DNA of 64,000 nucleotides from Bradyrhizobium sp. CCGUVB1N3 (lineage in GTDB: Bacteria > Pseudomonadota > Alphaproteobacteria > Rhizobiales > Xanthobacteraceae), in NCBI RefSeq assembly GCF_024199925.1, contig NZ_JANADR010000001.1, positions 8,001,501 to 8,065,500 on the forward strand, written 5' to 3'. Of the stretch, positions 1-64,000 are shown in pieces. The number at the start of each line of letters is the position of its first letter. Position 1 is the stretch's first letter. The position numbers were made by a program, and so were the translations under genes. The notes beneath the pieces are model-generated. The model saw nothing but the letters and a program-made list of their open reading frames with translations, ran no database searches and was not told where the DNA came from.

Positions 1-1
1 C

Positions 2-472
2 TTTGTTGCTACAGTATGTTCCGTATTCGGCTTGATTGGGATGAGTGGAGGTGCGCGCGCGGACACAATCGGGCACTACGACTGCACCATAGTCGCGACG
101 GCTCGAGAGCCGGTCGGCGATCGGAATGAACACGACATCGTTAGCTTCCAATATACGTGTCGTGGCGTAAATGGGTTATTCAAGGACGCCATAGTCACAG
201 CAATATCTGTCGTTGAGTGTGATAACGAGAAGGGAACCTATTTGGCTTCTTTCGGTCTTCACCGCTCGCCCGCTGGCTTCGCGGCTGAGCAGCTGTTGGA
301 GGGCATCGGCTACATTGTCATAGAGGGCGACAAAGCTGTTGGCGTCGAATCGTACGGTAAGACGTCGTTTAAGTTTGCCTCCGGTACCTTGGCGGACCTC
401 CCAGAAAAGACCGTGACATTCACGGCCACGCCCACCGGATTGGGTCGATTCAAGCTGGAGTTTACGGACTGA
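2..472 (+). CDS. Small exported protein, 5' end outside the window
   Basis: The reading frame is open from the first base and has no obligatory start inside the window. Read upstream of the first internal start (TTG at 32), it gives a hydrophobic stretch ending in the peptidase-like site A-R-A before D-T-I-G-H-Y, which looks like the end of a Sec signal peptide. The mature part is about 135 residues, with two cysteines and a high content of beta-branched residues, as in small periplasmic beta-sheet proteins. I do not recognise a family. The stop is at 470-472. Whether the gene belongs to an operon upstream cannot be judged from here. Confidence 0.55.
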   Translation, partial: FVATVCSVFGLIGMSGGARADTIGHYDCTIVATAREPVGDRNEHDIVSFQYTCRGVNGLFKDAIVTAISVVECDNEKGTYLASFGLHRSPAGFAAEQLLEGIGYIVIEGDKAVGVESYGKTSFKFASGTLADLPEKTVTFTATPTGLGRFKLEFTD

Positions 473-1633
473 ATTGCTCGTCAACTGAAGCCCTCGTTGT
501 CCACTTGCAAATAGTGAGACGTCGCTGACTTGTCTCTGATTGCTGGCAGGCTGCAGGAGTTATGCGTGCCTGCTGGCGACGCGGGCGTCCTCGCTGACGG
601 TCGTTCCGCGGAGTCGCTCACTTGCAGCGGCTCAGCAAGTTGTCGATCCGCACGCCATTCTGCGCGCGTCATATGGAATTGAAGGAGGGCCGGCTCAGAT
701 GCACGGCGCTCGTATTGCGCGGCCCCCTTTAGACATGAACCTGGCCAAGACCTTGGTCAGCTCTTCGACAGATCGCTGGGATATAACGGCTTCAAAGCGT
801 TCAGCCAGTACGTCGATTGTACTGGAAACACCCCAGCCATGGCTGCCCAGTCGGCCCCTTGACCCGGCAAGTCAGGCCAAATTCGAGCAAGAGGACACGA
901 ATTGGCATGCCGCGGCTAGAGGCGCAGGTCGGTCGCTGTGGAGCGATACTCGGTCCCGCGCAAACGAGCTGATATCGAAGCAAGGCAAAGAAGTCGAAAA
1001 TCTCAGATAACCAGCTGCCAAACCTAGCTGGATCGCATTGACAGCGCATAATGCGCGATTGCTCATCTGGCGTATCACAGCCGTGCCAGCGCTTGGGACA
1101 AGAGCGCCGTTCGGAGGCACGGTGCTGGCGCGTCCGGTGACTTGGGGAACCGTCAGATCCGTTTGTTCGTTACCGCGCGCGCGGCTGTCCCACCATGAAC
1201 GTGCTTGACGACAATAATCCACCATTGTCGCTGGACGTGGCGGTGGACCGGAAGCGCTACACGCGTGTTCGCCTGTATCCCACTGGCCCAAATCCTGCAC
1301 TGCACAAATGCGAGACGCCTGAGCTTACAGAATGGAGGCGCATGTGAAACTTGATCAACCAAAACGACGATGCAGAGGTGGCTCCACTGCTGGCGAACAA
1401 CGGCCGCATTTCGCCGAAAAGGCTGTCCGGCGCGAGGCTGAGGTCATCAACGACTTTAGCAGAAGCCTCGACGCGCTCGTTCCAGATCAATTTGCAGGCG
1501 CCGATCTGGCTTGCACAAGGACTTTCCTAGGAGCCGAAGGCCACCAACCTGATCTTGATCGCTTGCCCGGGGATGCACCCGCTCGCTGGCGCCGACCATG
1601 CCACTTGCGGTGATGCGGGCTTGGGAGAACTCG
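473..1633. other. Gap without a convincing gene
   Basis: Several open frames exist (for example 540-1010 and 1332-1613 on the plus strand), but none has recognisable family motifs, a good ribosome binding site or plausible composition, and opposite-strand frames overlap them. The stretch is most likely intergenic DNA or decayed genes. Confidence 0.5.
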
Positions 1634-2959
1634 ATGGTCGATCAATTGGATTTAGCATCGTTCAAGCTGCACCCTGAGCGTGACGCTGTGCTCGGCGAAG
1701 TGCATGCGCGCCCGTTTACCGGTCTCGTTTCATCGCTTGGCATGGTCCGCTTCGTATTTCTCGCAAAGGGCGACGATGCCGCACGCGATCGCCGCCGGTT
1801 TATCGAGTTCTGCCGGGCGCACAAGGTGCCACCGCCGGAGGCGTCCGCGAAACATCATCAGATCGGGTTCGGACCGGTAGTGCTGCGCTGGGAGCAGCAT
1901 TCGGAATTTGCTACTTTCACGTGGATCTGGAGCACTGCGAACAGTCCAGCAACTCGGCAATTCGGCGATGTCCGTGACAGCGTTCGATCACTAATCCGCG
2001 CACTATCGCAGACCGGAGAATTGCTCGCCGCGATCAAGTTGGAAGTAGAGCGGGGTGCTTCTCTAACGGAACGCGCCGAGCAGATTTTTGACAAAAGTAG
2101 TCTGGCGATGGTCCACGTCAAGGGAGGCGCAGGCGCTGTGGCCTCCGACTTCCGCGCAGACGAAAGAGGTTTTACGAGAATTCTGGTCTACGATCTCGGA
2201 CTGACGCCGCACGATCTCGGCGCACTGGTACAACGTCTCCTGGAAATCGAGACCTACCGCTCGTTAGCGCTGCTTGGTCTGTCGACCGCGCTGGAGCTTG
2301 CGCCGTCGGTCGATCGGATTGATCGCCGTCTCATCGAAGTGCTCGAGGAGATGCAGGGCGCCGAAGGGCTGAAGGTCAACAACCATCTGCTTGAGGAACT
2401 GACCGCATTGGCCGTCTCCTTCGAAAGAGACGTCGCCGGCAGTCTGTTCCGTTTCGGTGCCAGCAGAGCATACAACGAGCTGGTGCAATCCCGACTGTCG
2501 ATCATCGAAGGCGAAGATGTCGTGGGTTATCCGACCTGGTCGTCGTTCCTGGGCCGCCGTATGACGCCCGCGATACGAACCTGTGCGACGATGGAGGAGC
2601 GTCAGGCCAATCTATCAGAGAAGTTGGCTCGTGCCGCCGATCTGTTGCGAACACGCGTGGACGTGGAAATCGAACAACAGAATCGCGATCTTCTACACTC
2701 GATCAACGAGCGTACGAGACAGCAACTCCGGCTGCAGTCTACGGTGGAGGGGTTGTCAGTCGGGGCCATCGGATACTATGTGGTCAGCCTGTTTGCCTAT
2801 CTCGCAAAGGGCGCGCAAGACGTCGGACTGCACGTAGAGCCCGCGTCCGTAACTGCGGCCTTCGTGCCGATCGCCGTCGGTGTGATCTGGCTGGTGAGCT
2901 ACAACATTCGGAAACGGCACCTTAAGCCCGACGATGCACCGTTCAGGGTTCGCAAATAA
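1634..2959 (+). CDS. DUF3422 family membrane-anchored protein
   Basis: The protein has 441 residues. Its N-terminus carries the family signature H-P-x-R-D followed by E-V-H-A-R-P-F, at about residues 12-30, as in DUF3422 proteins of alphaproteobacteria. The C-terminal 70 residues hold two hydrophobic segments (around residues 375-395 and 410-430), followed by a basic tail, so the C-terminus is probably an inner-membrane hairpin with the bulk of the protein in the cytoplasm. A long central part rich in Leu, Glu and Arg may form coiled coil. I chose ATG 1634 rather than 1598 because GGGAG lies just upstream at a suitable distance. The function of the family is not established. The gene looks intact and stands alone. 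Confidence 0.85.
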   Translation: MVDQLDLASFKLHPERDAVLGEVHARPFTGLVSSLGMVRFVFLAKGDDAARDRRRFIEFCRAHKVPPPEASAKHHQIGFGPVVLRWEQHSEFATFTWIWSTANSPATRQFGDVRDSVRSLIRALSQTGELLAAIKLEVERGASLTERAEQIFDKSSLAMVHVKGGAGAVASDFRADERGFTRILVYDLGLTPHDLGALVQRLLEIETYRSLALLGLSTALELAPSVDRIDRRLIEVLEEMQGAEGLKVNNHLLEELTALAVSFERDVAGSLFRFGASRAYNELVQSRLSIIEGEDVVGYPTWSSFLGRRMTPAIRTCATMEERQANLSEKLARAADLLRTRVDVEIEQQNRDLLHSINERTRQQLRLQSTVEGLSVGAIGYYVVSLFAYLAKGAQDVGLHVEPASVTAAFVPIAVGVIWLVSYNIRKRHLKPDDAPFRVRK

Positions 2960-4417
2960 GTTTTGCCAAGGACGAGAATCTTGCTGTGCGCGCGAGGCTC
3001 GGTGATGTGCATGCTTCAATCTGGTGTGGGCGCCCGGCCGCTGTGCGCCTCTGCGTGATCTGCCGTCGTGTAGGCTGACTATTCGCGTGTCTTTGTGGAT
3101 AGGCTGACGTTCTGTATTGTCATAGATGCAACGGATCGTCGAGGCAATCAGACGGCTCGGCGTGGTTCCTTACGAGCACGGGACGTTTAGGTCGCGCATC
3201 GTGCTTTGTCGGAGTGTCTACAGTGTGACATTCGCTTGGTCGGAGTGATGTTCGGTTTGCTACAAAATTGTCCGAGAATGACCGAGCGAAGCGCATCCGC
3301 CCGAACAGAAATGTGCTGCCCAAAATGGCCGAAACAACCCGCTGAGACCGCTTTGATCTTGATGAAGGTCTGGCAATCGGGCGCGAACAGATACAAATTG
3401 ACATCAGCTAAATTCACGCGGTTCGAGGAATTGAGAAGCTTGCAACAAATGTAAGCTCGCCTCGGCACACCACTTGCTTTGTTCAAACCAGCATCACTAG
3501 GGCCCCCTGGTGGTGTAGGGGCGGACTCGGCGCTTCTCCAGGTCCAGGCGTCGAGGCCGCCCTGCGGTACTTTCTAGGGGGCGCCGTCGGGGAACGATAT
3601 CAAAGGGTATGTTGGGATGCCGACCGCTGCGGTCGCGTTCGCCCGGACTTTTGGGCGTCTTGTCATCAAGCTGTGCGCACCCGAAATCCGGCGGCATGGC
3701 AGGATCAGCGTTGCCGAGAGTTGGGACCGTGCGAGCGGTACGGGCTTGTTAGCCTTTGCGATCTCTTGGGCGAGGTCCGCTTCGCGCGATGGACCCGATC
3801 GCAGAATCTGAATCTTCCAGCCGAGGAATTCCGTCAGAGGAATAACGGAGATTGGGCTCCACGAAGCCGGAAAGCGGCGTAGCTGCGACTTATGTTAACG
3901 GCTAATGCGCCGAATCGCGGACGAGCCAATGGAAGACCCATGTGCTGGATACGATCGACGTCGAATATTCCACTCGCATCCCCACGTAATATTGGCCTAT
4001 GCGACAATCGTACAGCGCTCCGCACGCCCGAGCGATGGCACCCATTATGACGACTGGATGAACATAGATCCAACCGGCTTGTAGAGCCTTTGATCTATGT
4101 GCGCACCGCTCTCACGGTCGATGCCAGAGGCTGGGCAAACTCGGTTACGATGCAGGATTCTGAATGGCCGATTGATCGGGAGCTCTGAGTTCGCCTTGCC
4201 GCTGGAGCCATTCGATCGTGCCTCGCACCTCATTACGCCGAACGCCAATCGTACCGGCAAGGCCACCTTTGCCAAAGATGGACACTGGAGAAATTCTGCG
4301 CTTCAGGCTGACAGAGAGGCGGAAGGTTAATCGTCCGGACGGCGCAGTCGGTGAAGTCATCAACCAAGGCCGCTCGTAAGCGCCAGATCCGAAATGATGG
4401 CGCTCACGCACTGAGGG
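2960..4417. other. Long gap upstream of the hydrogenase operon
   Basis: Only short open frames on both strands, without family motifs. A possible small ORF at 3206-3454 (82 codons) has no convincing ribosome binding site. The segment from about 3500 to 3900 is GC-rich and may be debris of an older gene. Upstream activator sites for an RpoN promoter would be expected between about 4250 and 4400, but I saw no clean TGT-N10-ACA site. Confidence 0.45.
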
Positions 4418-4434
4418 TTGGCCCGCTTCTTGCT
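4418..4434 (+). promoter_or_regulatory. RpoN (sigma-54) -24/-12 promoter of hupS
   Basis: The sequence TTGGCCCGCTTCTTGCT has the GG (4420-4421) and GC (4432-4433) dinucleotides separated by exactly 10 bases, inside a TGGC and TTGC context, matching the consensus TGGCAC-N5-TTGC well. It lies 43 bases before the hupS start codon, so transcription would begin near 4445. Known rhizobial hupSL promoters are sigma-54 dependent and activated by HoxA or NifA. Which activator works here is inference. Confidence 0.8.
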
Positions 4435-4476
4435 GCCCGTGCGTCCATCGATGCGTCAAAGAAGACGAGAGGGTTC

Positions 4477-5568
4477 ATGGAGGTAGCGACGGAAACATTC
4501 TATAGCGTAATCAGGCGACAGGGCATCACGCGCCGAAGCTTTCATAAATTCTGCAGCCTGACGGCGGCGAGCCTCGGGCTTGCGCCGCTGGCGGCGAGCC
4601 GCATTGCCACCGCGCTCGAAACAGAGCCGCGAATGCCGGTGATTTGGATGCATGGGCTCGAATGCACCTGCTGCTCTGAAAGCTTCATCCGTTCCGCTCA
4701 TCCCTTGGTGAAGGATGCCGTGCTGTCGATGATCTCGCTCGACTATGACGACACCATTATGGCGGCAGCCGGACATCAGGCCGAAGCGATCCTCCAAGAG
4801 ACCCGCGCCAAGTACAGGGGCCGGTATGTGCTCGCGGTCGAAGGCAATCCGCCCCTGAACGAGGGCGGTATGTACTGCATCGACGGCGGCAAGCCATTCG
4901 TCGAGAAACTGAAGATGATGGCCGAGGATGCGATGGCGGTCATCGCCTGGGGGACGTGCGCCTCCTGGGGCTGCGTTCAGGCGGCCAGGCCCAATCCGAC
5001 GCGGGCAACGCCCATCGACAAGGTCATAACCAACAAGCCGATCATCAAGGTGCCGGGATGTCCACCGATCGCCGAGGTCATGACCGGCATAGTCACCTTC
5101 ATTATCACCTTCGGCAAGTTGCCCGAGCTCGATCGCCAGGGGCGGCCCAAGATGTTCTATTCGCAGCGCATCCACGACAAATGCTATCGGAGGCCGCATT
5201 TCGATGCAGGCCAATTCGTCGAGGAATGGGACGATGAGGCAGCGCGTAAAGGATATTGCCTGTATAAGATCGGCTGCAAGGGACCAACTGCCTACAACGC
5301 CTGTTCCACGGTGCGCTGGAACGGTGGCATCTCCTTCCCGATCCAGTCCGGCCACGGCTGCATCGGATGCTCGGAAGACGGGTTCTGGGACAAGGGCTCG
5401 TTCTACGACCGTCTCACCAACATCAAGCAGTTCGGTATCGAGAAGAATGCCGACCAGATTGGCATGGCGGTAGCGGGCGCCGTTGGAGCTGCGGTCGGCG
5501 CGCATGCCGCGGTGACGGCCGTAAAATGGCTCGCCAGCAAGCGCGAAGACGCAAATCAAGATCACTAG
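4477..5568 (+). CDS. hupS: Uptake [NiFe]-hydrogenase small subunit
   Basis: The protein of 363 residues carries the electron-transfer iron-sulfur clusters of the membrane-bound hydrogenase, which oxidises H2 and passes electrons to cytochrome b. It starts with a Tat signal (R-R-S-F-H-K at residues 19-24, then a hydrophobic stretch), which would export the assembled HupSL dimer. Cluster-ligand motifs are all present: [37 protein letters not shown] and G-C-I-G-C. A small hydrophobic alanine-rich helix near the C-terminus anchors it in the membrane. ATG 4477 was chosen because GAGAGG precedes it and because the downstream N-terminus matches the family; an upstream in-frame start at 4351 would precede the promoter. 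First gene of the operon, 22 bases before hupL. Confidence 0.97.
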
Positions 5569-5590
5569 TCGATTTCAGGGACCGCAAGCG

Positions 5591-7381
5591 ATGGGCATCC
5601 GGACACCCAACGGGTTCAAGCTCGAGGATTCCGGCAGGCGCATCGTTGTTGATCCGCTGACCCGCATCGAAGGTCACATGCGGGTCGAGGTCAATGTCGA
5701 CTCCGACAACGTGATCCGCAATGCGGTCTCCACGGGCACGATGTGGCGCGGCATAGAGACCATCTTGAAGGGCCGCGATCCGCGCGACGCCTGGGCCTTC
5801 ACCGAGCGGATCTGCGGCGTCTGTACCGGAACGCATGCGCTCACTTCAGTGCGCGGTGTCGAGAACGCGCTCGGTATCACCATTCCGGAGAACGCCAACT
5901 CGATCCGCAACATGATGCAGCTGTGCCTTCTGGTGCATGACCATCTCGTGCACTTCTATCACCTGCATGCGCTCGACTGGGTCGACGTGATCTCGGCACT
6001 CAAGGCCGATCCGAAGGCGACATCGGCGCTGGCGCAGTCGGTCTCGTCCTGGCCGTTGTCCTCGCCCGGCTATTTCAAGGATCTCCAGATCAGGCTGACG
6101 AAGTTCGTCGCATCCGGCCAGCTCGGACCGTTCAAGAACGGCTATTGGGGCCATGCCGCCTACAAACTGCCCCCCGAAGCGAACCTGATGGTGGTCGCGC
6201 ATTATTTGGAAGCGCTCGATTTCCAGAAGGATATCGTCAAGATCCACGCCATCTATGGCGGCAAGAACCCGCATCCGAACTGGCTGGTCGGCGGTGTGCC
6301 CTGCGCAATCAACGTCGACGGCGCCGGCGCGGTCGGCGCCGTCAATATGGAGCGGCTCAACCTCGTCTCCTCCATCATCAACCGCTGCATCGAGTTCACC
6401 GAAAAGGTCTATCTGCCCGACATCGTTACGATTGGCTCGTTCTACAAGGACTGGCTCTATGGCGGCGGCCTCTCGGGCAAGAGTGTGATGGCCTATGGCG
6501 ACATCCCGGAGACGGCTAACGACTATTCGGCCGGCAATCTGAAACTGCCGCGCGGCGTGATCATTGACGGCAATCTCAATGAAGTGCTGCCAATCGATCA
6601 TGCGGACCCCGAGCAGATCCAGGAGTTCGTCATCCACTCCTGGTACAAATATGCCGATGAGTCCAAGGGCTTGCATCCCTGGGAAGGCGTCACCGAGCCG
6701 AACTATGTGCTCGGTCCCAATGCCAAGGGCACCAAGACCGACATCAAGGAACTCGACGAGGGTGGCAAGTATTCCTGGATCAAGGCGCCGCGCTGGCGCA
6801 GCAATGCGGTGGAGGTTGGGCCGCTCGCCCGTTACATCATCGGCTATGCCCAGAACAAGCCCGAGTTCAAGGAGCCGACGGAAAAGCTGCTCAAGACGCT
6901 CGGCCTGCCCCTCATCGCGCTGTTCTCCACGCTCGGCCGTACCACGGCGCGGGCGCTGGAATGCCAATGGGCGGCGCACCAGATGCGCTACTTCCAAGAC
7001 AAGCTGGTCGCGCGCATCAAGGCCGGTGACTCCTCGACCGCGAATATCGACAAATGGAAGCCGGATAGCTGGCCGCAGGAAACTAAAGGCTACGGCTTCA
7101 CCGAGGCCCCGCGCGGCGCGCTCGCGCACTGGATCAAGATCAAAGAAGCTAAAATCGACAACTACCAGTGCGTGGTGCCCACCACCTGGAACGGCTCGCC
7201 GCGGGATCCCAAGGGCAATATCGGCGCCTTTGAAGCCTCGTTGATGGACACGCCCATGGCGGATTTGCAACAGCCGTTGGAGATCCTGCGCACCATCCAC
7301 TCCTTCGATCCGTGCCTGGCCTGTTCGACGCATGTGATGTCGCCAGACGGCCAGGAAATGGCGACGGTTAAGGTCAGGTAG
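5591..7381 (+). CDS. hupL: Uptake [NiFe]-hydrogenase large subunit (precursor)
   Basis: The protein of 596 residues holds the Ni-Fe active site where H2 is split. The N-terminal ligand motif R-I-C-G-V-C has cysteines at residues 75 and 78, and the C-terminal motif D-P-C-L-A-C-S-T-H has cysteines at 575 and 578. Fifteen residues follow His581. In this family the HupD-type endopeptidase removes that tail after nickel insertion, so the gene encodes the unprocessed form. It carries no export signal and would travel with HupS. Length and motifs agree with an intact, functional subunit. It lies 14 bases before the hupC-hupD frame. Confidence 0.97.
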
Positions 7382-7395
7382 GAGGAAGGAATGCC

Positions 7396-8730
7396 ATGAT
7401 GAGTGCAGTTGCGCCCCCGGGGGAAACTGAGCCGGACCTTGCTGCGGACGCGACCGATGCCGCCGGCGAGCACGCCATCGCGCGGCCCGTGTATATCTAC
7501 GAAGCGCCGGTGCGAATCTGCCACTGGGTGAGTGCGTTTTCGATTTTCGTGTTGGTGGTTACCGGCTATCTGATCGGAACGCCGCTGCCGTCGTTCGCGG
7601 GCGAAGCGTCCGACAACTTCGTGATGGGCTATATCCGCTTTGCCCATTTTGCGGCAGGACAGGTGCTCGCGGTGTCCTTTCTCACCCGCATCCTATGGGC
7701 CTTCGCCGGCAACTACCATTCCCGGCAGATATTCTACATTCCGGTGCATCGTAGGCAGTTCTGGAAGGACGTCTTGCACGAGATCCGCTGCTATGCCTTC
7801 CTAGAGCGCAAGCCGAAGTTGTATCTCGGCCATAATCCGCTGGCGCAGACCGCGTTGTTCACGTGCTTCACGTTGGGCGTGGCCTTCATGATTGTCACGG
7901 GATTGGCCCTCTATTCGGAAAGCACCGGGAACGACAGCTGGCAGCACAAGCTGTTCGGCTGGGTGTTTGCGATCTGGTCGAACAGCCAGGACGTGCGCAC
8001 CTGGCACCATCTGGGCATGTGGATGCTGATCATATTCCTTATGCTGCACGTCTATGCCGTCATTCGCGAAGATATTATGTCGCGCCAGAGCATCATCTCC
8101 TCGATGATCTCCGGTGTACGTCAGCATCGAGACTCGGCGAGCAGGCCGGTGCCGACATGTTTACAGCCAACGCGCATCCTGGTGCTCGGTATCGGCAACA
8201 TTCTTTGGGCAGACGAAGGGTTTGGAGTGCGAGCCGTGGAAGAATTCCATCGCCGCTACGCGGTACCCGATAACGTCACCATCCTGGACGGCGGTACACA
8301 GGGGCTCCAACTTGTGAACTATCTTCGCGAATCTGACTGCCTGATCGTATTCGACGCGGTTGATTATGGCCTAGAGCCTGGACAGTTGAAGGTCGTGCGT
8401 GACGAGGACGTGCCGCGCTTCACCGGCGTTAGGAAGATGAGCCTGCATCATACCAGTTTTCAGGAGGTTATCAGTGCAACTGATCTGCTCGGACATTGCC
8501 CAAAACACCTCGTGCTGGTCGGTTGTCAGCCACTCGACCTCGAGGACTGGGGCGGGTCCCTGACACGGGCGGTGCGCAATCAGATCGATCCTGCGGTAGA
8601 ACTTGCCAGCTCAATCCTAGCTGAATGGGGCGTGGAGGTGACGCCACGCATTGCACCATTGCGGGAATCCGAGTGGTTGCTCGCCAGCGGCATCGATCAC
8701 CTGCACTACGAGATGAGAGCGTGGACCTGA
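7396..8730 (+). CDS. hupCD: Fused HupC (cytochrome b subunit) and HupD (maturation endopeptidase)
   Basis: One uninterrupted frame of 444 codons covers two proteins that are normally separate. Residues 1-240 are HupC: four hydrophobic segments (about 45-62, 83-104, 152-172, 204-223) with the haem-ligand region histidines R-I-C-H-W, F-A-H-F and W-H-H-L plus H-V-Y. Residues 258-415 are HupD: the nucleophile-free nickel-binding endopeptidase fold beginning I-L-V-L-G-I-G-N, with candidate metal ligands Glu274, Asp320 and His351/352, which in this family recognise the HupL C-terminus. The linker 241-257 has no stop codon. An in-frame GTG at 8149 might still allow separate initiation of HupD, but only a weak GAGCAGG lies upstream, and the nearby ATG at 8157 is out of frame. 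With an even number of membrane segments and the N-terminus inside, HupD would face the cytoplasm, where it acts. Confidence 0.9.
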   Translation: MMSAVAPPGETEPDLAADATDAAGEHAIARPVYIYEAPVRICHWVSAFSIFVLVVTGYLIGTPLPSFAGEASDNFVMGYIRFAHFAAGQVLAVSFLTRILWAFAGNYHSRQIFYIPVHRRQFWKDVLHEIRCYAFLERKPKLYLGHNPLAQTALFTCFTLGVAFMIVTGLALYSESTGNDSWQHKLFGWVFAIWSNSQDVRTWHHLGMWMLIIFLMLHVYAVIREDIMSRQSIISSMISGVRQHRDSASRPVPTCLQPTRILVLGIGNILWADEGFGVRAVEEFHRRYAVPDNVTILDGGTQGLQLVNYLRESDCLIVFDAVDYGLEPGQLKVVRDEDVPRFTGVRKMSLHHTSFQEVISATDLLGHCPKHLVLVGCQPLDLEDWGGSLTRAVRNQIDPAVELASSILAEWGVEVTPRIAPLRESEWLLASGIDHLHYEMRAWT

Positions 8731-8760
8731 ACGGTCAGCGAACTGTCGGAGACATCGCAG

Positions 8761-9231
8761 ATGTGTCTTGGTTTGCCCATGACGATTATCGAAACCGACG
8801 GCATCTCGGCGCTTTGCGAGTTTCGCGGCGTACGGCGGCGTGTCTCGGTGCTGTTGCTCTCCAGTCCGCCGGTCCATGCCAAGGTGCTGGTCCATGTCGA
8901 TGCCGCGGTTCGACGTCTAGAGGATCAAGAAGCGCGGCTGATTGCCGATGCGATTGAAGGCATCGGCGCAGCGCTCAATGGCGAGGCTTGCGAGCGCTTC
9001 TTCTCCGACCTGATCGACCGCGAGCCGATACTGCCCGAGCATCTCCGGCTCGACCTGGCCAATGGCCATCTTCGGCACTCCAACACGAACGATACGACCA
9101 GTGCCGGGTTCATGGAAACGGTTGCGAAGCTCGAAGACGCGCCTCTGGTCCAAAGAGATGACTGTGATCCGGTCTTAACAGCGGACTTTTCATCTGAAAA
9201 CGCGGCGTCGCACGCATGGGAAAATATCTGA
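8761..9231 (+). CDS. hupF: HupF, HypC-family hydrogenase chaperone with C-terminal extension
   Basis: The N-terminus M-C-L-G-L-P-M is the HypC/HupF signature; Cys2 is the residue that binds the large subunit or HypD during Fe(CN)2CO delivery. HupF is the paralogue of HypC tied to uptake hydrogenase under oxygen. Residues 1-100 fit the usual HupF length. Residues 101-156 form an extension rich in Asn, Thr, Ser and Asp that I do not recognise; it may be a real tail or read-through caused by an old mutation. It follows hupCD by 30 bases. The next gene, hupG, would begin immediately after. Confidence 0.85.
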   Translation: MCLGLPMTIIETDGISALCEFRGVRRRVSVLLLSSPPVHAKVLVHVDAAVRRLEDQEARLIADAIEGIGAALNGEACERFFSDLIDREPILPEHLRLDLANGHLRHSNTNDTTSAGFMETVAKLEDAPLVQRDDCDPVLTADFSSENAASHAWENI

Positions 9232-9233
9232 CA

Positions 9234-9696
9234 TGGTTAGAACCGGAAGGCTTACGCCGCAGGAACGCCTGATCTGCCGCGACGCGGCCGGTCCGAGGTC
9301 GATTTCACTTGCCTTGATCGCTCTCCAGCCGAGTCCGATGAGGCAGGCGTGGTGACCGTGTTGTTGTCGGCGGCCGATCCCGAAAGACTTGCGGAGGCGA
9401 CCGAGGCTGCCGTCGTTCCGCCCGAGCTGATCAATGAGTTTGTTGGGCGGCTGTGTAGCGCGGTGATCGCACGCAAGGCCGAGGGTGACCTCGCTCAGGG
9501 CTCTTTAATGCGAGGACAGCCGATGGTGATGTTGCTCGCCAAGGCGCAAACACTCGGGCTGACCGCACGAACAATGAAGGCTTGGTCGATCTATGTCGAC
9601 CGTATCTCCAAGCCGATCGCCCGACTACACCGAGAGGCGGCCGCAGTCGTAGGAGCCGCTGTCCCGTACCATAAATCACAGGGTGTCGGACGATGA
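9234..9696 (+). pseudogene. hupG: HupG (HyaE-like) gene without a start codon in its frame
   Basis: The frame that resembles HupG/HyaE (a thioredoxin-fold chaperone for the hydrogenase small subunit) is open from 9241 to the stop at 9694-9696. It has no ATG, GTG or TTG before GTG 9349. Starting at 9349 gives only 115 residues and cuts off the first part of the fold. An ATG at 9234, well placed behind hupF, lies in a different frame and runs into a stop near 9342. This suggests a frameshift near the 5' end. Homology rests on the V-V-T-V-L-L-S-A-A-D-P and W-S-I-Y-V-D-R-I regions and on position between hupF and hupH. The stop overlaps the hupH start. A shortened active protein cannot be excluded. 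Confidence 0.55.
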
Positions 9697-10544
9697 AGGC
9701 GGGCTTCTGGTCGAAGGCTGAAGATGCGGAGCAGCCAATCTACCGCGAGAAGAGCTTTGACGCGACTGGCGGCATCCTGACCGCAGCGGGCGCCTTGGCG
9801 AGGCTTGCGTCGCTCGACAGTGCGGAGCTGGCCAGGAACTGCCCGAGGGCGGTCAAGCTATTGTCAAAGCTCGCCATCACTATCGCCAGGCAAGAGGTCG
9901 CCGCCGCGACGCGACTGTTCAGGCTCGGCAATCTCGACGATCTCGAACGCAAGCTGATTGCCGATGTGCTCGGCGAAGGCGAAGTGGCCGGCCTCATCGC
10001 GCTGCCGGATGGATCTCTCGCGCAAATCCAGGAATCGGTGATGGCCGGGATCTGGCGCGTGCGGCTCGAGACGGATGAGGCATCCGAGTATCTCGAGGTC
10101 GGGGCCATCCCGGAAATCGTGAAGCGCGCGGCCGCCGATTTCACGACGGTAGATTTCGAGATCGGGCGGGTGCCGGAGGGCTCCATGAACGTGCTGCCGG
10201 TCCTTGCCGAAATCCGAGAGCGTGCGCTGGCCTGGCGCCCGGGCATCCTCTCGCAGATCATCAATTTTACGCTGCTGCCGATGAGTCCGGTCGACATGAG
10301 CTTCCTCCATGAGACGATCCGGAACGGGCCGATCCAACTCGTCTCGCGCGGCTACGGCACATGTCGTATGTTTGCGACCGGAATCCGCAATGTCTGGTCG
10401 GTGCAGTTCTTCAATGCGATGGACACCATCATCCTCGACACGCTCGAGATCGGCGGCGTGCCCACGGTCGCGCTCGCGGCCGACGAGGACTTCGAGGATT
10501 CCGCCGAGCGGTTGCGCGAAATCATCGAGGCCTATTTCAAATGA
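9693..10544 (+). CDS. hupH: HupH (HyaF family) hydrogenase expression/formation protein
   Basis: This is an intact 283-residue protein of the HupH/HyaF family, which assists assembly of the small subunit of membrane-bound hydrogenases. The conserved C-terminal region is clear: S-R-G-Y-G-T-C-R-M, then W[22 protein letters not shown]. The start overlaps the hupG stop by four bases (ATGA), and the stop overlaps the hupI start, so translation is probably coupled. The protein is predicted to be cytoplasmic, without a signal peptide or membrane segment. Confidence 0.92.
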
Positions 10545-10737
10545 CGGGTTTCGAGCGTCTTGACGTGCGCCAGCATATTGCCGACGGCACGCGGCTGGTA
10601 TGTTGCATTCGGTCTATGATCCCGCTGACGGCGAGGGGCAGGTCGCGCCTCGCACGCGGATCGCGGCGTTGCCGCAGGACCGGCACTGTCCGGATTGCGA
10701 CGCCTCGAGATCCAACTTCCTGGCGATGGAATGGTGA
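10541..10737 (+). pseudogene. hupI: HupI rubredoxin, frameshifted
   Basis: HupI is a rubredoxin of about 70 residues that protects or assists hydrogenase cluster assembly. From ATG 10541 the frame reads as its N-terminus up to about residue 22, then continues wrongly into a long unrelated frame. From about 10611 the expected sequence (V-Y-D-P-A-D-G-E-G-Q, and the second iron-binding pair C-P-D-C) is found in another frame and ends at TGA 10735-10737. The first iron pair, expected as C-x-x-C, reads C-C-I-R, so one cysteine is lost at the lesion. The gene cannot give a normal rubredoxin without frame correction and a restored cysteine. Confidence 0.8.
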
Positions 10738-11185
10738 TGGGCAAGGCGCATACCCAGCTCAGCGTGGCCAATGCCGTGGCGTGGGGCGAACGGTCGGCCG
10801 GCGCTTATCGCAAGATCGGCGATTGCGCGGTGTGCGATCTGCCGATGCGGCGGTCGGTTTCCGCCTTTTCAACGGCACCATCGTCACCTTCATAGCGACG
10901 CCCTGGTTCATGACCGTGGTGAGTCAGGCGGACGACCTCATGCAGAAGGCGTTCGAGCCCCGGCTGCCGTTGAACCTTCCCGAGGGGAATATCGAGTTCG
11001 CGCTCAGCGAAGTCGAGGCGCTTGGCCGTATCGCAACTTACTCACTGTTCTCTATGATGTTCGATTTCGCAAACATGATTTCGGTGCTGGCGACGGCAGA
11101 GGCCGCGCTCCCAGCCTTGATGCTGCCGGCTAACGCGGAGGAGGTGGTCCACCGGCACGAGCCCGGCGTGACTTTCTCATTGTGA
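10737..11185 (+). pseudogene. hupJ: HupJ (HybE family chaperone), internal deletion and frameshift
   Basis: The start ATG 10737 overlaps the hupI stop. The 5' part, in one frame, includes the usual Y-R-K-I-G-D and D-L-P region. The 3' part, in another frame, includes A-V-G-F-R-L-F, the hallmark T-P-W-F-M, and Y-S-L-F-S-M-M-F-D-F of HybE/HupJ proteins. The switch occurs near 10848-10858, where about seven or eight residues normally found between D-L-P and A-V-G-F are missing. The change looks like a short deletion not divisible by three. Family members help small-subunit maturation. As read, only a truncated product could be made. Confidence 0.8.
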
Positions 11186-11198
11186 CGGAGCGGCATGC

Positions 11199-12278
11199 AT
11201 GAGCCCGGCCTTCCGCAACGAGATCGACATCACGGTCTGGCGCGCCGGCCGCACCATCGCGGACGTTGCAATCCTGCCGCGCAGCCGACCGCCTTTGACG
11301 CGCCTGTTTGCGGGAAAGCCGGTCGCGTCGTTGCTGTCTGTCCTGCCGCGCCTATTTTCGCCGTGCTCGGCAGCCCATCAGGCGGCATTCCTGTCGGCGG
11401 TCGAGGCTGCGCACGGCAAGGTATCCTCTGCCGAGACATTGCAGCGCCGCGTCACCGCCGTGAGCGCCGAGCGTCTGACCGAGCTGTTGCGGGGGCTGTT
11501 CGTAGGTTGGCGCACGCTGGACGGCCCGAGTGCCGCCGTGGCTCGTGCCGCGATGCTGGCCACGACCGTGCTCAGCGGCGGCGAGGGGCCGTCACGGGGC
11601 GGGGCCCTGTCGCAAATCAGGACGTCGCTCAACGCGCTAGGCATCACGGGCGAGGAGCTGGCTCCGGCGCCGGGTAGCGCACTGGCCACGCATCTTGCGA
11701 GCCTCAACGGCAACGCGCTGTCGCTTTCGGTGGTCGAGCAGTCATTCTTGTCAGCGGCCGACGATCTTGACGTCGTCATGCGGATGGTGGCAGACGGCCC
11801 GGCCTTTTCCGATGCGCCCGATCTTCAGGGCCGCATTCCGGAGACCGGCGTCTGGGCGCGCCGGATTGGGCGTGAGTCGATTATTCCGCGGGACGCCGGC
11901 ACTGCCGAGCGCCTGAACGCGCGGATCACTGAGATAGCCCGGCTTTGCGCCTGGCTTGAAGGTAGGACGCAAGTGCTGGAAAACGGCATCATCGGGAGCT
12001 ATCGCCTCGGCGCCGGCAAAGGTGCGGCCGCTGTCGAATGCGCCCGCGGCCGGCTTTACCACGTCATTGCGCTCGATGACGACGATTGCATCGTCCGTTT
12101 CGAGTTCCTGGCCCCGACAGAATGGAACTTCCATGCGCGCGGACCGCTGGTCCGCAGGCTGCGAGGCTCTCTGCCGGCCGACGGGCGGCAGGGACAGGAC
12201 GCGGTGCAAAACCTCGTCAGCTCGTTCGATCCATGCGTCGGCTTCACACTCAGCTTCCGCGAGGTCGGTCATGCATGA
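11199..12278 (+). CDS. hupK: HupK, HupL-related scaffold protein for active-site assembly
   Basis: An intact 359-residue protein. HupK proteins are distant relatives of the large subunit and retain a C-terminal motif like its nickel site: here F-D-P-C-V-G-F at about residues 341-347, with a single cysteine rather than the paired set. It is thought to act as a scaffold or carrier during assembly of the Fe-containing cofactor. The start ATG 11199 follows the hupJ stop by 13 bases, next to GGAGCGG. The stop overlaps the hypA start by eight bases, which joins the hup and hyp parts into one transcript. Confidence 0.9.
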   Translation: MSPAFRNEIDITVWRAGRTIADVAILPRSRPPLTRLFAGKPVASLLSVLPRLFSPCSAAHQAAFLSAVEAAHGKVSSAETLQRRVTAVSAERLTELLRGLFVGWRTLDGPSAAVARAAMLATTVLSGGEGPSRGGALSQIRTSLNALGITGEELAPAPGSALATHLASLNGNALSLSVVEQSFLSAADDLDVVMRMVADGPAFSDAPDLQGRIPETGVWARRIGRESIIPRDAGTAERLNARITEIARLCAWLEGRTQVLENGIIGSYRLGAGKGAAAVECARGRLYHVIALDDDDCIVRFEFLAPTEWNFHARGPLVRRLRGSLPADGRQGQDAVQNLVSSFDPCVGFTLSFREVGHA

Positions 12279-12612
12279 AATGGCGCTATGCGAAGGGATC
12301 ATCGGGATCGTCGAGGAAGAAGCGCGCAAGCACGCGTTCTCCAGGGTGAAGGTGATATTCCTCGAGATCGGAGCGCTCAGTCATGCTGCGCCGGAGGCGA
12401 TGACGTTCTGCTTCGAGGCGGTCGCCGCGCGGACCATCGCGCGAGGCGCGAGGCTCGAAATCGTCGAGACGCCCGCAATAGCCTGGTGCGTGGCCTGCTC
12501 GACGAGCGTCGAGATCAGGCATCGTTATGGACCGTGCCCGTCCTGCGGCAGTCATCGATTGCAGGTGACCGGCGGGGAAGAAATGCGCGTCAAGGAACTG
12601 GAGGTCGACTGA
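12271..12612 (+). CDS. hypA: HypA nickel metallochaperone
   Basis: A protein of 113 residues with the M-H-E N-terminus whose His2 binds nickel, and a zinc site with two C-x-x-C pairs (C-V-A-C and C-P-S-C). HypA with HypB inserts nickel into the large subunit. Length is normal for the family. The start overlaps hupK, and the stop TGA shares one base with the hypB ATG. Confidence 0.95.
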
Positions 12613-13511
12613 TGTGTACGGTTTGCGGCTGCGGTGACAGAAAATGGGTCGTCGAGCATGCACATGATTATGATCATGATCATGGTGGACAGCATCATCA
12701 CCCTCATGGACTCGGCCACGATCGCCATCACCATCATCATGGTGGGACCCATGTTGATGAGCGTGGCGACGTCGGGCTGCTCGATTGCGGTGCGAGTCCG
12801 GCTGGCCGCCGGATTGCCGGCGTGAGCCGCGATCGTATCATCCAGGTCGAACGCGACATCCTCGGCAAGAACGAAAGGCTCGCCGGCGACAACCGCGCAC
12901 GCTTCCGTGCTGACGGTGTGCTCGCGTTCAACCTGGTCTCGAGCCCCGGCGCAGGCAAGACCTCGCTGTTGGTTCGCGCCGTCGTTGAATTGAAAGACAG
13001 CTTTCCGATCGGCGTGATCGAGGGCGACCAGCAGACGTCCAACGACGCCGAGCGGATCCGCGCGACCGGCGTGCCGGCCATCCAGGTCAACACCGGCAAG
13101 GGCTGCCATCTCGATGCCGCGATGGTGGGCGCGGCCTACGACCGGCTGCCTCGCCTGAACAGCGGCGTTCTTTTTATCGAGAATGTCGGCAATCTCGTCT
13201 GTCCTGCGGGATTCGATCTCGGCGAAGCCTGCAAGATCGTGGTGTTCTCGACCGCCGAGGGCGAAGACAAGCCGCTCAAATATCCCGACATGTTCGCTGC
13301 CTCGTCCCTGATGCTGATCAACAAGATCGATCTTCTCCCCGTGCTCGGTTTCGATCTCGCCAGGACTGTCGAATTCGCGCGGCGGGTTAACCCCCGGATC
13401 GAGGTGCTGACGGTGTCGGCGCGCACTGGTGAAGGATTGGCGGCATTCTATGCCTGGATCCGCAAGCAATCGAAGAAGATGAGGCCGGTCGATATGGCCA
13501 CCGCGGAATGA
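12612..13511 (+). CDS. hypB: HypB GTPase with histidine-rich nickel-binding region
   Basis: The protein of 299 residues begins M-C-T-V-C-G-C-G, the high-affinity nickel site, followed by a histidine-rich stretch (about residues 17-48, including a run of five His) that can store nickel. The GTPase domain has a P-loop (S-S-P-G-A-G-K-T-S, about residue 112) and N-K-I-D. HypB powers nickel release from HypA to the hydrogenase precursor. ATG 12612 is favoured over an upstream in-frame start because it gives the exact conserved N-terminus and overlaps the hypA stop. Confidence 0.96.
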
Positions 13512-15769
13512 TCATGCGCGGTGAGGCCACGGCTCAGAATGGACAGCGGCTACGCCTGCATGTGCGCGGCGCCGTGCAGGGCGTCGGCTTCCGACCCTAT
13601 GTCTACGGCCTCGCCGCGCGTTATCGCCTCGGCGGCTTCGTCGCTAACAATCCGCACGGCGTTGTGATCGAAGTCGAGGGCGAACGCACGTCCGATTTCG
13701 TCGCTGCACTGCCGCTTGAAAAGCCGCCGCTCGCGCGGATTGACGAGATCTCTATCCAGAGCATCGCTGCCGTCTTGAGCGACGAATTCTGCATTCGCGC
13801 CAGCGAACAGGGCAAGGTGTCGACGCGGATCGTCGCGGACGCCGCGACCTGTCCGCAGTGTCTGAGCGAGCTGTTCGATCCGAGCAGCCGCTTCCACCTT
13901 TATCCCTTCATCAATTGCACCCATTGCGGCCCGCGCTATACCATCGTCGAGCAGCTGCCCTATGATCGCTCCGCCACGGCGATGAAGCGCTTCGCCATGT
14001 GCGAGGCGTGCGCGAGCGACTATGCCGATCCCACAAGCCGGCGATTCCATGCCGAGGCGATCGCCTGTCCGCAATGTGGCCCGAGGCTCAGCCATAGTGC
14101 CGGGGAGATCGCCGCTGCGATCGCTTCGGGCAAGATCGTCGCGATCAAGGGGCTCGGCGGCTATCAGCTCGTCTGCGACGCGCGCGACGATGATGTCGTG
14201 CAGCGCCTGCGCCGACGGAAACAGCGGGACCAGAAGCCTTTTGCCGTGATGGTGGGCTCGGTCGGCGCGGTTTCGGAGATCGCCAGGGCCAGCATGGCTG
14301 AACTTGCCCTGTTGGAGTCCTCGCCGCGGCCGATCGTGTTGTTGATGTCACGCCAACGACTTGCATCCGCGATCGCACCGGAGCTGTCGCGCATCGGCGT
14401 CATGTTGCCCGTCGCTCCGCTACATCACCTCGTGTTCCATGAACTGAGTTCGAACCATCCGCGGACGGACAAAAACTGGGTGATCGTCGCTACCAGCGCC
14501 AATCCCGGCGGCGAGCCGCTTTTGATCGACAATCGGGAGGCGGCGCAGCGCCTTGGCGCCATTGCGGATCTTATTGTCACCCATGATCGCGACATCGTGA
14601 CGCGCGCCGACGATTCGGTCGCGTCGGTCGTGGCAGGGCGGACGCGGTTCATTCGTCGGGCGAGGGGCTATGTTCCCGAGCCGGTCCGGCTTGCGCGGTC
14701 GCTGCCGCCCGTGCTCGCCGTCGGCGGAGCCTCGAAATCGACAGTCACGCTCACGCGTGGCAACGAGGCCTTCGTATCCCAGCACATCGGCGATCTCGAT
14801 ACCGCGGAAGGCATCCGCTTCTTCGAGGAAACTGTGCGGCACCTGATCGCGATACTGGATGTCGAGCCGGTCGTCGTTGCGCATGACCTGCATCCCAACA
14901 TGGCATCGACCCGCTTCGCCGAGGCGAGCAGCCAGCGGCTGATCGCTGTCCAGCATCATCATGCTCATGCTGCCTCGGTCATGGCGGAGCACGGTATCGA
15001 GGAATCTACGCTCGCGCTCGTGCTCGATGGCTTCGGCTATGGCAGCGATCGCGGCAATTGGGGCGGCGAAATTCTGCTCGGTGAAGGAGCGCGCTTCCAG
15101 CGGATCGGACATCTGGCGCCGCTCAAGATGCCGGGCGGAGAGCGCGCTGCGCGCGAGCCATGGCGAATGGCGGCGAGCGTGCTGCATTCCCTGGGGCGCG
15201 GCGAGGCGATCCCGCGCCGGTTCGCGAGCCGGCCGCAGTCCGCGCGCCTCTGCGCGTTGCTCGACCAATCCGACGTGCCCGTGACGACCAGCGCCGGCCG
15301 GCTGTTCGATGCGGCGGCAGGATTGCTTGGTCTCTCCTCCGTCCAGAGCTATGAGGGCGAGGCCGCGCTGAAGCTGGAGGCGCGCGTGCGCGGCTCCCGT
15401 GTCGTAGATGATGGGTGGGTCATCGAAGACGGCGTGCTGTCAATGCATCCGCTGCTCGATCGCCTTAGCGCCGATGCGCTCGATCCGACCGAAGGAGCCG
15501 AACTCTTCCATGGCACCTTTGCCGCCGCTTGCGTTGACTGGATCGCGCGTGCGGCGCAGCAGACAGGCCTCACGCGCGTAACTTTAAGTGGCGGCTGCTT
15601 CCTCAATGCCATCCTTGCTGAAGAGATCGAGCGCGGCTGCCTCGCCGTCGGTCTCAGGCCGCTGCTTCCGCGCCAGGTGCCACCCAACGACGGTGGCCTG
15701 AGCCTCGGGCAGGCCTGGATCGCGGCCCTGCTAGTCCTCGAACACCAAGGCTCAGAAGGAATCGCCTGA
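13508..15769 (+). CDS. hypF: HypF carbamoyltransferase
   Basis: The protein of 753 residues makes the cyanide ligands of the active site from carbamoyl phosphate, loading the group onto HypE. Domains in order: acylphosphatase-like (about 12-100, with R-G-x-V-Q-G-V-G-F-R-P), two zinc fingers with C-x-x-C pairs (about 115-195), YrdC-like (about 205-385) and a Kae1-like C-terminal domain (from about 400) with the H-H-H-A-H-A metal motif. Length is usual and no lesion is seen. ATG 13508 overlaps the hypB stop by four bases; ATG 13514 is an alternative. The stop shares one base with the hypC start. Confidence 0.96.
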
Positions 15770-16005
15770 TGTGTCTCGCCATACCCGCTGAAGTCATGAA
15801 GCTTCTCACTGAGGATATGGCCGTGGTCTCCATCGATGGCGTCAGCAAGGAGATATCCGTAGCGCTGGTCGAGGATATCGCCATCGGCGACTACGTGATC
15901 ATCCACGTCGGCTACGCTCTGGCCAAGATCGATCCGCAGGAGGCGAGGCGCACGCTCGAGCTCCTGCGCGAGCTCAGCATCGAAGGGCATCGATCCGCGC
16001 AATGA
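15769..16005 (+). CDS. hypC: HypC hydrogenase maturation chaperone
   Basis: A 78-residue protein starting M-C-L-A-I-P, the family signature; Cys2 coordinates the iron during assembly of Fe(CN)2CO on the HypCD complex. It has the usual length and a conserved G-D-Y-V-I-I-H-V-G-Y-A segment. It is the paralogue of hupF, which lies in the same operon. Start and stop overlap the neighbours hypF and hypD. Confidence 0.96.
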   Translation: MCLAIPAEVMKLLTEDMAVVSIDGVSKEISVALVEDIAIGDYVIIHVGYALAKIDPQEARRTLELLRELSIEGHRSAQ

Positions 16006-17144
16006 AATATGCCGACGAATTTCGCGACAAGGCGATTGCGCTGGGGCTGGCAAAGACGATCCACGCCGCGGCCGAGTCGGAAAGATCCTATCGCTTCATG
16101 GAATTCTGCGGCGGCCATACGTACGCGATCTCGCGCTTTGGCCTTGAGGACATCCTGCCGAGCAACGTGCGGATGATCCATGGCCCCGGCTGCCCGGTCT
16201 GCGTGCTGCCGGTCGGGCGAATCGATATGGCGATCCTGCTCGCCGAGCGGCCCGATGTCATCCTGTGCGTCTATGGCGACCTGATGCGTGTGCCGGCTTC
16301 GCAAGGTGCTTCCCTGCTCAAAGCAAAGGCCGGCGGTGCCGATATCCGCATGGTCTATTCCACCATCGATACGATCCGCATCGCAGAGGAGAACCCCGCC
16401 CGCGAGGTCGTGTTCTTCGCCATCGGCTTTGAGACGACGGCGCCGCCGACGGCCGTCATGGTCCGTCTGGCCGAGAAAAAGCAGCTTTCGAATTTCAGCG
16501 TGTTCTGCAACCACGTACTGACGCCGCCGGCGATGCAGAACATTCTGGAGAGCCCCGACATCGGCAATACCGGCCATGTCGCGATCGACGGTTTCGTCGG
16601 GCCGGGCCATGTCTCGACCATCATCGGCACGGCGCCTTACGAGTTTTTCGCGGAGAAGTTCGGCAAGCCGGTCGTGATCGCCGGTTTCGAGCCACTCGAC
16701 ATGATGCAGGCTATCCTGATGCTGGTCCGGCAAGTCAACGAGCATCGCCACGAAGTGGAAAACCAGTATCGCCGCGCGGTGACCCGCGACGGCAATCCGC
16801 GGGCCAAGGAGGAGATTTCCGACATTTTCGAGCTGCGAGATCGGTTCGAATGGCGCGGGCTCGGTGAAATTCCCTACAGCGGGCTGAAGCTGAAGCGCGC
16901 TCACGACATACACGACGCGGAGCTGCGCTTCGACATGCGCGAGCTATGCTTTGCGGACAATCGGGGCTGCGAGTGCGGCGCCATCTTGCGCGGGGTAAAG
17001 AAGCCCGTGGATTGCAAGCTTTTCGGGACGGTCTGCACGCCGGAAATGCCGGTGGGGTCCTGCATGGTCTCCTCAGAAGGCGCCTGCGCCGCGCATTGGA
17101 CCTATCGCCGCTTCCGGGTTCAAGAGCAGAGGGGAGCGTCATGA
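16002..17144 (+). CDS. hypD: HypD iron-sulfur protein, Fe(CN)2CO assembly scaffold
   Basis: The protein of 380 residues works with HypC and HypE to build the iron centre. It has the family motifs F-C-G-G-H-T and H-G-P-G-C-P-V-C-V-L-P in the first third, and at the C-terminus the cysteine set binding a [4Fe-4S] cluster (C-E-C-G-A-I, D-C-K-L-F, V-C-T-P, G-S-C-M and G-A-C-A-A-H). No lesion is seen. It overlaps hypC and hypE by four bases each. Confidence 0.96.
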   Translation: MKYADEFRDKAIALGLAKTIHAAAESERSYRFMEFCGGHTYAISRFGLEDILPSNVRMIHGPGCPVCVLPVGRIDMAILLAERPDVILCVYGDLMRVPASQGASLLKAKAGGADIRMVYSTIDTIRIAEENPAREVVFFAIGFETTAPPTAVMVRLAEKKQLSNFSVFCNHVLTPPAMQNILESPDIGNTGHVAIDGFVGPGHVSTIIGTAPYEFFAEKFGKPVVIAGFEPLDMMQAILMLVRQVNEHRHEVENQYRRAVTRDGNPRAKEEISDIFELRDRFEWRGLGEIPYSGLKLKRAHDIHDAELRFDMRELCFADNRGCECGAILRGVKKPVDCKLFGTVCTPEMPVGSCMVSSEGACAAHWTYRRFRVQEQRGAS

Positions 17145-18181
17145 GAGGCCATCAACGCAAGCTCGACATCAGGAATGGCTGCATCGACCTGTCTCACGGC
17201 TCCGGCGGCCGTGCGATGGTACAGCTGATTTCGGGGCTGTTCCACGAGGCCTTCGGCAATGAATGGCTGGCGCGCGGCAATGATCAATCGGCCTTCGACG
17301 TCTGCGCCGGTCGCATGGTGATGACGACCGATGGCTACGTCGTTTCGCCACTGTTCTTCCCGGGCGGGAATATCGGTTCGTTGGCCGTGCACGGCACGGT
17401 CAACGACATCGCAATGGCCGGGGCGAGGCCGCTTTACCTGTCGGCGAGCTTCATCATCGAGGAGGGGTTTCCCTTCTGCGACCTCGAGAGAATCGCCGAT
17501 TCCATGGGCGAAGCAGCGCGATTGGCCGGCGTCCACATCATCACCGGCGACACCAAGGTGGTCGAACGCGGCAAGGCCGACGGCCTGTTCATCTCGACAG
17601 CCGGTGTCGGTGTGGTGCCCGACGGGCTCAATCTCTCCGCGGAGAACGCATGCGTCGGAGACCGCGTTCTGATCTCGGGCACGCTCGGCGATCATGGCAT
17701 CGCCATCATGTCCAAGCGGCAGAACCTCGCCTTCGAAACCGAGATCGCGTCCGATTCGGCGGCGCTCCACGATCTCGTCCAGAAGATGGTTCAGGCCGGA
17801 GGCCACGGCATTCGCCTGATGCGTGACCCCACGCGCGGCGGGCTTGCCGCGACCCTGAACGAGATCGCCCAGCAATCCGACGTCGGCTTCCGCTTGCAGG
17901 AAGAGGCAATCCCGGTGAAACCGGGCGTGGCGGCGGCCTGCGAGCTCCTCGGACTCGATCCGCTTCATGTCGCCAATGAAGGCAAGCTGGTTGCGATCGT
18001 GTCGCCCGACGTCGCCAATGCCGTGCTCGCTGCCATGCGGACGCATCCGCTCGGCTGTGATGCCGCCGACATCGGCGAGGCGATCGCCGACGCGCGTCAT
18101 TTCGTGCAGATGATCACCAGTTTTGGCGGCGGCAGCATCGTCGACTGGCTATCGGGCGAGCAACTGCCGCGCATCTGCTGA
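17141..18181 (+). CDS. hypE: HypE, thiocyanate-forming maturation protein
   Basis: The protein of 346 residues, of the PurM/ThiL-like ATP-binding superfamily, dehydrates the carbamoyl group received from HypF on its terminal cysteine to give a thiocyanate. The C-terminus P-R-I-C is intact, and the N-terminal S-H-G-S-G-G and the T-D-G-Y-V-V-S-P region are conserved. ATG 17141 is chosen because a strong GAGGGGAG lies upstream and the start overlaps the hypD stop (ATGA). It is the last recognised gene of the hup/hyp operon. The hoxX and hoxA genes that follow hypE in some bradyrhizobia are not found here. Confidence 0.96.
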   Translation: MRGHQRKLDIRNGCIDLSHGSGGRAMVQLISGLFHEAFGNEWLARGNDQSAFDVCAGRMVMTTDGYVVSPLFFPGGNIGSLAVHGTVNDIAMAGARPLYLSASFIIEEGFPFCDLERIADSMGEAARLAGVHIITGDTKVVERGKADGLFISTAGVGVVPDGLNLSAENACVGDRVLISGTLGDHGIAIMSKRQNLAFETEIASDSAALHDLVQKMVQAGGHGIRLMRDPTRGGLAATLNEIAQQSDVGFRLQEEAIPVKPGVAAACELLGLDPLHVANEGKLVAIVSPDVANAVLAAMRTHPLGCDAADIGEAIADARHFVQMITSFGGGSIVDWLSGEQLPRIC

Positions 18182-18257
18182 GGATGAGGCATACAGGATA
18201 GGACTATGGCACGTTGACCGGCGGTATGGACACGGTCGCGTGCGGCACGAAAGCATC

Positions 18258-18281
18258 TTGGTGGCGGCCCTTTACCACCAA
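18258..18281 (+). terminator. Possible hairpin downstream of hypE
   Basis: TTGGTGG and CCACCAA form a perfect seven-base stem around a ten-base loop. It lies 77 bases after the hypE stop. No T-run follows, so this is a weak candidate for a terminator or transcript stabiliser. Confidence 0.3.
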
Positions 18282-18608
18282 CATGATTGCAAATGCTACA
18301 ATGAGAAGCAGGAACTGACGCATTCGACGAAGTTATCCCGGAAGCTGTATCGCAATTGTGAAGCTCATAACATCATGAGCTGAATGGGACCAAATAATAT
18401 TGGCGCACAAAGGACTCGGTGATTCGTTGAACAGCTCCCAGTTATTCGATCTCTTTGCTCGCGCCGCAAGTCGGCTAGCCATCCTCAGATCGCACCGGAA
18501 AACTGCACTTGCGCCCGGAAACAGCAGGATTGTTGCGTCGAATTCGAATAATTTTTGACGTTTCAGGTAGTCGATCGGACACTTCCCCCTTGTGCAATCG
18601 AGGGCTGT
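18282..18608. other. AT-richer gap after the hydrogenase operon
   Basis: No convincing gene. The base composition is visibly less GC-rich than in the hup/hyp genes, and only short open frames are present. It precedes the small membrane peptide. Confidence 0.4.
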
Positions 18609-18710
18609 ATGATGCACAGCCATGACCTTGTTTCCGCTAGCCTACTGGCGCTGACCGCGACGGGCCTCGCGCTGCTCTGCTCGAGCCTGCTCGCCTTCGC
18701 CCTCATTTGA
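18609..18710 (+). CDS. Small membrane peptide of 33 residues
   Basis: A short frame starting with two ATG codons, behind a GAGGG motif at 18600-18604. The product has a short polar start (M-M-H-S-H-D) and then an almost wholly hydrophobic stretch of about 25 residues, which would form a single transmembrane helix. The last third of the gene (18673-18700) recurs with one mismatch at 32064-32091. No family is recognised. It could be a genuine microprotein or an accidental frame; the repeat favours a closer look. Confidence 0.4.
   Translation: MMHSHDLVSASLLALTATGLALLCSSLLAFALI
18673..18700 (+). repeat. 28-base direct repeat, copy 1
   Basis: This segment is the same as 32064-32091 except for one base (C for T near the 3' end). 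It encodes L-L-C-S-S-L-L-A-F-A here. The copies are 13.4 kb apart on the same strand. Confidence 0.7.
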
Positions 18711-18963
18711 AGTCAACGTAGCCTTCGCGCCTCGCGGCTTAAGGTTGGCCCGGCAACGATGGCTAACTCTCGAAAGACTAAGAATCAAGAAAGCGCATGT
18801 TGGATCCACGGCAGACCGAGCGATCTCTGCCCGCGTGGATTTGCTGCAGTCGCAGGGCCTCTTTCATGGCCTGTGTCACCTGCGCGAACCCACCGGTGCT
18901 CTCGTAAGCCGCATGCCGGAATCGGGCGCTCCTGAAGAGATCGACAATAGTCTTTGCCGGTGA

Positions 18964-19410
18964 TTAGATGCGGACAGGGACATTCTCGATCGTGTGGTGT
19001 TCGATGCCCTTGTCGAACACCTTGGGTCCAAAGCGGATGATTTCAATTCCGGGATGCTCGATCCTTGGCCGCCATTCGCGCGCCTTCAGGAAGGCTTCCA
19101 GGACATCCTCGTCCGACGCGGGTGTCCCGCCCAACGCGGTCTCCCTTGGATACGCATAAATCCCGCCCGAAAGCTTCCTGAGTGTGCAGCTCTCAACCGA
19201 TTCCCTCAAGGTGCCGGTCGACAGATCCCGACCACGAGCCAAATCCGCCCGTCGACTGGCGTACCCCGGCTTCAAATGCCGTTTAAGTTCCTCGAGTGGC
19301 GGGCCGCGCGCTTCAGCAAGACGTTCGGCCTTGGCCCTGATCGGCTCACCGCCCGCGCCACGGACGAGGGTCCGCTCCTCCGAGAGCATGCCCGGCGGCT
19401 TCCAACGCAA
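18964..19410 (-). CDS. Hypothetical protein, weak AbiEi-antitoxin-like resemblance
   Basis: A minus-strand frame of 148 residues. The section G-G-I-Y-A-Y-P-R-E-T, followed by D-E-D-V-L-E-A-F-L-K, resembles the wing-and-linker part of AbiEi-type or DUF6088-type antitoxin regulators, but the rest of such proteins is not recognisable. It may be a truncated or recombined gene. The start is uncertain, since the first ATG lies within the 3' end of the upstream acetyltransferase frame. A plus-strand frame covers the same DNA and looks less protein-like. No partner toxin is seen. Confidence 0.3.
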   Translation of the reverse strand: MRWKPPGMLSEERTLVRGAGGEPIRAKAERLAEARGPPLEELKRHLKPGYASRRADLARGRDLSTGTLRESVESCTLRKLSGGIYAYPRETALGGTPASDEDVLEAFLKAREWRPRIEHPGIEIIRFGPKVFDKGIEHHTIENVPVRI

Positions 19411-19975
19411 GTCTTACAGCCGTTGAATCCGGGCCGGACCGGGACAGTGCGCGTTGCCGCCGAGAGTCCAATCGCGATCGCCCCTTAGCAATACCTTGCG
19501 GACGTGGGCTAGCGAGGCATTGTAGCGGCAACTTCAGGCGTGGGCCGATCTCTGCAAAGCCAGCCTTGAAGTACAATGCCAAGCTGGAGTTGCGGCTCCA
19601 CATCGGCTGTTTGGGCGCCGCCAATTCAAGTTGGCCCCAGGCCTTTACCCTCCCCAGGCCTACGGCAGCCTCAATGAGACGCATCGCAACCCCTGACGAT
19701 CGCTGGTCCGGCACCACGTAGAGTTCGGTGATCGTGGCGTACCTTCCGCGCGCGAAAAGAGCCGCGCTTTCCGACAACATGATGACGCCGACCGGGCGAT
19801 CCTCGGCGAAAGCTAGGAATCCATAGATACGCTCTTCCATAGCAAGGAGTTCGGCTACAAGCTGGGTATCTGGTCCGGCTTGTACCTGGCCGCCCCCAAG
19901 TTCGGCGGCTAGCGCAGCAACCATGTGGGTCACCGTTGGGGCGTCATCGACAGACACTTCGCGCGTCGTTACCAT
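19346..19975 (-). CDS. GNAT family N-acetyltransferase
   Basis: ATG 19975 has a strong GGAGGAGG upstream on the minus strand. The 209-residue product shows the GNAT fold: an acidic N-terminal helix, a beta-strand with G-V-I-M-L, then I-T-E-L-Y-V-V-P-D-Q-R-S-S-G-V-A-M-R-L, which is the acetyl-CoA pyrophosphate-binding loop (R/Q-x-x-G-x-A type), and the late strand L-Y-F-K-A-G-F. Such enzymes usually end soon after this point, near 19520. The remaining 55-60 residues, rich in Arg and Ser, are probably read-through after a lost stop, or an unusual tail. The substrate is unknown. Confidence 0.65.
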   Translation of the reverse strand: MVTTREVSVDDAPTVTHMVAALAAELGGGQVQAGPDTQLVAELLAMEERIYGFLAFAEDRPVGVIMLSESAALFARGRYATITELYVVPDQRSSGVAMRLIEAAVGLGRVKAWGQLELAAPKQPMWSRNSSLALYFKAGFAEIGPRLKLPLQCLASPRPQGIAKGRSRLDSRRQRALSRSGPDSTAVRLALEAAGHALGGADPRPWRGR

Positions 19976-20006
19976 ATGTGATCCTCCTCCGAGCTCAAGC
20001 AACATG

Positions 20007-20175
20007 GCATACGATTAAGCGGCAGCATCGCGACCAGCGTGGTCGCCAGCGCGACCGCAAACGACGTCCCACGCGCCACTCGACTGACGAAGGCCAGCGC
20101 CGCTAACAGCAGTATCGCGCCTTGAGCGAAGTTCAGGATACCGGAGGCCTTGTAAATCAGCCAAAACTGATGGCG
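20007..20175 (-). pseudogene. Fragment of a LivH-type ABC permease
   Basis: On the minus strand, I-Y-K-A-S-G-I-L-N-F-A-Q-G-A followed by a hydrophobic stretch is the N-terminal signature of branched-chain amino acid permeases (LivH). The homology covers about 50 residues and ends without the rest of the gene. It is not a copy of the complete livH at 25041-25904, whose equivalent motif differs, so it comes from another transporter. Confidence 0.65.
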
Positions 20176-20768
20176 ATCAGCAAATGTGTTCCCCCGGAGA
20201 GCAGCGCGAGAGCTACTAACCGACATCGTTGTCCAGTGGCGAAATCCTCTCAGACAATCTTCGAATGCGCGAGTCCAAGACAAACTCTTTTTGATAGGGC
20301 GAAGATAACCAGACCTTTGTATTTTCCCAGTAGACGCATCGATCCTTGCTCGCAGTGAAAAACACCGGCACGCATCAGGAGACCACGAAATCGTGCAAGT
20401 AGCTGATAACCCCACGCGCGCACCTGCTTTTGGCGTCCCGCTGGCTCATGCGTCCGCCGCGCGCGCAACCCGTTTAAGCTTCGTACATTGCTTCTCTCAC
20501 CTTAGCTGACGAGGCGGCCTGCCTCATTCATCGAAGTTCGCTAGCGGTATTCCAGTTTGAATCCACTCGTTTTAGATCGGTTACCGAACACCGGTGCACG
20601 GCGATATTGCTTCTTGAAAGCGCAGCGCTCGTCGAATTTGCTCAACGGTCGCTGGGAGCCGCTCGGCGAGCTCAGGCTCGGCGATCAAATGTCGTAATTG
20701 AAGTTCGCGCTGGACGTGCAAACGCAAGATTCTCCTGCCACAATGCCAATCTCCAATTCCAGTTGTAG
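20176..20768. other. Gap without a recognised gene
   Basis: Only short, unconvincing frames on both strands. It lies downstream of the minus-strand FixK-like gene and may hold its terminator, but no clear hairpin with a T-run was found. Confidence 0.4.
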
Positions 20769-21452
20769 CTAGTTGTGCAAGTCGATGCGCGCAAGCAATC
20801 CGCGGTCCAGGATCGCGATTTCGCGTTGAGTATTGCCGATGAACTCAAGAATGCCTGCCTTGTGCAGCTGAGACACCGCGCGCGATACCGTTTCGAGCGT
20901 CAAGCCAAGGTAATCAGCGATATCGCGGCGGGACATCGGCAGCGAGATTATGCCGGCGGCGGTCAGACGCTCGTCCATTTCCAGTAAAAACGCTGCAACC
21001 TTCTCAAGTGACGTTTTGCGTCCCAGCAGCAGCATGTGGTTTTCCGCGTGCTGTAGGTTGCTAGTCGTCAGACCAAGTAGGTCGCGCGACACCAGGGTAT
21101 CTTTCTCGGCCACTAGCTCGAGGCTTTGTCGTTTCATCAGGCGAAGAGTGGTCTCAACAACAGCTTCAGTTGTAAAGCGGTGCGTTCCACCGTTCCCGAG
21201 CCCAAAAATATCGCCAACCAAATGAAATGCACCGATCTGACGCCGACCGTCGGAGAGCAGTTTGTAACTCCGCACCGCACCTCGTGTTACGAGATAGACG
21301 TAATCGGCGGGTTCCTTTTCACCGTAGATTTCTTTCCCTTTTTTGTACGTGAACTCGCCTAGATTGACGATCGGGTTTGAGCCGCTCGCCAAGCCGAAGT
21401 CTTTGAGCGAGTTTGGGCGAGGCGTTTGGTCTGTCGTGATGCGAACAAACAT
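20769..21452 (-). CDS. Crp/Fnr family regulator, FixK-like
   Basis: The protein of 227 residues has a cyclic-nucleotide-binding-type beta-roll (about 30-120, with Y-V-Y-L-V-T-R-G and F-G-L-G), a dimerisation helix and a winged helix-turn-helix (about 175-210: S-R-R-D-I-A-D-Y-L-G-L-T-L-E-T-V-S-R-A-V-S-Q-L). The recognition helix E-T-V-S-R matches FixK/FNR proteins, which bind TTGA-N6-TCAA sites. The protein contains no cysteine at all, so it cannot bind an FNR-type iron-sulfur cluster and lacks the oxidation-sensitive cysteine of FixK2. It is therefore FixK-like, and likely controlled at the level of its own expression. Targets are unknown. Confidence 0.8.
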   Translation of the reverse strand: MFVRITTDQTPRPNSLKDFGLASGSNPIVNLGEFTYKKGKEIYGEKEPADYVYLVTRGAVRSYKLLSDGRRQIGAFHLVGDIFGLGNGGTHRFTTEAVVETTLRLMKRQSLELVAEKDTLVSRDLLGLTTSNLQHAENHMLLLGRKTSLEKVAAFLLEMDERLTAAGIISLPMSRRDIADYLGLTLETVSRAVSQLHKAGILEFIGNTQREIAILDRGLLARIDLHN

Positions 21453-21889
21453 CGGCCGGCTCCTAGATCAAAACCCAACTCGAATAAAAACTGTTGCGAG
21501 ACAAAGTGCAGTGTCCGGCACGTCTAGCAGCGTTCAGCGACTCTAATGATGACATTAGTTTCCACAAGAATAGCAAGGCCGTCAACCTCGAGTGTTGATC
21601 AAGGCCAGATACAATCTGACGATAATGGATCGGTGGCTGATAGCTTGCGGCCTGGCATTGAATCCAAGCTCACGGACCGTCGTGAGATCTGGCAAAGGCT
21701 ACACCAACGATTTCCGGCGTCCCGAACCTGCTTAAGGGTGAAATGCGTCACCGTTCCGCAATAACTCGCCGTATCTCGACTTGACCGGATTTTCGGGCCT
21801 GTGAATACACGCGAAGCCTCGTTGAGGTGCATCAACAAAAGATCTGGTCGGCGATGCTACCGAGTTCGTCTTCAAATATGGAGGCTGAA
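21453..21889. other. Promoter-containing gap between divergent genes
   Basis: This lies between the FixK-like gene (minus) and the interrupted secreted-protein gene (plus), so it should carry both promoters. I saw no clean FixK box or -24/-12 element. A palindrome TTGATCAA near 21595 is too compact to be a FixK site. Confidence 0.4.
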
Positions 21890-22258
21890 ATGCATTATCG
21901 AGTACGATCAATTTTCGCCGTGGCCGTTCTTGGCTTGATACCGATCTCTGCAGAGGCCGCTTCAGAGTGTCCGGTCACCGGCGTCCAGTCGAGTTGGGGT
22001 GTGAATTCAAGCGGCTAGTTCAGTGTTTCGGCCGGTGGCACCTGTCTATTGCCGCTCAAAATGGACGGAGTGATTGCCGCTTCGACCATCTCGCAAAAGC
22101 CCGCACATGGGACGCTCAAGAAGCTGAATGTATCGACATACACTTACACGGCCAAGGCAGGTTACAAGGGCAGCGATGCGTTTGCCGTCAGCTTTACGGG
22201 AAAGGGCCCCTCGGGTTCGGGAAAGTCAGTAATCACAATGAACGCAACAGTTCAGTGA
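21890..22258 (+). pseudogene. Small secreted Ig-like-domain protein interrupted by an amber codon
   Basis: From ATG 21890 the product has a clear signal peptide (M-H-Y-R-V-R-S, hydrophobic core, cleavage after A-E-A) and then S-E-C-P-V-T-G. The frame meets TAG at 22016-22018 after 42 codons, then continues in the same frame without further stops to TGA at 22256-22258. The second part contains A-H-G-T-L-K-K-L-N and Y-T-Y-T-A-K-A-G-Y-K-G-S-D-A-F, the pattern of bacterial Ig/cadherin-like repeats. A single base change would restore one protein of about 122 residues. No frameshift is involved. Confidence 0.65.
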
Positions 22259-22563
22259 CACGCGTGCCGTAGTCGGTTTGGTGATGGACCTGCTGGCCAA
22301 GACTAACGTCGGGAGTGACCTTGCTCCCGGCGTCGCTCAAAGGCTGGCGATGAAGCAAGGCACTGCCGTCTGCACATTCGCTGCCGATCAGGATTCGGCG
22401 GGCGACGCGCTTCTCACGGCACGTATTGACGAACATCAGGTACTTTTGTCGATTGTCATAAAATCGAAAGTTCTTCGTGGGGTCGACTTCGGTGATCGCT
22501 TGAACCTCGGGGCGCGCAAATTCAGTTCGCCCAGCGGACGACACGTTAGCCTCTTTCTTCATG
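22233..22563 (-). pseudogene. Possible methyltransferase-like fragment
   Basis: A minus-strand frame from an ATG at about 22563 starts with about 50 plausible residues (F-R-F-Y-D-N-R-Q-K-Y-L-M-F-V-N-T-C) resembling the N-terminus of a class I methyltransferase-like protein of rhizobia. The sequence after about residue 60 loses sense, and parts of the expected glycine-rich motif appear in another frame. It lies just downstream of livF, on the same strand. Identification is from memory of the family and is weak. Confidence 0.3.
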
Positions 22564-22600
22564 ATGGTAGGCGGACGGAAGCCCCGGCGCCGGCAAGACC

Positions 22601-23290
22601 TCAGTCGGTCTCGAAGACACTGTCGGCGAGGAGTTCGGTCGGATTGCGTTCCGCCACGATCTGTCCCTTCTGGACGACCAGCGCTCGGGCAACCAGCGAG
22701 GCTACGAAACTGAGATCCTGATCGGCAATGATCATGGCCGTCTTTTCCAACCGCTGAATTGACGATAGGCATTCGGCGATTTCGTCAGTCACCGAGGGCT
22801 GAATGCCCTCTGTCAGTTCATCGAGCAAAAGAATCCGGGGCGAGCGAACCATGGCGCAGGCAAGCGCCAGCAACTGCCGTTCGCCTCCACTCAATGCACC
22901 GCTGGGGCGTGCGAGAAGCTTTTCGAGCCTCGGAAAGATATGCAATATTTCGTCAATCGGCTTTGCCTTGCCGGCGCCGGGCATCATGCCCGCGAGCGAC
23001 AAGTTCTCCTTGACGGTCAGGCCGGGAAAACCCGCGCCGCCTTGCGGCGTGTAACTAAAGCCGAGACGACTGCGTTGATGGGCAGGCAGAGCTTCGATGG
23101 CAACACCGTCCAGTACGATCCGGCCACCTTCGACCGGCAACAGCCCCATGACGGTCTTGAGCAAGGTGGTCTTGCCCATACCATTGATGCCGATGATCCC
23201 GAGAATCTCATGAGCGCCGAGATCGAAGCTTAAGCTGCGCAGTACCTGTGTGTTGCCGTAGCCGGAGACCAAGCGCTCACCTTTCAGCAT
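22601..23290 (-). CDS. livF: ABC transporter ATP-binding protein, LivF type
   Basis: The protein of 229 residues has Walker A (G-I-N-G-M-G-K-T-T), the signature L-S-G-G-E-R-Q, Walker B (I-L-L-L-D-E-L-T-E-G-I-Q-P) and a late histidine replaced by Q in I-A-D-Q-D. It is one of two ATPases of a branched-chain-amino-acid/amide-type importer. ATG 23290 is preferred, with AAAGAGG upstream; it overlaps the livG end by 14 bases. It is the last gene of the operon running from 29374. The substrate is not evident from the ATPase. Confidence 0.92.
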   Translation of the reverse strand: MLKGERLVSGYGNTQVLRSLSFDLGAHEILGIIGINGMGKTTLLKTVMGLLPVEGGRIVLDGVAIEALPAHQRSRLGFSYTPQGGAGFPGLTVKENLSLAGMMPGAGKAKPIDEILHIFPRLEKLLARPSGALSGGERQLLALACAMVRSPRILLLDELTEGIQPSVTDEIAECLSSIQRLEKTAMIIADQDLSFVASLVARALVVQKGQIVAERNPTELLADSVFETD

Positions 23291-24023
23291 GAATGGCCTC
23301 TTTCTTGCGGCCGAGATAGATATCTCGGACGATCTCATTTGCCTCGACCTTGTCCATGGTGTCCTCCATCAACACTTTCCCCCTGTGCAAGACAGTGACC
23401 CTTTGTGCGAGACGGGCGATGAACTCTAGGTCGTGCTCGACCACGATCACCGTGGCACGGGCGTTGAGACGTTTGATGATGTCGACGGTCTTCAACATCT
23501 CATCGCGCGTCATGCCGGCGGTTGGCTCGTCGAGGAGCGCGAGACGGGGATCGCTCGCGAGCAGCATGCCGAGTTCGCACCATTGGCGATGTGCATGCGA
23601 AAGGGGCGCGGCCGGCTGTTTTGCGCGACGGTCATCAAAGCCGATCTCCTCCAGTGCCAGCTCGACGACCCTGTCCAGCTCGCGCTTTGGCAGTCCCCTC
23701 CGCAGGGCGGCGAGGCGGATATTCTCTCGGACGTCAAGGTTGGCGTAGATGCTGGGAATCTGATTCTTGATGGCGATGCCGAGGCGCGCAATGCGATGGG
23801 TGGCGAGGCCTTGCAGATTCTGGCCCTCGAACAGGACGTGGCCGCTGGTCGGCTGGTGTTGATGGGTGAGGCATTTGAAGAGTGTGCTCTTGCCAGCGCC
23901 GTTCGGGCCTATGAGGCAGCGGATTTCGCCGGCGGTCACGACGAGGTCGACGCCATCAACTGCGGCAACCCCGCCGAACCGTTTAACAAGGCCCCTCGTT
24001 GCGAGAATGGGTGCGCTGCTCAT
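23277..24023 (-). CDS. livG: ABC transporter ATP-binding protein, LivG type
   Basis: The protein of 248 residues has Walker A (G-P-N-G-A-G-K-S-T), Walker B (L-A-L-L-D-E-P-T-A-G-M) and the longer C-terminal part typical of LivG, with V-V-E-H-D-L-E-F. The expected signature motif L-S-G-G is altered to L-S-H-A-H-R-Q-W, a form also known in urea/amide-type LivG homologues. It overlaps livM by four bases, with AAGGAG before the start. Confidence 0.9.
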   Translation of the reverse strand: MSSAPILATRGLVKRFGGVAAVDGVDLVVTAGEIRCLIGPNGAGKSTLFKCLTHQHQPTSGHVLFEGQNLQGLATHRIARLGIAIKNQIPSIYANLDVRENIRLAALRRGLPKRELDRVVELALEEIGFDDRRAKQPAAPLSHAHRQWCELGMLLASDPRLALLDEPTAGMTRDEMLKTVDIIKRLNARATVIVVEHDLEFIARLAQRVTVLHRGKVLMEDTMDKVEANEIVRDIYLGRKKEAIHAER

Positions 24024-25036
24024 GCCGGTTTCTCCTTTCGCCTCAAGATGCCAGAACGGTTCTGGAACCTAGGTTTCGACAACTTAAGAATCATCGGCAG
24101 CAGGCCTTGAGGGGCGAGCAGCACGAACAGGATGATCGTCGCGCCGAAAATCAGCTCCGTATTGAAGATCTGGTTGGCTCCGAGCTGGCTGCTGAGAAGC
24201 TGGAAGCCGAAGCTTGCCGCGACGGGGCCGACAAAGGTTCCGAGCCCGCCGGCAATCACCCACAGAACGAATTGCGAGGCTTGCGGAAGATCGAAGACGT
24301 TCGGGCTGACGAAACCCATCACCGCCGTGTAAAGCGCTCCACCGAGCCCCGCAATGGCAGCACTCACGGCAAAGCCAACGAGCTTGTAGAAGCGAATGTC
24401 GTAGCCAAGGAGCTCGCTCCGCAACTCACTTTCGCGGATCGCCGTCATGATGCGCCCGGCATCGCTCGAACGCAGGAACGAGAGCAGAATGTAAGCGCCT
24501 GCAAGCGCCAGCAAACAGATTGAGAACGTCGCTTCCGTGGATAGTAATGCCTGCGGATCACCTGGCATATTGAGCGAGGGTACTGCCGTGATCCCATTGA
24601 AGCCGCCGAGCGGCACCTGACCGATGTGAAATGAGGGATCGGCAGTCGACGTCATGAAGGAATAGAAAATCAGCGTCACGCAGAGCGTAATGACGCCGAG
24701 ATAGACGTCGCCCAGACGGCTGAAGAACAGAAAGTAGCCAAGGATGAGCGAGAATGCGACCGGCAACAGGGTTCCGATCAAAACGGCAAGCGTACTGTCG
24801 CCGAGATTGGAGACCGCGATCGCATAGGCGTAGGCACCGAGACCGAAAAAGACCGAATGTCCGAGGTTGAGAATCCCCAGCGTCCCCCAGACAAAGGCGA
24901 GACCAAGCGCTGCGATCGTCATGGCCGAAAAGGCGGACAGATTGACGAGGTCAAATGGCTCCAGAACGAACGGCCCAAAAGCCGCGAAGAGCACGAGAGC
25001 GACTGGAAGCAAGACATGTTTGAGTTGGCGCAGCAT
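24020..25036 (-). CDS. livM: ABC transporter permease, LivM type
   Basis: The protein of 338 residues is highly hydrophobic, with about nine or ten membrane segments and the LivM motifs G-L-A-F-V-W-G-T-L-G-I-L-N-L-G-H and A-G-L-G-G-A-L-Y. It forms the channel with LivH. It sits four bases after livH and overlaps livG by four, in the conserved H-M-G-F order. Confidence 0.92.
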   Translation of the reverse strand: MLRQLKHVLLPVALVLFAAFGPFVLEPFDLVNLSAFSAMTIAALGLAFVWGTLGILNLGHSVFFGLGAYAYAIAVSNLGDSTLAVLIGTLLPVAFSLILGYFLFFSRLGDVYLGVITLCVTLIFYSFMTSTADPSFHIGQVPLGGFNGITAVPSLNMPGDPQALLSTEATFSICLLALAGAYILLSFLRSSDAGRIMTAIRESELRSELLGYDIRFYKLVGFAVSAAIAGLGGALYTAVMGFVSPNVFDLPQASQFVLWVIAGGLGTFVGPVAASFGFQLLSSQLGANQIFNTELIFGATIILFVLLAPQGLLPMILKLSKPRFQNRSGILRRKEKPA

Positions 25037-25040
25037 GACG

Positions 25041-25904
25041 CTATCGGCCTCGGGTCCACGAGCTGGAGACGCCGGTCGGAAACAGGCGCAGGATGATCAC
25101 GGCCAAAAGAAGCAGCGAGGCCTGACCGACGACCGGCGTTGCGAAATAGGAAAGCAAGGCCTCAACCGGCCCGAGGATCGTTGCGGCTGACAGAAAGCCG
25201 GTGATCAAGGCCCCGCCTCCGCTAATCACGGTCACGAAGGCGCGTGCAACATAGGCCGCGCCCATGTGAGGGAGGACGCCGGATATCGGCGCAAGCAATG
25301 CGCCGGAAAGGCCACTGATTGCTGCGCCGATGATGAAAGTGGTCGCATACACGCGATCACAATCGATTCCGAGGGTGGTCGCCATCTCCGAGTTTTGCAT
25401 CGCCGCCCGCGCGATCAATCCGTATTTCGTCCAGTGCAACACCAGAAGAGAACACACGACGAGCAGGGCGGTGATTGCGATCAAGAGCAGTTGGTAAGCA
25501 CCGATGGAATAGGCTCCGACCGGAATATTGCCTAGCGGCGCGCTCACACCCATCGTTGTGTTGCCGAAGACAGCGGTCACCGCGCCAATCAAGAACAGGC
25601 TAAGCCCCCAGGTTGCCAACATCGTCGTGACCAAATGACCGTAGAGCCGGCGAATGATGAGTAGCTCGACTACAGCTCCGATCATGCCGACGACCATTGG
25701 GGCGACAACCAGCATGGAGAGCCAAAGATTTACGCCGGCATGATTGGCGATCACGGTGGCGTAACCGCCAAGCATGATGAATTCGCCATGAGCAAAATTG
25801 ATCACCCGCATCATGCCGAAAATGATAGCGAGCCCCAGGCTGATCAGGGCGAGAAGCGCAATGGAATTGACCACCGCAAAGCACAATATGACGAACTGGT
25901 CCAT
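25041..25904 (-). CDS. livH: ABC transporter permease, LivH type
   Basis: The protein of 287 residues has about eight membrane segments and the LivH signature G-M-M-R-V-I-N-F-A-H-G-E-F at about residues 30-42. It pairs with LivM. The spacing to the binding-protein gene (77 bases) is common for these operons and may allow different expression levels. Confidence 0.92.
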   Translation of the reverse strand: MDQFVILCFAVVNSIALLALISLGLAIIFGMMRVINFAHGEFIMLGGYATVIANHAGVNLWLSMLVVAPMVVGMIGAVVELLIIRRLYGHLVTTMLATWGLSLFLIGAVTAVFGNTTMGVSAPLGNIPVGAYSIGAYQLLLIAITALLVVCSLLVLHWTKYGLIARAAMQNSEMATTLGIDCDRVYATTFIIGAAISGLSGALLAPISGVLPHMGAAYVARAFVTVISGGGALITGFLSAATILGPVEALLSYFATPVVGQASLLLLAVIILRLFPTGVSSSWTRGR

Positions 25905-25981
25905 GGTCTATCCTGACCTGCGAAGACGGAGACAGGCGAACGAGGCGGCGCCGCAGAGACGGCGCCGCGAGCGCCGGCCAC

Positions 25982-27217
25982 TTAGATCTGGGGCATCAGA
26001 AAGTCGGTCTGGTTCGGATTGGTGAAGACGTTGCACTTGCCGCCATATGTATCAGGCGGAATCTGCTCCCTCTTCTCGATCAGGCTCCAGACGCGGTTCT
26101 TGACGGTGATAATGTGAACGTCTTGCGTCGTATTGTGGGTGGGGCCATCAGTGGTCATGACTCCGGCCGGACCTTCCCACCGGATGCCGCTTTCGAGGAC
26201 GGCGAGAACCGCTTCGCGCTCGAAGCTGCCGGCACGTTTGACGGCTTCCGCCCACAGCATGACGCCGCTGTAGCCGCCAAAAACTTCGCCGTTGATATAG
26301 GGATGGTTCTTGCCGGCCAAGGCTTCGACCTTGGCCAGAAACTCCTTATTCTTCGACGTGTCGAGTTCCTGGAAGTAGTTGTAGGCGACGATCACGCCAT
26401 CGGTTTCCTCCGGAGCGAGGATCTCGTGCTCATTGCCGGCGGCAAAGACGATTGAGATGATCGGAATCTTCTTCAGCATGCCGGCCGCGGCCCATTGGCG
26501 ATAGAAGGACATAGCCGGACCGCCAACGAGGCAGGAATGCACGATATCTGGTTTTGCGGCCTGGATTTTTGCGATGGCCGCGGTGAAATCCGTAACATCC
26601 AGAGGATAGTAGTCATCGGCCAATACCTCGCCACCTTGGCGCTTGGCCATCACGTGGTTCCAGATGCCGAAGTTACGGGGAGCGTTATAATCTGATGCAA
26701 TATAGTAGAGCTTCTTACCGAGATTCTTGAACGACCATTCGAGCAGCGGAACAACCTGCTGGTTGCCACCAGTGTTGACGCAGAAAGAGTTTTTCTCGCA
26801 AAGACCACCTTCGTAAAAGGAGCCATAAATGAAGGGTATCTTGTATTTGCGTAAGACGGGGCGCGTGGCTTCGCGCGCGGCTCCGCTAAGTGCACCTTGC
26901 ACCATGACGACCCGATCATTCAGCGCCGCCTTCTGCGCATATTGCGGGTACTTGTTGATGTCGGACTGGCCGTCATAAACCTTGAGCTCGACTTTTTTGC
27001 CAAGCAGGCCGCCCGCGGCATTGATCTCCTCGACGGCGACCTTCATGCACAAATTCGACGGCACGCCATAAATATCAAGAGGTCCGGACAAATCGTGCAA
27101 CGAGGCGATAGCGACCGTGTCTGATGCGGCCCAAGCGCGGTCGGCAAATGAGCCGGCGATAGATGCAGCGGAGATCGCCGCGGAAGAAGCGAGAAACGTG
27201 CGACGGGACAACTTCAT
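25982..27217 (-). CDS. ABC transporter periplasmic substrate-binding protein (LivK/AmiC/UrtA type)
   Basis: The protein of 411 residues begins with M-K-L-S-R-R-T-F-L-A-S, a Tat-type signal with a cleavage site after A-W-A. The body has the two-lobed type I periplasmic binding fold with S-L-H-D-L-S-G-P near the start and E-E-I-N-A-A-G-G-L-L-G-K-K-V-E-L, typical of amide/urea/branched-chain amino acid binding proteins. ATG 27217 is chosen because AAGGAGC precedes it; a longer frame upstream has no signal-like start. Presence beside a MetE-like enzyme suggests a small methylated or amino-acid-like ligand, but this is inference. Confidence 0.88.
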   Translation of the reverse strand: MKLSRRTFLASSAAISAASIAGSFADRAWAASDTVAIASLHDLSGPLDIYGVPSNLCMKVAVEEINAAGGLLGKKVELKVYDGQSDINKYPQYAQKAALNDRVVMVQGALSGAAREATRPVLRKYKIPFIYGSFYEGGLCEKNSFCVNTGGNQQVVPLLEWSFKNLGKKLYYIASDYNAPRNFGIWNHVMAKRQGGEVLADDYYPLDVTDFTAAIAKIQAAKPDIVHSCLVGGPAMSFYRQWAAAGMLKKIPIISIVFAAGNEHEILAPEETDGVIVAYNYFQELDTSKNKEFLAKVEALAGKNHPYINGEVFGGYSGVMLWAEAVKRAGSFEREAVLAVLESGIRWEGPAGVMTTDGPTHNTTQDVHIITVKNRVWSLIEKREQIPPDTYGGKCNVFTNPNQTDFLMPQI

Positions 27218-27336
27218 GAGAATGCTCCTTGGAGTCCTGAAAAGAAGCCCAATGGGTGCGAACAACCGCTCCGCCGGGGCCAGACGACGGATGGGCATAG
27301 GGGACGGATGCGGGGGCATGAGACCCCGCCGCGAAA

Positions 27337-28173
27337 TCAGAGTTGAGATCGTCGTGCTATTGGAACGACTTGGCGCTCGACGGGGAGGTTCGGCTCGTAC
27401 CGATATTTTGCGCTTGTATCGAGAAAATCGTGGGTGTGGATGACCACGGCATCGGCGTTCAGGAAAGCGATCGCATAGGCCGGAGGCTCCATACTGCAGG
27501 GAATTCCCTGCTCGTGACTAAAATCGAGCCACAATTGATGATTGAGCCCCCGCAAGGTGGAAAATGGAATGTTTTGCCAGCTGCCGGTGATTGGGCGATG
27601 CACATGCCCGAAGAATAGATGGCGGATGGAATGCCCGTCGAGAATACGTCCGAACGCCGCACCATCGTCGAGCATGATGTCGTCGGCAGGCCTGAAGTGA
27701 ACCGACAGCGGCGGGTGATGCATGAAGAGATAAATCGGCCTGCCGTGTGCCTCTTCCAGGCGCGCGCGCAACCACGCCTGGCGCTGCTCACAGTAGAGGC
27801 CGGCATGGCTGTCCGATCGTTTGGTATCGAGAAAAAGAAAGCGTCCCGCCGCCGTGTCGAGCACGGATTGAATGAAGCCGAAATCGTCGACGGGAGCTTC
27901 GGAAAATACACTACGGAAAATAGTGCGATCGTCATGGTTGCCCATGAGAAGCCGCACCGGCATCGGCAAGACCTCGAGCGCCTCGCGTAGGCGAGCGTAG
28001 GCATTCCGCTCGGCATGATGAGCAAGATCGCCCGTGATGACGCAAAGCTCGGCATCTGCATGATGCGCAGCCACGTCGGCCAAGCAGGCTGTCAAGCGCT
28101 CGCCTGGATCGTTGTCGAAGAGACGATCACCTGTTGGAACCAGGTGAAGGTCGGTGATCTGGATGATTTTCAT
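27337..28173 (-). CDS. Metallophosphoesterase of the CpdA/GpdQ phosphodiesterase type
   Basis: The protein of 278 residues has all the motifs of calcineurin-like phosphoesterases: D-L-H (residues 7-9), G-D-L-A-H-H, G-N-H-D-D, M-H-H-P-P and G-H-V-H. These bind two metal ions and hydrolyse phosphomonoesters or diesters. Members of this subgroup act on cyclic nucleotides or glycerophosphodiesters. ATG 28173 gives the canonical start M-K-I-I-Q-I-T-D-L-H. It lies between the MetE-like gene and the transporter, so its substrate is perhaps linked to the imported compound. Confidence 0.85.
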   Translation of the reverse strand: MKIIQITDLHLVPTGDRLFDNDPGERLTACLADVAAHHADAELCVITGDLAHHAERNAYARLREALEVLPMPVRLLMGNHDDRTIFRSVFSEAPVDDFGFIQSVLDTAAGRFLFLDTKRSDSHAGLYCEQRQAWLRARLEEAHGRPIYLFMHHPPLSVHFRPADDIMLDDGAAFGRILDGHSIRHLFFGHVHRPITGSWQNIPFSTLRGLNHQLWLDFSHEQGIPCSMEPPAYAIAFLNADAVVIHTHDFLDTSAKYRYEPNLPVERQVVPIARRSQL

Positions 28174-28201
28174 GTGGGTGTTTGCCAGCGGCTTTGCGCT
28201 T

Positions 28202-29374
28202 TCACGAGGCAATGGCTTGCTTGGAGCGCGTTGAGTTCGCGTTCCAGAGCCGGCGGGATGCAATCTCGGCGCCTTGCACAAGCGACTCGAGTTTGCGCCA
28301 GGCAATCTCCGGGTCGACAGTGTGAAAGGTCGCAAAGCTCGCGAAGCCGCAGTCCGTTCCAGCGATCACGCGCTCGCGGCCGACCAGATTGGCGTATTGC
28401 TCGATGCGCTGCGCGACAACTTCGGGATGCTCAATGTAGTTCGTGCAGGTATCGATAACGCCTGGCACGATAATCTTGTCATCAGGAAGTCGCGTTTCCT
28501 TGAACAAGCTCCATTCATGCGCGTGGCGCGGATTCGCTGCCTCCAGCAGAAGCGCCATTGGCCGCGCTTTGATGATGATATCGAAGATCTCGTGGAGATC
28601 GATGTCGTGGTGATGCGGCGACTCATAATTGCCCCAGCATAGATGTAGGCGCATCCGATCGGCGGGAATGTCGCGCAGAGCGTGATTGAGCACTTCGACG
28701 TGAAGAGCGATCTCCTTGCGGAACTCCGACACATCCATTGGTTTGGCCCGAAAATGGCGGCCGAGCGCCAGATCCGGACAATCAATCTGCAGGAGCAAGC
28801 CTGATGCAGCGATGGCATCGTATTCATGCTTCATCGCATCGCCCAGCGCATAGAGGTAGGCTTCCTGCGATGGATAATATTTGTTCGGCATGTAGTGGGC
28901 CATGATCCCGGGAGACGAGGCGTTCATGAACGCTTCCTCGATAGAGACCGTGTTGAGTGCCGCCTTGAGATTGGCGATATCCGTCGCCACCGCCGCCTCT
29001 CCCTGGTACTCGAGAGGCCCCACGCAGGCGGGAGTCTTGATATCGAGATTGACCCGCTTTGCGAAATTCGAGAATTCGGCCAGTTCGGACAAGGCAAGCG
29101 GCTGATCAACGCCCGTCAAACTTGTCATACGCTCGCGCGCATAGGTCGAATAGGCGTATTTGCTCATTTCGCCATCGTCGACAACCGTTAGGTCAATACT
29201 CGCCTGTTTTTTTACGATGTCGACGACCGCTGAACTGATGCTGGCCGCCAGCAACGGACCGCGGTCGGCGTCCAGTCCGCCCTTTTCTTTTGCTAGCAGC
29301 ATCTCCTCCAATAGGGGCGGCCGCGGCAAGCTGCCGACATGTGTCGTGAGGATTCGATCGGCGCTTATTTTCAT
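28202..29374 (-). CDS. MetE C-terminal-like cobalamin-independent methyltransferase
   Basis: The protein of 390 residues resembles the catalytic C-terminal half of cobalamin-independent methionine synthase and related epoxyalkane-CoM transferases, but lacks the N-terminal half of MetE. Features seen are T-T-H-V-G-S-L-P-R-P at the start, L-Q-I-D-C-P-D-L-A, H-L-C-W-G-N-Y with H-H-H-D-I-D (zinc-site region), and a late A-G-T-D-C-G-F with the final zinc-ligand cysteine. Family members move methyl groups between thiols and various donors; the real substrate is unknown. It is first in the operon, with AGGAGAG before ATG 29374. The true metE lies elsewhere in this window, so this one is probably specialised. 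Confidence 0.85.
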   Translation of the reverse strand: MKISADRILTTHVGSLPRPPLLEEMLLAKEKGGLDADRGPLLAASISSAVVDIVKKQASIDLTVVDDGEMSKYAYSTYARERMTSLTGVDQPLALSELAEFSNFAKRVNLDIKTPACVGPLEYQGEAAVATDIANLKAALNTVSIEEAFMNASSPGIMAHYMPNKYYPSQEAYLYALGDAMKHEYDAIAASGLLLQIDCPDLALGRHFRAKPMDVSEFRKEIALHVEVLNHALRDIPADRMRLHLCWGNYESPHHHDIDLHEIFDIIIKARPMALLLEAANPRHAHEWSLFKETRLPDDKIIVPGVIDTCTNYIEHPEVVAQRIEQYANLVGRERVIAGTDCGFASFATFHTVDPEIAWRKLESLVQGAEIASRRLWNANSTRSKQAIAS

Positions 29375-30348
29375 TCATCTCTCCTGTAAATTTTGGCGAA
29401 CTCGGCTGACGGCCCTCTATCCGCGCTTCTGCGGAGCGAGGAGCATCTCCTTCACTCGTGATTTCATTGGGCGTGAGCGATGCGGTCTCTGACTACGAGC
29501 CGAGAGCGCATAGCGGCTTGTCGCCTGCTTTTCGGAGAAGAGGCGTAGCAAGCGTTGTTGACGCGTAAATGTCTTGATATTAGCCTTGCTAATAGAAGGA
29601 GTATTGCTTCTATTAAATGAGCTGGCTTCCAAATCGACTCAGTATTGCCGCTGCCGCTTTTATCCTGCGCGACGAGCCTGCTGATCGCAGTCAATTGTCC
29701 CGCCCGGTACCACCGTTCTCGCTGAGAAAATCCAACGAATAACTTTAATTGTCAGTGCGCTCCGTTCCAAAGTGGTTTGCAGCTGGCACTATCATTTAAT
29801 GCTGTTCTTTGGCGCAGATAAGTTGCTGCTAAGGCGAGGTTCTCTGGTTTGCCTATACTCGAGACCAACGAGCGAGGCTCCAAGCTCTGCTTGGAGAAGC
29901 AGCGGAAAGTTTGACATTTCGTATACCATGTGATGTTCATTCCCAAGTACCACAGGAAGACTGTACGGCGACCTGAGGCAACATCTCGGAAAGTTGCTTC
30001 GTCGATTCGTGATGCAGAAGCAGAGCTCGGTTGAGGGGAGGGGATGTGAGAACCTTCTCGGGGCCGGGAATACGTTGTTTTGACCGTCGGTCGAGACGAA
30101 CCCGTGAGTAGAGAATGCATCAGGAAGAAAGAGGCCGAAGATCCGCACCTTTATCGACTGTCCGGGTGGCACTGAGTCCACCTTTGGGTGTCCTGATCAA
30201 TTGGGGTCGCACTGGCGATGCTTACGTCGAGCCTGAGCAGCCCAACGAGTGTTGGTTCTGCCAGAGACAACGGACGGTGCGCGAGAAGGCCTTGACCCCC
30301 GCTTGGGAATGCGAATCCACCGCAATAGGATGAGCAGGCTTCTACAGC
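29375..30348. other. Long intergenic region between divergent operon and regulator
   Basis: Nearly 1 kb without a convincing gene. It must hold the promoter of the 29374 operon and that of the LysR gene. The frames at 29752-30181 on the minus strand have no recognisable features. The composition is relatively AT-rich near 29560-29630. Confidence 0.5.
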
Positions 30349-31254
30349 ATGAAAATCAGTTCTCACCAGACTGCTGCCTTTACTGAGGTCTTCAGGCGGA
30401 GAAGCGTTTCTGAAGCTGCAACCGTCCGCGGTGTCACCCAGTCGGCCGTCACCCAGCACCTTGCCAAGCTCGAGCAACATATGGGGACGACACTCTTCAT
30501 TCGCCATCGCACCGGGCTCGTGCCCACAAAGCCCGCTCAGGAACTGTTTGCGCTAACTGATCGCGTTCGGGTTCTGGAGCAATTGGTCGCGGAGAAGATC
30601 AATGCCTACAGTGATCTATCGGCCGGCCATCTAACGGTGATCGCGAACGCGCCGTGTCCAGCGATGCCGATCATCTCCGAATTCAACCGGCGTTTTCCGG
30701 CGGTGAGGATCACGTTTTCACTCGTGCCCTGGGAGCTTGCTAAGCAGCGACTTGAAGCGCGTGATGTCGATATTGCTATCATCACCGAACCTGATGACCT
30801 TGCCAGCCTATTCCACGTGGAGCTGAGCATAACTCGGCTTATGGCGCTCGTGCGACGCGAGCATCGGCTCGCCTGCAGACCGACACTCAGTCTGGCTGAA
30901 CTTGCACAAGAAAGGATAATTCTAACCGAGGATGGTTCTCTGACGCTACGAGAAGTGGAAAAGGCGTGTCTTGAGAACAGCATAAATATGCCGAACGTTA
31001 TTAAGATGGCGACTTATCCCGTTCTAAAGGAAGCCGTTCTGCACGGAATCGGGGTAGGTATTCTTCTTCAAGACAGCGTTTTTCCGGCAGAGGAGCTCGT
31101 GTACAAGTCTGTCGATGAATTCTGCAGTGATTTCAAAACGTATATTGTCACGACATCGGATAAAAGACGCCTACGATGCGTAGAATCATTCTTTGAAACC
31201 GTTCAGATCTCCATTGAGAATCAACCAAGCATTCGCCACGCCGACACAGATTAG
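30349..31254 (+). CDS. LysR family transcriptional regulator
   Basis: The protein of 301 residues has an N-terminal winged helix-turn-helix (about 5-62: A-F-T-E-V-F-R-R-R-S-V-S-E-A-A, then Q-S-A-V-T-Q-H-L-A-K-L-E) and the LysR substrate-binding domain (about 90-295). It is transcribed away from the MetE-like/ABC operon, the usual arrangement of a LysR regulator with its target, so it probably controls that operon in response to the transported compound. Codon use is slightly less GC-rich towards the 3' end. Confidence 0.88.
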   Translation: MKISSHQTAAFTEVFRRRSVSEAATVRGVTQSAVTQHLAKLEQHMGTTLFIRHRTGLVPTKPAQELFALTDRVRVLEQLVAEKINAYSDLSAGHLTVIANAPCPAMPIISEFNRRFPAVRITFSLVPWELAKQRLEARDVDIAIITEPDDLASLFHVELSITRLMALVRREHRLACRPTLSLAELAQERIILTEDGSLTLREVEKACLENSINMPNVIKMATYPVLKEAVLHGIGVGILLQDSVFPAEELVYKSVDEFCSDFKTYIVTTSDKRRLRCVESFFETVQISIENQPSIRHADTD

Positions 31255-31493
31255 AAATCCCATTGTGGCCGCCTTGTGCGGACTTAAGGAACATCGTTCG
31301 AGGTGGTTGCTCCGCGACGGGGGCCTGTTAGAATACGCTCTTGGATGGTGAGCGTCGAGGCGCGAGAAGTACGACCGCGCTCGCCGGAGATCTCAGCCGG
31401 GTGTCGTTGGTTTCATGGATGTCGCTTCGGCCCCTCCGATGTCGTGGGGTGGTATCACAAGTTGGTCACATGCCTATCTCGGGATTCATTCCG

Positions 31494-32060
31494 CTAGCAA
31501 TGCCAGCGCCGTACGCGGCGTCGCGCGGCACGATGGTCGCTCGGCTTGCCCAAGATTGCCGTCCCCACGAAAATCGGAGCCGTGAATGCAATCGCCGCCA
31601 CCGGAATCGTAGCGAAGGCGAATGCCCCGCCCGCGAGCATCCCGGGGCAAAGACATGTGACCACGAGTTGGCCACCATTCGAGGCGTCGGCGAAGAAAGC
31701 CACGGGAACGACCGCCCAGGCTGTTCCAAGAACGAGTGCATTTCGCACCAGCCGATGCATCGCCTGTCGGGAGACGAACTGCGGCTTCCTAATTCGTCGT
31801 GATAAACGCGCCTTCAAGCCTATCGTTAACGCGCCGCAAGCCACGGCAGCTGCGCAAATCAGGGCATGGTTTCTGTTGGGCGAGTGCCAGAAAGCAATCG
31901 CAAGCACTGTCGCATTGCAGGCGTTGGCCAGCATTATGCCCAGGGAATAACCAAGCACGAGGGAGATCTGCTCCGCGCGAATGTGCGCTGCGACCGCTTC
32001 ATCGGTCGCTGGGCCGCCGAGAGCTGCCAGATCCCCCGCGAATAGCTTCGAGAGATACGA
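31494..32060 (-). pseudogene. N-terminal membrane part of a GGDEF-type signalling protein, truncated
   Basis: The minus-strand frame reads from about 32060: Y-L-S-K-L-F-A-G-D-L-A, then A-E-Q-I-S-L-V-L-G-Y-S-L-G-I-M and three or four hydrophobic segments with F-F-A-D-A-S-N-G and A-F-A-F-A-T-I-P. This resembles the sensory membrane region in front of diguanylate cyclase domains in bradyrhizobia. The frame stops soon after and no GGDEF or EAL domain follows, so it is a 5' fragment. No start codon was identified at the right-hand end. Confidence 0.5.
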
Positions 32061-32063
32061 GGA

Positions 32064-32091
32064 TGCTCTGCTCGAGCCTGCTCGCCTTTGC
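32064..32091 (+). repeat. 28-base direct repeat, copy 2
   Basis: This matches 18673-18700 with one mismatch and sits at the upstream edge of the truncated signalling gene. A short plus-strand frame ends just after it with C-S-S-L-L-A-F-A, as in copy 1. Confidence 0.7.
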
Positions 32092-32595
32092 GTTCACTTA
32101 AAGGGACGCGCTCGTTGCGTTTTTGCGCCTTGACCAAGCAAAAAGTGCTTGGCGGCCAGCAAGCCCAGCAGCACGGTGCCTGACACTGAAAACGGATTGA
32201 CATATTCGACCAGCTTGCGGGCAACGGCTTCCGGGGGGCAAAAGGGCGTTTGGTGGTCACCGCCAAAACTTGTGGTTCAGACAAGATTTCATAGCCGCGA
32301 GCCTCCGAACGTTGTGGAGAGATTACGTAGATGAAAACGGTCATAGCTCACGCGCCATTGCAGGATGACAGCGGTTCTTCACCTTTATCCAGTGCTTTTG
32401 CCGTCGGCCGCGGTAAGGCGATCGAGGTGTGTCCAGACCTGCCCCTCAGAATAGGTCTGGCCCGGGTCAATTTTAAGGACATTGTCGAGGTTAACACTAA
32501 CTCCGCCTTGTCGGCGCGGCGGACAACGCCATTCTTGTTAGAGCGATCCAGATGATGGATTGCAGTGCGGCTCGCACTCAAACTGGAAGTGAAAT
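32092..32595. other. Gap with short uncertain frames
   Basis: A minus-strand frame (about 32102-32260) reads as the end of a small membrane protein (A-V-A-R-K-L-V-E-Y-V-N-P-F, then a hydrophobic stretch) but has no start codon. A plus-strand frame at 32331-32555 has no recognisable features. This is probably decayed DNA. Confidence 0.35.
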
Positions 32596-32907
32596 GTGAC
32601 GATTATCCTAGGCCTGCTAGGGAGCGCAATCATCGGACTGGCGACGGGCCTGTTCTTTCGGGTCTGGGCCATGGTGCTAGTGTCTCCGGCGATCGCGATC
32701 CTCGCCGCGATCATTCTTCAGGCCGCCGATTTTGGCTTCTTCGCTGGCGTGTCCGTCGTCACCGGATGCCTGGTCGTCAGCCAGATCGCCTACCTGCTGG
32801 CAGCAGCGTTCCACCTGCACAAGGGGGACATCTCAGTTCAGGACGAAGCTGCCTACGGTGACCCAGGCGAACACCGCCATCAGGACGTCAGCGACAAGCA
32901 CCAGTAG
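32596..32907 (+). CDS. Small integral membrane protein
   Basis: The 103-residue product has three hydrophobic segments in the first 75 residues (about 3-22, 27-45 and 48-73), followed by a polar tail. Similar small membrane proteins of unknown function occur in bradyrhizobia. The start is GTG 32596; an upstream ATG would be in another frame. No operon partner is seen. Confidence 0.6.
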   Translation: MTIILGLLGSAIIGLATGLFFRVWAMVLVSPAIAILAAIILQAADFGFFAGVSVVTGCLVVSQIAYLLAAAFHLHKGDISVQDEAAYGDPGEHRHQDVSDKHQ

Positions 32908-33225
32908 CGCAAGGCCCGTCCAGGACGGCAGCTTTCGGCGCAACCGGAGGGTTTTTCGCCGTGTCAGCAGACGGCCCCGTAAGAACGGAGGTGCGTGCCT
33001 GACAGCAATGCCAGCCGCACTTTTTTGAAACACCATGGATCTCATTGCGGCACACCTTTCAATGCTAATGGTCGGTTTGCCGTTTCATCAGCAAGAGCAG
33101 TGCCAGTGCGGAGCATGCGCGGCAGCGGCACGGCGGAGGCGCGGAATGACAGCGTTGGAAGTGTGGCACGGAACCTGCGTGTCAACGTGGCACGGGCGGT
33201 GCCTCCGTTAGGGCATGTGGCGCTT

Positions 33226-33495
33226 TCACCGGAAGTGCTTGCGGTTTTGACGCTGAATATCGAGATGCGCCATGTCATCGGGCATAATCTTCGCGTCGCG
33301 GATGCAGCTTTCGCGGAGCGCGCCGCTGATGCTCGCCTGGGCGAGACCGTGCCACTTGTCGGTGCTGACATCCTGCAATTCGCGGAAATCGGCGGGATGG
33401 TCGTAAACGGCATAGACGCGTGGCTGGTTCACCACCGCCCGTCGAAAATTCGACGACCAACCGGTCGTGGCGCCGCCTGCAAGGGAGCCTACTGC
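33226..33495 (-). CDS. Hypothetical protein
   Basis: A minus-strand frame with an internal ATG near 33495 gives about 89 residues without membrane segments (V-Y-D-H-P-A-D-F-R-E-L-Q-D-V-S-T-D-K-W-H-G-L-A). The composition is protein-like, but overlapping frames exist on the plus strand. No family is recognised. Confidence 0.35.
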   Translation of the reverse strand, partial: AVGSLAGGATTGWSSNFRRAVVNQPRVYAVYDHPADFRELQDVSTDKWHGLAQASISGALRESCIRDAKIMPDDMAHLDIQRQNRKHFR

Positions 33496-33496
33496 C

Positions 33497-33920
33497 ATGA
33501 AGATTGGCGAGTTGGGACGGCTCGCGGTCAAAATTGGGCTATGGATCGCTAAGGAGTCGACCCACGGCTATAGCGATTTCATGCCCGAGAATGAGTTGAT
33601 CGCCGCGTTTCCAGATGCGTCGATTGATGAATTGGGTTTCGCCCTCGCCGAGCTATCAACCGTGATTTCATCAACACGATCCCGTTTGTAGCTAAGCGGC
33701 TGCCGCGCATGACAAGCAATGCCGGCCTCTACATTACGGTTGATCCCTATGCCTTGAAGACCGATCCCGCTGCTGATGTCGTGACCCTCGTCGACATGGC
33801 CCTCAAAGAAGGAGACTGTCGGGGTTGAGGAATTGCATAAGGAAACGGGCTGGCCGCTCCGCCACTTTAATCCAGCTTTTGCCTATCTCATTTCGCAGCT
33901 TCCGGTGCAGCAAAAAAAAC
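33497..33920 (+). pseudogene. Hypothetical gene broken by two frameshifts
   Basis: From ATG 33497 (M-K-I-G-E-L-G-R-L) a plausible frame runs to about 33660, then sense continues in a second frame (I-N-R-D-F-I-N-T-I-P-F-V-A-K-R-L-P) to about 33820, then in a third (V-E-E-L-H-K-E-T-G-W-P-L-R-H-F-N-P-A-F-A-Y-L). Read together, these give a single protein of about 140 residues of unknown function. Two single-base indels would explain it. Confidence 0.55.
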
Positions 33921-34104
33921 GACAGCATCGACACATCCAGCGGACCGCAAGCGGTGGATGCACTTTCGTCCTCGCAGGTCAAAGCGGGCGCGATCTTGGC
34001 GCAGACTTTCTGGCGCGCTGGCTCGTCGAGGCCGAAGGTTGGGACGTCGAGTCTGCGCATGATTTGGCCACAGCCGGCTTGCCGTTCTGGTCGCGCCGCG
34101 CAAT

Positions 34105-34326
34105 TTACGCCAGCAACTCCCGCTGACGCGCGTCACGTTGCGCTTTGAAAGCAGCGACGAAGATCTCAAGGCCGGCCGAGGTTAGACCGTTCTTAGTGAC
34201 CAGACCCAGCCGCATAAGGTTGACCGTCTCGATTAGACTGTCGCCATGTGTGGAACCTCCGCCGAACAGCTTAATGACAATTCTCTGCTCCCTGCGAGTT
34301 AGCCTGTTCCAGAGCGTCAAGTCGGC
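34105..34326 (-). CDS. Small hypothetical protein
   Basis: The minus-strand frame gives about 73 residues from the internal ATG (M-A-D-L-T-L-W-N-R-L-T-R-R-E-Q-R-I-V). The pattern of a basic helix followed by a second helix and a wing-like segment would fit a small DNA-binding protein, but no family is certain. A longer start at 34341 is possible. Confidence 0.4.
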   Translation of the reverse strand, partial: ADLTLWNRLTRREQRIVIKLFGGGSTHGDSLIETVNLMRLGLVTKNGLTSAGLEIFVAAFKAQRDARQRELLA

Positions 34327-34606
34327 CATCCCATGCCTCACGCGAATCGCTGCATGACACTGATGAACTAGCCGATCGCCCAGAGGCGAAATCGTGGCAG
34401 CGGCCTCAATGCTGCGAGCAGAGACTGTTTTTTTGTAGATGCCCTGATGGTACCGAGCTCGCGAGGCGGCGATGATGATCGTGCACGGAGCCGACCCGCC
34501 CTAGAAAATGCGAGTTTGCTTGCGCATGTTACGTCGCCGACGCTCGATCGCCAACACCTTGGGCGCTAGCCGAAAGGTGTGGGCGGGAAATGGCGCCGAT
34601 GCGTAG

Positions 34607-34642
34607 AAGGTCCCTGGCGAGGGAACACGCCGGGGCCTTTTC
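34607..34642. terminator. Intrinsic-terminator-like hairpin with T-run
   Basis: AAGGTCCCTGGCG and CGCCGGGGCCTT pair over about 12 bases with one bulge around an eight-base loop, and TTTT follows on the plus strand. The opposite strand also has an A/T-rich flank. It stands just downstream (on the minus strand) of the relaxase fragment. No plus-strand gene directly precedes it. Confidence 0.5.
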
Positions 34643-34789
34643 GTTTAATGCCGATGGCCCAGTCCAACTCCAAGGCTGCGAGCCTTCTGTCTCAACGAGC
34701 CTTCGGATTGCTTCTTCACAGCCTCGCGGGCGTCACCGCTGCAAGCTTGCATTGCTGATCGGCCGCCGCGTCTAACATCGCAGCGCCCG

Positions 34790-35026
34790 AAAGCAGATTC
34801 GGCGCGGGCCCGGTCTGTCATCCAGGCCGGTGCGCCGGCCGGCAATCGGATCTCGATAAACACGGCGTCTCGCCGGCCGCCGAAGGCGCTGTCCTTCTCC
34901 TCGGTCTCAGTCGCCAGGGTCTCGCCCGCCCGGTAGGCTGCGGCGGCAACAGCCGACCGGCCGTCTCTCCGGCTGACGTTCTTGACGCGCAAGTGGTAGA
35001 TGGCCGCGGACGCCTCACTCACCACG
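34790..35026 (-). pseudogene. Fragment of a MobA/TraA-type conjugative relaxase
   Basis: The minus-strand frame contains A-I-Y-H-L-R-V-K-N-V-S-R-R-D-G-R-S-A-V-A, then A-A-A-Y-R-A-G, and further on I-R-L-P-A-G-A-P-A-W-M. This is the N-terminal part of MobA/MobL/TraA relaxases (conserved R-x-x-G and A-A-Y-R-A-G). The frame loses homology after about 75 residues. The catalytic core beyond this point is missing. Together with the neighbouring TraG fragment it marks the remains of a conjugative element. Confidence 0.7.
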
Positions 35027-35219
35027 GTTGAAGCGCGCCCCCTCTCAGGCCGCGCCGGCGTCCAGGGGGGCTGGCACTCGTCCGTTTTTCCCAACGCAGC
35101 GCGCGTTAGCCGAAAACCAGCGAAACGCATCGCCCCCACTCCCAGAAATACAATGCGTACTTGTTGGCGGCGATGCGTAAGTGAGCCGCTCTTGCAGGAA
35201 ACCTGCAAAATGCTGGCAC

Positions 35220-36049
35220 ACTGGTCGTTGTTTGACCAGATCGATAGGGGTAGGCTCAGCTCAGGGTTGTGGGGCGTAGTGTTGAGTAGTTCGTTCAACT
35301 TCACGAGGGAGCTGAGCATCTTCCGCTTGGCTGGCAGTTTGGGCTGGAAGCTCGCTCGCCAGGTCAAGGCGGAACGGTTTCGCCAGCCCATTGCGCAGAA
35401 ATACGACGTCAAGACTGCCGAAGCGGTCGCCGCTGCGATCACCTCCGGCCGCAGCTATCAGGCCACCCTTGATCGGGACGAGACTGCAGAGCGCGAGAGG
35501 CTCCTGATCCAGCCACCGCCGCTGCATGGGTCGGCTACCTGGCCGGACGCTGCCGACCTAGGACGCTTCTTCAAAGGACGTGACCACTTCGACAGCCCCT
35601 CGTCCATTCTGCTCGGGACCTTTCAGGAAGGCGGCGCGCGTAAACCGGCAAGGTTCGTACACTGGGACGGCGAAGGACACCTTCTGACCGTCGCTACCAC
35701 CCGGGCGACGAAATCGGTGACGACGATCATCCCGAACCTGCTGCGCTACCGCGGAAGTGTTGTTGTGCTCGATCCGAGGGGCGAACTCTGCCACGGACCT
35801 CGGCCTGGCGGGCAAAGCAAGTGGGGCCGGTCGACCGGATCGCGCCGTTCGATGACGGCTCGGACCCGACCACCTATCATTTTCCCCAGAGACGGGTTGA
35901 ATCCCCCCGCACGCATTCGGTCCCAGCATAAGGCGCGCGGTATGGCACAACTGATGTTTCAGCGCGACCCGCGCGGGAAGGATCTGCGGTCGGGGACTAT
36001 TAGATCTCAGTTCGAAGCGGGCCGTCGAGGGGGCGGCCAGGTTACTTGA
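35220..36049 (+). pseudogene. Fragment of TraG/VirD4-type coupling protein
   Basis: The plus-strand frame shows the coupling-protein pattern I-P-N-L-L-R-Y-R-G-S-V-V-V-L-D-P-R-G-E-L, but the Walker A loop reads T-R-A-T-K-S-V in place of the usual S-G-K-S-V, so it would not bind nucleotide normally. Between about 35800 and 35880 the expected sequence (G-P-V-D-R-I-A-P-F-D-D-G-S-D-P) is in another frame, then homology returns (D-G-L-N-P, A-Q-L-M-F). The C-terminal half is absent. It is a decayed remnant. Confidence 0.75.
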
Positions 36050-36080
36050 TGCAAATTGTTTATTGTGGTGGGGGATTTGG

Positions 36081-37094
36081 ATGGGCCTACATATAAGGGG
36101 CAATCGCTTATGCTTGGTTGCCGTACTACTCTTCTTGAGTGGATGCTCTATTCACCCAGTGACGGACGACGTCGCGCACATTTCAGCATCCAATATTGCG
36201 CGACAAGTTCGCTGTGAGGCCCGGCAGGCGGTCATTGACGCATTGCTTGGCTATCTCGCTAGCCCGGACAACAACATCAACAAGAACAAGCTCGACGACT
36301 ACTCGTTCGCAGTAGGCAACGAGCTGAAGCGAGCTTATGACCTGGATCACGAGTCAATCAGAGCATTTGACCCGTCGCAGGTAACGGGCTTCGCGCGCAC
36401 TGTGACCAAGCTCCTCTACAGCACTGGCATTGCCTACTACTACGATTTGACGGGCCTCGAGACGAATAACATAGATCCGGCCGTGGACTTGATCAGGCCG
36501 ACGCCTATTACGTCACTTGTGACCCTCGGCCTTATCGGGAATTTTGACCGGCAAAGGCAGAATGAGTGGTCATTTACGATCACGGACAATTTCGGAAACC
36601 TTGTTCAAAAGACCAGTGAAAGCTACTGCACGAACCATTTGGTTCGAACCGAGGATTTCGTCTACCCGATCGCGGGAAAGGTTGGCCTCGCCAAGCTGAT
36701 TAAAGAATTCACTTTGATGAGCCTCTTCGAGAATCTCGATCAGCTCAACAAGGACGTGGCGACGGTGAAAAAGGGGCCGCCGAGCATGGTTCAGCAACTT
36801 CAATTCACCACGACCATCGGTGGTGGCGCGTCGCCCAAGATCGTTTTCGCGCCAAAAGGGCCACCGTTCCAAGCCACCGACGTGAGCTTTCCGGTGACGA
36901 TATCGCGCAAGGATACACATCAGCTGACCGTGGGACTGTATCTGGACAAGGGCGAGGCAAAGACGCTCGAAGCCGTCCGTGGCCCGATTTACGAGGGTTC
37001 GCTCATCACCGCTTCAGGCGGACGAGCCGAACAAGGTGCGGCGCGGGCGGTTCAGCAATTCTTGGCACTGAAAATCTTTAGACCGACACCATAG
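36081..37094 (+). CDS. Lipoprotein of unknown function
   Basis: The 337-residue product begins with a signal peptide and lipobox (L-F-L-S-G-C, cysteine at about residue 23), so it should be lipid-anchored, probably to the outer membrane. The rest is soluble, with a central region rich in charged residues and a C-terminal half with a beta pattern. No family is recognised. ATG 36081 is preferred, with GGTGGGGG upstream. It is followed after 12 bases by the small basic protein gene, so they are probably co-transcribed. GC content is lower than in the hydrogenase cluster. Confidence 0.75.
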   Translation: MGLHIRGNRLCLVAVLLFLSGCSIHPVTDDVAHISASNIARQVRCEARQAVIDALLGYLASPDNNINKNKLDDYSFAVGNELKRAYDLDHESIRAFDPSQVTGFARTVTKLLYSTGIAYYYDLTGLETNNIDPAVDLIRPTPITSLVTLGLIGNFDRQRQNEWSFTITDNFGNLVQKTSESYCTNHLVRTEDFVYPIAGKVGLAKLIKEFTLMSLFENLDQLNKDVATVKKGPPSMVQQLQFTTTIGGGASPKIVFAPKGPPFQATDVSFPVTISRKDTHQLTVGLYLDKGEAKTLEAVRGPIYEGSLITASGGRAEQGAARAVQQFLALKIFRPTP

Positions 37095-37106
37095 AGGGAG
37101 GGTTAC

Positions 37107-37442
37107 ATGGCGACAGTTAAGAAAACCAAACGGTCACCGAAGGCACGCAAAGCCGGCAAGAAAGCCGCCGCTGCTAAGCCTGCGCGCGCGGGTGGCACTC
37201 ACGTCGACTTTGGCTTGCATGGCTTGGGTAAAATCATGAGTGCCATTCACGAGGCTGGATTGGGAGAGGACCTCAGCAACCACCTTGAGTCTTCCGGGCA
37301 ATTCGTCAAGGTACGCCGAAAAAGCCTGACAGCTATCAAGGACTTTGTGAATTCGAAGCCACAATTGTCGGGGTTGGCTGAGACGATCGGAGGATGTGAT
37401 TGTCCGCCGGATGATCCCGGTTGCGTCTATATTCCCGGATAG
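37107..37442 (+). CDS. Small basic protein with Gly-Gly and Cys-rich tail
   Basis: The 111-residue product starts with a strongly basic, Lys/Ala/Arg-rich segment (about 1-28), then an amphipathic middle part, and ends with I-G-G followed by a 15-residue tail C-D-C-P-P-D-D-P-G-C-V-Y-I-P-G with three cysteines. AGGGAGGG stands before ATG 37107. The gene directly follows the lipoprotein gene and is followed by a strong hairpin. The Gly-Gly before a Cys-rich tail recalls leader-core junctions of processed peptides, but no processing enzyme gene is nearby. Function is unknown. Confidence 0.7.
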   Translation: MATVKKTKRSPKARKAGKKAAAAKPARAGGTHVDFGLHGLGKIMSAIHEAGLGEDLSNHLESSGQFVKVRRKSLTAIKDFVNSKPQLSGLAETIGGCDCPPDDPGCVYIPG

Positions 37443-37478
37443 TGGCCGGCAATGCGCTGACAACATCCACGAACGAAG

Positions 37479-37499
37479 CCGGGCCGCGAAACGGCCCGG
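37479..37499 (+). terminator. Strong hairpin after the lipoprotein/basic protein pair
   Basis: CCGGGCCG and CGGCCCGG form a perfect eight-base GC stem around CGAAA. It lies 37 bases after the stop codon. No T-run follows, so it may act as a Rho-assisted terminator or RNA stabiliser. Confidence 0.5.
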
Positions 37500-37647
37500 T
37501 CCGATTGACAGGTGAGCTAACACCGTCGAGCTAGAGTTCGCCCCGATGCGCCTGCGTTCCTAACCTGTACATCGCAACCGCCTTCTCAGAGCTTGGAAGG
37601 CACGGCGCTCGTTGATGCGTGGGTGCCGTCCGGGGGCGCGCCGGGCC

Positions 37648-37764
37648 CTATTTCTTCTTCTTGCTAACTTTTCGGGTCGTCTTAGCGGACCCCGAGCGCT
37701 TCGGCGGCGGACGCACGCTGACATGGTGCCTCGTGTCGCCTTTTTTCCCGGACTTCTTGCTCAT
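37648..37764 (-). CDS. Small lysine-rich protein of 38 residues
   Basis: The minus-strand frame gives a very basic product (M-S-K-K-S-G-K-K-G-D, ending K-V-S-K-K-K-K) with a V-R-P-P-P-K-R centre. Similar tiny basic proteins are, to my recollection, annotated in bradyrhizobia. The ribosome binding site is weak. It could bind nucleic acid, but there is no direct evidence. Confidence 0.4.
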   Translation of the reverse strand: MSKKSGKKGDTRHHVSVRPPPKRSGSAKTTRKVSKKKK

Positions 37765-37799
37765 GCCGATGCGTCGCAACAGGCTACCAAAGGGGGCGG

Positions 37800-37885
37800 C
37801 TGGAGAATTCTCTGGCTTTCGAGGCGGTCGCGATCGACGAGCAGGGCGAGCCGGTGCGCATCGTCGTTCCAGATCCGCGGGTTGC
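37800..37885 (+). pseudogene. Short fragment resembling a nucleotidyltransferase-fold protein
   Basis: A plus-strand frame contains E-A-V-A-I-D-E-Q-G-E-P-V-R-I-V-V-P-D-P-R, as in the GSU2403-type nucleotidyltransferase-fold proteins. Homology ends directly afterwards. Recognition is from memory and covers fewer than 30 residues. Confidence 0.3.
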
Positions 37886-38064
37886 CCGAGACCGGGGATT
37901 TGAGCGGCGCGCAATGCGTCTGCACACGCTGTTCGTTAAGGACTTTGGGCCCCCACCCGGCGCGCGCTTCCGTGCGATGGACACCGACGTTCAGCTCGTC
38001 CCTTATGATAAGGATGCAATAGGACGATTCCTCCGCCTTCGGCGCCAGCCAAAAAGCATTTGGC

Positions 38065-39507
38065 CTAGACTGGCCATGGAAGCGAGTAGGTCTTCAACTG
38101 CGTGAAGCTACGCATCGCTTCCAGCACGCCCTCCTTGTGCCCGAGTCCGGACTGCTTGATTCCCCCGAACGGGGTCAATTCGGTGCGATATCCGGGAACT
38201 TCCCACACGTTGACGCAGCCAACGGCGAGGCCGTCGATGAGCTTCGTCACATGATCGAGCCGGTTGGAGCAGACTCCGGCAGAAAGTCCAAACTTGGTCG
38301 CGTTGGCGATCGATATGATCTGATCAATATCGTTCGGACAACGGATGATCGGCAGCACAGGTCCGAATGTTTCTTCAATAACCAGTTCGGATGTTGGTGA
38401 GACATGGTCCAACAGGGTCGGCGGATAAGATGCGCCGTCAGGTACGTTGCCGAGCAATAGAGTAGCACCAGCATCGACGGCATCGGTAACGCGCCGAGCA
38501 ATCAGTTCGGCCGCTTCTTGATTGATGACGGTGCCGAGGTCAACCGATGGATCGCTCGGATCGCCGGTCGAGAGCTTCCGCATGTGATGGAGCGCCCGCT
38601 CGGCAAATTCGTCGGCAATAGGGTCAACCACGAGTGCCCGCTTGACGGCTGTACACCGTTGACCCGAATACTTGATCGCTCCTTGAACAGCCAGATGCGC
38701 CGCCCGATCGACATCGGCATCTTCAAGCACAATGATCGGATCGTTTCCACCGAGCTCCAAGATGAGCTTCCGGTAACCGGCCCGTTCCGCAATATGATGC
38801 CCAGCGCGAACGGAGCCGGTAAATGTGACCAGCTCCGCATCGGGATCGGTGAACATCGCATCTCCCAAGCCGTGGGGGGCCCCTGTCAGGATCGAGAGCA
38901 TACCCTCCGGAAGGCCTTGCTCGTACAGAATCCTGCCAAGCGCCACAGCAGTCAACGGCGCCCGCTCAGACGGCTTCAGGACCACGCGGTTGTTCGTCGC
39001 AATGGCGGGAGCGAGTTTATGGCTGACGAGATTGAGAGGATGGTTAAACGGCGTGATAGCGGAGATCGCACCGGCGAGTGGTGTGCGCATGGAAAAAATG
39101 CGCCGATCATGGGGTGTTACGCCAATGTCAGATGGATAAATCTCGCCCTCGCTCTGGATCAAGGTGTGGGCAGCAAATGACCAGACATCGCATGCACGCC
39201 CGGCTTCATGCAAGGAGTCCTTCAGGCAGAGGCCGGTTTCTGCCGTGATAAGCCGAGCAAACCGGTCTTGATCTCTTCTAACGGCGCTTGCCGTCCCCAG
39301 GAGGATATCCGTTCGTTCGCGGCGCGTGAGCCGAGGATGAGTCCGCGCAGCTATCTCAAATGCTTGGCGTGCATGCTCCGGTCTGGCCTGCGGGACGCTG
39401 CCAAGAAGCATTCCTGTGAATGGATTGCGGACTTCGATAGTCGCGTCCGAGTGGGCAGGCGCGCCCGCGATGAGCATTGGATGATAGTCTTGATCGTTAT
39501 CGTGCAT
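38065..39507 (-). CDS. Aldehyde dehydrogenase, phosphonoacetaldehyde dehydrogenase (PhnY)-like
   Basis: The protein of 480 residues is an intact NAD(P)-dependent aldehyde dehydrogenase: I-T-P-F-N-H-P-L-N-L, F-T-G-S-V-R-A-G, the glutamate motif L-E-L-G-G-N-D-P and the catalytic cysteine motif S-G-Q-R-C-T-A-V. The overall pattern resembles PhnY, which oxidises phosphonoacetaldehyde to phosphonoacetate. That fits the neighbouring phosphonopyruvate-decarboxylase-like gene, which would supply phosphonoacetaldehyde. Other aldehydes, such as sulfoacetaldehyde, remain possible. It is the last gene of a three-gene minus-strand cassette, 139 bases after the decarboxylase. Confidence 0.8.
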   Translation of the reverse strand: MHDNDQDYHPMLIAGAPAHSDATIEVRNPFTGMLLGSVPQARPEHARQAFEIAARTHPRLTRRERTDILLGTASAVRRDQDRFARLITAETGLCLKDSLHEAGRACDVWSFAAHTLIQSEGEIYPSDIGVTPHDRRIFSMRTPLAGAISAITPFNHPLNLVSHKLAPAIATNNRVVLKPSERAPLTAVALGRILYEQGLPEGMLSILTGAPHGLGDAMFTDPDAELVTFTGSVRAGHHIAERAGYRKLILELGGNDPIIVLEDADVDRAAHLAVQGAIKYSGQRCTAVKRALVVDPIADEFAERALHHMRKLSTGDPSDPSVDLGTVINQEAAELIARRVTDAVDAGATLLLGNVPDGASYPPTLLDHVSPTSELVIEETFGPVLPIIRCPNDIDQIISIANATKFGLSAGVCSNRLDHVTKLIDGLAVGCVNVWEVPGYRTELTPFGGIKQSGLGHKEGVLEAMRSFTQLKTYSLPWPV

Positions 39508-39645
39508 GCCATAACTCGATTGGTTGCGCCCATTTAAGATCCGAGATCGGTCTCGCGTTGCTTCGAAGTAGCTTGTTAGCCCATAACAATCCGGTTCCCG
39601 CCTCCAAACAGAGCGATCAAAATCAGCATACGTCCGACCATAGAA

Positions 39646-40806
39646 CTATGACACCCGTCCCTTTTTGCCGGTGGTCGCGGGCTCTTTACGGCGATTGCTG
39701 ACACAGCGCTGAAAGATAGTTTTGTTCTGTAGGGGAGAATATCGACTCGTGACGCGGGGAAGCTGAGGGGGATGGAGGCGGTTGACTTTGCAAACCACGA
39801 AGTGAGGCCCCTTACGCTGAGAGCATTGCCGCATGATAGTCGCGATATGCTCGGCTCGCTCACAACGGGTAGCCGTTCGATACCCGCAGGCGGACGCGAC
39901 AACTTCAAGAGACGTCGTTCGTGATGTCGAGAGCTGACCGCCTGTCGAAACATACCCTTCGTTGTCCAGCACCACATGGATGAGATTCTGGGGGCTGGCG
40001 TAGCCAATAGTCGATAGAACCCCCATGTGCATGAGCACGCCGCCGTCTCCATCCAATGCCAGGACGGGGCGGGCAGGCGAGGCCAGCGCGAGTCCTGCCG
40101 CGACCGCGCTGCAATGCCCAAGGGAGCCCTGCATGTAGAAATTCAGAGGACGATCTTGGATACGGAACAGCTCACGCGAGATGAACCCGGTCGTAGAAAC
40201 AATGAGAGTGTCGTTTTGGAGCTGCTGGCAAATCAACTCTATGGCTTGCCCGACACTGAGCCCGTAGTGGATTGCATCAGCTTGTGGTTCAGCCGCGCTG
40301 CAGTCGGATAGCTGGCCTTGCCGAAAGAGCAATGCAAACGGGGCAGCGCGATGAAATTCATCGTTGCCGCGCGCGAGCGCGTGATCCAAGCCGGATTCGG
40401 TCCCATCAAAGTCACACCATTCAATGGAGAGCTCGTTCAAGAGAGTTTTTGTCTTGGCGCCCATGATCGCGTGTTGTGGCTCGTCGACAGATCCATCGGG
40501 GTGGCCGCGAACGGACAAGAGGAGCAAGAGCGGAATTTTGTTGACCATCAACAGAGACGTCAGCGGGTTGATGATATTGCCGAGCCCAGAGTTTTGAAGC
40601 GCAACGACGCCTCGCTGTCCTGAGAGAACCGCGCCAGCAGCTAGGGCAATTGCGCTGCCTTCATTGGCTGCAGGCACGGTCAGGAATCCCGGAGAGTCAG
40701 CCACCTGGTCAAATAGATCGCCAAAGATGGAACACGGTACCCCAGAAAAAATGCTGTACCCAGCCGCGCGGATCTTCGACAACAGAACGCGGGTTGGAAT
40801 AGACAT
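39646..40806 (-). CDS. Phosphonopyruvate-decarboxylase-like thiamine diphosphate enzyme
   Basis: The protein of 386 residues has both thiamine diphosphate domains in one chain. The pyrimidine-binding half has G-V-P-C-S and A-A-N-E-G-S-A-I-A-L-A-A-G (catalytic Glu), then Q-N-S-G-L-G-N and N-P-L-T-S-L. The diphosphate-binding half has G-S-L-G-H and D-G-D-G-G-V-L-M-H-M-G with the downstream N (N-L-I-H-V-V-L-D-N-E). This is the pattern of phosphonopyruvate decarboxylase, with sulfopyruvate decarboxylase the nearest alternative. ATG 40806 is chosen because it gives the family N-terminus. No PEP mutase gene is in the window. It lies 70 bases after the methyltransferase gene. Confidence 0.82.
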   Translation of the reverse strand: MSIPTRVLLSKIRAAGYSIFSGVPCSIFGDLFDQVADSPGFLTVPAANEGSAIALAAGAVLSGQRGVVALQNSGLGNIINPLTSLLMVNKIPLLLLLSVRGHPDGSVDEPQHAIMGAKTKTLLNELSIEWCDFDGTESGLDHALARGNDEFHRAAPFALLFRQGQLSDCSAAEPQADAIHYGLSVGQAIELICQQLQNDTLIVSTTGFISRELFRIQDRPLNFYMQGSLGHCSAVAAGLALASPARPVLALDGDGGVLMHMGVLSTIGYASPQNLIHVVLDNEGYVSTGGQLSTSRTTSLEVVASACGYRTATRCERAEHIATIMRQCSQRKGPHFVVCKVNRLHPPQLPRVTSRYSPLQNKTIFQRCVSNRRKEPATTGKKGRVS

Positions 40807-40876
40807 GTCGTGCTCACGCGATTCATAAGAGGAGCGGCGGAGTAGGTCGCTCCCCAAAGTGGTAGAGTCATAAGCG

Positions 40877-41953
40877 TCAGGCGATCTTTTTCGCGACGAT
40901 AAGGCTTCGATTGCAGATGGACTTGTGGTAGTCGACTTCCTGGAAGCCGGTGCTCTCCAGCATGGTCCGCATGTCCTCGAAGGAGTAACAGCAGCCCTCG
41001 TACCCCGTCGTAAGCAGCACGGAGTATTCTGCCTCGGCAGCCGGAGACGGGTGGCCTCCGCGGTCGTCAGGGTGGCAGCTGTAAATTGCGATGCGACCGC
41101 CGCAGTTAATGCTGTCGAACGACTTGCTCAGGAGCAGTTGGACCTTGTCAGGTCCCCAATTGTGAAGGACGTGCGAATAGAGGTGCAGGTTGGCATCCCG
41201 GGGCAGGGGGTCGACGAACATGTCTCCAGCTATGACATGGGCACGACCCGGGTACAAATTGCGGTCAGTGAGACAGCTCCTTGCAAGTTGATCAACGGGC
41301 GGACGCTCAAAGACCGTTGCCGAGAGTGAAGAATAGCGCATCAACAAATGCGCAGAATAGACGCCTGATCCACCACCTACATCGAGCAAAGAAGTATCGT
41401 TCGTGCAGTCAAGCAGCTTCGCGAGGTGCGGAGCAAAGATCCGTCCGCGTTCCTCCATGCCGCGTGTGTTCAGATCGGCAAACTCATCCGTCTGCATCAA
41501 TGCGTCCCAGGTCTTGGTTACGCCGCGCTCAACGTGCCAGGTGTCCGAGCCGTCCTGTCGCAGGATCTCATAAAGTTCCCGGACGGAAGGCTTATACTTC
41601 ATCGTCGCAATATACGAGGCGATGTTGTCCGCGGAATTGCCACTCAGATACTGAACGGCGCTGGCCGTTGCGTGCAGCCGGCCGGATTGGTCGGAGATGA
41701 GGCCCCACGATTCGAGCAGTCGAACCATGGTCCGCGTTGGCCGCTCCCGAAGTGAGAAATGGAGTCGCAGTTCCTCCTCGGTTACCGGGTGACCATCCAG
41801 GTAAGTAAAGAGATCAAGCCATGAGACTGCGGCGATATAGAGATCCGCAGCATACGAGCTGTCGCGCCACTTGATAATTTGTGAGACATCGGGAGGGTAG
41901 ACAGAGGCGGCTTCGGAGATATGGGTGCGTGACGACAGTGCAGAGGATTGCAT
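40877..41953 (-). CDS. SAM-dependent O-methyltransferase, small-molecule type
   Basis: The protein of 358 residues has an N-terminal dimerisation winged-helix domain (about 25-105) and a C-terminal Rossmann domain with the SAM motif L-L-D-V-G-G-G-S-G (about residue 190), followed by H-V-I-A-G-D-M-F and the catalytic-type H-V-L-H-N-W-G. This architecture is that of plant-like and antibiotic-type O-methyltransferases. It is first in a cassette with a decarboxylase and an aldehyde dehydrogenase, so it probably methylates an intermediate or product of that pathway. The start ATG 41953 has an upstream GGACTT-type site that is only fair. Confidence 0.85.
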   Translation of the reverse strand: MQSSALSSRTHISEAASVYPPDVSQIIKWRDSSYAADLYIAAVSWLDLFTYLDGHPVTEEELRLHFSLRERPTRTMVRLLESWGLISDQSGRLHATASAVQYLSGNSADNIASYIATMKYKPSVRELYEILRQDGSDTWHVERGVTKTWDALMQTDEFADLNTRGMEERGRIFAPHLAKLLDCTNDTSLLDVGGGSGVYSAHLLMRYSSLSATVFERPPVDQLARSCLTDRNLYPGRAHVIAGDMFVDPLPRDANLHLYSHVLHNWGPDKVQLLLSKSFDSINCGGRIAIYSCHPDDRGGHPSPAAEAEYSVLLTTGYEGCCYSFEDMRTMLESTGFQEVDYHKSICNRSLIVAKKIA

Positions 41954-42601
41954 TGGCGCAAGTCCTTAGAAGGATTTGTATCTGTGGATGAACTATTGCT
42001 GAATTTCGGCTAGCCAAGTCCGACGTTCAGCTAGCAATCAGCGTCATTTAGATCAATTGCTAGTATTGGTAGTTGATCTTTCGCAAACTCTTGCATCCCG
42101 CACGATGTTGCTGAAGCGGCGGCCAAGCTCCGAAAATCACAAGCTGCTCATGCGAGCCCCCTTAACTCCTTCTCACCAACAATCGTAAGGCTCGACAATC
42201 CATATCTGCGGAGCACGTTTGGATATGCTTAGCGATCATACGGTCGCGACGCTCGTTCGAGGCCGTGCAAGAGGTTGCCAGCACCGAATTTGGTTGGCGC
42301 GCAACCGCTGGTGTGCGCTTGTCGCTCGCATTCCGGTCGCGGCCGGACCGCTGTCGCGTTGTAGCGAAATCTATCCGGCTTTGGAGCGGTGTTCTTGAGT
42401 AGTCATATTAGAATGCTGCGACTCGCGTTGGTGGCGCTGTAGCACCTCGGACGCATGTCGCAACTGCTTCAAAGCGCGTGAGGCACCGCAATCAATCGCG
42501 GACGTCTGGTCGTTGTCTTCGCTTGCCTATCGCGGCCAGTGGCTATTGGTACGATACTTGCTGTTCTCCTCGCCAGATCTCAAAAGCGCGCAGGAGGAGA
42601 A
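41954..42601. other. Intergenic region between divergent modules
   Basis: No convincing gene in about 650 bases. GATCAA and TTGATC form an imperfectly spaced inverted repeat around 42053-42080, upstream of the methyltransferase gene, which might be an operator. The stretch is less GC-rich than its surroundings. Confidence 0.45.
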
Positions 42602-43558
42602 ATGAACCGGACCAGGATCGGGGCCAATGGTGGAAATGGCGTGCATGCGACAGCGAAATTCGACGCCGTGGTCATCGGTGCCGGCGTCGCCTCTCGGCGC
42701 ACCATGTGTCTTTCCCGGGGCAGGAGACGTTCAAAGGCCAGGTGTTTCATACGGCGCGATGGCCGCAGCAACAGGTCGATCTTGCTGGCAAGCGTGTGGG
42801 CGTGGTCGGTATCGGAGTGACGGGCATCCAAGTGATCCAGACGATGGCGGAAGAAGTTGGCCACTCAAGGTGTGCGTCCGCACGCCGCAATGCATCATCC
42901 CTATGAACAATCCCAAATACGCCGCCGCAGACGTCGAATCCTACAAGTCAAAGTTCAAAGCGCTTGCCGAGCGGCGGCCGCATACGTTCACGGGCTTCGA
43001 ATACGATGCTGAGCGCGCCTGGGCCGATCTGTCCCCGCAACAGCGCCGCAAGGTGATCGAAGACTGCTGGAACGACGGTTCTGTGAAGTTGTGGATTTCG
43101 TCCTTCATTGAGCGAACGGCGCTTTGATCCGCATCGACATCCGCGGTCGCGATGGACGATCAGTGAAGGAGGAGTGGGGCAGAGACATCCGGACCACTAT
43201 GGGCTTGCAGGTGCACGGATATCCCGATCTCTTCACGACCGCGGTGCCGCTTGCGCTTTGCAACATGACCACCTGCCTGCAGCAGCAGCTCGAGTGGATA
43301 TCCGGATGTATCAGCTATCTCCGTGGCGAGAACTTGAACGTGATCGAACCGACCAAAGAGGTGGAGGATCAACGGGTGGCGCATCATGATGAGATTGCCA
43401 ACGAGATGTTAATCGCCAAGACCAATTCCTGGTATTTGGGATCGAACGTCGAAGGGAAACCGCGCCGGGTCCTCTCCTACACGGGCGGTGTCGCCGGCTA
43501 TCGTCAAAAATGTGACGAAGTCGCCGCAAGCGGCTATCAGGGCTTTACCATGCACTAG
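42602..43558 (+). pseudogene. Baeyer-Villiger-type flavin monooxygenase, heavily decayed
   Basis: ATG 42602 still has a strong AGGAGGAGAA in front. The first codons lead to F-D-A-V-V-I-G-A-G-V, the FAD-binding motif. A large deletion follows directly, to F-P-G-Q-E-T-F-K-G in another frame. Next come H-T-A-R-W-P and the NADP motif G-V-V-G-I-G-V-T-G. Frames shift again before P-M-N-N-P-K-Y and before I-D-I-R-G-R-D-G-R-S, and the normal C-terminus ends at 43558. Parts of the FAD domain and a segment near 43110-43125 are lost. The gene cannot encode an active enzyme. Confidence 0.8.
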
Positions 43559-43615
43559 CTCCACACTTAAGCCGAAACCGGCGCGAGTGGTCGCGAGGTT
43601 CAAGGGTTCCCCTTG

Positions 43616-46066
43616 ATGGCTTTTTTTGATTGGGAAAATGGAACCGTGACGGGAGTACTATCAAATCTGCGGGTCGTCGAGATTGGCAGCGCGGCGGCAA
43701 CGAGCTATTGCGCGCGATTGTTCGCCGACTTCGGCGCGGATGTTCAGAAGATCGAGCCGCCGGCCGGCGATCCACTTCGCTATTTCGCGCCGCTCACTCC
43801 AATGGACCAAAGCGCTTGGTTCGCGTTCCTGAACTTTAATAAGTCAAGCACGATCATCGATCCCGCTGCCCCGAATGCGATCGCGCGGCTGACTGCAATG
43901 ATCGAGAATTGCGACATTCTAATCGACGGCAGGGACATTGATCCGGCGGATTGCCCGTCCATTGACGTCGCCGCGATCCGCCAACGGCGATCCAGATTGA
44001 TCTCCCTTCAAGCGAGCTGGTTCGGCCGCGAGGGTCCTTATGCAGGATTTGCCGCGACCGATACGACGATCCGCGCGCTCGCCGGCCTCATCAAGCTGGT
44101 TGGACCGGTCGAGGGGCCACCATTGCACGCGCCGGATTTCCAGACTGGTATCCTCGGTGGCCTGTGGGGGTTCATCGCCGCAGCTTCTTCGACGGTTGCG
44201 CAAATCGCGGGCGAAGCTGGGCCATCGTGGTCGGTCAGTATCTTCGAATCGAGTCTCACCATCAGCGAATATCTCATGTTCGAGGCGTTTGCACGCGGCG
44301 AGGTCGTGCATCGGATTGGTATTAACCGCTTCTGGCCGATTTTTCCGGGCGGCATTTACGAAACCAAGAAAGGCTGGCTCGGCGTGACGACATTCACGCC
44401 CGCGCAGTGGCGCTCATTCTGCGACATGCTCGGCCTGTCCGGTCTGCGCGATAATCCGGCGCTGGTCCTTGGCGAAGAGCGTCTGAAGCACATCGAGAGG
44501 ATCGAACGACAGTTCGTGCCGAGGCTGAAGGCACGGACAGCGCAGGAGTGGTTTGCGGAGGGACTGAAGCGGAGGATCCCGATCGTGCCGGTGCCCGACA
44601 CGTCCGATCTGCTCCTCGATACCGAGAAAAGGGCGCGCGGCGCAATCGTGCCTGTCGTCCTTGGCCAAGAGGAGGGCAGGACCGCTGGGTCGATGCAGCG
44701 GCTGACATTGACGCCGCCGCGCCGCGGAGGCAGGGTTCCGGCGCCCGGCGAGCAGCAAAGTTTCGCGGAAAACCGAAAGCAGCGATCCTTGGCCGCGTCG
44801 CGGACGCCCAGGAGCATCGGTGCCGGCCGGCAGCCCTTGCGTGGGGTTCGCGTCATTGACTTCACGATGGGCTGGGCAGGCCCGTTGTGCACGCGCACCC
44901 TGGCTGATCTTGGTGCGGACGTCATCAAGATCGAGTCCACCCAGTACCCGGATTGGTGGCGCGGTGTTGACCGGCGGCCCGCTTACGTCGACGCTCAGAT
45001 GTACGAAAGGGCGCAAGCCTTCTGCATCATGAACCGCAACAAACGCGGCATCACGCTGGACCTCACGCAGCCCCAAGGCCTTGCTCTTGCCAAGCGTCTT
45101 TTGGTGGGGGCCGACGTTGTCGTAGACAATTATTCTGTTGATGTGCTGCCGAAACTCGGACTTGGCTACGATGTGCTCCGAACGCTCAATCCTCGACTTG
45201 TCATGTTGTCCATGTCAGCGTTTGGCGCGAAAAGCCTCTATCGCGATTGTCGTGCCTACGGCTCCACCCTGGAGCAGGGTTCTGGGTTGCCGAACGTAGT
45301 CGGAAACGTGGATGGGCCACCCGTGATGAGCCACGTCGCCTTTGGGGATGCCGTTGGTGGTTTGAACGGTTGTGCTGCGGTTCTGGTCGCGCTGGTTCAC
45401 GCCCGCAATACCGGGCTGGGACAGTTCATCGACCTTGCCCAGATCGAATGCATGATGCCGTTTGCGGCGCCGTGGATCACTGTTCACTCCATCGGCGGTA
45501 TGCCTCCGCCAAGGTACGGTACTCGACATCCCCAGTTCGTGCCGCATGGCTGCTTCCGCTGCGCGGGTGAGGACAGCTGGGTCATGGTAGCCGCAAGCGA
45601 CGAAAACATGTGGCCAAGGCTTGCCATCCTCATTGGGCGGTCAGACTGGGCGATAGACGTCTCGCTGAGATCTACGGAAGCTCGCCGCGGCATTGAAGAC
45701 GAAATAGAGAGGGCCATCGAAGCCTGGACGACTACCCGCGATGCGGATCAGGCTATGTCAGAGTTGCAGGCGGAACGAATTGCGGCCGGCGTGGCCCGAC
45801 AGCCAACCGACCTGCTCAAGGACCCACATCTCAGGTCGCGCGCATTTCTACAGGATATCGAACGTGCCTTCATTGGCTTGCACCCACAGCCCTCAATACC
45901 GATCCGCGACGGCCCACTGCCCTTTGCGATCCGCACGGCGGCGCCAACGCTCGGAGAGCACAACACCGATATCCTATCAGAACTTCTCGGGCTTTCCGAC
46001 ACGGAGATCGCGCAATTGGCGTTGGAAGGCATCATCGGGACGTCGATGGTCTCCGAGAGAAACTAG
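43616..46066 (+). CDS. Double-length family III (CaiB/BaiF) CoA-transferase
   Basis: The protein of about 816 residues consists of two CaiB-like domains in tandem: about 8-395 and 405-800. Each begins with the family motif, L-R-V-V-E-I-G-S and A-D-F-G-A-D-V-Q-K-I-E in the first, and V-R-V-I-D-F-T and A-D-L-G-A-D-V-I-K-I-E in the second. Candidate catalytic aspartates are in H-A-P-D-F-Q-T-G (first) and F-G-D-A-V-G-G (second). Such enzymes exchange CoA between carboxylic acids. Fused pairs are known but less common than single domains. GTG 43646 is an alternative start. Neighbours suggest a role in activating an organic acid. Confidence 0.88.
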   Translation: MAFFDWENGTVTGVLSNLRVVEIGSAAATSYCARLFADFGADVQKIEPPAGDPLRYFAPLTPMDQSAWFAFLNFNKSSTIIDPAAPNAIARLTAMIENCDILIDGRDIDPADCPSIDVAAIRQRRSRLISLQASWFGREGPYAGFAATDTTIRALAGLIKLVGPVEGPPLHAPDFQTGILGGLWGFIAAASSTVAQIAGEAGPSWSVSIFESSLTISEYLMFEAFARGEVVHRIGINRFWPIFPGGIYETKKGWLGVTTFTPAQWRSFCDMLGLSGLRDNPALVLGEERLKHIERIERQFVPRLKARTAQEWFAEGLKRRIPIVPVPDTSDLLLDTEKRARGAIVPVVLGQEEGRTAGSMQRLTLTPPRRGGRVPAPGEQQSFAENRKQRSLAASRTPRSIGAGRQPLRGVRVIDFTMGWAGPLCTRTLADLGADVIKIESTQYPDWWRGVDRRPAYVDAQMYERAQAFCIMNRNKRGITLDLTQPQGLALAKRLLVGADVVVDNYSVDVLPKLGLGYDVLRTLNPRLVMLSMSAFGAKSLYRDCRAYGSTLEQGSGLPNVVGNVDGPPVMSHVAFGDAVGGLNGCAAVLVALVHARNTGLGQFIDLAQIECMMPFAAPWITVHSIGGMPPPRYGTRHPQFVPHGCFRCAGEDSWVMVAASDENMWPRLAILIGRSDWAIDVSLRSTEARRGIEDEIERAIEAWTTTRDADQAMSELQAERIAAGVARQPTDLLKDPHLRSRAFLQDIERAFIGLHPQPSIPIRDGPLPFAIRTAAPTLGEHNTDILSELLGLSDTEIAQLALEGIIGTSMVSERN

Positions 46067-46675
46067 CAAAAGCAAACGACCTGTCGTGAACCTGGTAGAT
46101 CGCCCGCCGATTTCGTTTCCGAAGTCTTATGAAAAGGCAAAAGGCACAGCATGCCAGGGGCGGATAGTCGTCGACGTGACCTCGACCGGAGACTGAATGC
46201 GAGTTTTATGCAGGGGCGACACCTGATCCCAACCTGTAACAAGGTCGCTCCTGAATCTCTTGCTCTGAGCCTTACGCGCCGCTTATCGACTGCGGGAGTT
46301 GGACCAATGCATCCGATGCGTATTGCCCCAAAAAGCTTTTCGCGCCAATTTCGTGTTCGCAGGATTTGAAGCGGGCGACGACATCTCGTTCTGACCGCAG
46401 GCACGCCTGCGCGATGACCAGCGATCGAGCCGAGCTATGTCCTTACGATCTAATGGTCTGGCAATTGGCCCAGCTCTTGCTCCACGTCCTACCGCCACCG
46501 TGAAGCTCCGCCGTCGGAATTATCCGCCGTAGAGCATTCCGATGCGAGATGCTTTCAGTGTGTCAAACGACTGGTGAATCGAAAGCGTGACCTCACTCAT
46601 CAGTGAAGGCTGGATTCACATCGCTATGCGGCTTCGGACGCTATCTCGCCTCAAGCACATGGGAGGGAGAATGGC
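46067..46675. other. Gap without a recognised gene
   Basis: Short frames only, none convincing. The last 60 bases contain the ribosome binding site and probably the promoter of the following gene. Confidence 0.45.
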
Positions 46676-47599
46676 ATGACCGACGCTAATGCGACCGACA
46701 CGGAACTCTCGCCCGACCGGGACTTCGCAGTCCGTCGACGACTATTCTTTCTCGAGGTGAGCACCAACCGTATTCAAGCGATGAATCCGGATGGTTCCGG
46801 TAGAAAGGTTATTGTCGCCGATTGTCAGCCTCCTGACGGAATCGCCATCGATGTCGGCAATAGTCACATCTATTGGACCAACATGGGGTCCGGTGTCGCC
46901 GTCAACGATGGTTCGATCGAGCGCGCAAATATCGATGGAAGCGCTCGCAAAGTCATCGTTCCGCCCGGCGTCACGTTCACACCGAAGCAGATCCAGATCG
47001 ATCGGAGAGGCGGCAAGCTCTACTGGTGTGACCGCGAAGGGATGCAGGTTATGCGGTGCAATCTCGACGGCTCTGAGATAGAGACGCTGATCGAGGCAGG
47101 CTGCGGTGACATGGACCGGCGCGACCCGACCAGGTGGTGCATCGGCGTCACGATCGACACCGAGCGCCGCAAAATCTACTGGTCGCAAAAAGGTCCTGAC
47201 AATGCCGGCCGGGGCCGTATCTTCCGCGCCGACATTGACATCCCCAGGGGTGAACACCCGGCAAACCGCTCCGACATCGAGGTGCTGTTCAATGGCTTGC
47301 CGGAACCGATTCACCTTGAATTCGATCTGGCGAACCGCGTGCTCTATTGGACCGACCGCGGTGATCCTCCGCGTGGCAACACAGTCAATCGCGCGCGTGT
47401 CGACATAAGGACGGAGCCTGAGATCCTGATCACGCACCTGATGGAGGGTATCGGCATCGCGCTCGACGTTGCCGGCAACCAGATGTTCATCACAGACCTC
47501 GCCGGTTCGATCTATTCCGCCGATCTCGATGGAAAGAACAAACGCAATCTCCTTTGGTCTCAGGGAAATTTCACCGGCATCGGGTATGCCGAAATATAA
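46676..47599 (+). CDS. YWTD-type beta-propeller protein
   Basis: The protein of 307 residues is made of repeated units carrying I-Y-W-T-N, L-Y-W-C-D, I-Y-W-S-Q and L-Y-W-T-D, each followed by a D-G-S- or D-G-x-like turn. This is the pattern of six-bladed YWTD propellers, as in LDL-receptor modules and some bacterial lactonase-like proteins. No signal peptide is seen, so it is probably cytoplasmic. GGGAGGGAG stands before ATG 46676. In context, a lactonase-like or binding role in the catabolic module is possible but unproven. Confidence 0.8.
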   Translation: MTDANATDTELSPDRDFAVRRRLFFLEVSTNRIQAMNPDGSGRKVIVADCQPPDGIAIDVGNSHIYWTNMGSGVAVNDGSIERANIDGSARKVIVPPGVTFTPKQIQIDRRGGKLYWCDREGMQVMRCNLDGSEIETLIEAGCGDMDRRDPTRWCIGVTIDTERRKIYWSQKGPDNAGRGRIFRADIDIPRGEHPANRSDIEVLFNGLPEPIHLEFDLANRVLYWTDRGDPPRGNTVNRARVDIRTEPEILITHLMEGIGIALDVAGNQMFITDLAGSIYSADLDGKNKRNLLWSQGNFTGIGYAEI

Positions 47600-48036
47600 C
47601 CATCGAGGAATTGAAATGACCGGAAACAAGCCGGTTTCGACCACGCGCCGTCGTCGGCACCAACCTGTTGGCACGAGCTGGACGGCGCTGTTTGCCACAA
47701 GAGCACAGATCGTCGCAAACGCCATGGCACTGAAGGCAGAAGGCACGCCGAGGCAGTTCGCGGCGTCCGACGCCCAAGCGGTTGGGCCTCGCGTCCGAAG
47801 CGCCGCTCTCGACCCGCAAAGTTCGCGACCTCACCCGCATAAGGTGCCGACGGCACCGTTCTCGTCCGGAACAACGAGCCCGAACGGCTCAAACGACCGG
47901 GATGAACGCCAGGTGTTGGAGGCTTCGACTTGCCGCAGAGGTCACTTGCCTGGACGTCTAGCATCAAAGCGTTCTTGAGCGAAGTGGTCAGATCCGCCCA
48001 TAAGTGACTTCAGCAGTCGATGTCAGGAGACGAAGT
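47600..48036. other. Gap of uncertain content
   Basis: A plus-strand frame from about 47616 (M-T-G-N-K-P-V-S) runs to 47978 but has low-complexity Arg/Ser/Pro composition and no family motif; frames on the other strand overlap it. I treat the segment as noncoding or decayed. Confidence 0.4.
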
Positions 48037-48930
48037 ATGAACTTTGAGCGCAAGGTCATTGTCACGATTGCGCCAACGGGAGGCGTGGTGAAAAAAGCTC
48101 AAAACCCGCACCTTCCGACCCAGCCCAGCGAGATCGCCGAGGATGTGTACAGGTGCTACGATGCGGGCGCATCTATTGTGGCATTGCATGCGCGCAGGCA
48201 GGACGATGGCGCGACCTGTAGTTCGGAGATCTACCAGGACATCAACTCCCGGATCCTGACAAAGTGCGGCATCATCATCAATAACAGCACGGGCGGGGGC
48301 ATCGATGGAGATATGGTGCGATCCATAGGGCCCGGGCTCGATGAGGTTATATTCGAACAGCGTCTAAAAGGCTTCGAAGCCGGCGCTGACATGGCGACAT
48401 TTGGCGCTCATACCGTTCTGGCCAGCTTTGGTGGCCGTGAGATTGTCGTTAACACCTCGCCCAGCCGCTGCAACATCATGGCAAAACGATTCCAAAAGAC
48501 GGGCATCAAGCCTGAATGGGAATGTTTCTCACTTGCTCATCTTCTCCAAGATCCGATACGCCTTATCAATAAAGGGTTCGACAAGCCGCCCTATTGGATC
48601 AATTTCGTTCTTGGCGCCGATCGCGGAATCCAGGGGGGATTGCCGTACACTCCGCAGATTCTCGACATGCTCATCGGGAATCTTCCAAAAGGAGCGATGT
48701 TTTGCGTTAGCGGGGTCGGTCGAGCTCAGTTGCTGGCAACCACTCATGCGGTGCTCGCCGGCGGCCACGTTCGCGTCGGACTCGAAGACAATCTGTACCT
48801 CGAGCCGGGTATACTTGCCACTAACGTGCGGCTTGTCGAAAGAGCGGTAAGAATTATCCGAGAACTCGGGTACGAGCCCGCCACCGCAGTGGAAGCGCGC
48901 ACGATGCTCGGGCTTGCGCCACCCAAATAG
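48037..48930 (+). CDS. BKACE family (DUF849) beta-keto acid cleavage enzyme
   Basis: The protein of 297 residues has the BKACE TIM-barrel signature: K-V-I-V-T-I-A-P-T-G near the start, G-A-S-I-V-A-L-H-A-R (zinc-binding His), N-S-T-G-G-G, and later G-H-V-R-V-G-L-E-D-N. Members condense a beta-keto acid with acetyl-CoA to give acetoacetate and a CoA ester, the substrate depending on the protein. AGGAGAC precedes ATG 48037. Linked with a CoA-transferase and a carrier, it points to breakdown of a beta-keto acid. The specific substrate is unknown. Confidence 0.88.
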   Translation: MNFERKVIVTIAPTGGVVKKAQNPHLPTQPSEIAEDVYRCYDAGASIVALHARRQDDGATCSSEIYQDINSRILTKCGIIINNSTGGGIDGDMVRSIGPGLDEVIFEQRLKGFEAGADMATFGAHTVLASFGGREIVVNTSPSRCNIMAKRFQKTGIKPEWECFSLAHLLQDPIRLINKGFDKPPYWINFVLGADRGIQGGLPYTPQILDMLIGNLPKGAMFCVSGVGRAQLLATTHAVLAGGHVRVGLEDNLYLEPGILATNVRLVERAVRIIRELGYEPATAVEARTMLGLAPPK

Positions 48931-49156
48931 TCCGGTATCGACAGTTTCCCAATCGGAAGATGACTCGTTGATCCGATGAGCGGCTCTCGACAGGTCCAGA
49001 GCATGAGCGCCAATCGTGCAAAGTGTTGTTGATCTTTGAAAATGAGCGATCGGCCACCTGTGGCAAAGATCCTCAAGTTTCAGCCTGGTATCGCCGCGCA
49101 GCTTCGGTCCTCGAAAAAGGACGTGTCGTCGGCGTCAATTTGTAGGAGCAGAACGA

Positions 49157-50479
49157 GTGGTAGTCTCCGTTGCTGCCCAATGTCATGCCAACCATGAGGC
49201 GAGCTCTAACCTGGTCGCGAGCGCTGTTGCCAAAAACACGCGGCGGCTGGTGCCACTTTTGGGTCTTGCCTATCTCTTCAACAACCTTGACCGGACCAGC
49301 GTCGGCATCGCTGCACTGCAGATGAACGAAGCCATTGGCTTGAGCGCCTCACAATTCGGCTGGGGCGCGGGGATCCTTTTCTTTGGTTACTGCATGCTGG
49401 AAGTTCCCAGCAACATGATGATGTATCGTTTCGGCGCGCGCCGCTGGCTCGCCCGCATCATGGTGACCTGGGGCCTTGCAGCCGCGGCGACGGCGTTCGC
49501 CGTTGGACCATACAGTTTCTACGTGATCCGCTTCCTTCTGGGTGTGTTTGAAGCAGGCTTCTTCCCCGGCGCCATTTGGTACATCTCAATTTGGTTTCCG
49601 GCGCGAACCCGAACGGGCGTTCTTGCCTGGTTCATGGCTGCAACACCGCTGTCCGCGTTGATCGGCAATCCAGTCTCGGCTTTGCTATTAGAAATGGACG
49701 GGGTGTGGAGACTGGCCGGCTGGCGGTGGATGTTTTTGATCGAAGGCCTACCGGCCTGCCTGCTCGGGGTTCTATGCCTCGTCCTGCTTGCCGACACGCC
49801 GGACAAGGCCTCGTGGCTGACGCCCACCGAGCGTGATGCGTTGCTGAACGAGCTCGCAACGGAGAAGGACAAGAAGGTCAAAAAGGATCTCTGGGCCGCG
49901 ATGAAGGACGTCCGCGTGCTCAAGTTGACGGGCATCACTTTCGCGTTTACGGTCGGTTCTTATGGGATCGGCGTCTGGCTCCCCCTGATGCTAAAGAGCC
50001 ACAACTTGAACAACACGCAGGTCGGTTGGCTCTCGGCCGTGCCCTATCTCTTTGTTACGATTGGCATGTTGTACTGGGCGCGCCGTGTCGATCGTAAGGG
50101 GTACAGGATCTACAACCTGATCGCCGCATTGATGCTTGGCGCGACCGGACTTGTCGTTTCGGTGATGCTCACCTCGCTCGTGTCGGCGCTCACATGCATG
50201 ACGCTTGCTCTGATCGGCACGATCTCCGCGTGGACAATCCTCTACACGATGCCGCAGAGTTTCCTTGTCGGCGCTGCTGCTGCCGGAGGCATCGCATTCA
50301 TCAATTCTATTGGTGCCTTTGGCGCCTTCGTCGGTCCGTACATTGTTGGCGTTCTGAAGGATGCGACGGGATCCTTTGATATCGGTATGATCGCAATGGC
50401 ATTCATCCTGGTTGTTGCAACCGGCATCGCCAGCAGCCTTAGACCGGTGGCTACGTATGGTGATGACTTTCCTTTCTGA
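49157..50479 (+). CDS. MFS transporter, anion:cation symporter type
   Basis: The protein of 440 residues has about 12 membrane segments and the family pattern L-A-Y-L-F-N-N-L-D-R-T-S-V-G and G-V-F-E-A-G-F-F-P-G-A of the ACS group (phthalate, tartrate and similar organic acid carriers). The start is GTG 49157 after AGGAGCAG. It lies 226 bases after the BKACE gene and is probably part of the same catabolic module, importing the organic acid. Confidence 0.88.
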   Translation: MVVSVAAQCHANHEASSNLVASAVAKNTRRLVPLLGLAYLFNNLDRTSVGIAALQMNEAIGLSASQFGWGAGILFFGYCMLEVPSNMMMYRFGARRWLARIMVTWGLAAAATAFAVGPYSFYVIRFLLGVFEAGFFPGAIWYISIWFPARTRTGVLAWFMAATPLSALIGNPVSALLLEMDGVWRLAGWRWMFLIEGLPACLLGVLCLVLLADTPDKASWLTPTERDALLNELATEKDKKVKKDLWAAMKDVRVLKLTGITFAFTVGSYGIGVWLPLMLKSHNLNNTQVGWLSAVPYLFVTIGMLYWARRVDRKGYRIYNLIAALMLGATGLVVSVMLTSLVSALTCMTLALIGTISAWTILYTMPQSFLVGAAAAGGIAFINSIGAFGAFVGPYIVGVLKDATGSFDIGMIAMAFILVVATGIASSLRPVATYGDDFPF

Positions 50480-50792
50480 GCGGGCCGCCTGAGTAGAGGC
50501 CCCTCCAACCAATCGTTAAGCCGCAGCGTAGCGTCTGCTGAACGACCGATTGGAAATCGCTGCTGCTTCTCACGTCGTCTGAAACGGTCCTCACCGGGCT
50601 CCTTGCAGATGCAATTGGCCGCGCCCGCGCATCTCGCTGCCAAGTGACCCAGCGAGGCTGCAATGGGCGCGACCGGCTCACTCAGCGGAAATGCGAGTTG
50701 TCGGAGTTCCTCCATTGAAGCGAATGCATTTGATCCAGAAACGGATCGGCATTCCGCCAAATGAACGCAACTCTAACTACCGAGCTCACGCA
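50480..50792. other. Short gap between convergent genes
   Basis: It lies between the 3' ends of the MFS gene and metE. No clear terminator hairpin with a T-run was found on either strand. Confidence 0.4.
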
Positions 50793-53123
50793 TCAAGACG
50801 CCTTGCGAAGTTCGCGTGCCGCCGCGACCATGTTGACGAGCGCCGGACGGACCTCCTCCCATTTGCGGGTCTTCAGGCCGCAATCAGGATTGATCCAGAG
50901 CTGCGAGTCCGACAGACGTTGGCGGGCCAAGGCGATGAGATCTCCGATCTCAGTGGCTTCGGGAACGCGCGGCGAGTGGATGTCATAGACGCCGGGGCCG
51001 ATGTCGTTGGGGTATTTGAAGGCCGTGAACGCATCGAGCAGCTCCATCTTCGAACGCGACGTCTCGATCGAGATGACATCTGCGTCCATCGCGGCAATTG
51101 CATCGATGATGGCGTTGAACTCCGAATAGCACATGTGGGTGTGGATCTGCGTCGCATCTGCGACGCCGCAGGAGCAGATGTGGAAGCTTTCCACTGCCCA
51201 GTCGAGATAGGCCTTCCAGTCGGATCGGCGCAGCGGCAAGCCTTCGCGTAGCGCGGCCTCGTCGATCTGGATCATGGTCGCGCCGGCCTTTTCGAGGTCG
51301 CCGACCTCGTCGCGGATCGCAAGCGCGATCTGGCGGCAGGTCTCGCTGCGCGGTACGTCATCGCGGACGAATGACCAGTTCAGGATCGTCACCGGCCCGG
51401 TGAGCATTGCTTTCATCGGTTTCTTGGTCAGCGATTGCGCGTAGCGCCACCATTCGACAGTCATGGGCTTCGGTCGCGAGACATCGCCGAACAGAACCGG
51501 CGGGCGAACGTAACGCGAGCCGTAGGACTGCACCCAGCCGTGTTGGGTGAACACGAAGCCGGAGAGCTGCTCGCCGAAATACTGCACCATGTCGTTGCGC
51601 TCGAATTCGCCATGCACGAGCACGTCGAGGCCGATGTCTTCCTGCCACTGCACCGTACGGGCCGTCTCCGCCTTGAGGAATTGCTCGTATTGCGCGTCCG
51701 TCAGTTTGCCCTTGGCATGAGCAGCGCGAGCGTTGCGAACGTCGGCGGTCTGCGGGAACGAGCCGATCGTCGTCGTCGGAAAGGCCGGCAGACCAAAGCG
51801 CTTGCGCTGGACCTCTGCGCGGTTGGCAAAGGCGCTGGTACGGCGGCGCATCGTGTCGTCGATCGCTGCCATTCTCGGTGCAACGATCGCGTCGTGGATT
51901 TTCGGGGAGGTCTCGCGCGCCGTCGCCACCAGATCGGATGCGGCCAGGGCGGCTGCGACACTCGCCTCGCCTGCGAGCGCCTTCGCAAGGACCGTGAGCT
52001 CGCCGATCTTCTGCACCGAGAAGGCAAGCCAGCTCTTCACGTCCGGATCGAGATCGGTCTCGAGCTCAAGATCGATTGGGACATGCAGGAGCGAGCAGGA
52101 GGGCGCGAGCTGCACGCGATCCCTGCCGAACGTTGCAATGACGGGTTTGAACCGCTCGATCAATGCCGATAGGTCTGAACGCCACACGTTGCGGCCATCG
52201 ATGACGCCGAGCGAAACCACGAGGTCCGCGCGGGCGCCGCATTCAATCTGGCTCAATTGTTGGGGAGCGCGGATAAGATCGACGTGCAGTCCAGCCACAG
52301 GCAGCTCCAGAGCGGTCGCCAGGTTGTCGCCGATCGCCCCGAAATAGGTGGCCAGCATGATCTTGATGTCAGGTACCTCCTTGGCGAGACACCCATAAGC
52401 CCGCTGAAGCGCATTCCGCGTGGTCTCGTCGAGATCAAGCACCAGACACGGCTCGTCAAGCTGGACCCACTCGGCTCCGCGTTTCGCCAGCTCCTTGAGA
52501 ACCTCGACATAGACTGGCAGGAGACTATCGAGCAGCGAGATCGGATCAAACGCCAGATCAGCGCTCTTGCCGAGCTTCAGGAAGGTGACCGGTCCAACCA
52601 GAACCGGACGCGTTTGATAGCCAAGGGCTTTCGCCTCCTCATATTCCTCGATCGGCTTTCGGGAGGAGAGCCTGAAGGTCTGACCTTTATAGAATTCGGG
52701 CACCATGTAATGGTAGTTGGTATCGAACCACTTGGTCATCTCCTGCGCGGCGGACCCGCCGGCGTCATTGGGGTGACTGCTATTTGCTTCATGCTCCCCG
52801 CCTTGAGAGCCGCGCGCCATGGCGAAATAGGTCTTCAGCGGGACCGGACCTGCCTCCCAGCCATACGCCTCGGGAATGGCGCCCACCATGACGCTCGTGT
52901 CGAGAACCTGATCATAGAGTGAAAAGTCATTTGAGGGGATGACGGTGACGCCAAGCGAGTGCTGGCGCGCCCAGTTGGCGACACGAAGTCCGGCCGCAGC
53001 TTCAAGAAGCTGCCGGCTGCTGATCTTGCCGGCCCAGTAGCCTTCGAGTGCCAATTTGAGTTCGCGGCGTGGCCCGATACGTGGCGTGCCGAGAGTTGCG
53101 ACAGGAAGTGAGAGAAGAGACAT
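50793..53123 (-). CDS. metE: Cobalamin-independent methionine synthase
   Basis: The protein of 776 residues transfers a methyl group from 5-methyltetrahydropteroyl-triglutamate to homocysteine. It has the expected two-domain length. The N-terminal domain begins with T-L-G-T-P-R-I-G-P-R-R-E-L-K, and the C-terminal catalytic domain has zinc ligands in H-M-C-Y-S-E-F and N-P-D-C-G-L-K-T-R. ATG 53123 is chosen as the family start; the longer frame upstream overlaps the riboswitch. A cobalamin riboswitch in the leader should switch the gene off when B12 is available, since a B12-dependent MetH can then do the job. Confidence 0.96.
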   Translation of the reverse strand: MSLLSLPVATLGTPRIGPRRELKLALEGYWAGKISSRQLLEAAAGLRVANWARQHSLGVTVIPSNDFSLYDQVLDTSVMVGAIPEAYGWEAGPVPLKTYFAMARGSQGGEHEANSSHPNDAGGSAAQEMTKWFDTNYHYMVPEFYKGQTFRLSSRKPIEEYEEAKALGYQTRPVLVGPVTFLKLGKSADLAFDPISLLDSLLPVYVEVLKELAKRGAEWVQLDEPCLVLDLDETTRNALQRAYGCLAKEVPDIKIMLATYFGAIGDNLATALELPVAGLHVDLIRAPQQLSQIECGARADLVVSLGVIDGRNVWRSDLSALIERFKPVIATFGRDRVQLAPSCSLLHVPIDLELETDLDPDVKSWLAFSVQKIGELTVLAKALAGEASVAAALAASDLVATARETSPKIHDAIVAPRMAAIDDTMRRRTSAFANRAEVQRKRFGLPAFPTTTIGSFPQTADVRNARAAHAKGKLTDAQYEQFLKAETARTVQWQEDIGLDVLVHGEFERNDMVQYFGEQLSGFVFTQHGWVQSYGSRYVRPPVLFGDVSRPKPMTVEWWRYAQSLTKKPMKAMLTGPVTILNWSFVRDDVPRSETCRQIALAIRDEVGDLEKAGATMIQIDEAALREGLPLRRSDWKAYLDWAVESFHICSCGVADATQIHTHMCYSEFNAIIDAIAAMDADVISIETSRSKMELLDAFTAFKYPNDIGPGVYDIHSPRVPEATEIGDLIALARQRLSDSQLWINPDCGLKTRKWEEVRPALVNMVAAARELRKAS

Positions 53124-53237
53124 AGCTTTAACCCCATTATGGTGGGGGCAAAGGCCATGGCGGACGCGGGCAGGAGGGGCTGCGAAAGCGCCTGCTGCTT
53201 GGCGTACCACCGGACACCCCGCCCGTGGACGTTTATG

Positions 53238-53435
53238 TTGTCGGGGCAGGTCTCCTGGCTCGCGGGTCATCGTCTGCATCCGGCCTTCCCGAAGCATCTG
53301 CTTCAGTGACACGTATGGATGCGGACTCGCCGCTTACAGTTGCGGGGGCAGCGCCGGCATTACTTCAATCCTGAACGGATCGTGAGTGCACCGGCTTCCC
53401 TCTTAGCTCCAGATCGAGCGAGACCTGGAGAACCT
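53238..53435 (-). promoter_or_regulatory. Cobalamin (B12) riboswitch in the metE leader
   Basis: On the minus strand the leader contains the B12 box AGCCAGGAGACCTGCC (53245-53260), preceded in the expected order by GCCGGTG, GCTGCCCCCGCAACTGTAAGC, GTCACTG and GGGAAGGCCGG, all conserved elements of the adenosylcobalamin riboswitch. It ends about 115 bases before the metE start. Control of B12-independent enzymes by this element is well known. Confidence 0.93.
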
Positions 53436-53440
53436 CGACG

Positions 53441-53994
53441 CCTTCGATTTATCTGCAACCGGGGCGGTACGTCAACCTCTGAGGAGGACCACCTTTTCTG
53501 CGGCATGCTGCCGCGAATACGGCCTCAACAATGGAGGTCACTCCAAACGAACAGCTTGACGACGGGGTGCAAAACCAAATTTTGACCAGCGCCCCTGACG
53601 GCCATTGTTGTCGATAGGCTTGGCAGCCCTGTCCTTCCGATCTCAAGCGTTCTCATGTCCTTATCCAACGCCATGAGTTTCTTGTTCGTTCGGCACAGGG
53701 CGGCAATTTCTGCATCGATCGTCCAGCGAAGTCTAAACCTTTGCGCTCCGGTCAACTACCAATGTTAGCAATTGATCGAACCGGCAGATCGGTCAATCAT
53801 GGAATGAAAGACCGTCACATAGGCCACACCTCACCTGTCGCAGACCCCGTTAAGAGCGCACGAGGGTGGCTTGTCGCCGTCACCGTGGAGTTTGACGGAC
53901 CCGCTATGCGGTCCAGCAATTTGGCGTTCGACAGCCCCTATCGCAACCGAGCAGCTGGTCTGGCGAACAAGCCGCGAATTTGGAGAGTGCCGCT
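53441..53994. other. Gap containing the metE promoter
   Basis: It lies between the riboswitch and the divergent dioxygenase gene. The minus-strand frame at 53525-53755 (76 codons) has a charged helical composition, but no family is recognised and it is not supported. Confidence 0.4.
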
Positions 53995-54925
53995 ATGATT
54001 GCAACGGGCCTGTCGGATAATGTCATTCCTCGCGCCGACATCGTCAAACGCGCAGCGCGCATCGGAGCGGAAATCCGAAACATCAAGCTGTCGGGCGATC
54101 TACCGGACCAGACGATCGCCGCAATCAACGAGCTGCTGCTCGAGAACAAGGTGATCTTTTTTCGCGACCAGGGTCATCTCGACGACGCCGAAGCAGGAGC
54201 GCTTTGCTCTTCGTTTCGGAAGTCCGGCATGTCATCCGACGCTCGGTGCCATTAAGGGGACGGCGTCGATTATCGAGCTTGATTCGGTCCGCGCCGGCAG
54301 CCGGGCCGACCTGTGGCACACCGATGGGACCTTCGTCGATGGCTACCCTAAGATTGCGGTGCTGCGAGGCGTTGTGATGCCACCGTTCGGTGGCGATACG
54401 GTCTGGTCAAACACCGTCACAGCCTACCTCGACTTGGCACCGCCGCTGCAACGGCTTGCGGACAAGCTCTGGGCCGTTCACAGCAACGCCTTCGACTACG
54501 CAATAATGCCCCGCGCCAGCGAGCTCGACAAGAAGCACTTGGACGAAGTCTTCACCAAAACGATCTATCAGACTGAGCATCCAGTCGTGCGCGTCCACCC
54601 CGAGACTGGCGAACGCACGCTGCTCCTCGGCGCCCTGGTGCAACGTTTTGTTGGCATCCCGAAATACGACGGCCAGAAGCTGTTTGATCTGTTTCAGTCT
54701 CATATCACGGCGCTCGAAAACACCGTGCGCTGGAGTTGGAAGGAAGGTGATGTGGCGATGTGGGACAATCGCGCCACACAACACTACGCGGTGAACGATT
54801 ACGGCGATCAGCATCGGGTCGTTCGTCGCGCCACCGTCGCTGGCGAGGTACCCGTCAGCATCGATGGTCAGAACAGCGTAACGCGCATCAAGAGAGCAAA
54901 AGAGCCGGCCGCGAAGGTCGCCTAG
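53995..54925 (+). pseudogene. TauD/TfdA family dioxygenase with one frameshift
   Basis: ATG 53995 has GGAGAG upstream. The first 66 or so residues (I-F-F-R-D-Q-G-H-L) are in one frame, which then stops at 54255. From about 54206 the expected sequence (A-L-R-F-G-S-P, then W-H-T-D-G-T-F with the iron-binding H-x-D) continues in the next frame to 54925, with the second histidine in Q-H-Y-A-V-N-D-Y and R-R-A-T. A single inserted base near 54200 explains it. Such enzymes use 2-oxoglutarate and iron to hydroxylate sulfonates or carboxylates. All metal ligands remain, so the break may be recent, or a sequencing error. Confidence 0.75.
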
Positions 54926-55759
54926 CCGGCCCACAGGATTGACCGCGGTCCGGCCGATGCAAACTCTGCCTTTGTCACCCATCCCTGTATGCAGCATCGG
55001 CAGCTCGACGATGTCATTGAAAGCCATCGTGCCAGCTCTTAACCCAAGAGCGGCATGGATTCCCGGAGAGGTCGCATCGGGTTGATGGAGCTGCGTAGAC
55101 CTGCAATGGACGAACCGCAAGAACGCGGGTTTTGTCGCGTCAGCACAGGCGCTCTTCATTCGAAAGAATGTCCTCCTTTAGGTTCCTGCGCGTCTCTCGA
55201 TCGGTTTTCTCCCGCGTATTGGCCTCGACACTTGCCGAGCCGCCGCGCCTTCTGAACCAGAGTCAGCACGTTTCGTTGGTCTTGGGCGAGCTCGAATGCC
55301 GTCCAATCCCATAGCTATGGCTATTCAGTAGATTGAAGATGGGTCGTCTATCCGCGCAAATCTATCGCGCATCAGCAAAACCGGCTTGCCGCTCTGCAAG
55401 CGCTTCCGCGGTGGTCGATCCCATGTCTTTGCGAAGCACGCTATGAGCGGGAAAGCCAACCTCTTCCAGCAGACGATCCGACGACTTCGTGGCGACCACG
55501 CCAAGAGCGTGCTTTGCGCGTCTCAGTGTCTGTAACGAGCCGACGTCCTGAAATGGTTTTTGCATCCACCTCTCGGAGCGGAATGCCTGGAGAAGCGAAT
55601 ATTCAATCGAACGCGCTGTCCGTTGGAAATTGAGCACGCGAATCGATAAGCAGCGCCTTACCCCCGGTCACCTGCCAACCTTGGCAATTGATGCAGCCGG
55701 CGGGCACATGGCAATCGTGCGTCAACGAGAGTGGTGCCCCTCACGTCAAGGAAGTCGGG
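54926..55759. other. Gap with one doubtful minus-strand frame
   Basis: The minus-strand frame 55362-55637 (91 codons) has a plausible composition but no recognised family and may be a gene fragment. The rest shows no convincing gene. Confidence 0.4.
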
Positions 55760-57514
55760 ATGCGATATGGATCTGGCCGCAGCAACGACGGGCCTGATGA
55801 ATCTGCTGTCTCGTCATCTGCAGCTATGGGGTCTACTTCTACTGCAATCTCTCTCGTTTCATGGAAGGCGAGAGCAAACTGTCTTGCGCGGTCGTCAAGC
55901 ACTCAGGCGTCAAAGGTCTCGTGGCTTCGCTCTCGTCAGTTGCTTTGTCTCGCGGCTCGCGCGCTGAAGACGAAAGTTCCTGAAGCGAGCGCGCAGAGAT
56001 GGTTTGCTGTTGCACTGTCTCTCGCCGCGAGTACCGTCGGGGGAGCGGCGGGAGCACAAGCTGCCAACGAGCCTAGCCCCAAAAAAGACACTTCAAGTGA
56101 GATTGGGTCGGAAAGAATTCAAAAGAAAAACCTTACGGCTCTCAAATCCCGAAGCGGTCGGTCCCAACGAGCCGGGCGTCTCGTCACTAGCGTGGCACAA
56201 AATACGAATTTACTTGCGCCAAAATCCGACGGTGCGGCTCTTCTTGCGAAGAATGGAACTCAAACGAAGGCGGCCCCTTTTGCAAAGTTCGCGCACCTCC
56301 AGGAAAAAGGTATGTGGCTCAATATTCCCGGGCCGGCCGATACGATAGATCAGGATCACGGCGGCGTTAGATCTGCGCTGGAAGAGGTCGGGATCGGCTA
56401 TGTCGGCGGGACAGTAAATACCTTCGTCGTCAATCAACTGCCGAATGCAGCGAGAAGCACCATCCGCGATCAGCTATATGTCGGCCAGAACCCGACGTTT
56501 AATACGCTAAACTTCATGATCGCGACGTACGATCTCAGCCGGTTTGGGATTCCCGATGGTCAGATCATCGTGGGAGCCGAGCAGCAATATTGGACATGGA
56601 AGCCTGGCGGGCCAGATAGAGTCGGGATCAATACGATTGCTTACTATCAGACCGCTTTCGACGGGAAGCTCGAACTCAAATTTGGTTACCTCAGAAACAT
56701 AAATGAGTTCGTAGGCACGGTGGTCGGAGGGAACGCAGCAGTCAACGTGTTTGGAGCATCATCGAATATCTTGTACCAAGCAGGCATAAGCAACAATGCG
56801 GCGCCGACGCCAGCTCTCAATCTGAAGTACAATTTTGATGACCGCTTCTACAATAAAGCCTCAATACAGCGTTCGCTCAGTCCAGACGGTCAATCTGCGC
56901 AGATCGCTGAAAATCCGACGGGCTTGAACTGGAGTACGACCAACGCTGGCGTTCTTTTTCTCGACGAAACCGGCTACAAGAACAAGGCTGCTCCAGGCTT
57001 GCCGGAGACTTGGTTGCGGGCTGGTGCCGGATTCAACAACAGCAGCTTCACGGACTTGCAGCATCCGGCTCAACCGAGAGCCAGCGGCAATAGCATCTAT
57101 TACTTCGCCGCGGACAGGCAGTTCTGGCAGTCTGATGCCCAAGGCTCGGCAGCTCGTGGCATCTATGCGGGATTTTCCGTCATGTACGCGCCGCCTGACT
57201 TAAATCGAGTCAGTCAGTACTATGAGCTTCGTCTTTATGCGAAGGGGCTGTTTGACAGCCGGCCGCACGATCAGATTGCTATTGTTGCCACCAACACTGC
57301 GTGGAGCAACTTCGCAGTGGATGCTGCCTTGGCCAAGGGCCATTTTGTGCATCGCGACAGTACAGCGATTTCTGGAACATACACGGCGCATCTGGCGCCG
57401 GGGATATATTCAAGCTTGGGACTGACATACATCAATAATCCGACAAGCATCACATTCACACCCCGTACGGGACATGCGTTGAACTTGTTGGTGTCCACGT
57501 CGATATTCTTCTAA
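55760..57514 (+). CDS. OprB-like carbohydrate porin
   Basis: The C-terminal 400 residues show the porin pattern of alternating hydrophobic strands and end with an aromatic residue (I-F-F), as outer-membrane barrels do. Motifs such as G-I-Y-A-G-F-S-V-M-Y-A-P-P and Y-E-L-R-L-Y-A-K-G-L-F recall the OprB carbohydrate-selective porin family. A signal-like segment (W-F-A-V-A-L-S-L-A-A-S, cleavage after A-Q-A) lies about 100 residues after ATG 55760. Either the true start is further in, with a non-ATG codon, or the N-terminus is extended. AAGGAAG precedes 55760. Location upstream of a sugar-type ABC operon supports a role in carbohydrate entry. Confidence 0.7.
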   Translation: MRYGSGRSNDGPDESAVSSSAAMGSTSTAISLVSWKARANCLARSSSTQASKVSWLRSRQLLCLAARALKTKVPEASAQRWFAVALSLAASTVGGAAGAQAANEPSPKKDTSSEIGSERIQKKNLTALKSRSGRSQRAGRLVTSVAQNTNLLAPKSDGAALLAKNGTQTKAAPFAKFAHLQEKGMWLNIPGPADTIDQDHGGVRSALEEVGIGYVGGTVNTFVVNQLPNAARSTIRDQLYVGQNPTFNTLNFMIATYDLSRFGIPDGQIIVGAEQQYWTWKPGGPDRVGINTIAYYQTAFDGKLELKFGYLRNINEFVGTVVGGNAAVNVFGASSNILYQAGISNNAAPTPALNLKYNFDDRFYNKASIQRSLSPDGQSAQIAENPTGLNWSTTNAGVLFLDETGYKNKAAPGLPETWLRAGAGFNNSSFTDLQHPAQPRASGNSIYYFAADRQFWQSDAQGSAARGIYAGFSVMYAPPDLNRVSQYYELRLYAKGLFDSRPHDQIAIVATNTAWSNFAVDAALAKGHFVHRDSTAISGTYTAHLAPGIYSSLGLTYINNPTSITFTPRTGHALNLLVSTSIFF

Positions 57515-57868
57515 GATTCGAGAACTCTGTGCGTCCGCTATGCTCGCTAGGTGAAGGCGGACATCGCCGCTAGTGCGCCACTGCATAGAAAGAGATGTGA
57601 GCCATGTCGCGACTCTCGTCTTGGCAGTTGGTCGCCTAACGTGGCTTCTTAGGCCTGATCCAGTCCCACATCAGGCGAATCAGGGCAGACGGCACGCGCC
57701 ATTGCCCAGAAGCGTTGTATGTCGGCTGCTTAGTTCCCGTGTTCAGGGAAGCGAAAAATGCAGTGTTTCGGCAAGGCTCGCGCTATTGGACGAGGACAGC
57801 TGCAGATGTCAAAGCGGCGCTCGAGCGAGTCTTATCGGAGCAACTCTAAGGTGTGAAACGCGCTTGCA
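57515..57868. other. Gap without a recognised gene
   Basis: No convincing frame. It may hold the 5' part of the decayed lyase gene seen just downstream, beyond recognition. Confidence 0.35.
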
Positions 57869-58035
57869 ACCGCGCTGGTGCCCGAGTTCGGGTATGCAAG
57901 TGTCGCCGGGATGGTGCGGACCGCGCTCAACGAACATCGATCGTTTCTCGATATCGCCATCGAACGTGGCTTGCTGGGGCAGAAAGACGTCCACTCGCTC
58001 ATGCGCCGCGCTGCGGTTGAATCGACAAGCACGGA
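57869..58035 (+). pseudogene. C-terminal fragment of a fumarate-lyase superfamily enzyme
   Basis: The frame contains L-V-P-E-F-G-Y-A-S-V-A-G-M-V and I-A-I-E-R-G-L-L, the end of argininosuccinate-lyase/adenylosuccinate-lyase-like or aspartase-like proteins. The upstream catalytic parts are not found. It covers about 50 residues only. Confidence 0.45.
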
Positions 58036-58356
58036 GTCTACGAGGGAGACGAAGCGCAATTCAGGGCGGAGGATTCGGATTGCGCACGTTCTGCTGGGAC
58101 GCTTCCGCCTTCGCCGTCGGATTGTGTTTCTGTGGTGGAGAGAGCGACCAACGGCTTGAACGATCCGCTGTCGGGGTCGTGATAGCGAGATGCCAACGCG
58201 CGACCTCTCATTTCCAAATTACCCAATTTTACCCAACCTTTGTCTTGAAAGGCCGCTAGCGGCGAAAGAATGGCGGCTAGCCTTCGCGCTGCTGCGGCCT
58301 TTCGGGAAGAGGAAGGCGAGTGGTTTTGCGGGCCAAAGAGCCCATCGGAGGGAAAA
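58036..58356. other. Upstream region of the ABC sugar operon
   Basis: No gene recognised. The region ends with GGAGGG before ATG 58357 and probably holds the operon promoter. Confidence 0.4.
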
Positions 58357-59742
58357 ATGCCAAGAAAGCTCGCCGCTTTTCGCGGCCATTCGGCCAATTT
58401 TGCCAGAAGAGCTCTGATCTGCTCCACGCTTTGGGCCGGAACAGCCGTAGCGGTTACTCAAGCCAATGCGGACGACATCAATTGGCGGCAGTTCGAGGGT
58501 GCGTCGATCGTCTGGGCATACGACATTCATCCGTATGCCGACGCGGTCGCAGCCCAGTTGCCGGAGTTCGAGAAGCTCACGGGCATCAAGGTGACGCCGG
58601 AGCTTTATCCGGACGATGCCTATTGGAATAAGCTGACGATCCAGCTCAGCACAAAGTCACCAAGCTGGGACGTCGTGGGTACCGGGATTCAGCCCGCCTG
58701 GGATCTCGCACCAGGCCAGTTGCTTGAACCGCTCGATCCTTATCTGAACGACCCAAAACTCACCGCGGCGACCTATGACTACAAGGATTTCTTCCCTGCA
58801 CTGCGGGATTCGCTGACCTGGAAAGTGAAGGAAGGGCAGATCGAGGCCGGAAGCGGGCAGGTGTGGGCCATCCCGCATGGCTTTGAAAACATCCAGCTGT
58901 TCTACCGTAAGGACATTCTCGACAAATACGGCATCGACGTTCCGACGACTCCGCCGCAGATGTCCGCGGCCTGCGAGAAGCTGAAGTCTGCGGACCCCGC
59001 GATTACGCCATTAGGCGTCCGCGGCGTGCGGTTTTGGAGCAGCATCCACACCGCTGCAATCTCGATTGCCAAATCGTATGGCGTGCGCGATTTCGTCATC
59101 AAGGATGGCAAGCTGGAGACAGGGCTGGACTCGCCCGAGTCGATCGCGTTCCACAAGGACTACGTGGATATGATCAAGAAGTGCGCGGCTCCGTCCTTTG
59201 CCAACGACAATTGGTACCAGGTGGTCGATGGCATCAACTCAGGGCGAACAGCAATGGCGATCGATTCCAACATGTTCGGTTTTTGGAATGACGTGACCGG
59301 CAAGCCCGCCTCGGGTAAGATCGCGTTCGCGCCCCCGTTACACGGCCCGAACACCAAGACCTTCGAATCCAATATCTGGATCTGGTCTCTTGCAATGAAC
59401 GCTGCGTCCCAGAAGAAGGGAGCAGCCTGGCTGTTCATCCAGTGGGCAACGTCAAAGCAGGTCGAGTTGAATGGCGCTGTTGCCGGCAAGCTCGTGAACT
59501 CTCCGCGCGCCTCCACGTGGAGCGACAAGACGTGGCTCGAATATGCAGCAAAGCCGGAGTTCAACAACTTCGTCGCGACGTTCAAGATCGTGCAGGACAG
59601 GGCTACACTTGCCTTTACGCCGCGCGTAGGCTTTGCCGAAGCAATGAATGCTTGGGCCGTCGCCATGCAGAAGATGGTCAATGGAGCTGACGTGAAGGCG
59701 ACGCTGGTTGATCTTGCGTCAGAGATCCGTTCGTCCATGTGA
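58357..59742 (+). CDS. ABC transporter substrate-binding protein, family 1
   Basis: The protein of 461 residues begins with a signal peptide (basic start, then A-L-I-C-S-T-L-W-A-G-T-A-V-A, cleavage near A-N-A). It has the family 1 extracellular solute-binding fold, with L-P-E-F-E-K-L-T-G-I-K-V-T-P-E and G-F-E-N-I-Q-L-F-Y-R-K-D-I-L. Such proteins bind sugars, polyols or related compounds. ATG 58357 is chosen over an earlier in-frame start because GGAGGG lies upstream. The gene starts an operon with two permeases and three cytoplasmic enzymes. Confidence 0.9.
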   Translation: MPRKLAAFRGHSANFARRALICSTLWAGTAVAVTQANADDINWRQFEGASIVWAYDIHPYADAVAAQLPEFEKLTGIKVTPELYPDDAYWNKLTIQLSTKSPSWDVVGTGIQPAWDLAPGQLLEPLDPYLNDPKLTAATYDYKDFFPALRDSLTWKVKEGQIEAGSGQVWAIPHGFENIQLFYRKDILDKYGIDVPTTPPQMSAACEKLKSADPAITPLGVRGVRFWSSIHTAAISIAKSYGVRDFVIKDGKLETGLDSPESIAFHKDYVDMIKKCAAPSFANDNWYQVVDGINSGRTAMAIDSNMFGFWNDVTGKPASGKIAFAPPLHGPNTKTFESNIWIWSLAMNAASQKKGAAWLFIQWATSKQVELNGAVAGKLVNSPRASTWSDKTWLEYAAKPEFNNFVATFKIVQDRATLAFTPRVGFAEAMNAWAVAMQKMVNGADVKATLVDLASEIRSSM

Positions 59743-59753
59743 ATGGCAAAGCA

Positions 59754-59777
59754 GGGCGGCAGGTGTAATTGCCGCCC
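59754..59777 (+). other. Intercistronic hairpin
   Basis: GGGCGGCA and TGCCGCCC form a perfect eight-base stem around an eight-base loop, followed by CTTTCGC. It lies between the binding-protein and permease genes, where such hairpins commonly allow higher expression of the binding protein by stabilising its part of the transcript or by partial termination. Confidence 0.6.
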
Positions 59778-59803
59778 CTTTCGCATCATAGAGATCTAAT
59801 GAC

Positions 59804-60766
59804 ATGGACCTTCGAGGATCCGACGGAATCGTGACGCTACAGTCGTCGGCCAGCCAACTCTCCACGTCAAAAGATAGGGTAGAAAGGCGCGCCGAGGAGC
59901 CGCGCATCGACTGGTGGAGCATTGCGGCGATCGCTCCTGCTATCATCATCTTGCTCGGATTTCTGTTCCTGTTCTTCTATGGTGTCTTTCAGTCGCTCAC
60001 AGACCTCAAGTTCGGTCGGCTGCTGGTCCACTTCGTCGGCCTCAGCAACTATGCCGTGCTGATCAAGACACAGGATTTCTGGAACAGCGTTCGCGCCACT
60101 CTTGTCTACGCCGGATCGGCCGTAATTGCGGAGGCTGCATTCGGACTCGCACTTGCCAAGCTGTTCGCAACTGACGTCTTCCTTGCGCGCGTGATGCGGC
60201 CGGTCATTCTGTTGCCTCTCGTCCTGCCCCCGATGAGCGTTGCGCTCATGTGGACGACGATGATGGACCCGCAGAACGGGATCATGAACTACTTGCTGTC
60301 TCTTGTCGGGATCGGCCGATTTGCATGGATTTCAGATCCAACCACCGCAATGTTCTCCCTGGTCCTGATCGACGTATGGACCTACACGCCATTTTTTGCG
60401 CTTATCATCTTCGCTGGCCTGCAGGGCATCAATGAAGAGGTGAGAGAGGCGGCCCGTGTCAATGGTGCGAAGGGATGGGCAACCTTTGTGCATATCGAGT
60501 TGCCGCTAATTGCTCCCTACATACTGATCGCTGCAGTATTTCGGCTGATCGAATCCCTCAATCAGTTCGACATCATCTTCGGGACAACGCAAGGCGGTCC
60601 CGGAAATAGCACCTCCGTCCTGTCCGTCCGCGCCTACGTCACTGCCTTCCAAAATCTCGCCTTTGGCCGTGGGGCAGCCCTTATGGTCGTCAATTGGTTG
60701 ATCGTGCTGGTTGGGACCTTCACCATGGTCAAGCTGTGGCGCTTCGTCCGCCAGCGCGTTAGCTGA
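59804..60766 (+). CDS. ABC transporter permease, MalF type
   Basis: The protein of 320 residues has six or seven membrane segments and the EAA loop that contacts the ATPase (E-V-R-E-A-A-R-V-N-G-A-K-G-W, followed by I-E-L-P-L-I). It is the first of the two channel subunits. The N-terminal 45 residues are polar and cytoplasmic. It follows the binding-protein gene across a hairpin and precedes the second permease by 11 bases. Confidence 0.92.
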   Translation: MDLRGSDGIVTLQSSASQLSTSKDRVERRAEEPRIDWWSIAAIAPAIIILLGFLFLFFYGVFQSLTDLKFGRLLVHFVGLSNYAVLIKTQDFWNSVRATLVYAGSAVIAEAAFGLALAKLFATDVFLARVMRPVILLPLVLPPMSVALMWTTMMDPQNGIMNYLLSLVGIGRFAWISDPTTAMFSLVLIDVWTYTPFFALIIFAGLQGINEEVREAARVNGAKGWATFVHIELPLIAPYILIAAVFRLIESLNQFDIIFGTTQGGPGNSTSVLSVRAYVTAFQNLAFGRGAALMVVNWLIVLVGTFTMVKLWRFVRQRVS

Positions 60767-60777
60767 GGAGGCAACGT

Positions 60778-61638
60778 ATGCGATTGAAACGCACGACCTC
60801 CGCGAATTTGATCCTCAACCTGCTCGTCGGCATTTGCGCACTGATCCTGGCCTTTCCGCTCATTTGGATCGTGATGATGTCGCTGAAGCAGCAGGCAGAG
60901 GTGATGACCTGGCCACCGACCTTCCTGTTCTCGCCGACATTGGAAAACTTTCGCGTCTTGTTCGACGTTGCCCAGGCAGGCGCAACCAGCTACGGCACCA
61001 TCAAGGTCGATTTCCTGACGCCGATCTCGAACAGCGTTGTCATCGCGCTTGGCTCTGTCATCGTGTCCCTGATCGTCGGGCTGCCCGCGGGCTACGTCCT
61101 GGCGAGACGCGACATTCCCCTCAAGGAAGACATTGCCTTCTTCATTTTGGGCTTCCGTTTTGCGCCGGCGCTGCTGGTCGTCATTCCGCTCTTCAGCGTT
61201 TTCCAGACCATTGGACTCTATGACACTTATATCGGCATGATCTGGGTCTACCAGGTCGTCACATTGCCAATGATCGTTTGGCTAAGCCGCTCCTATATCG
61301 AAGACATCCCGAAGGACATCGAGGAGGCGGCTGCCATGGATGGCGCCAAGCCGGTCCGGGTCGTGTTGCACATCGTGCTGCCGCTTTTGAAGCCTGGCCT
61401 GATCGGCGCCTCGTTGCTGATCTTCCTGCTCGCCTGGCACAATTTCGCCCTTGGCCTGATTCTCTCGTCAACCAAGGCGCCGGTGACCGTCGCCCTGCTC
61501 AAGCTGCTTAATCCGGGCGTGCAATTCTATCCCGTCATGGCCGCAGGATTGGTCGTGACGATGATCATTCCGGTCATTCTGATCGTCATCGGCCAGCGTC
61601 ACCTCGAACGTGGCCTCACCTTCGGTGCCGTAAAATGA
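60778..61638 (+). CDS. ABC transporter permease, MalG type
   Basis: The protein of 286 residues has six membrane segments and the EAA loop (D-I-E-E-A-A-A-M-D-G-A-K-P, followed by I-V-L-P-L-L-K-P-G). GAGGAGG precedes ATG 60778. The stop overlaps the kinase start by four bases. The ATPase partner is not found in the window; it may be encoded beyond 64000 or elsewhere. Confidence 0.92.
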   Translation: MRLKRTTSANLILNLLVGICALILAFPLIWIVMMSLKQQAEVMTWPPTFLFSPTLENFRVLFDVAQAGATSYGTIKVDFLTPISNSVVIALGSVIVSLIVGLPAGYVLARRDIPLKEDIAFFILGFRFAPALLVVIPLFSVFQTIGLYDTYIGMIWVYQVVTLPMIVWLSRSYIEDIPKDIEEAAAMDGAKPVRVVLHIVLPLLKPGLIGASLLIFLLAWHNFALGLILSSTKAPVTVALLKLLNPGVQFYPVMAAGLVVTMIIPVILIVIGQRHLERGLTFGAVK

Positions 61639-62576
61639 ATGCCAGGCCGTTGATGTTCTTCGGAACGACCAATCTCGACCTCTGCTTCAATGTCGAGCGG
61701 CTGCCAACGCCCGGTGAAAGCCTGATGGGAACGTTGACCCGCCACCCGGGAGGGAAGGGCGCCAATCAGGCCGTTGCCGCCGCCCGGCTTGGGCTGAAGC
61801 CGCACTTCTATACGTGTCTCGGCGAAGACGCTGCCGGTCACTGGCTGTTGCAGTCCCTGACTGAGGCGGGTGTTTGCACGGATGCGGTCAAGATTGCACC
61901 GGGAGAAGTCTCCGGCTCGGCCCTGGTCATGGTCGGGGATGACGGCTCCAACATGATCGTCATCGACCCCGGCGCCAATCTGAACGTCACCTCGCAGATG
62001 ATCGAGACCGCGGCCGAGTTCATCGCGCAGGACGCGATTGTGGTCGCCGAGATGGGCCTGCCGATCGGAGCGCTTAACCGGCTCTTCGAGCTGAAGCGGG
62101 ACAAGCACTTCGAACTGATCTTTAATCCTGCGCCGGTGAGGCCCGGGCTTCCATCGACGGCGTGGAGAAGCGTTGATTTTGTCACACCGAACCAGACGGA
62201 AGCCTTTGAGCTGACGGGAATTGAGGTCGACGACTTCGATAGTGCCGCCCACGCTGCGCTAAAGCTTCTCGATCTCGGGCCACGTGCCGCGCTGATCACC
62301 CTCGGTGCGCAGGGCGCCTATTATGCAGATGAAAAGCACTCCTTTGCCTTGCGCGCTTTTCCCGTCAAGGTGGTCGACACCACGGCCGCAGGCGACGCCT
62401 TCAACGGAGCATTCGCCGCGTCTCTCGCGCAAAGGCTGTCTTTGAGCGAAGCCGTGAGGAAGGCCCTGGCCGTGGCCGCCCTATGCGTGACGCGGCGCGG
62501 CGCTCAAAGCTCCATGCCGAGCGCGGAGGCCGTTGACGAGTTTCTAAAGTCTCAAACGATCTTGGAGTTGGAATGA
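61635..62576 (+). CDS. PfkB/ribokinase family carbohydrate kinase
   Basis: The protein of 313 residues has the two PfkB signatures: P-G-G-K-G-A-N-Q-A-V-A-A-A-R-L-G (residues about 36-51) and, near residue 250, D-T-T-A-A-G-D-A-F-N-G-A-F-A, where the catalytic Asp lies. It closely resembles ribokinase in pattern. It would phosphorylate the imported sugar or polyol, or a product of it. It overlaps the permease and dehydrogenase genes by four bases each, so translation is probably coupled. Confidence 0.9.
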   Translation: MNARPLMFFGTTNLDLCFNVERLPTPGESLMGTLTRHPGGKGANQAVAAARLGLKPHFYTCLGEDAAGHWLLQSLTEAGVCTDAVKIAPGEVSGSALVMVGDDGSNMIVIDPGANLNVTSQMIETAAEFIAQDAIVVAEMGLPIGALNRLFELKRDKHFELIFNPAPVRPGLPSTAWRSVDFVTPNQTEAFELTGIEVDDFDSAAHAALKLLDLGPRAALITLGAQGAYYADEKHSFALRAFPVKVVDTTAAGDAFNGAFAASLAQRLSLSEAVRKALAVAALCVTRRGAQSSMPSAEAVDEFLKSQTILELE

Positions 62577-63343
62577 CCGGACAGTTCTCAGTCTCAGATA
62601 GGACGGTGCTCGTGACCGGAGCCGGTGGCGGCATCGGCTCTGCCATCGTGAACGCGTTTCGGGCAGGTGGGGCGAAAGTCCTTGCCACCGATGCAAACCT
62701 CGAAAGTCTCGAGGACACTTTGGCAAGCTTGCCCTATGGCAACGGGGTATTGCCGATGGCCATGGACGTGGCGCGCGAGCAAGATGTCACCATGGTGCTC
62801 GACGAGGTTGCCAGACGCTTTGGCCGGCTCGACGTGCTGGTCAACAATGCCGGTATCAAATCTGCAGAGCCGCTCCTGAACGGTAGTCCAGAGAAGATCG
62901 AACGCACCATCCAGATCAACTCGGTCGCTGTCTTGCACTGCTCCAAACTGGCGATCGAGCGCTTCATGAAAGCCAAGGGCGGCAGCATCGTCAACATCGG
63001 CTCCTCCCTTTCTTCCCAGGGGGCAGTCTTCAACTACCAGGCAGGTGGCGCCGACTATTGCTTATCCAAGGCGATCGTTCACGACGTCACTAAGCTTCTC
63101 GCCTACGAATGTGCGCCCCTCAAGATCAATGTGAACGCAATCGCGCCAGGAATCATCGATACGCCGATGCACGGACGTCCGCGTGAGGAGACCGAAGCGC
63201 GCCACAGTGGCCGGATCCCCTTGGGACGGGTGGGCGTACCCGATGATATCGCAGGATTGGCGGTTTTCCTCGCAAGTCCTGCAGCTTCCTACATGACGGG
63301 GCAGATCGTTCACGTGAACGGCGGGATGCTGATGAATGGCTAG
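62573..63343 (+). CDS. Short-chain dehydrogenase/reductase
   Basis: The protein of 256 residues is a classical SDR: T-G-A-G-G-G-I-G cofactor motif (about residues 15-22), N-N-A-G, catalytic serine in I-G-S-S-L-S-S and the Y-C-L-S-K catalytic pair. Asp41 after the second strand (V-L-A-T-D-A) suggests NAD preference. It probably oxidises or reduces a sugar or polyol in the pathway served by the transporter and kinase. The stop overlaps the start of the phosphatase gene by eight bases. Confidence 0.92.
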   Translation: MTGQFSVSDRTVLVTGAGGGIGSAIVNAFRAGGAKVLATDANLESLEDTLASLPYGNGVLPMAMDVAREQDVTMVLDEVARRFGRLDVLVNNAGIKSAEPLLNGSPEKIERTIQINSVAVLHCSKLAIERFMKAKGGSIVNIGSSLSSQGAVFNYQAGGADYCLSKAIVHDVTKLLAYECAPLKINVNAIAPGIIDTPMHGRPREETEARHSGRIPLGRVGVPDDIAGLAVFLASPAASYMTGQIVHVNGGMLMNG

Positions 63344-64000
63344 CGGTAGCTCTGGCCCAAACTGGCCGCCGATCGAAGGGATCATTTCGGATCTCGACGG
63401 CGTCGTCTATCGCGGGAACGCTGCGATTGTCGATGCCATCCAGGTATTTGGAGCCTGGCAGGCGGCCGGATTGCCGTTCTGCTTCGTGACAAACAATTCC
63501 ACCCATACGCCGCAAGATGTCGTCCGCAAATTGGAAGGTTTTGGGCTTTCCGTCGCACCGAAAGACGTTGTCACGAGCGCCATCACCGCCGCCGAGCTGA
63601 TCCGTGCGAAATACCCGGACCTCATGCGCGTATTTGTCATCGGCGCACCGTCTCTTGTGAAAGCTATGGCAGACGTGGGGCTCGAGGTTACCGATCGAAA
63701 ACCTCAGGCTGTCGTCATGGGGCTCGACCGTCAGATCACGCATGAGAAACTGCGAATTGCGGTCGAAGCGATCTTGAATGGCGCTGCCTTCATCGGCACT
63801 AATCCAGATCTCCTCTTGCCGACCGCTAGCGGATACGAGCCGGGCGCAGGAGCAACGATCACCGCTGTGGCGGCTGCCACGCAAGTCAAGCCCGTGATCG
63901 TCGGTAAGCCCGAGCCGCACATGATCGAGACCGCACTTGCGCGTCTGGGGACGGCGCGCGGCTCCACATTGCTGATTGGCGACCAGATTCAGACCGATAT
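63336..64000 (+). CDS. HAD superfamily (class IIA, NagD-like) phosphatase, 3' end outside the window
   Basis: The first 221 residues are in the window. The N-terminus has the nucleophile motif I-I-S-D-L-D-G-V-V-Y-R-G, followed by V-T-N-N-S-T-H-T-P (motif 2), and a late I-V-G-K-P-E-P (motif 3 lysine) with the L-L-I-G-D-Q start of the acid motif. These enzymes dephosphorylate sugar phosphates or nucleotides. The gene starts within the SDR stop region and is presumably part of the same operon, perhaps removing phosphate from the product of the PfkB kinase. Confidence 0.9.
   Translation, partial: MASGSSGPNWPPIEGIISDLDGVVYRGNAAIVDAIQVFGAWQAAGLPFCFVTNNSTHTPQDVVRKLEGFGLSVAPKDVVTSAITAAELIRAKYPDLMRVFVIGAPSLVKAMADVGLEVTDRKPQAVVMGLDRQITHEKLRIAVEAILNGAAFIGTNPDLLLPTASGYEPGAGATITAVAAATQVKPVIVGKPEPHMIETALARLGTARGSTLLIGDQIQTD

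Follow-up and report, generated by a model that had tools for sequence, protein, structure and literature searches.

A hupC–hupD gene fusion found in one Bradyrhizobium clade and its putative membrane-tethered hydrogenase maturation protease

In the window, that is, the whole 64,000-nucleotide stretch of DNA analyzed here, the genes for the b-type cytochrome HupC and the maturation endopeptidase HupD are joined without a stop codon in one open reading frame that retains both domains complete (Table 1). Both parts belong to known families, while their fusion appears to be new and, as far as searched, confined to one clade; titles and abstract openings of the hydrogenase-fusion literature yielded no published hupC–hupD (HyaC–HyaD) fusion. 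We are moderately confident that the fusion is a real, clade-specific trait that tethers HupD to the membrane, where it would act on the large subunit HupL, with free HupD as a possible second product in seven of the eight fused genomes. Through this gene, the position of the final maturation step of [NiFe] hydrogenases relative to membrane docking becomes testable. As a natural protease–cytochrome fusion that in one species lacks an internal start, it also offers a system in which to ask whether HupL is processed at the membrane.

According to the mechanism we favor, an ancestor of at least eight Bradyrhizobium-type species, so termed after their named neighbors, would have lost the hupC stop codon in frame with hupD, and completed HupC would thereafter have carried HupD on its cytoplasmic C terminus via a short, variable linker. 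Removal of the HupL tail by the tethered protease would then occur at the inner membrane, next to the cytochrome accepting the HupL electrons and just before export of HupS–HupL. In one genome, G134, from which the internal start codon has been lost, the fusion would probably be the main source of HupD. The maturation path may have been remodeled, as this clade has also lost the hupF stop codon and its hupI, hupG and hupJ genes have decayed. From the sequences, we infer translation as one chain, stability of that chain, activity of the tethered protease and a gain from clipping near the docking partner.

The fused gene, its distribution and its origin

Profile searches placed a complete domain in each half. 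The HupC part matched TIGR02125 of NCBIfam (residues 33–245, 222.3 bits versus a cut-off of 121.5) and Ni_hydr_CYTB of Pfam (PF01292, residues 35–240, 100.6 bits versus 30.1), and the HupD part matched TIGR00140 of NCBIfam (residues 261–412, 211.9 bits versus 151.8) and HycI of Pfam (PF01750, residues 278–405, 143.6 bits versus 23). With 444 codons open and both halves above the curated cut-offs, the original prediction of HupC and HupD in a single frame without a stop is borne out. Using phmmer, residues 33–245 were matched to Escherichia coli HyaC (4gd3) and residues 260–418 to HybD (1cfz). The first half resembles the HupC/HyaC subunit of group 1 [NiFe] hydrogenases (TIGR02125; 4gd3) in its full-length domain, its four predicted membrane segments and its operon position after hupL but differs in having no stop codon and in bearing a protease domain of ~20 kDa at its C terminus. 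The second half shares with the HupD/HyaD/HybD endopeptidases (TIGR00140, PF01750; 1cfz) the full domain, the metal-binding residues and a retained HupL substrate tail. These enzymes are normally separate soluble proteins, whereas the fused HupD is attached to a membrane protein in eight genomes, the window's included.

Table 1 Features of the fused gene and of the surrounding hup–hyp operon in the window.
Feature	Coordinates	Strand	Basis
hupC–hupD fused open reading frame, 444 aa	7396..8730	+	Open reading frame analysis, Pfam and NCBIfam matches
HupC part, residues 1–240, b-type cytochrome	7396..8115	+	Pfam, NCBIfam, hydropathy, phmmer, dN/dS
Junction, residues 241–258, site of the HupC stop in split relatives	8116..8169	+	Codon table
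GTG, candidate internal start for free HupD	8149..8151	+	Counterpart of the HupD ATG in split relatives
HupD part, residues 259–444 and stop, maturation endopeptidase	8170..8730	+	Pfam, NCBIfam, phmmer, dN/dS
hupS, small subunit, CTCC motif kept	4477..5565	+	dN/dS 0.10
hupL, large subunit, C-terminal tail after DPCLACSTH kept, HupD substrate	5591..7381	+	dN/dS 0.10
hupF, 156 aa versus the usual 98	8761..9231	+	Stop codon lost
hupG remnant, partly open, usual start codon gone	9253..9696	+	Comparison with relatives
hupH, no lesion seen	9693..10544	+	dN/dS 0.27
hupI (rubredoxin) remnant, frameshifted	10541..10731	+	Comparison with relatives
hupJ remnant, frameshift near start	10734..11185	+	Comparison with relatives
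hupK, no lesion seen	11199..12278	+	dN/dS 0.30
hypA, hypB, hypF, hypC, hypD, hypE, no lesion seen	12271..18181	+	dN/dS 0.16–0.25

A search of 265 genomes of the genus, 139 of which matched at E ≤ 1e-40, was based on alignable rows, so that it might overlook a fusion whose linker cannot be aligned; among the matches listed, a stop-free row across both domains occurred in eight genomes. These are the window's own (G000) and, with their identities to the window, G177 (96%), G247 (93%), G248 (80%), G046 (78%), G134 (78%), G260 (77%) and G148 (75%). In 45 further genomes, one row spanned both domains with at least one internal stop, and the other listed ones matched in pieces. All eight fused junctions were read, every other junction read carries a stop after HupC and a frame scan of 125 loci flagged only the loci of the same eight genomes. 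Among 80 named loci, that of Bradyrhizobium sp. Ec3.3 (G177, NZ_AXAS01000037.1) was the only fused one. G022 and G089 at first seemed to have a shared open frame as well, but stops lie between their two genes.

Beyond the genus, no fusion besides that of the window was found in the order (397 genomes), the class (385) or the phylum (398); because only 58, 1 and 5 genomes, counting the window's each time, matched at the limits used (1e-60, 1e-100 and 1e-100), distant fusions would be missed. Among the 30 plasmid records listed of 112 that matched, 29 were annotated with two genes and one had no annotation.

A sequencing or assembly error that deleted a stop is vanishingly improbable. The original prediction had called for a comparison of the junction in related strains, and this comparison found the same open frame in eight separate genomes with different linker codons, five of them assembled in 1 to 3 contigs, which excludes sequencing error. 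Recurrence of the joined frame in eight of 265 genomes of the genus argues equally against chance and assembly error. On a HupL tree of 84 rows, computed with a quick method, the eight fused rows form one side of a single branch (SH-aLRT 95), and the fused state maps as one change, a value that none of 500 shuffles reached. The fusion is thus shown to have a single origin on the HupL tree, where its nearest split relatives are G207, B. iriomotense and B. jicamae. Separately, a distant hup lineage of the genus (G057, G020 and G005) has damaged hupD frames and altered ends of HupC.

Constraint, topology and substrate of the two halves

Selection was assessed from pooled Nei–Gojobori (NG86) dN/dS values over 28 pairs of fused genomes, which are not independent. 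Values were 0.57 for HupC residues 1–30, 0.245 for the HupC core (31–240), 0.81 for the linker at the junction and 0.16 for both the HupD core (259–405) and the HupD tail. Both halves are under purifying selection by this measure, and the maturation protease domain stays constrained though attached to a membrane protein. In one split pair, the values were 0.116 for the HupC core and 0.104 for the HupD core; these lower values in both cores suggest that some relaxation in the fused genes is possible. Glu274, an Asp and a His align with the metal ligands of HybD (1cfz), which we take to be Glu16, Asp62 and His93, and all three are kept in all eight fused rows. The conserved HupC histidines, some of them presumably heme ligands, are likewise kept in the eight-row alignment.

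Kyte–Doolittle hydropathy delineated four HupC segments at residues 41–59, 75–93, 154–172 and 205–223, and the successive loops contain 2, 0, 9, 2 and 5 Lys and Arg residues. Both ends of HupC are predicted from hydropathy and loop charges to lie in the cytoplasm, which would place HupD there as well, ~35 residues after the last membrane segment. The claim that the protease faces the cytoplasm thus agrees with both measures, the second segment scoring barely above threshold (1.32 versus 1.3). HupL processing takes place in the cytoplasm and precedes export.

The presumed substrate is intact: HupL of the window ends in DPCLACSTH plus 15 residues, and the tail beyond this motif is kept in all eight fused genomes. 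The cleavable large-subunit tail is described as following a DPCxxCxxH/R motif (PMC2670836). At E 0.01, the fused HupD is the sole PF01750 match in seven of the eight fused genomes. In G134, another match, weak at 46 bits, lies on contig C2 beside a second, different hydrogenase, which this protease probably serves. We infer that tethered HupD works as a protease from the selection on it, its retained catalytic residues, the loss of the start codon in G134 and the fact that no other suitable protease was found. The second G134 locus (C2:13000-26000) encodes a [NiFe] hydrogenase that differs in type and has a maturation protease of its own; a protein in its neighborhood appears NifU- and Rieske-like by eye.

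Junction, operon and competing explanations

In split relatives, HupC mostly ends in ERQFRD or EREFRD followed by a stop, and many HupD proteins begin with ATG-Pro-Thr. The fused junctions read through, as RDSASRPVPT in the window and RDNRGRGAVPT in G046, and their linkers differ by one codon in length in the eight-row protein alignment. As originally described, the junction contains no in-frame ATG, and the GTG is present: an ATG at 8157 is out of frame, and the closest in-frame ATG upstream is codon 237 (8104), within the HupC tail. The GTG, in frame as codon 252, aligns with the ATG-Pro-Thr start of split HupD. At this codon, six fused genomes have GTG, G248 has ATG and G134 has GCG.

Predicted Shine–Dalgarno pairing amounts to −4.3 kcal/mol at the GTG versus −10.2 kcal/mol at the hupC ATG. 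Split hupD starts, found in 79 of 83 loci, have a median of −5.0, and 29 are weaker than −4.3; the 35 split loci from Bradyrhizobium have a median of −4.3, equal to the window's value. The ribosome-binding site, previously called weak, is indeed weaker than that of hupC but ordinary among split hupD starts. Internal starts with strong pairing occur in G248 (−9.3) and G046 (−6.5). In G134, the in-frame ATG, GTG or TTG codons within 25 codons on either side are ATG at −25 and −16, both inside HupC and with pairing of −1.0 and −2.1, and TTG at +11; the latter has pairing (−3.8) near that of the window's GTG, and a start there would cut the first HupD strand, as judged from HybD. An internal GTG or ATG could therefore give rise to free HupD in seven of the eight fused genomes, and species with a good internal start likely make both fusion and free HupD. 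Because the frame has no stop after HupC, every completed HupC should bear HupD unless cleaved, and HupC by itself would need cleavage or early termination.

Retention of the joined frame was compared with split loci, where hupC and hupD share a frame in 15 of 35 Bradyrhizobium cases. Between split pairs, the relative frame differs in 4 of 26, 20 of 35 and 251 of 352 comparisons at fourfold-site distances of 0.02–0.15, 0.15–0.30 and 0.30–0.60, respectively, versus 0 of 5, 0 of 4 and 0 of 19 between fused pairs. By parsimony, the split trees, built from 35 loci or from the 32 nearest, hold 12 frame changes, from which 2.3–2.7 would be expected on the fused tree; given this indel rate, the probability of seeing none is 0.07–0.10, and we rejected frame keeping as proof of selection. 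Stop avoidance in the linker was rejected as well, as all eight linkers stay open with a nonsignificant probability of 0.28–0.56 under neutral substitution in simulations. The evidence of selection for the joined frame itself is, hence, suggestive rather than conclusive.

The operon has the order hupS-hupL-[hupC-hupD]-hupF-(hupG)-hupH-(hupI)-(hupJ)-hupK-hypABFCDE, with remnants in parentheses. Over the 28 fused pairs, dN/dS is 0.26 for hupF, 0.17 for hypA, 0.21 for hypB, 0.19 for hypF, 0.16 for hypC, 0.25 for hypD and 0.18 for hypE, and no frame lesions were noticed in hupS, hupL, hupH, hupK or the hyp genes across the eight genomes. Other genes are altered. The hupF stop is lost in all eight, adding 32–58 residues, and the first 16 codons of the extension (dN/dS 0.31 over few sites) hint at selection on it. 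All eight genomes also have a frameshifted or cut hupI; hupJ is missing or a trace in G247, G134, G260, G148 and G046, and its normal start region is absent in the window, G177 and G248. As for hupG, it was not found in G248, G260 and G148, is frameshifted in G177 and G046, is partial in G134 and is mostly open at ~50% identity in the window and G247, the window copy having no usual start. In split G207 and G242, by contrast, hupG, hupI and hupJ match at full length. The same gene order, hupSLCDFGHIJK-hypABFCDE, occurs on plasmid p187_1 of Bradyrhizobium sp. 187, but there, unlike in the fused clade, hupC and hupD are separate, hupF encodes 98 aa and the annotation has hupG, hupI and hupJ as whole genes. 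A gene labeled formyltransferase that follows hypE on this plasmid was not found in the eight fused genomes. In split G242, hupH and the rubredoxin gene hupI run together in a stop-free frame of 356 aa, a separate case of joined genes.

The fused clade keeps hupS and hupL under strong selection despite the broken rubredoxin gene. The CTCC motif of HupS is typical of oxygen-tolerant enzymes, and its retention does not fit simply with the loss of oxygen helpers. HupF is a chaperone that holds unfinished HupL. A published account (PMC3534401) states that HupF is required for HupL processing and shields HupL in oxygen and that HupGHIJ or homologs adjust the synthesis of HupS to oxygen and matter less when oxygen is very low, as in nodules. 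Perhaps the hydrogenase of the fused clade is nodule-specialized for low-oxygen work, which would account for the lost accessory genes. Two hup loci have been described in B. diazoefficiens USDA110 (PMC4791120).

With three accessory genes decayed, the whole cluster could be on its way out and the fusion be one of its lesions, a reading to which the broken hupI and the lost hupF stop in eight of eight genomes and the decay of hupG and hupJ would lend themselves. We consider it very improbable, given dN/dS values of 0.10 in hupS and hupL and 0.16–0.30 in hupF, hupH, hupK and the hyp genes, all without a noticed frame lesion across the eight genomes. The same alterations could instead reflect a remodeled assembly line, with the protease built into the membrane subunit, a selected C-terminal extension gained by HupF in the same ancestor, HupL clipped at the membrane during its hand-over to export and HupG, HupI and HupJ made needless; we put this forward tentatively and with some doubt. 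Cleavage after translation, which would restore separate HupC and HupD, is improbable: a short, variable linker with a dN/dS of 0.81 is what an exposed joint would look like, but visual inspection of the linker rows revealed no common cutting motif.

The internal start codon is kept in seven of eight genomes and the window's pairing matches the Bradyrhizobium hupD median, so free HupD may do the work, with the copy on HupC a tolerated passenger of a neutral stop loss. Strong pairing in G248 and G046, better sequence conservation just after the GTG than before it and the nonsignificant statistics for retention of the joined frame are in keeping with this scenario, which we regard as possible, if somewhat unlikely. 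HupC would have had to bear a 20-kDa passenger for long without being cut, none of the 28 fused pairs shows a frame change and HupD remains constrained in G134 despite its GCG codon (dN/dS 0.10–0.23 for the HupD core in its seven pairings with the other fused genomes). This combination, seen in one draft genome (G134), argues more strongly for a working fusion than any other single observation and favors the membrane-tethered protease.

Promoter and nif surroundings

A sigma-54-like −24/−12 site, detected with a loose pattern, lies upstream of hupS at 4419..4434 (+) and is present in all ten clusters compared, while no FixK/Fnr-like box was found within 600 nt before hupS in any of the ten. 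NifA-box-like TGT-N10-ACA motifs occur ~455–462 nt upstream of hupS in four of the eight fused genomes, the window not among them. All eight also carry nifH ~15 to 34 kb from the fused gene. This linkage was rejected as a mark of the fused clade, as split G242 and G018 have nifH at similar distances (~19 and ~32 kb). In the window's genome, two nifH copies (contig C1:7965178-7988791) are located within ~44 kb upstream of the fused gene.
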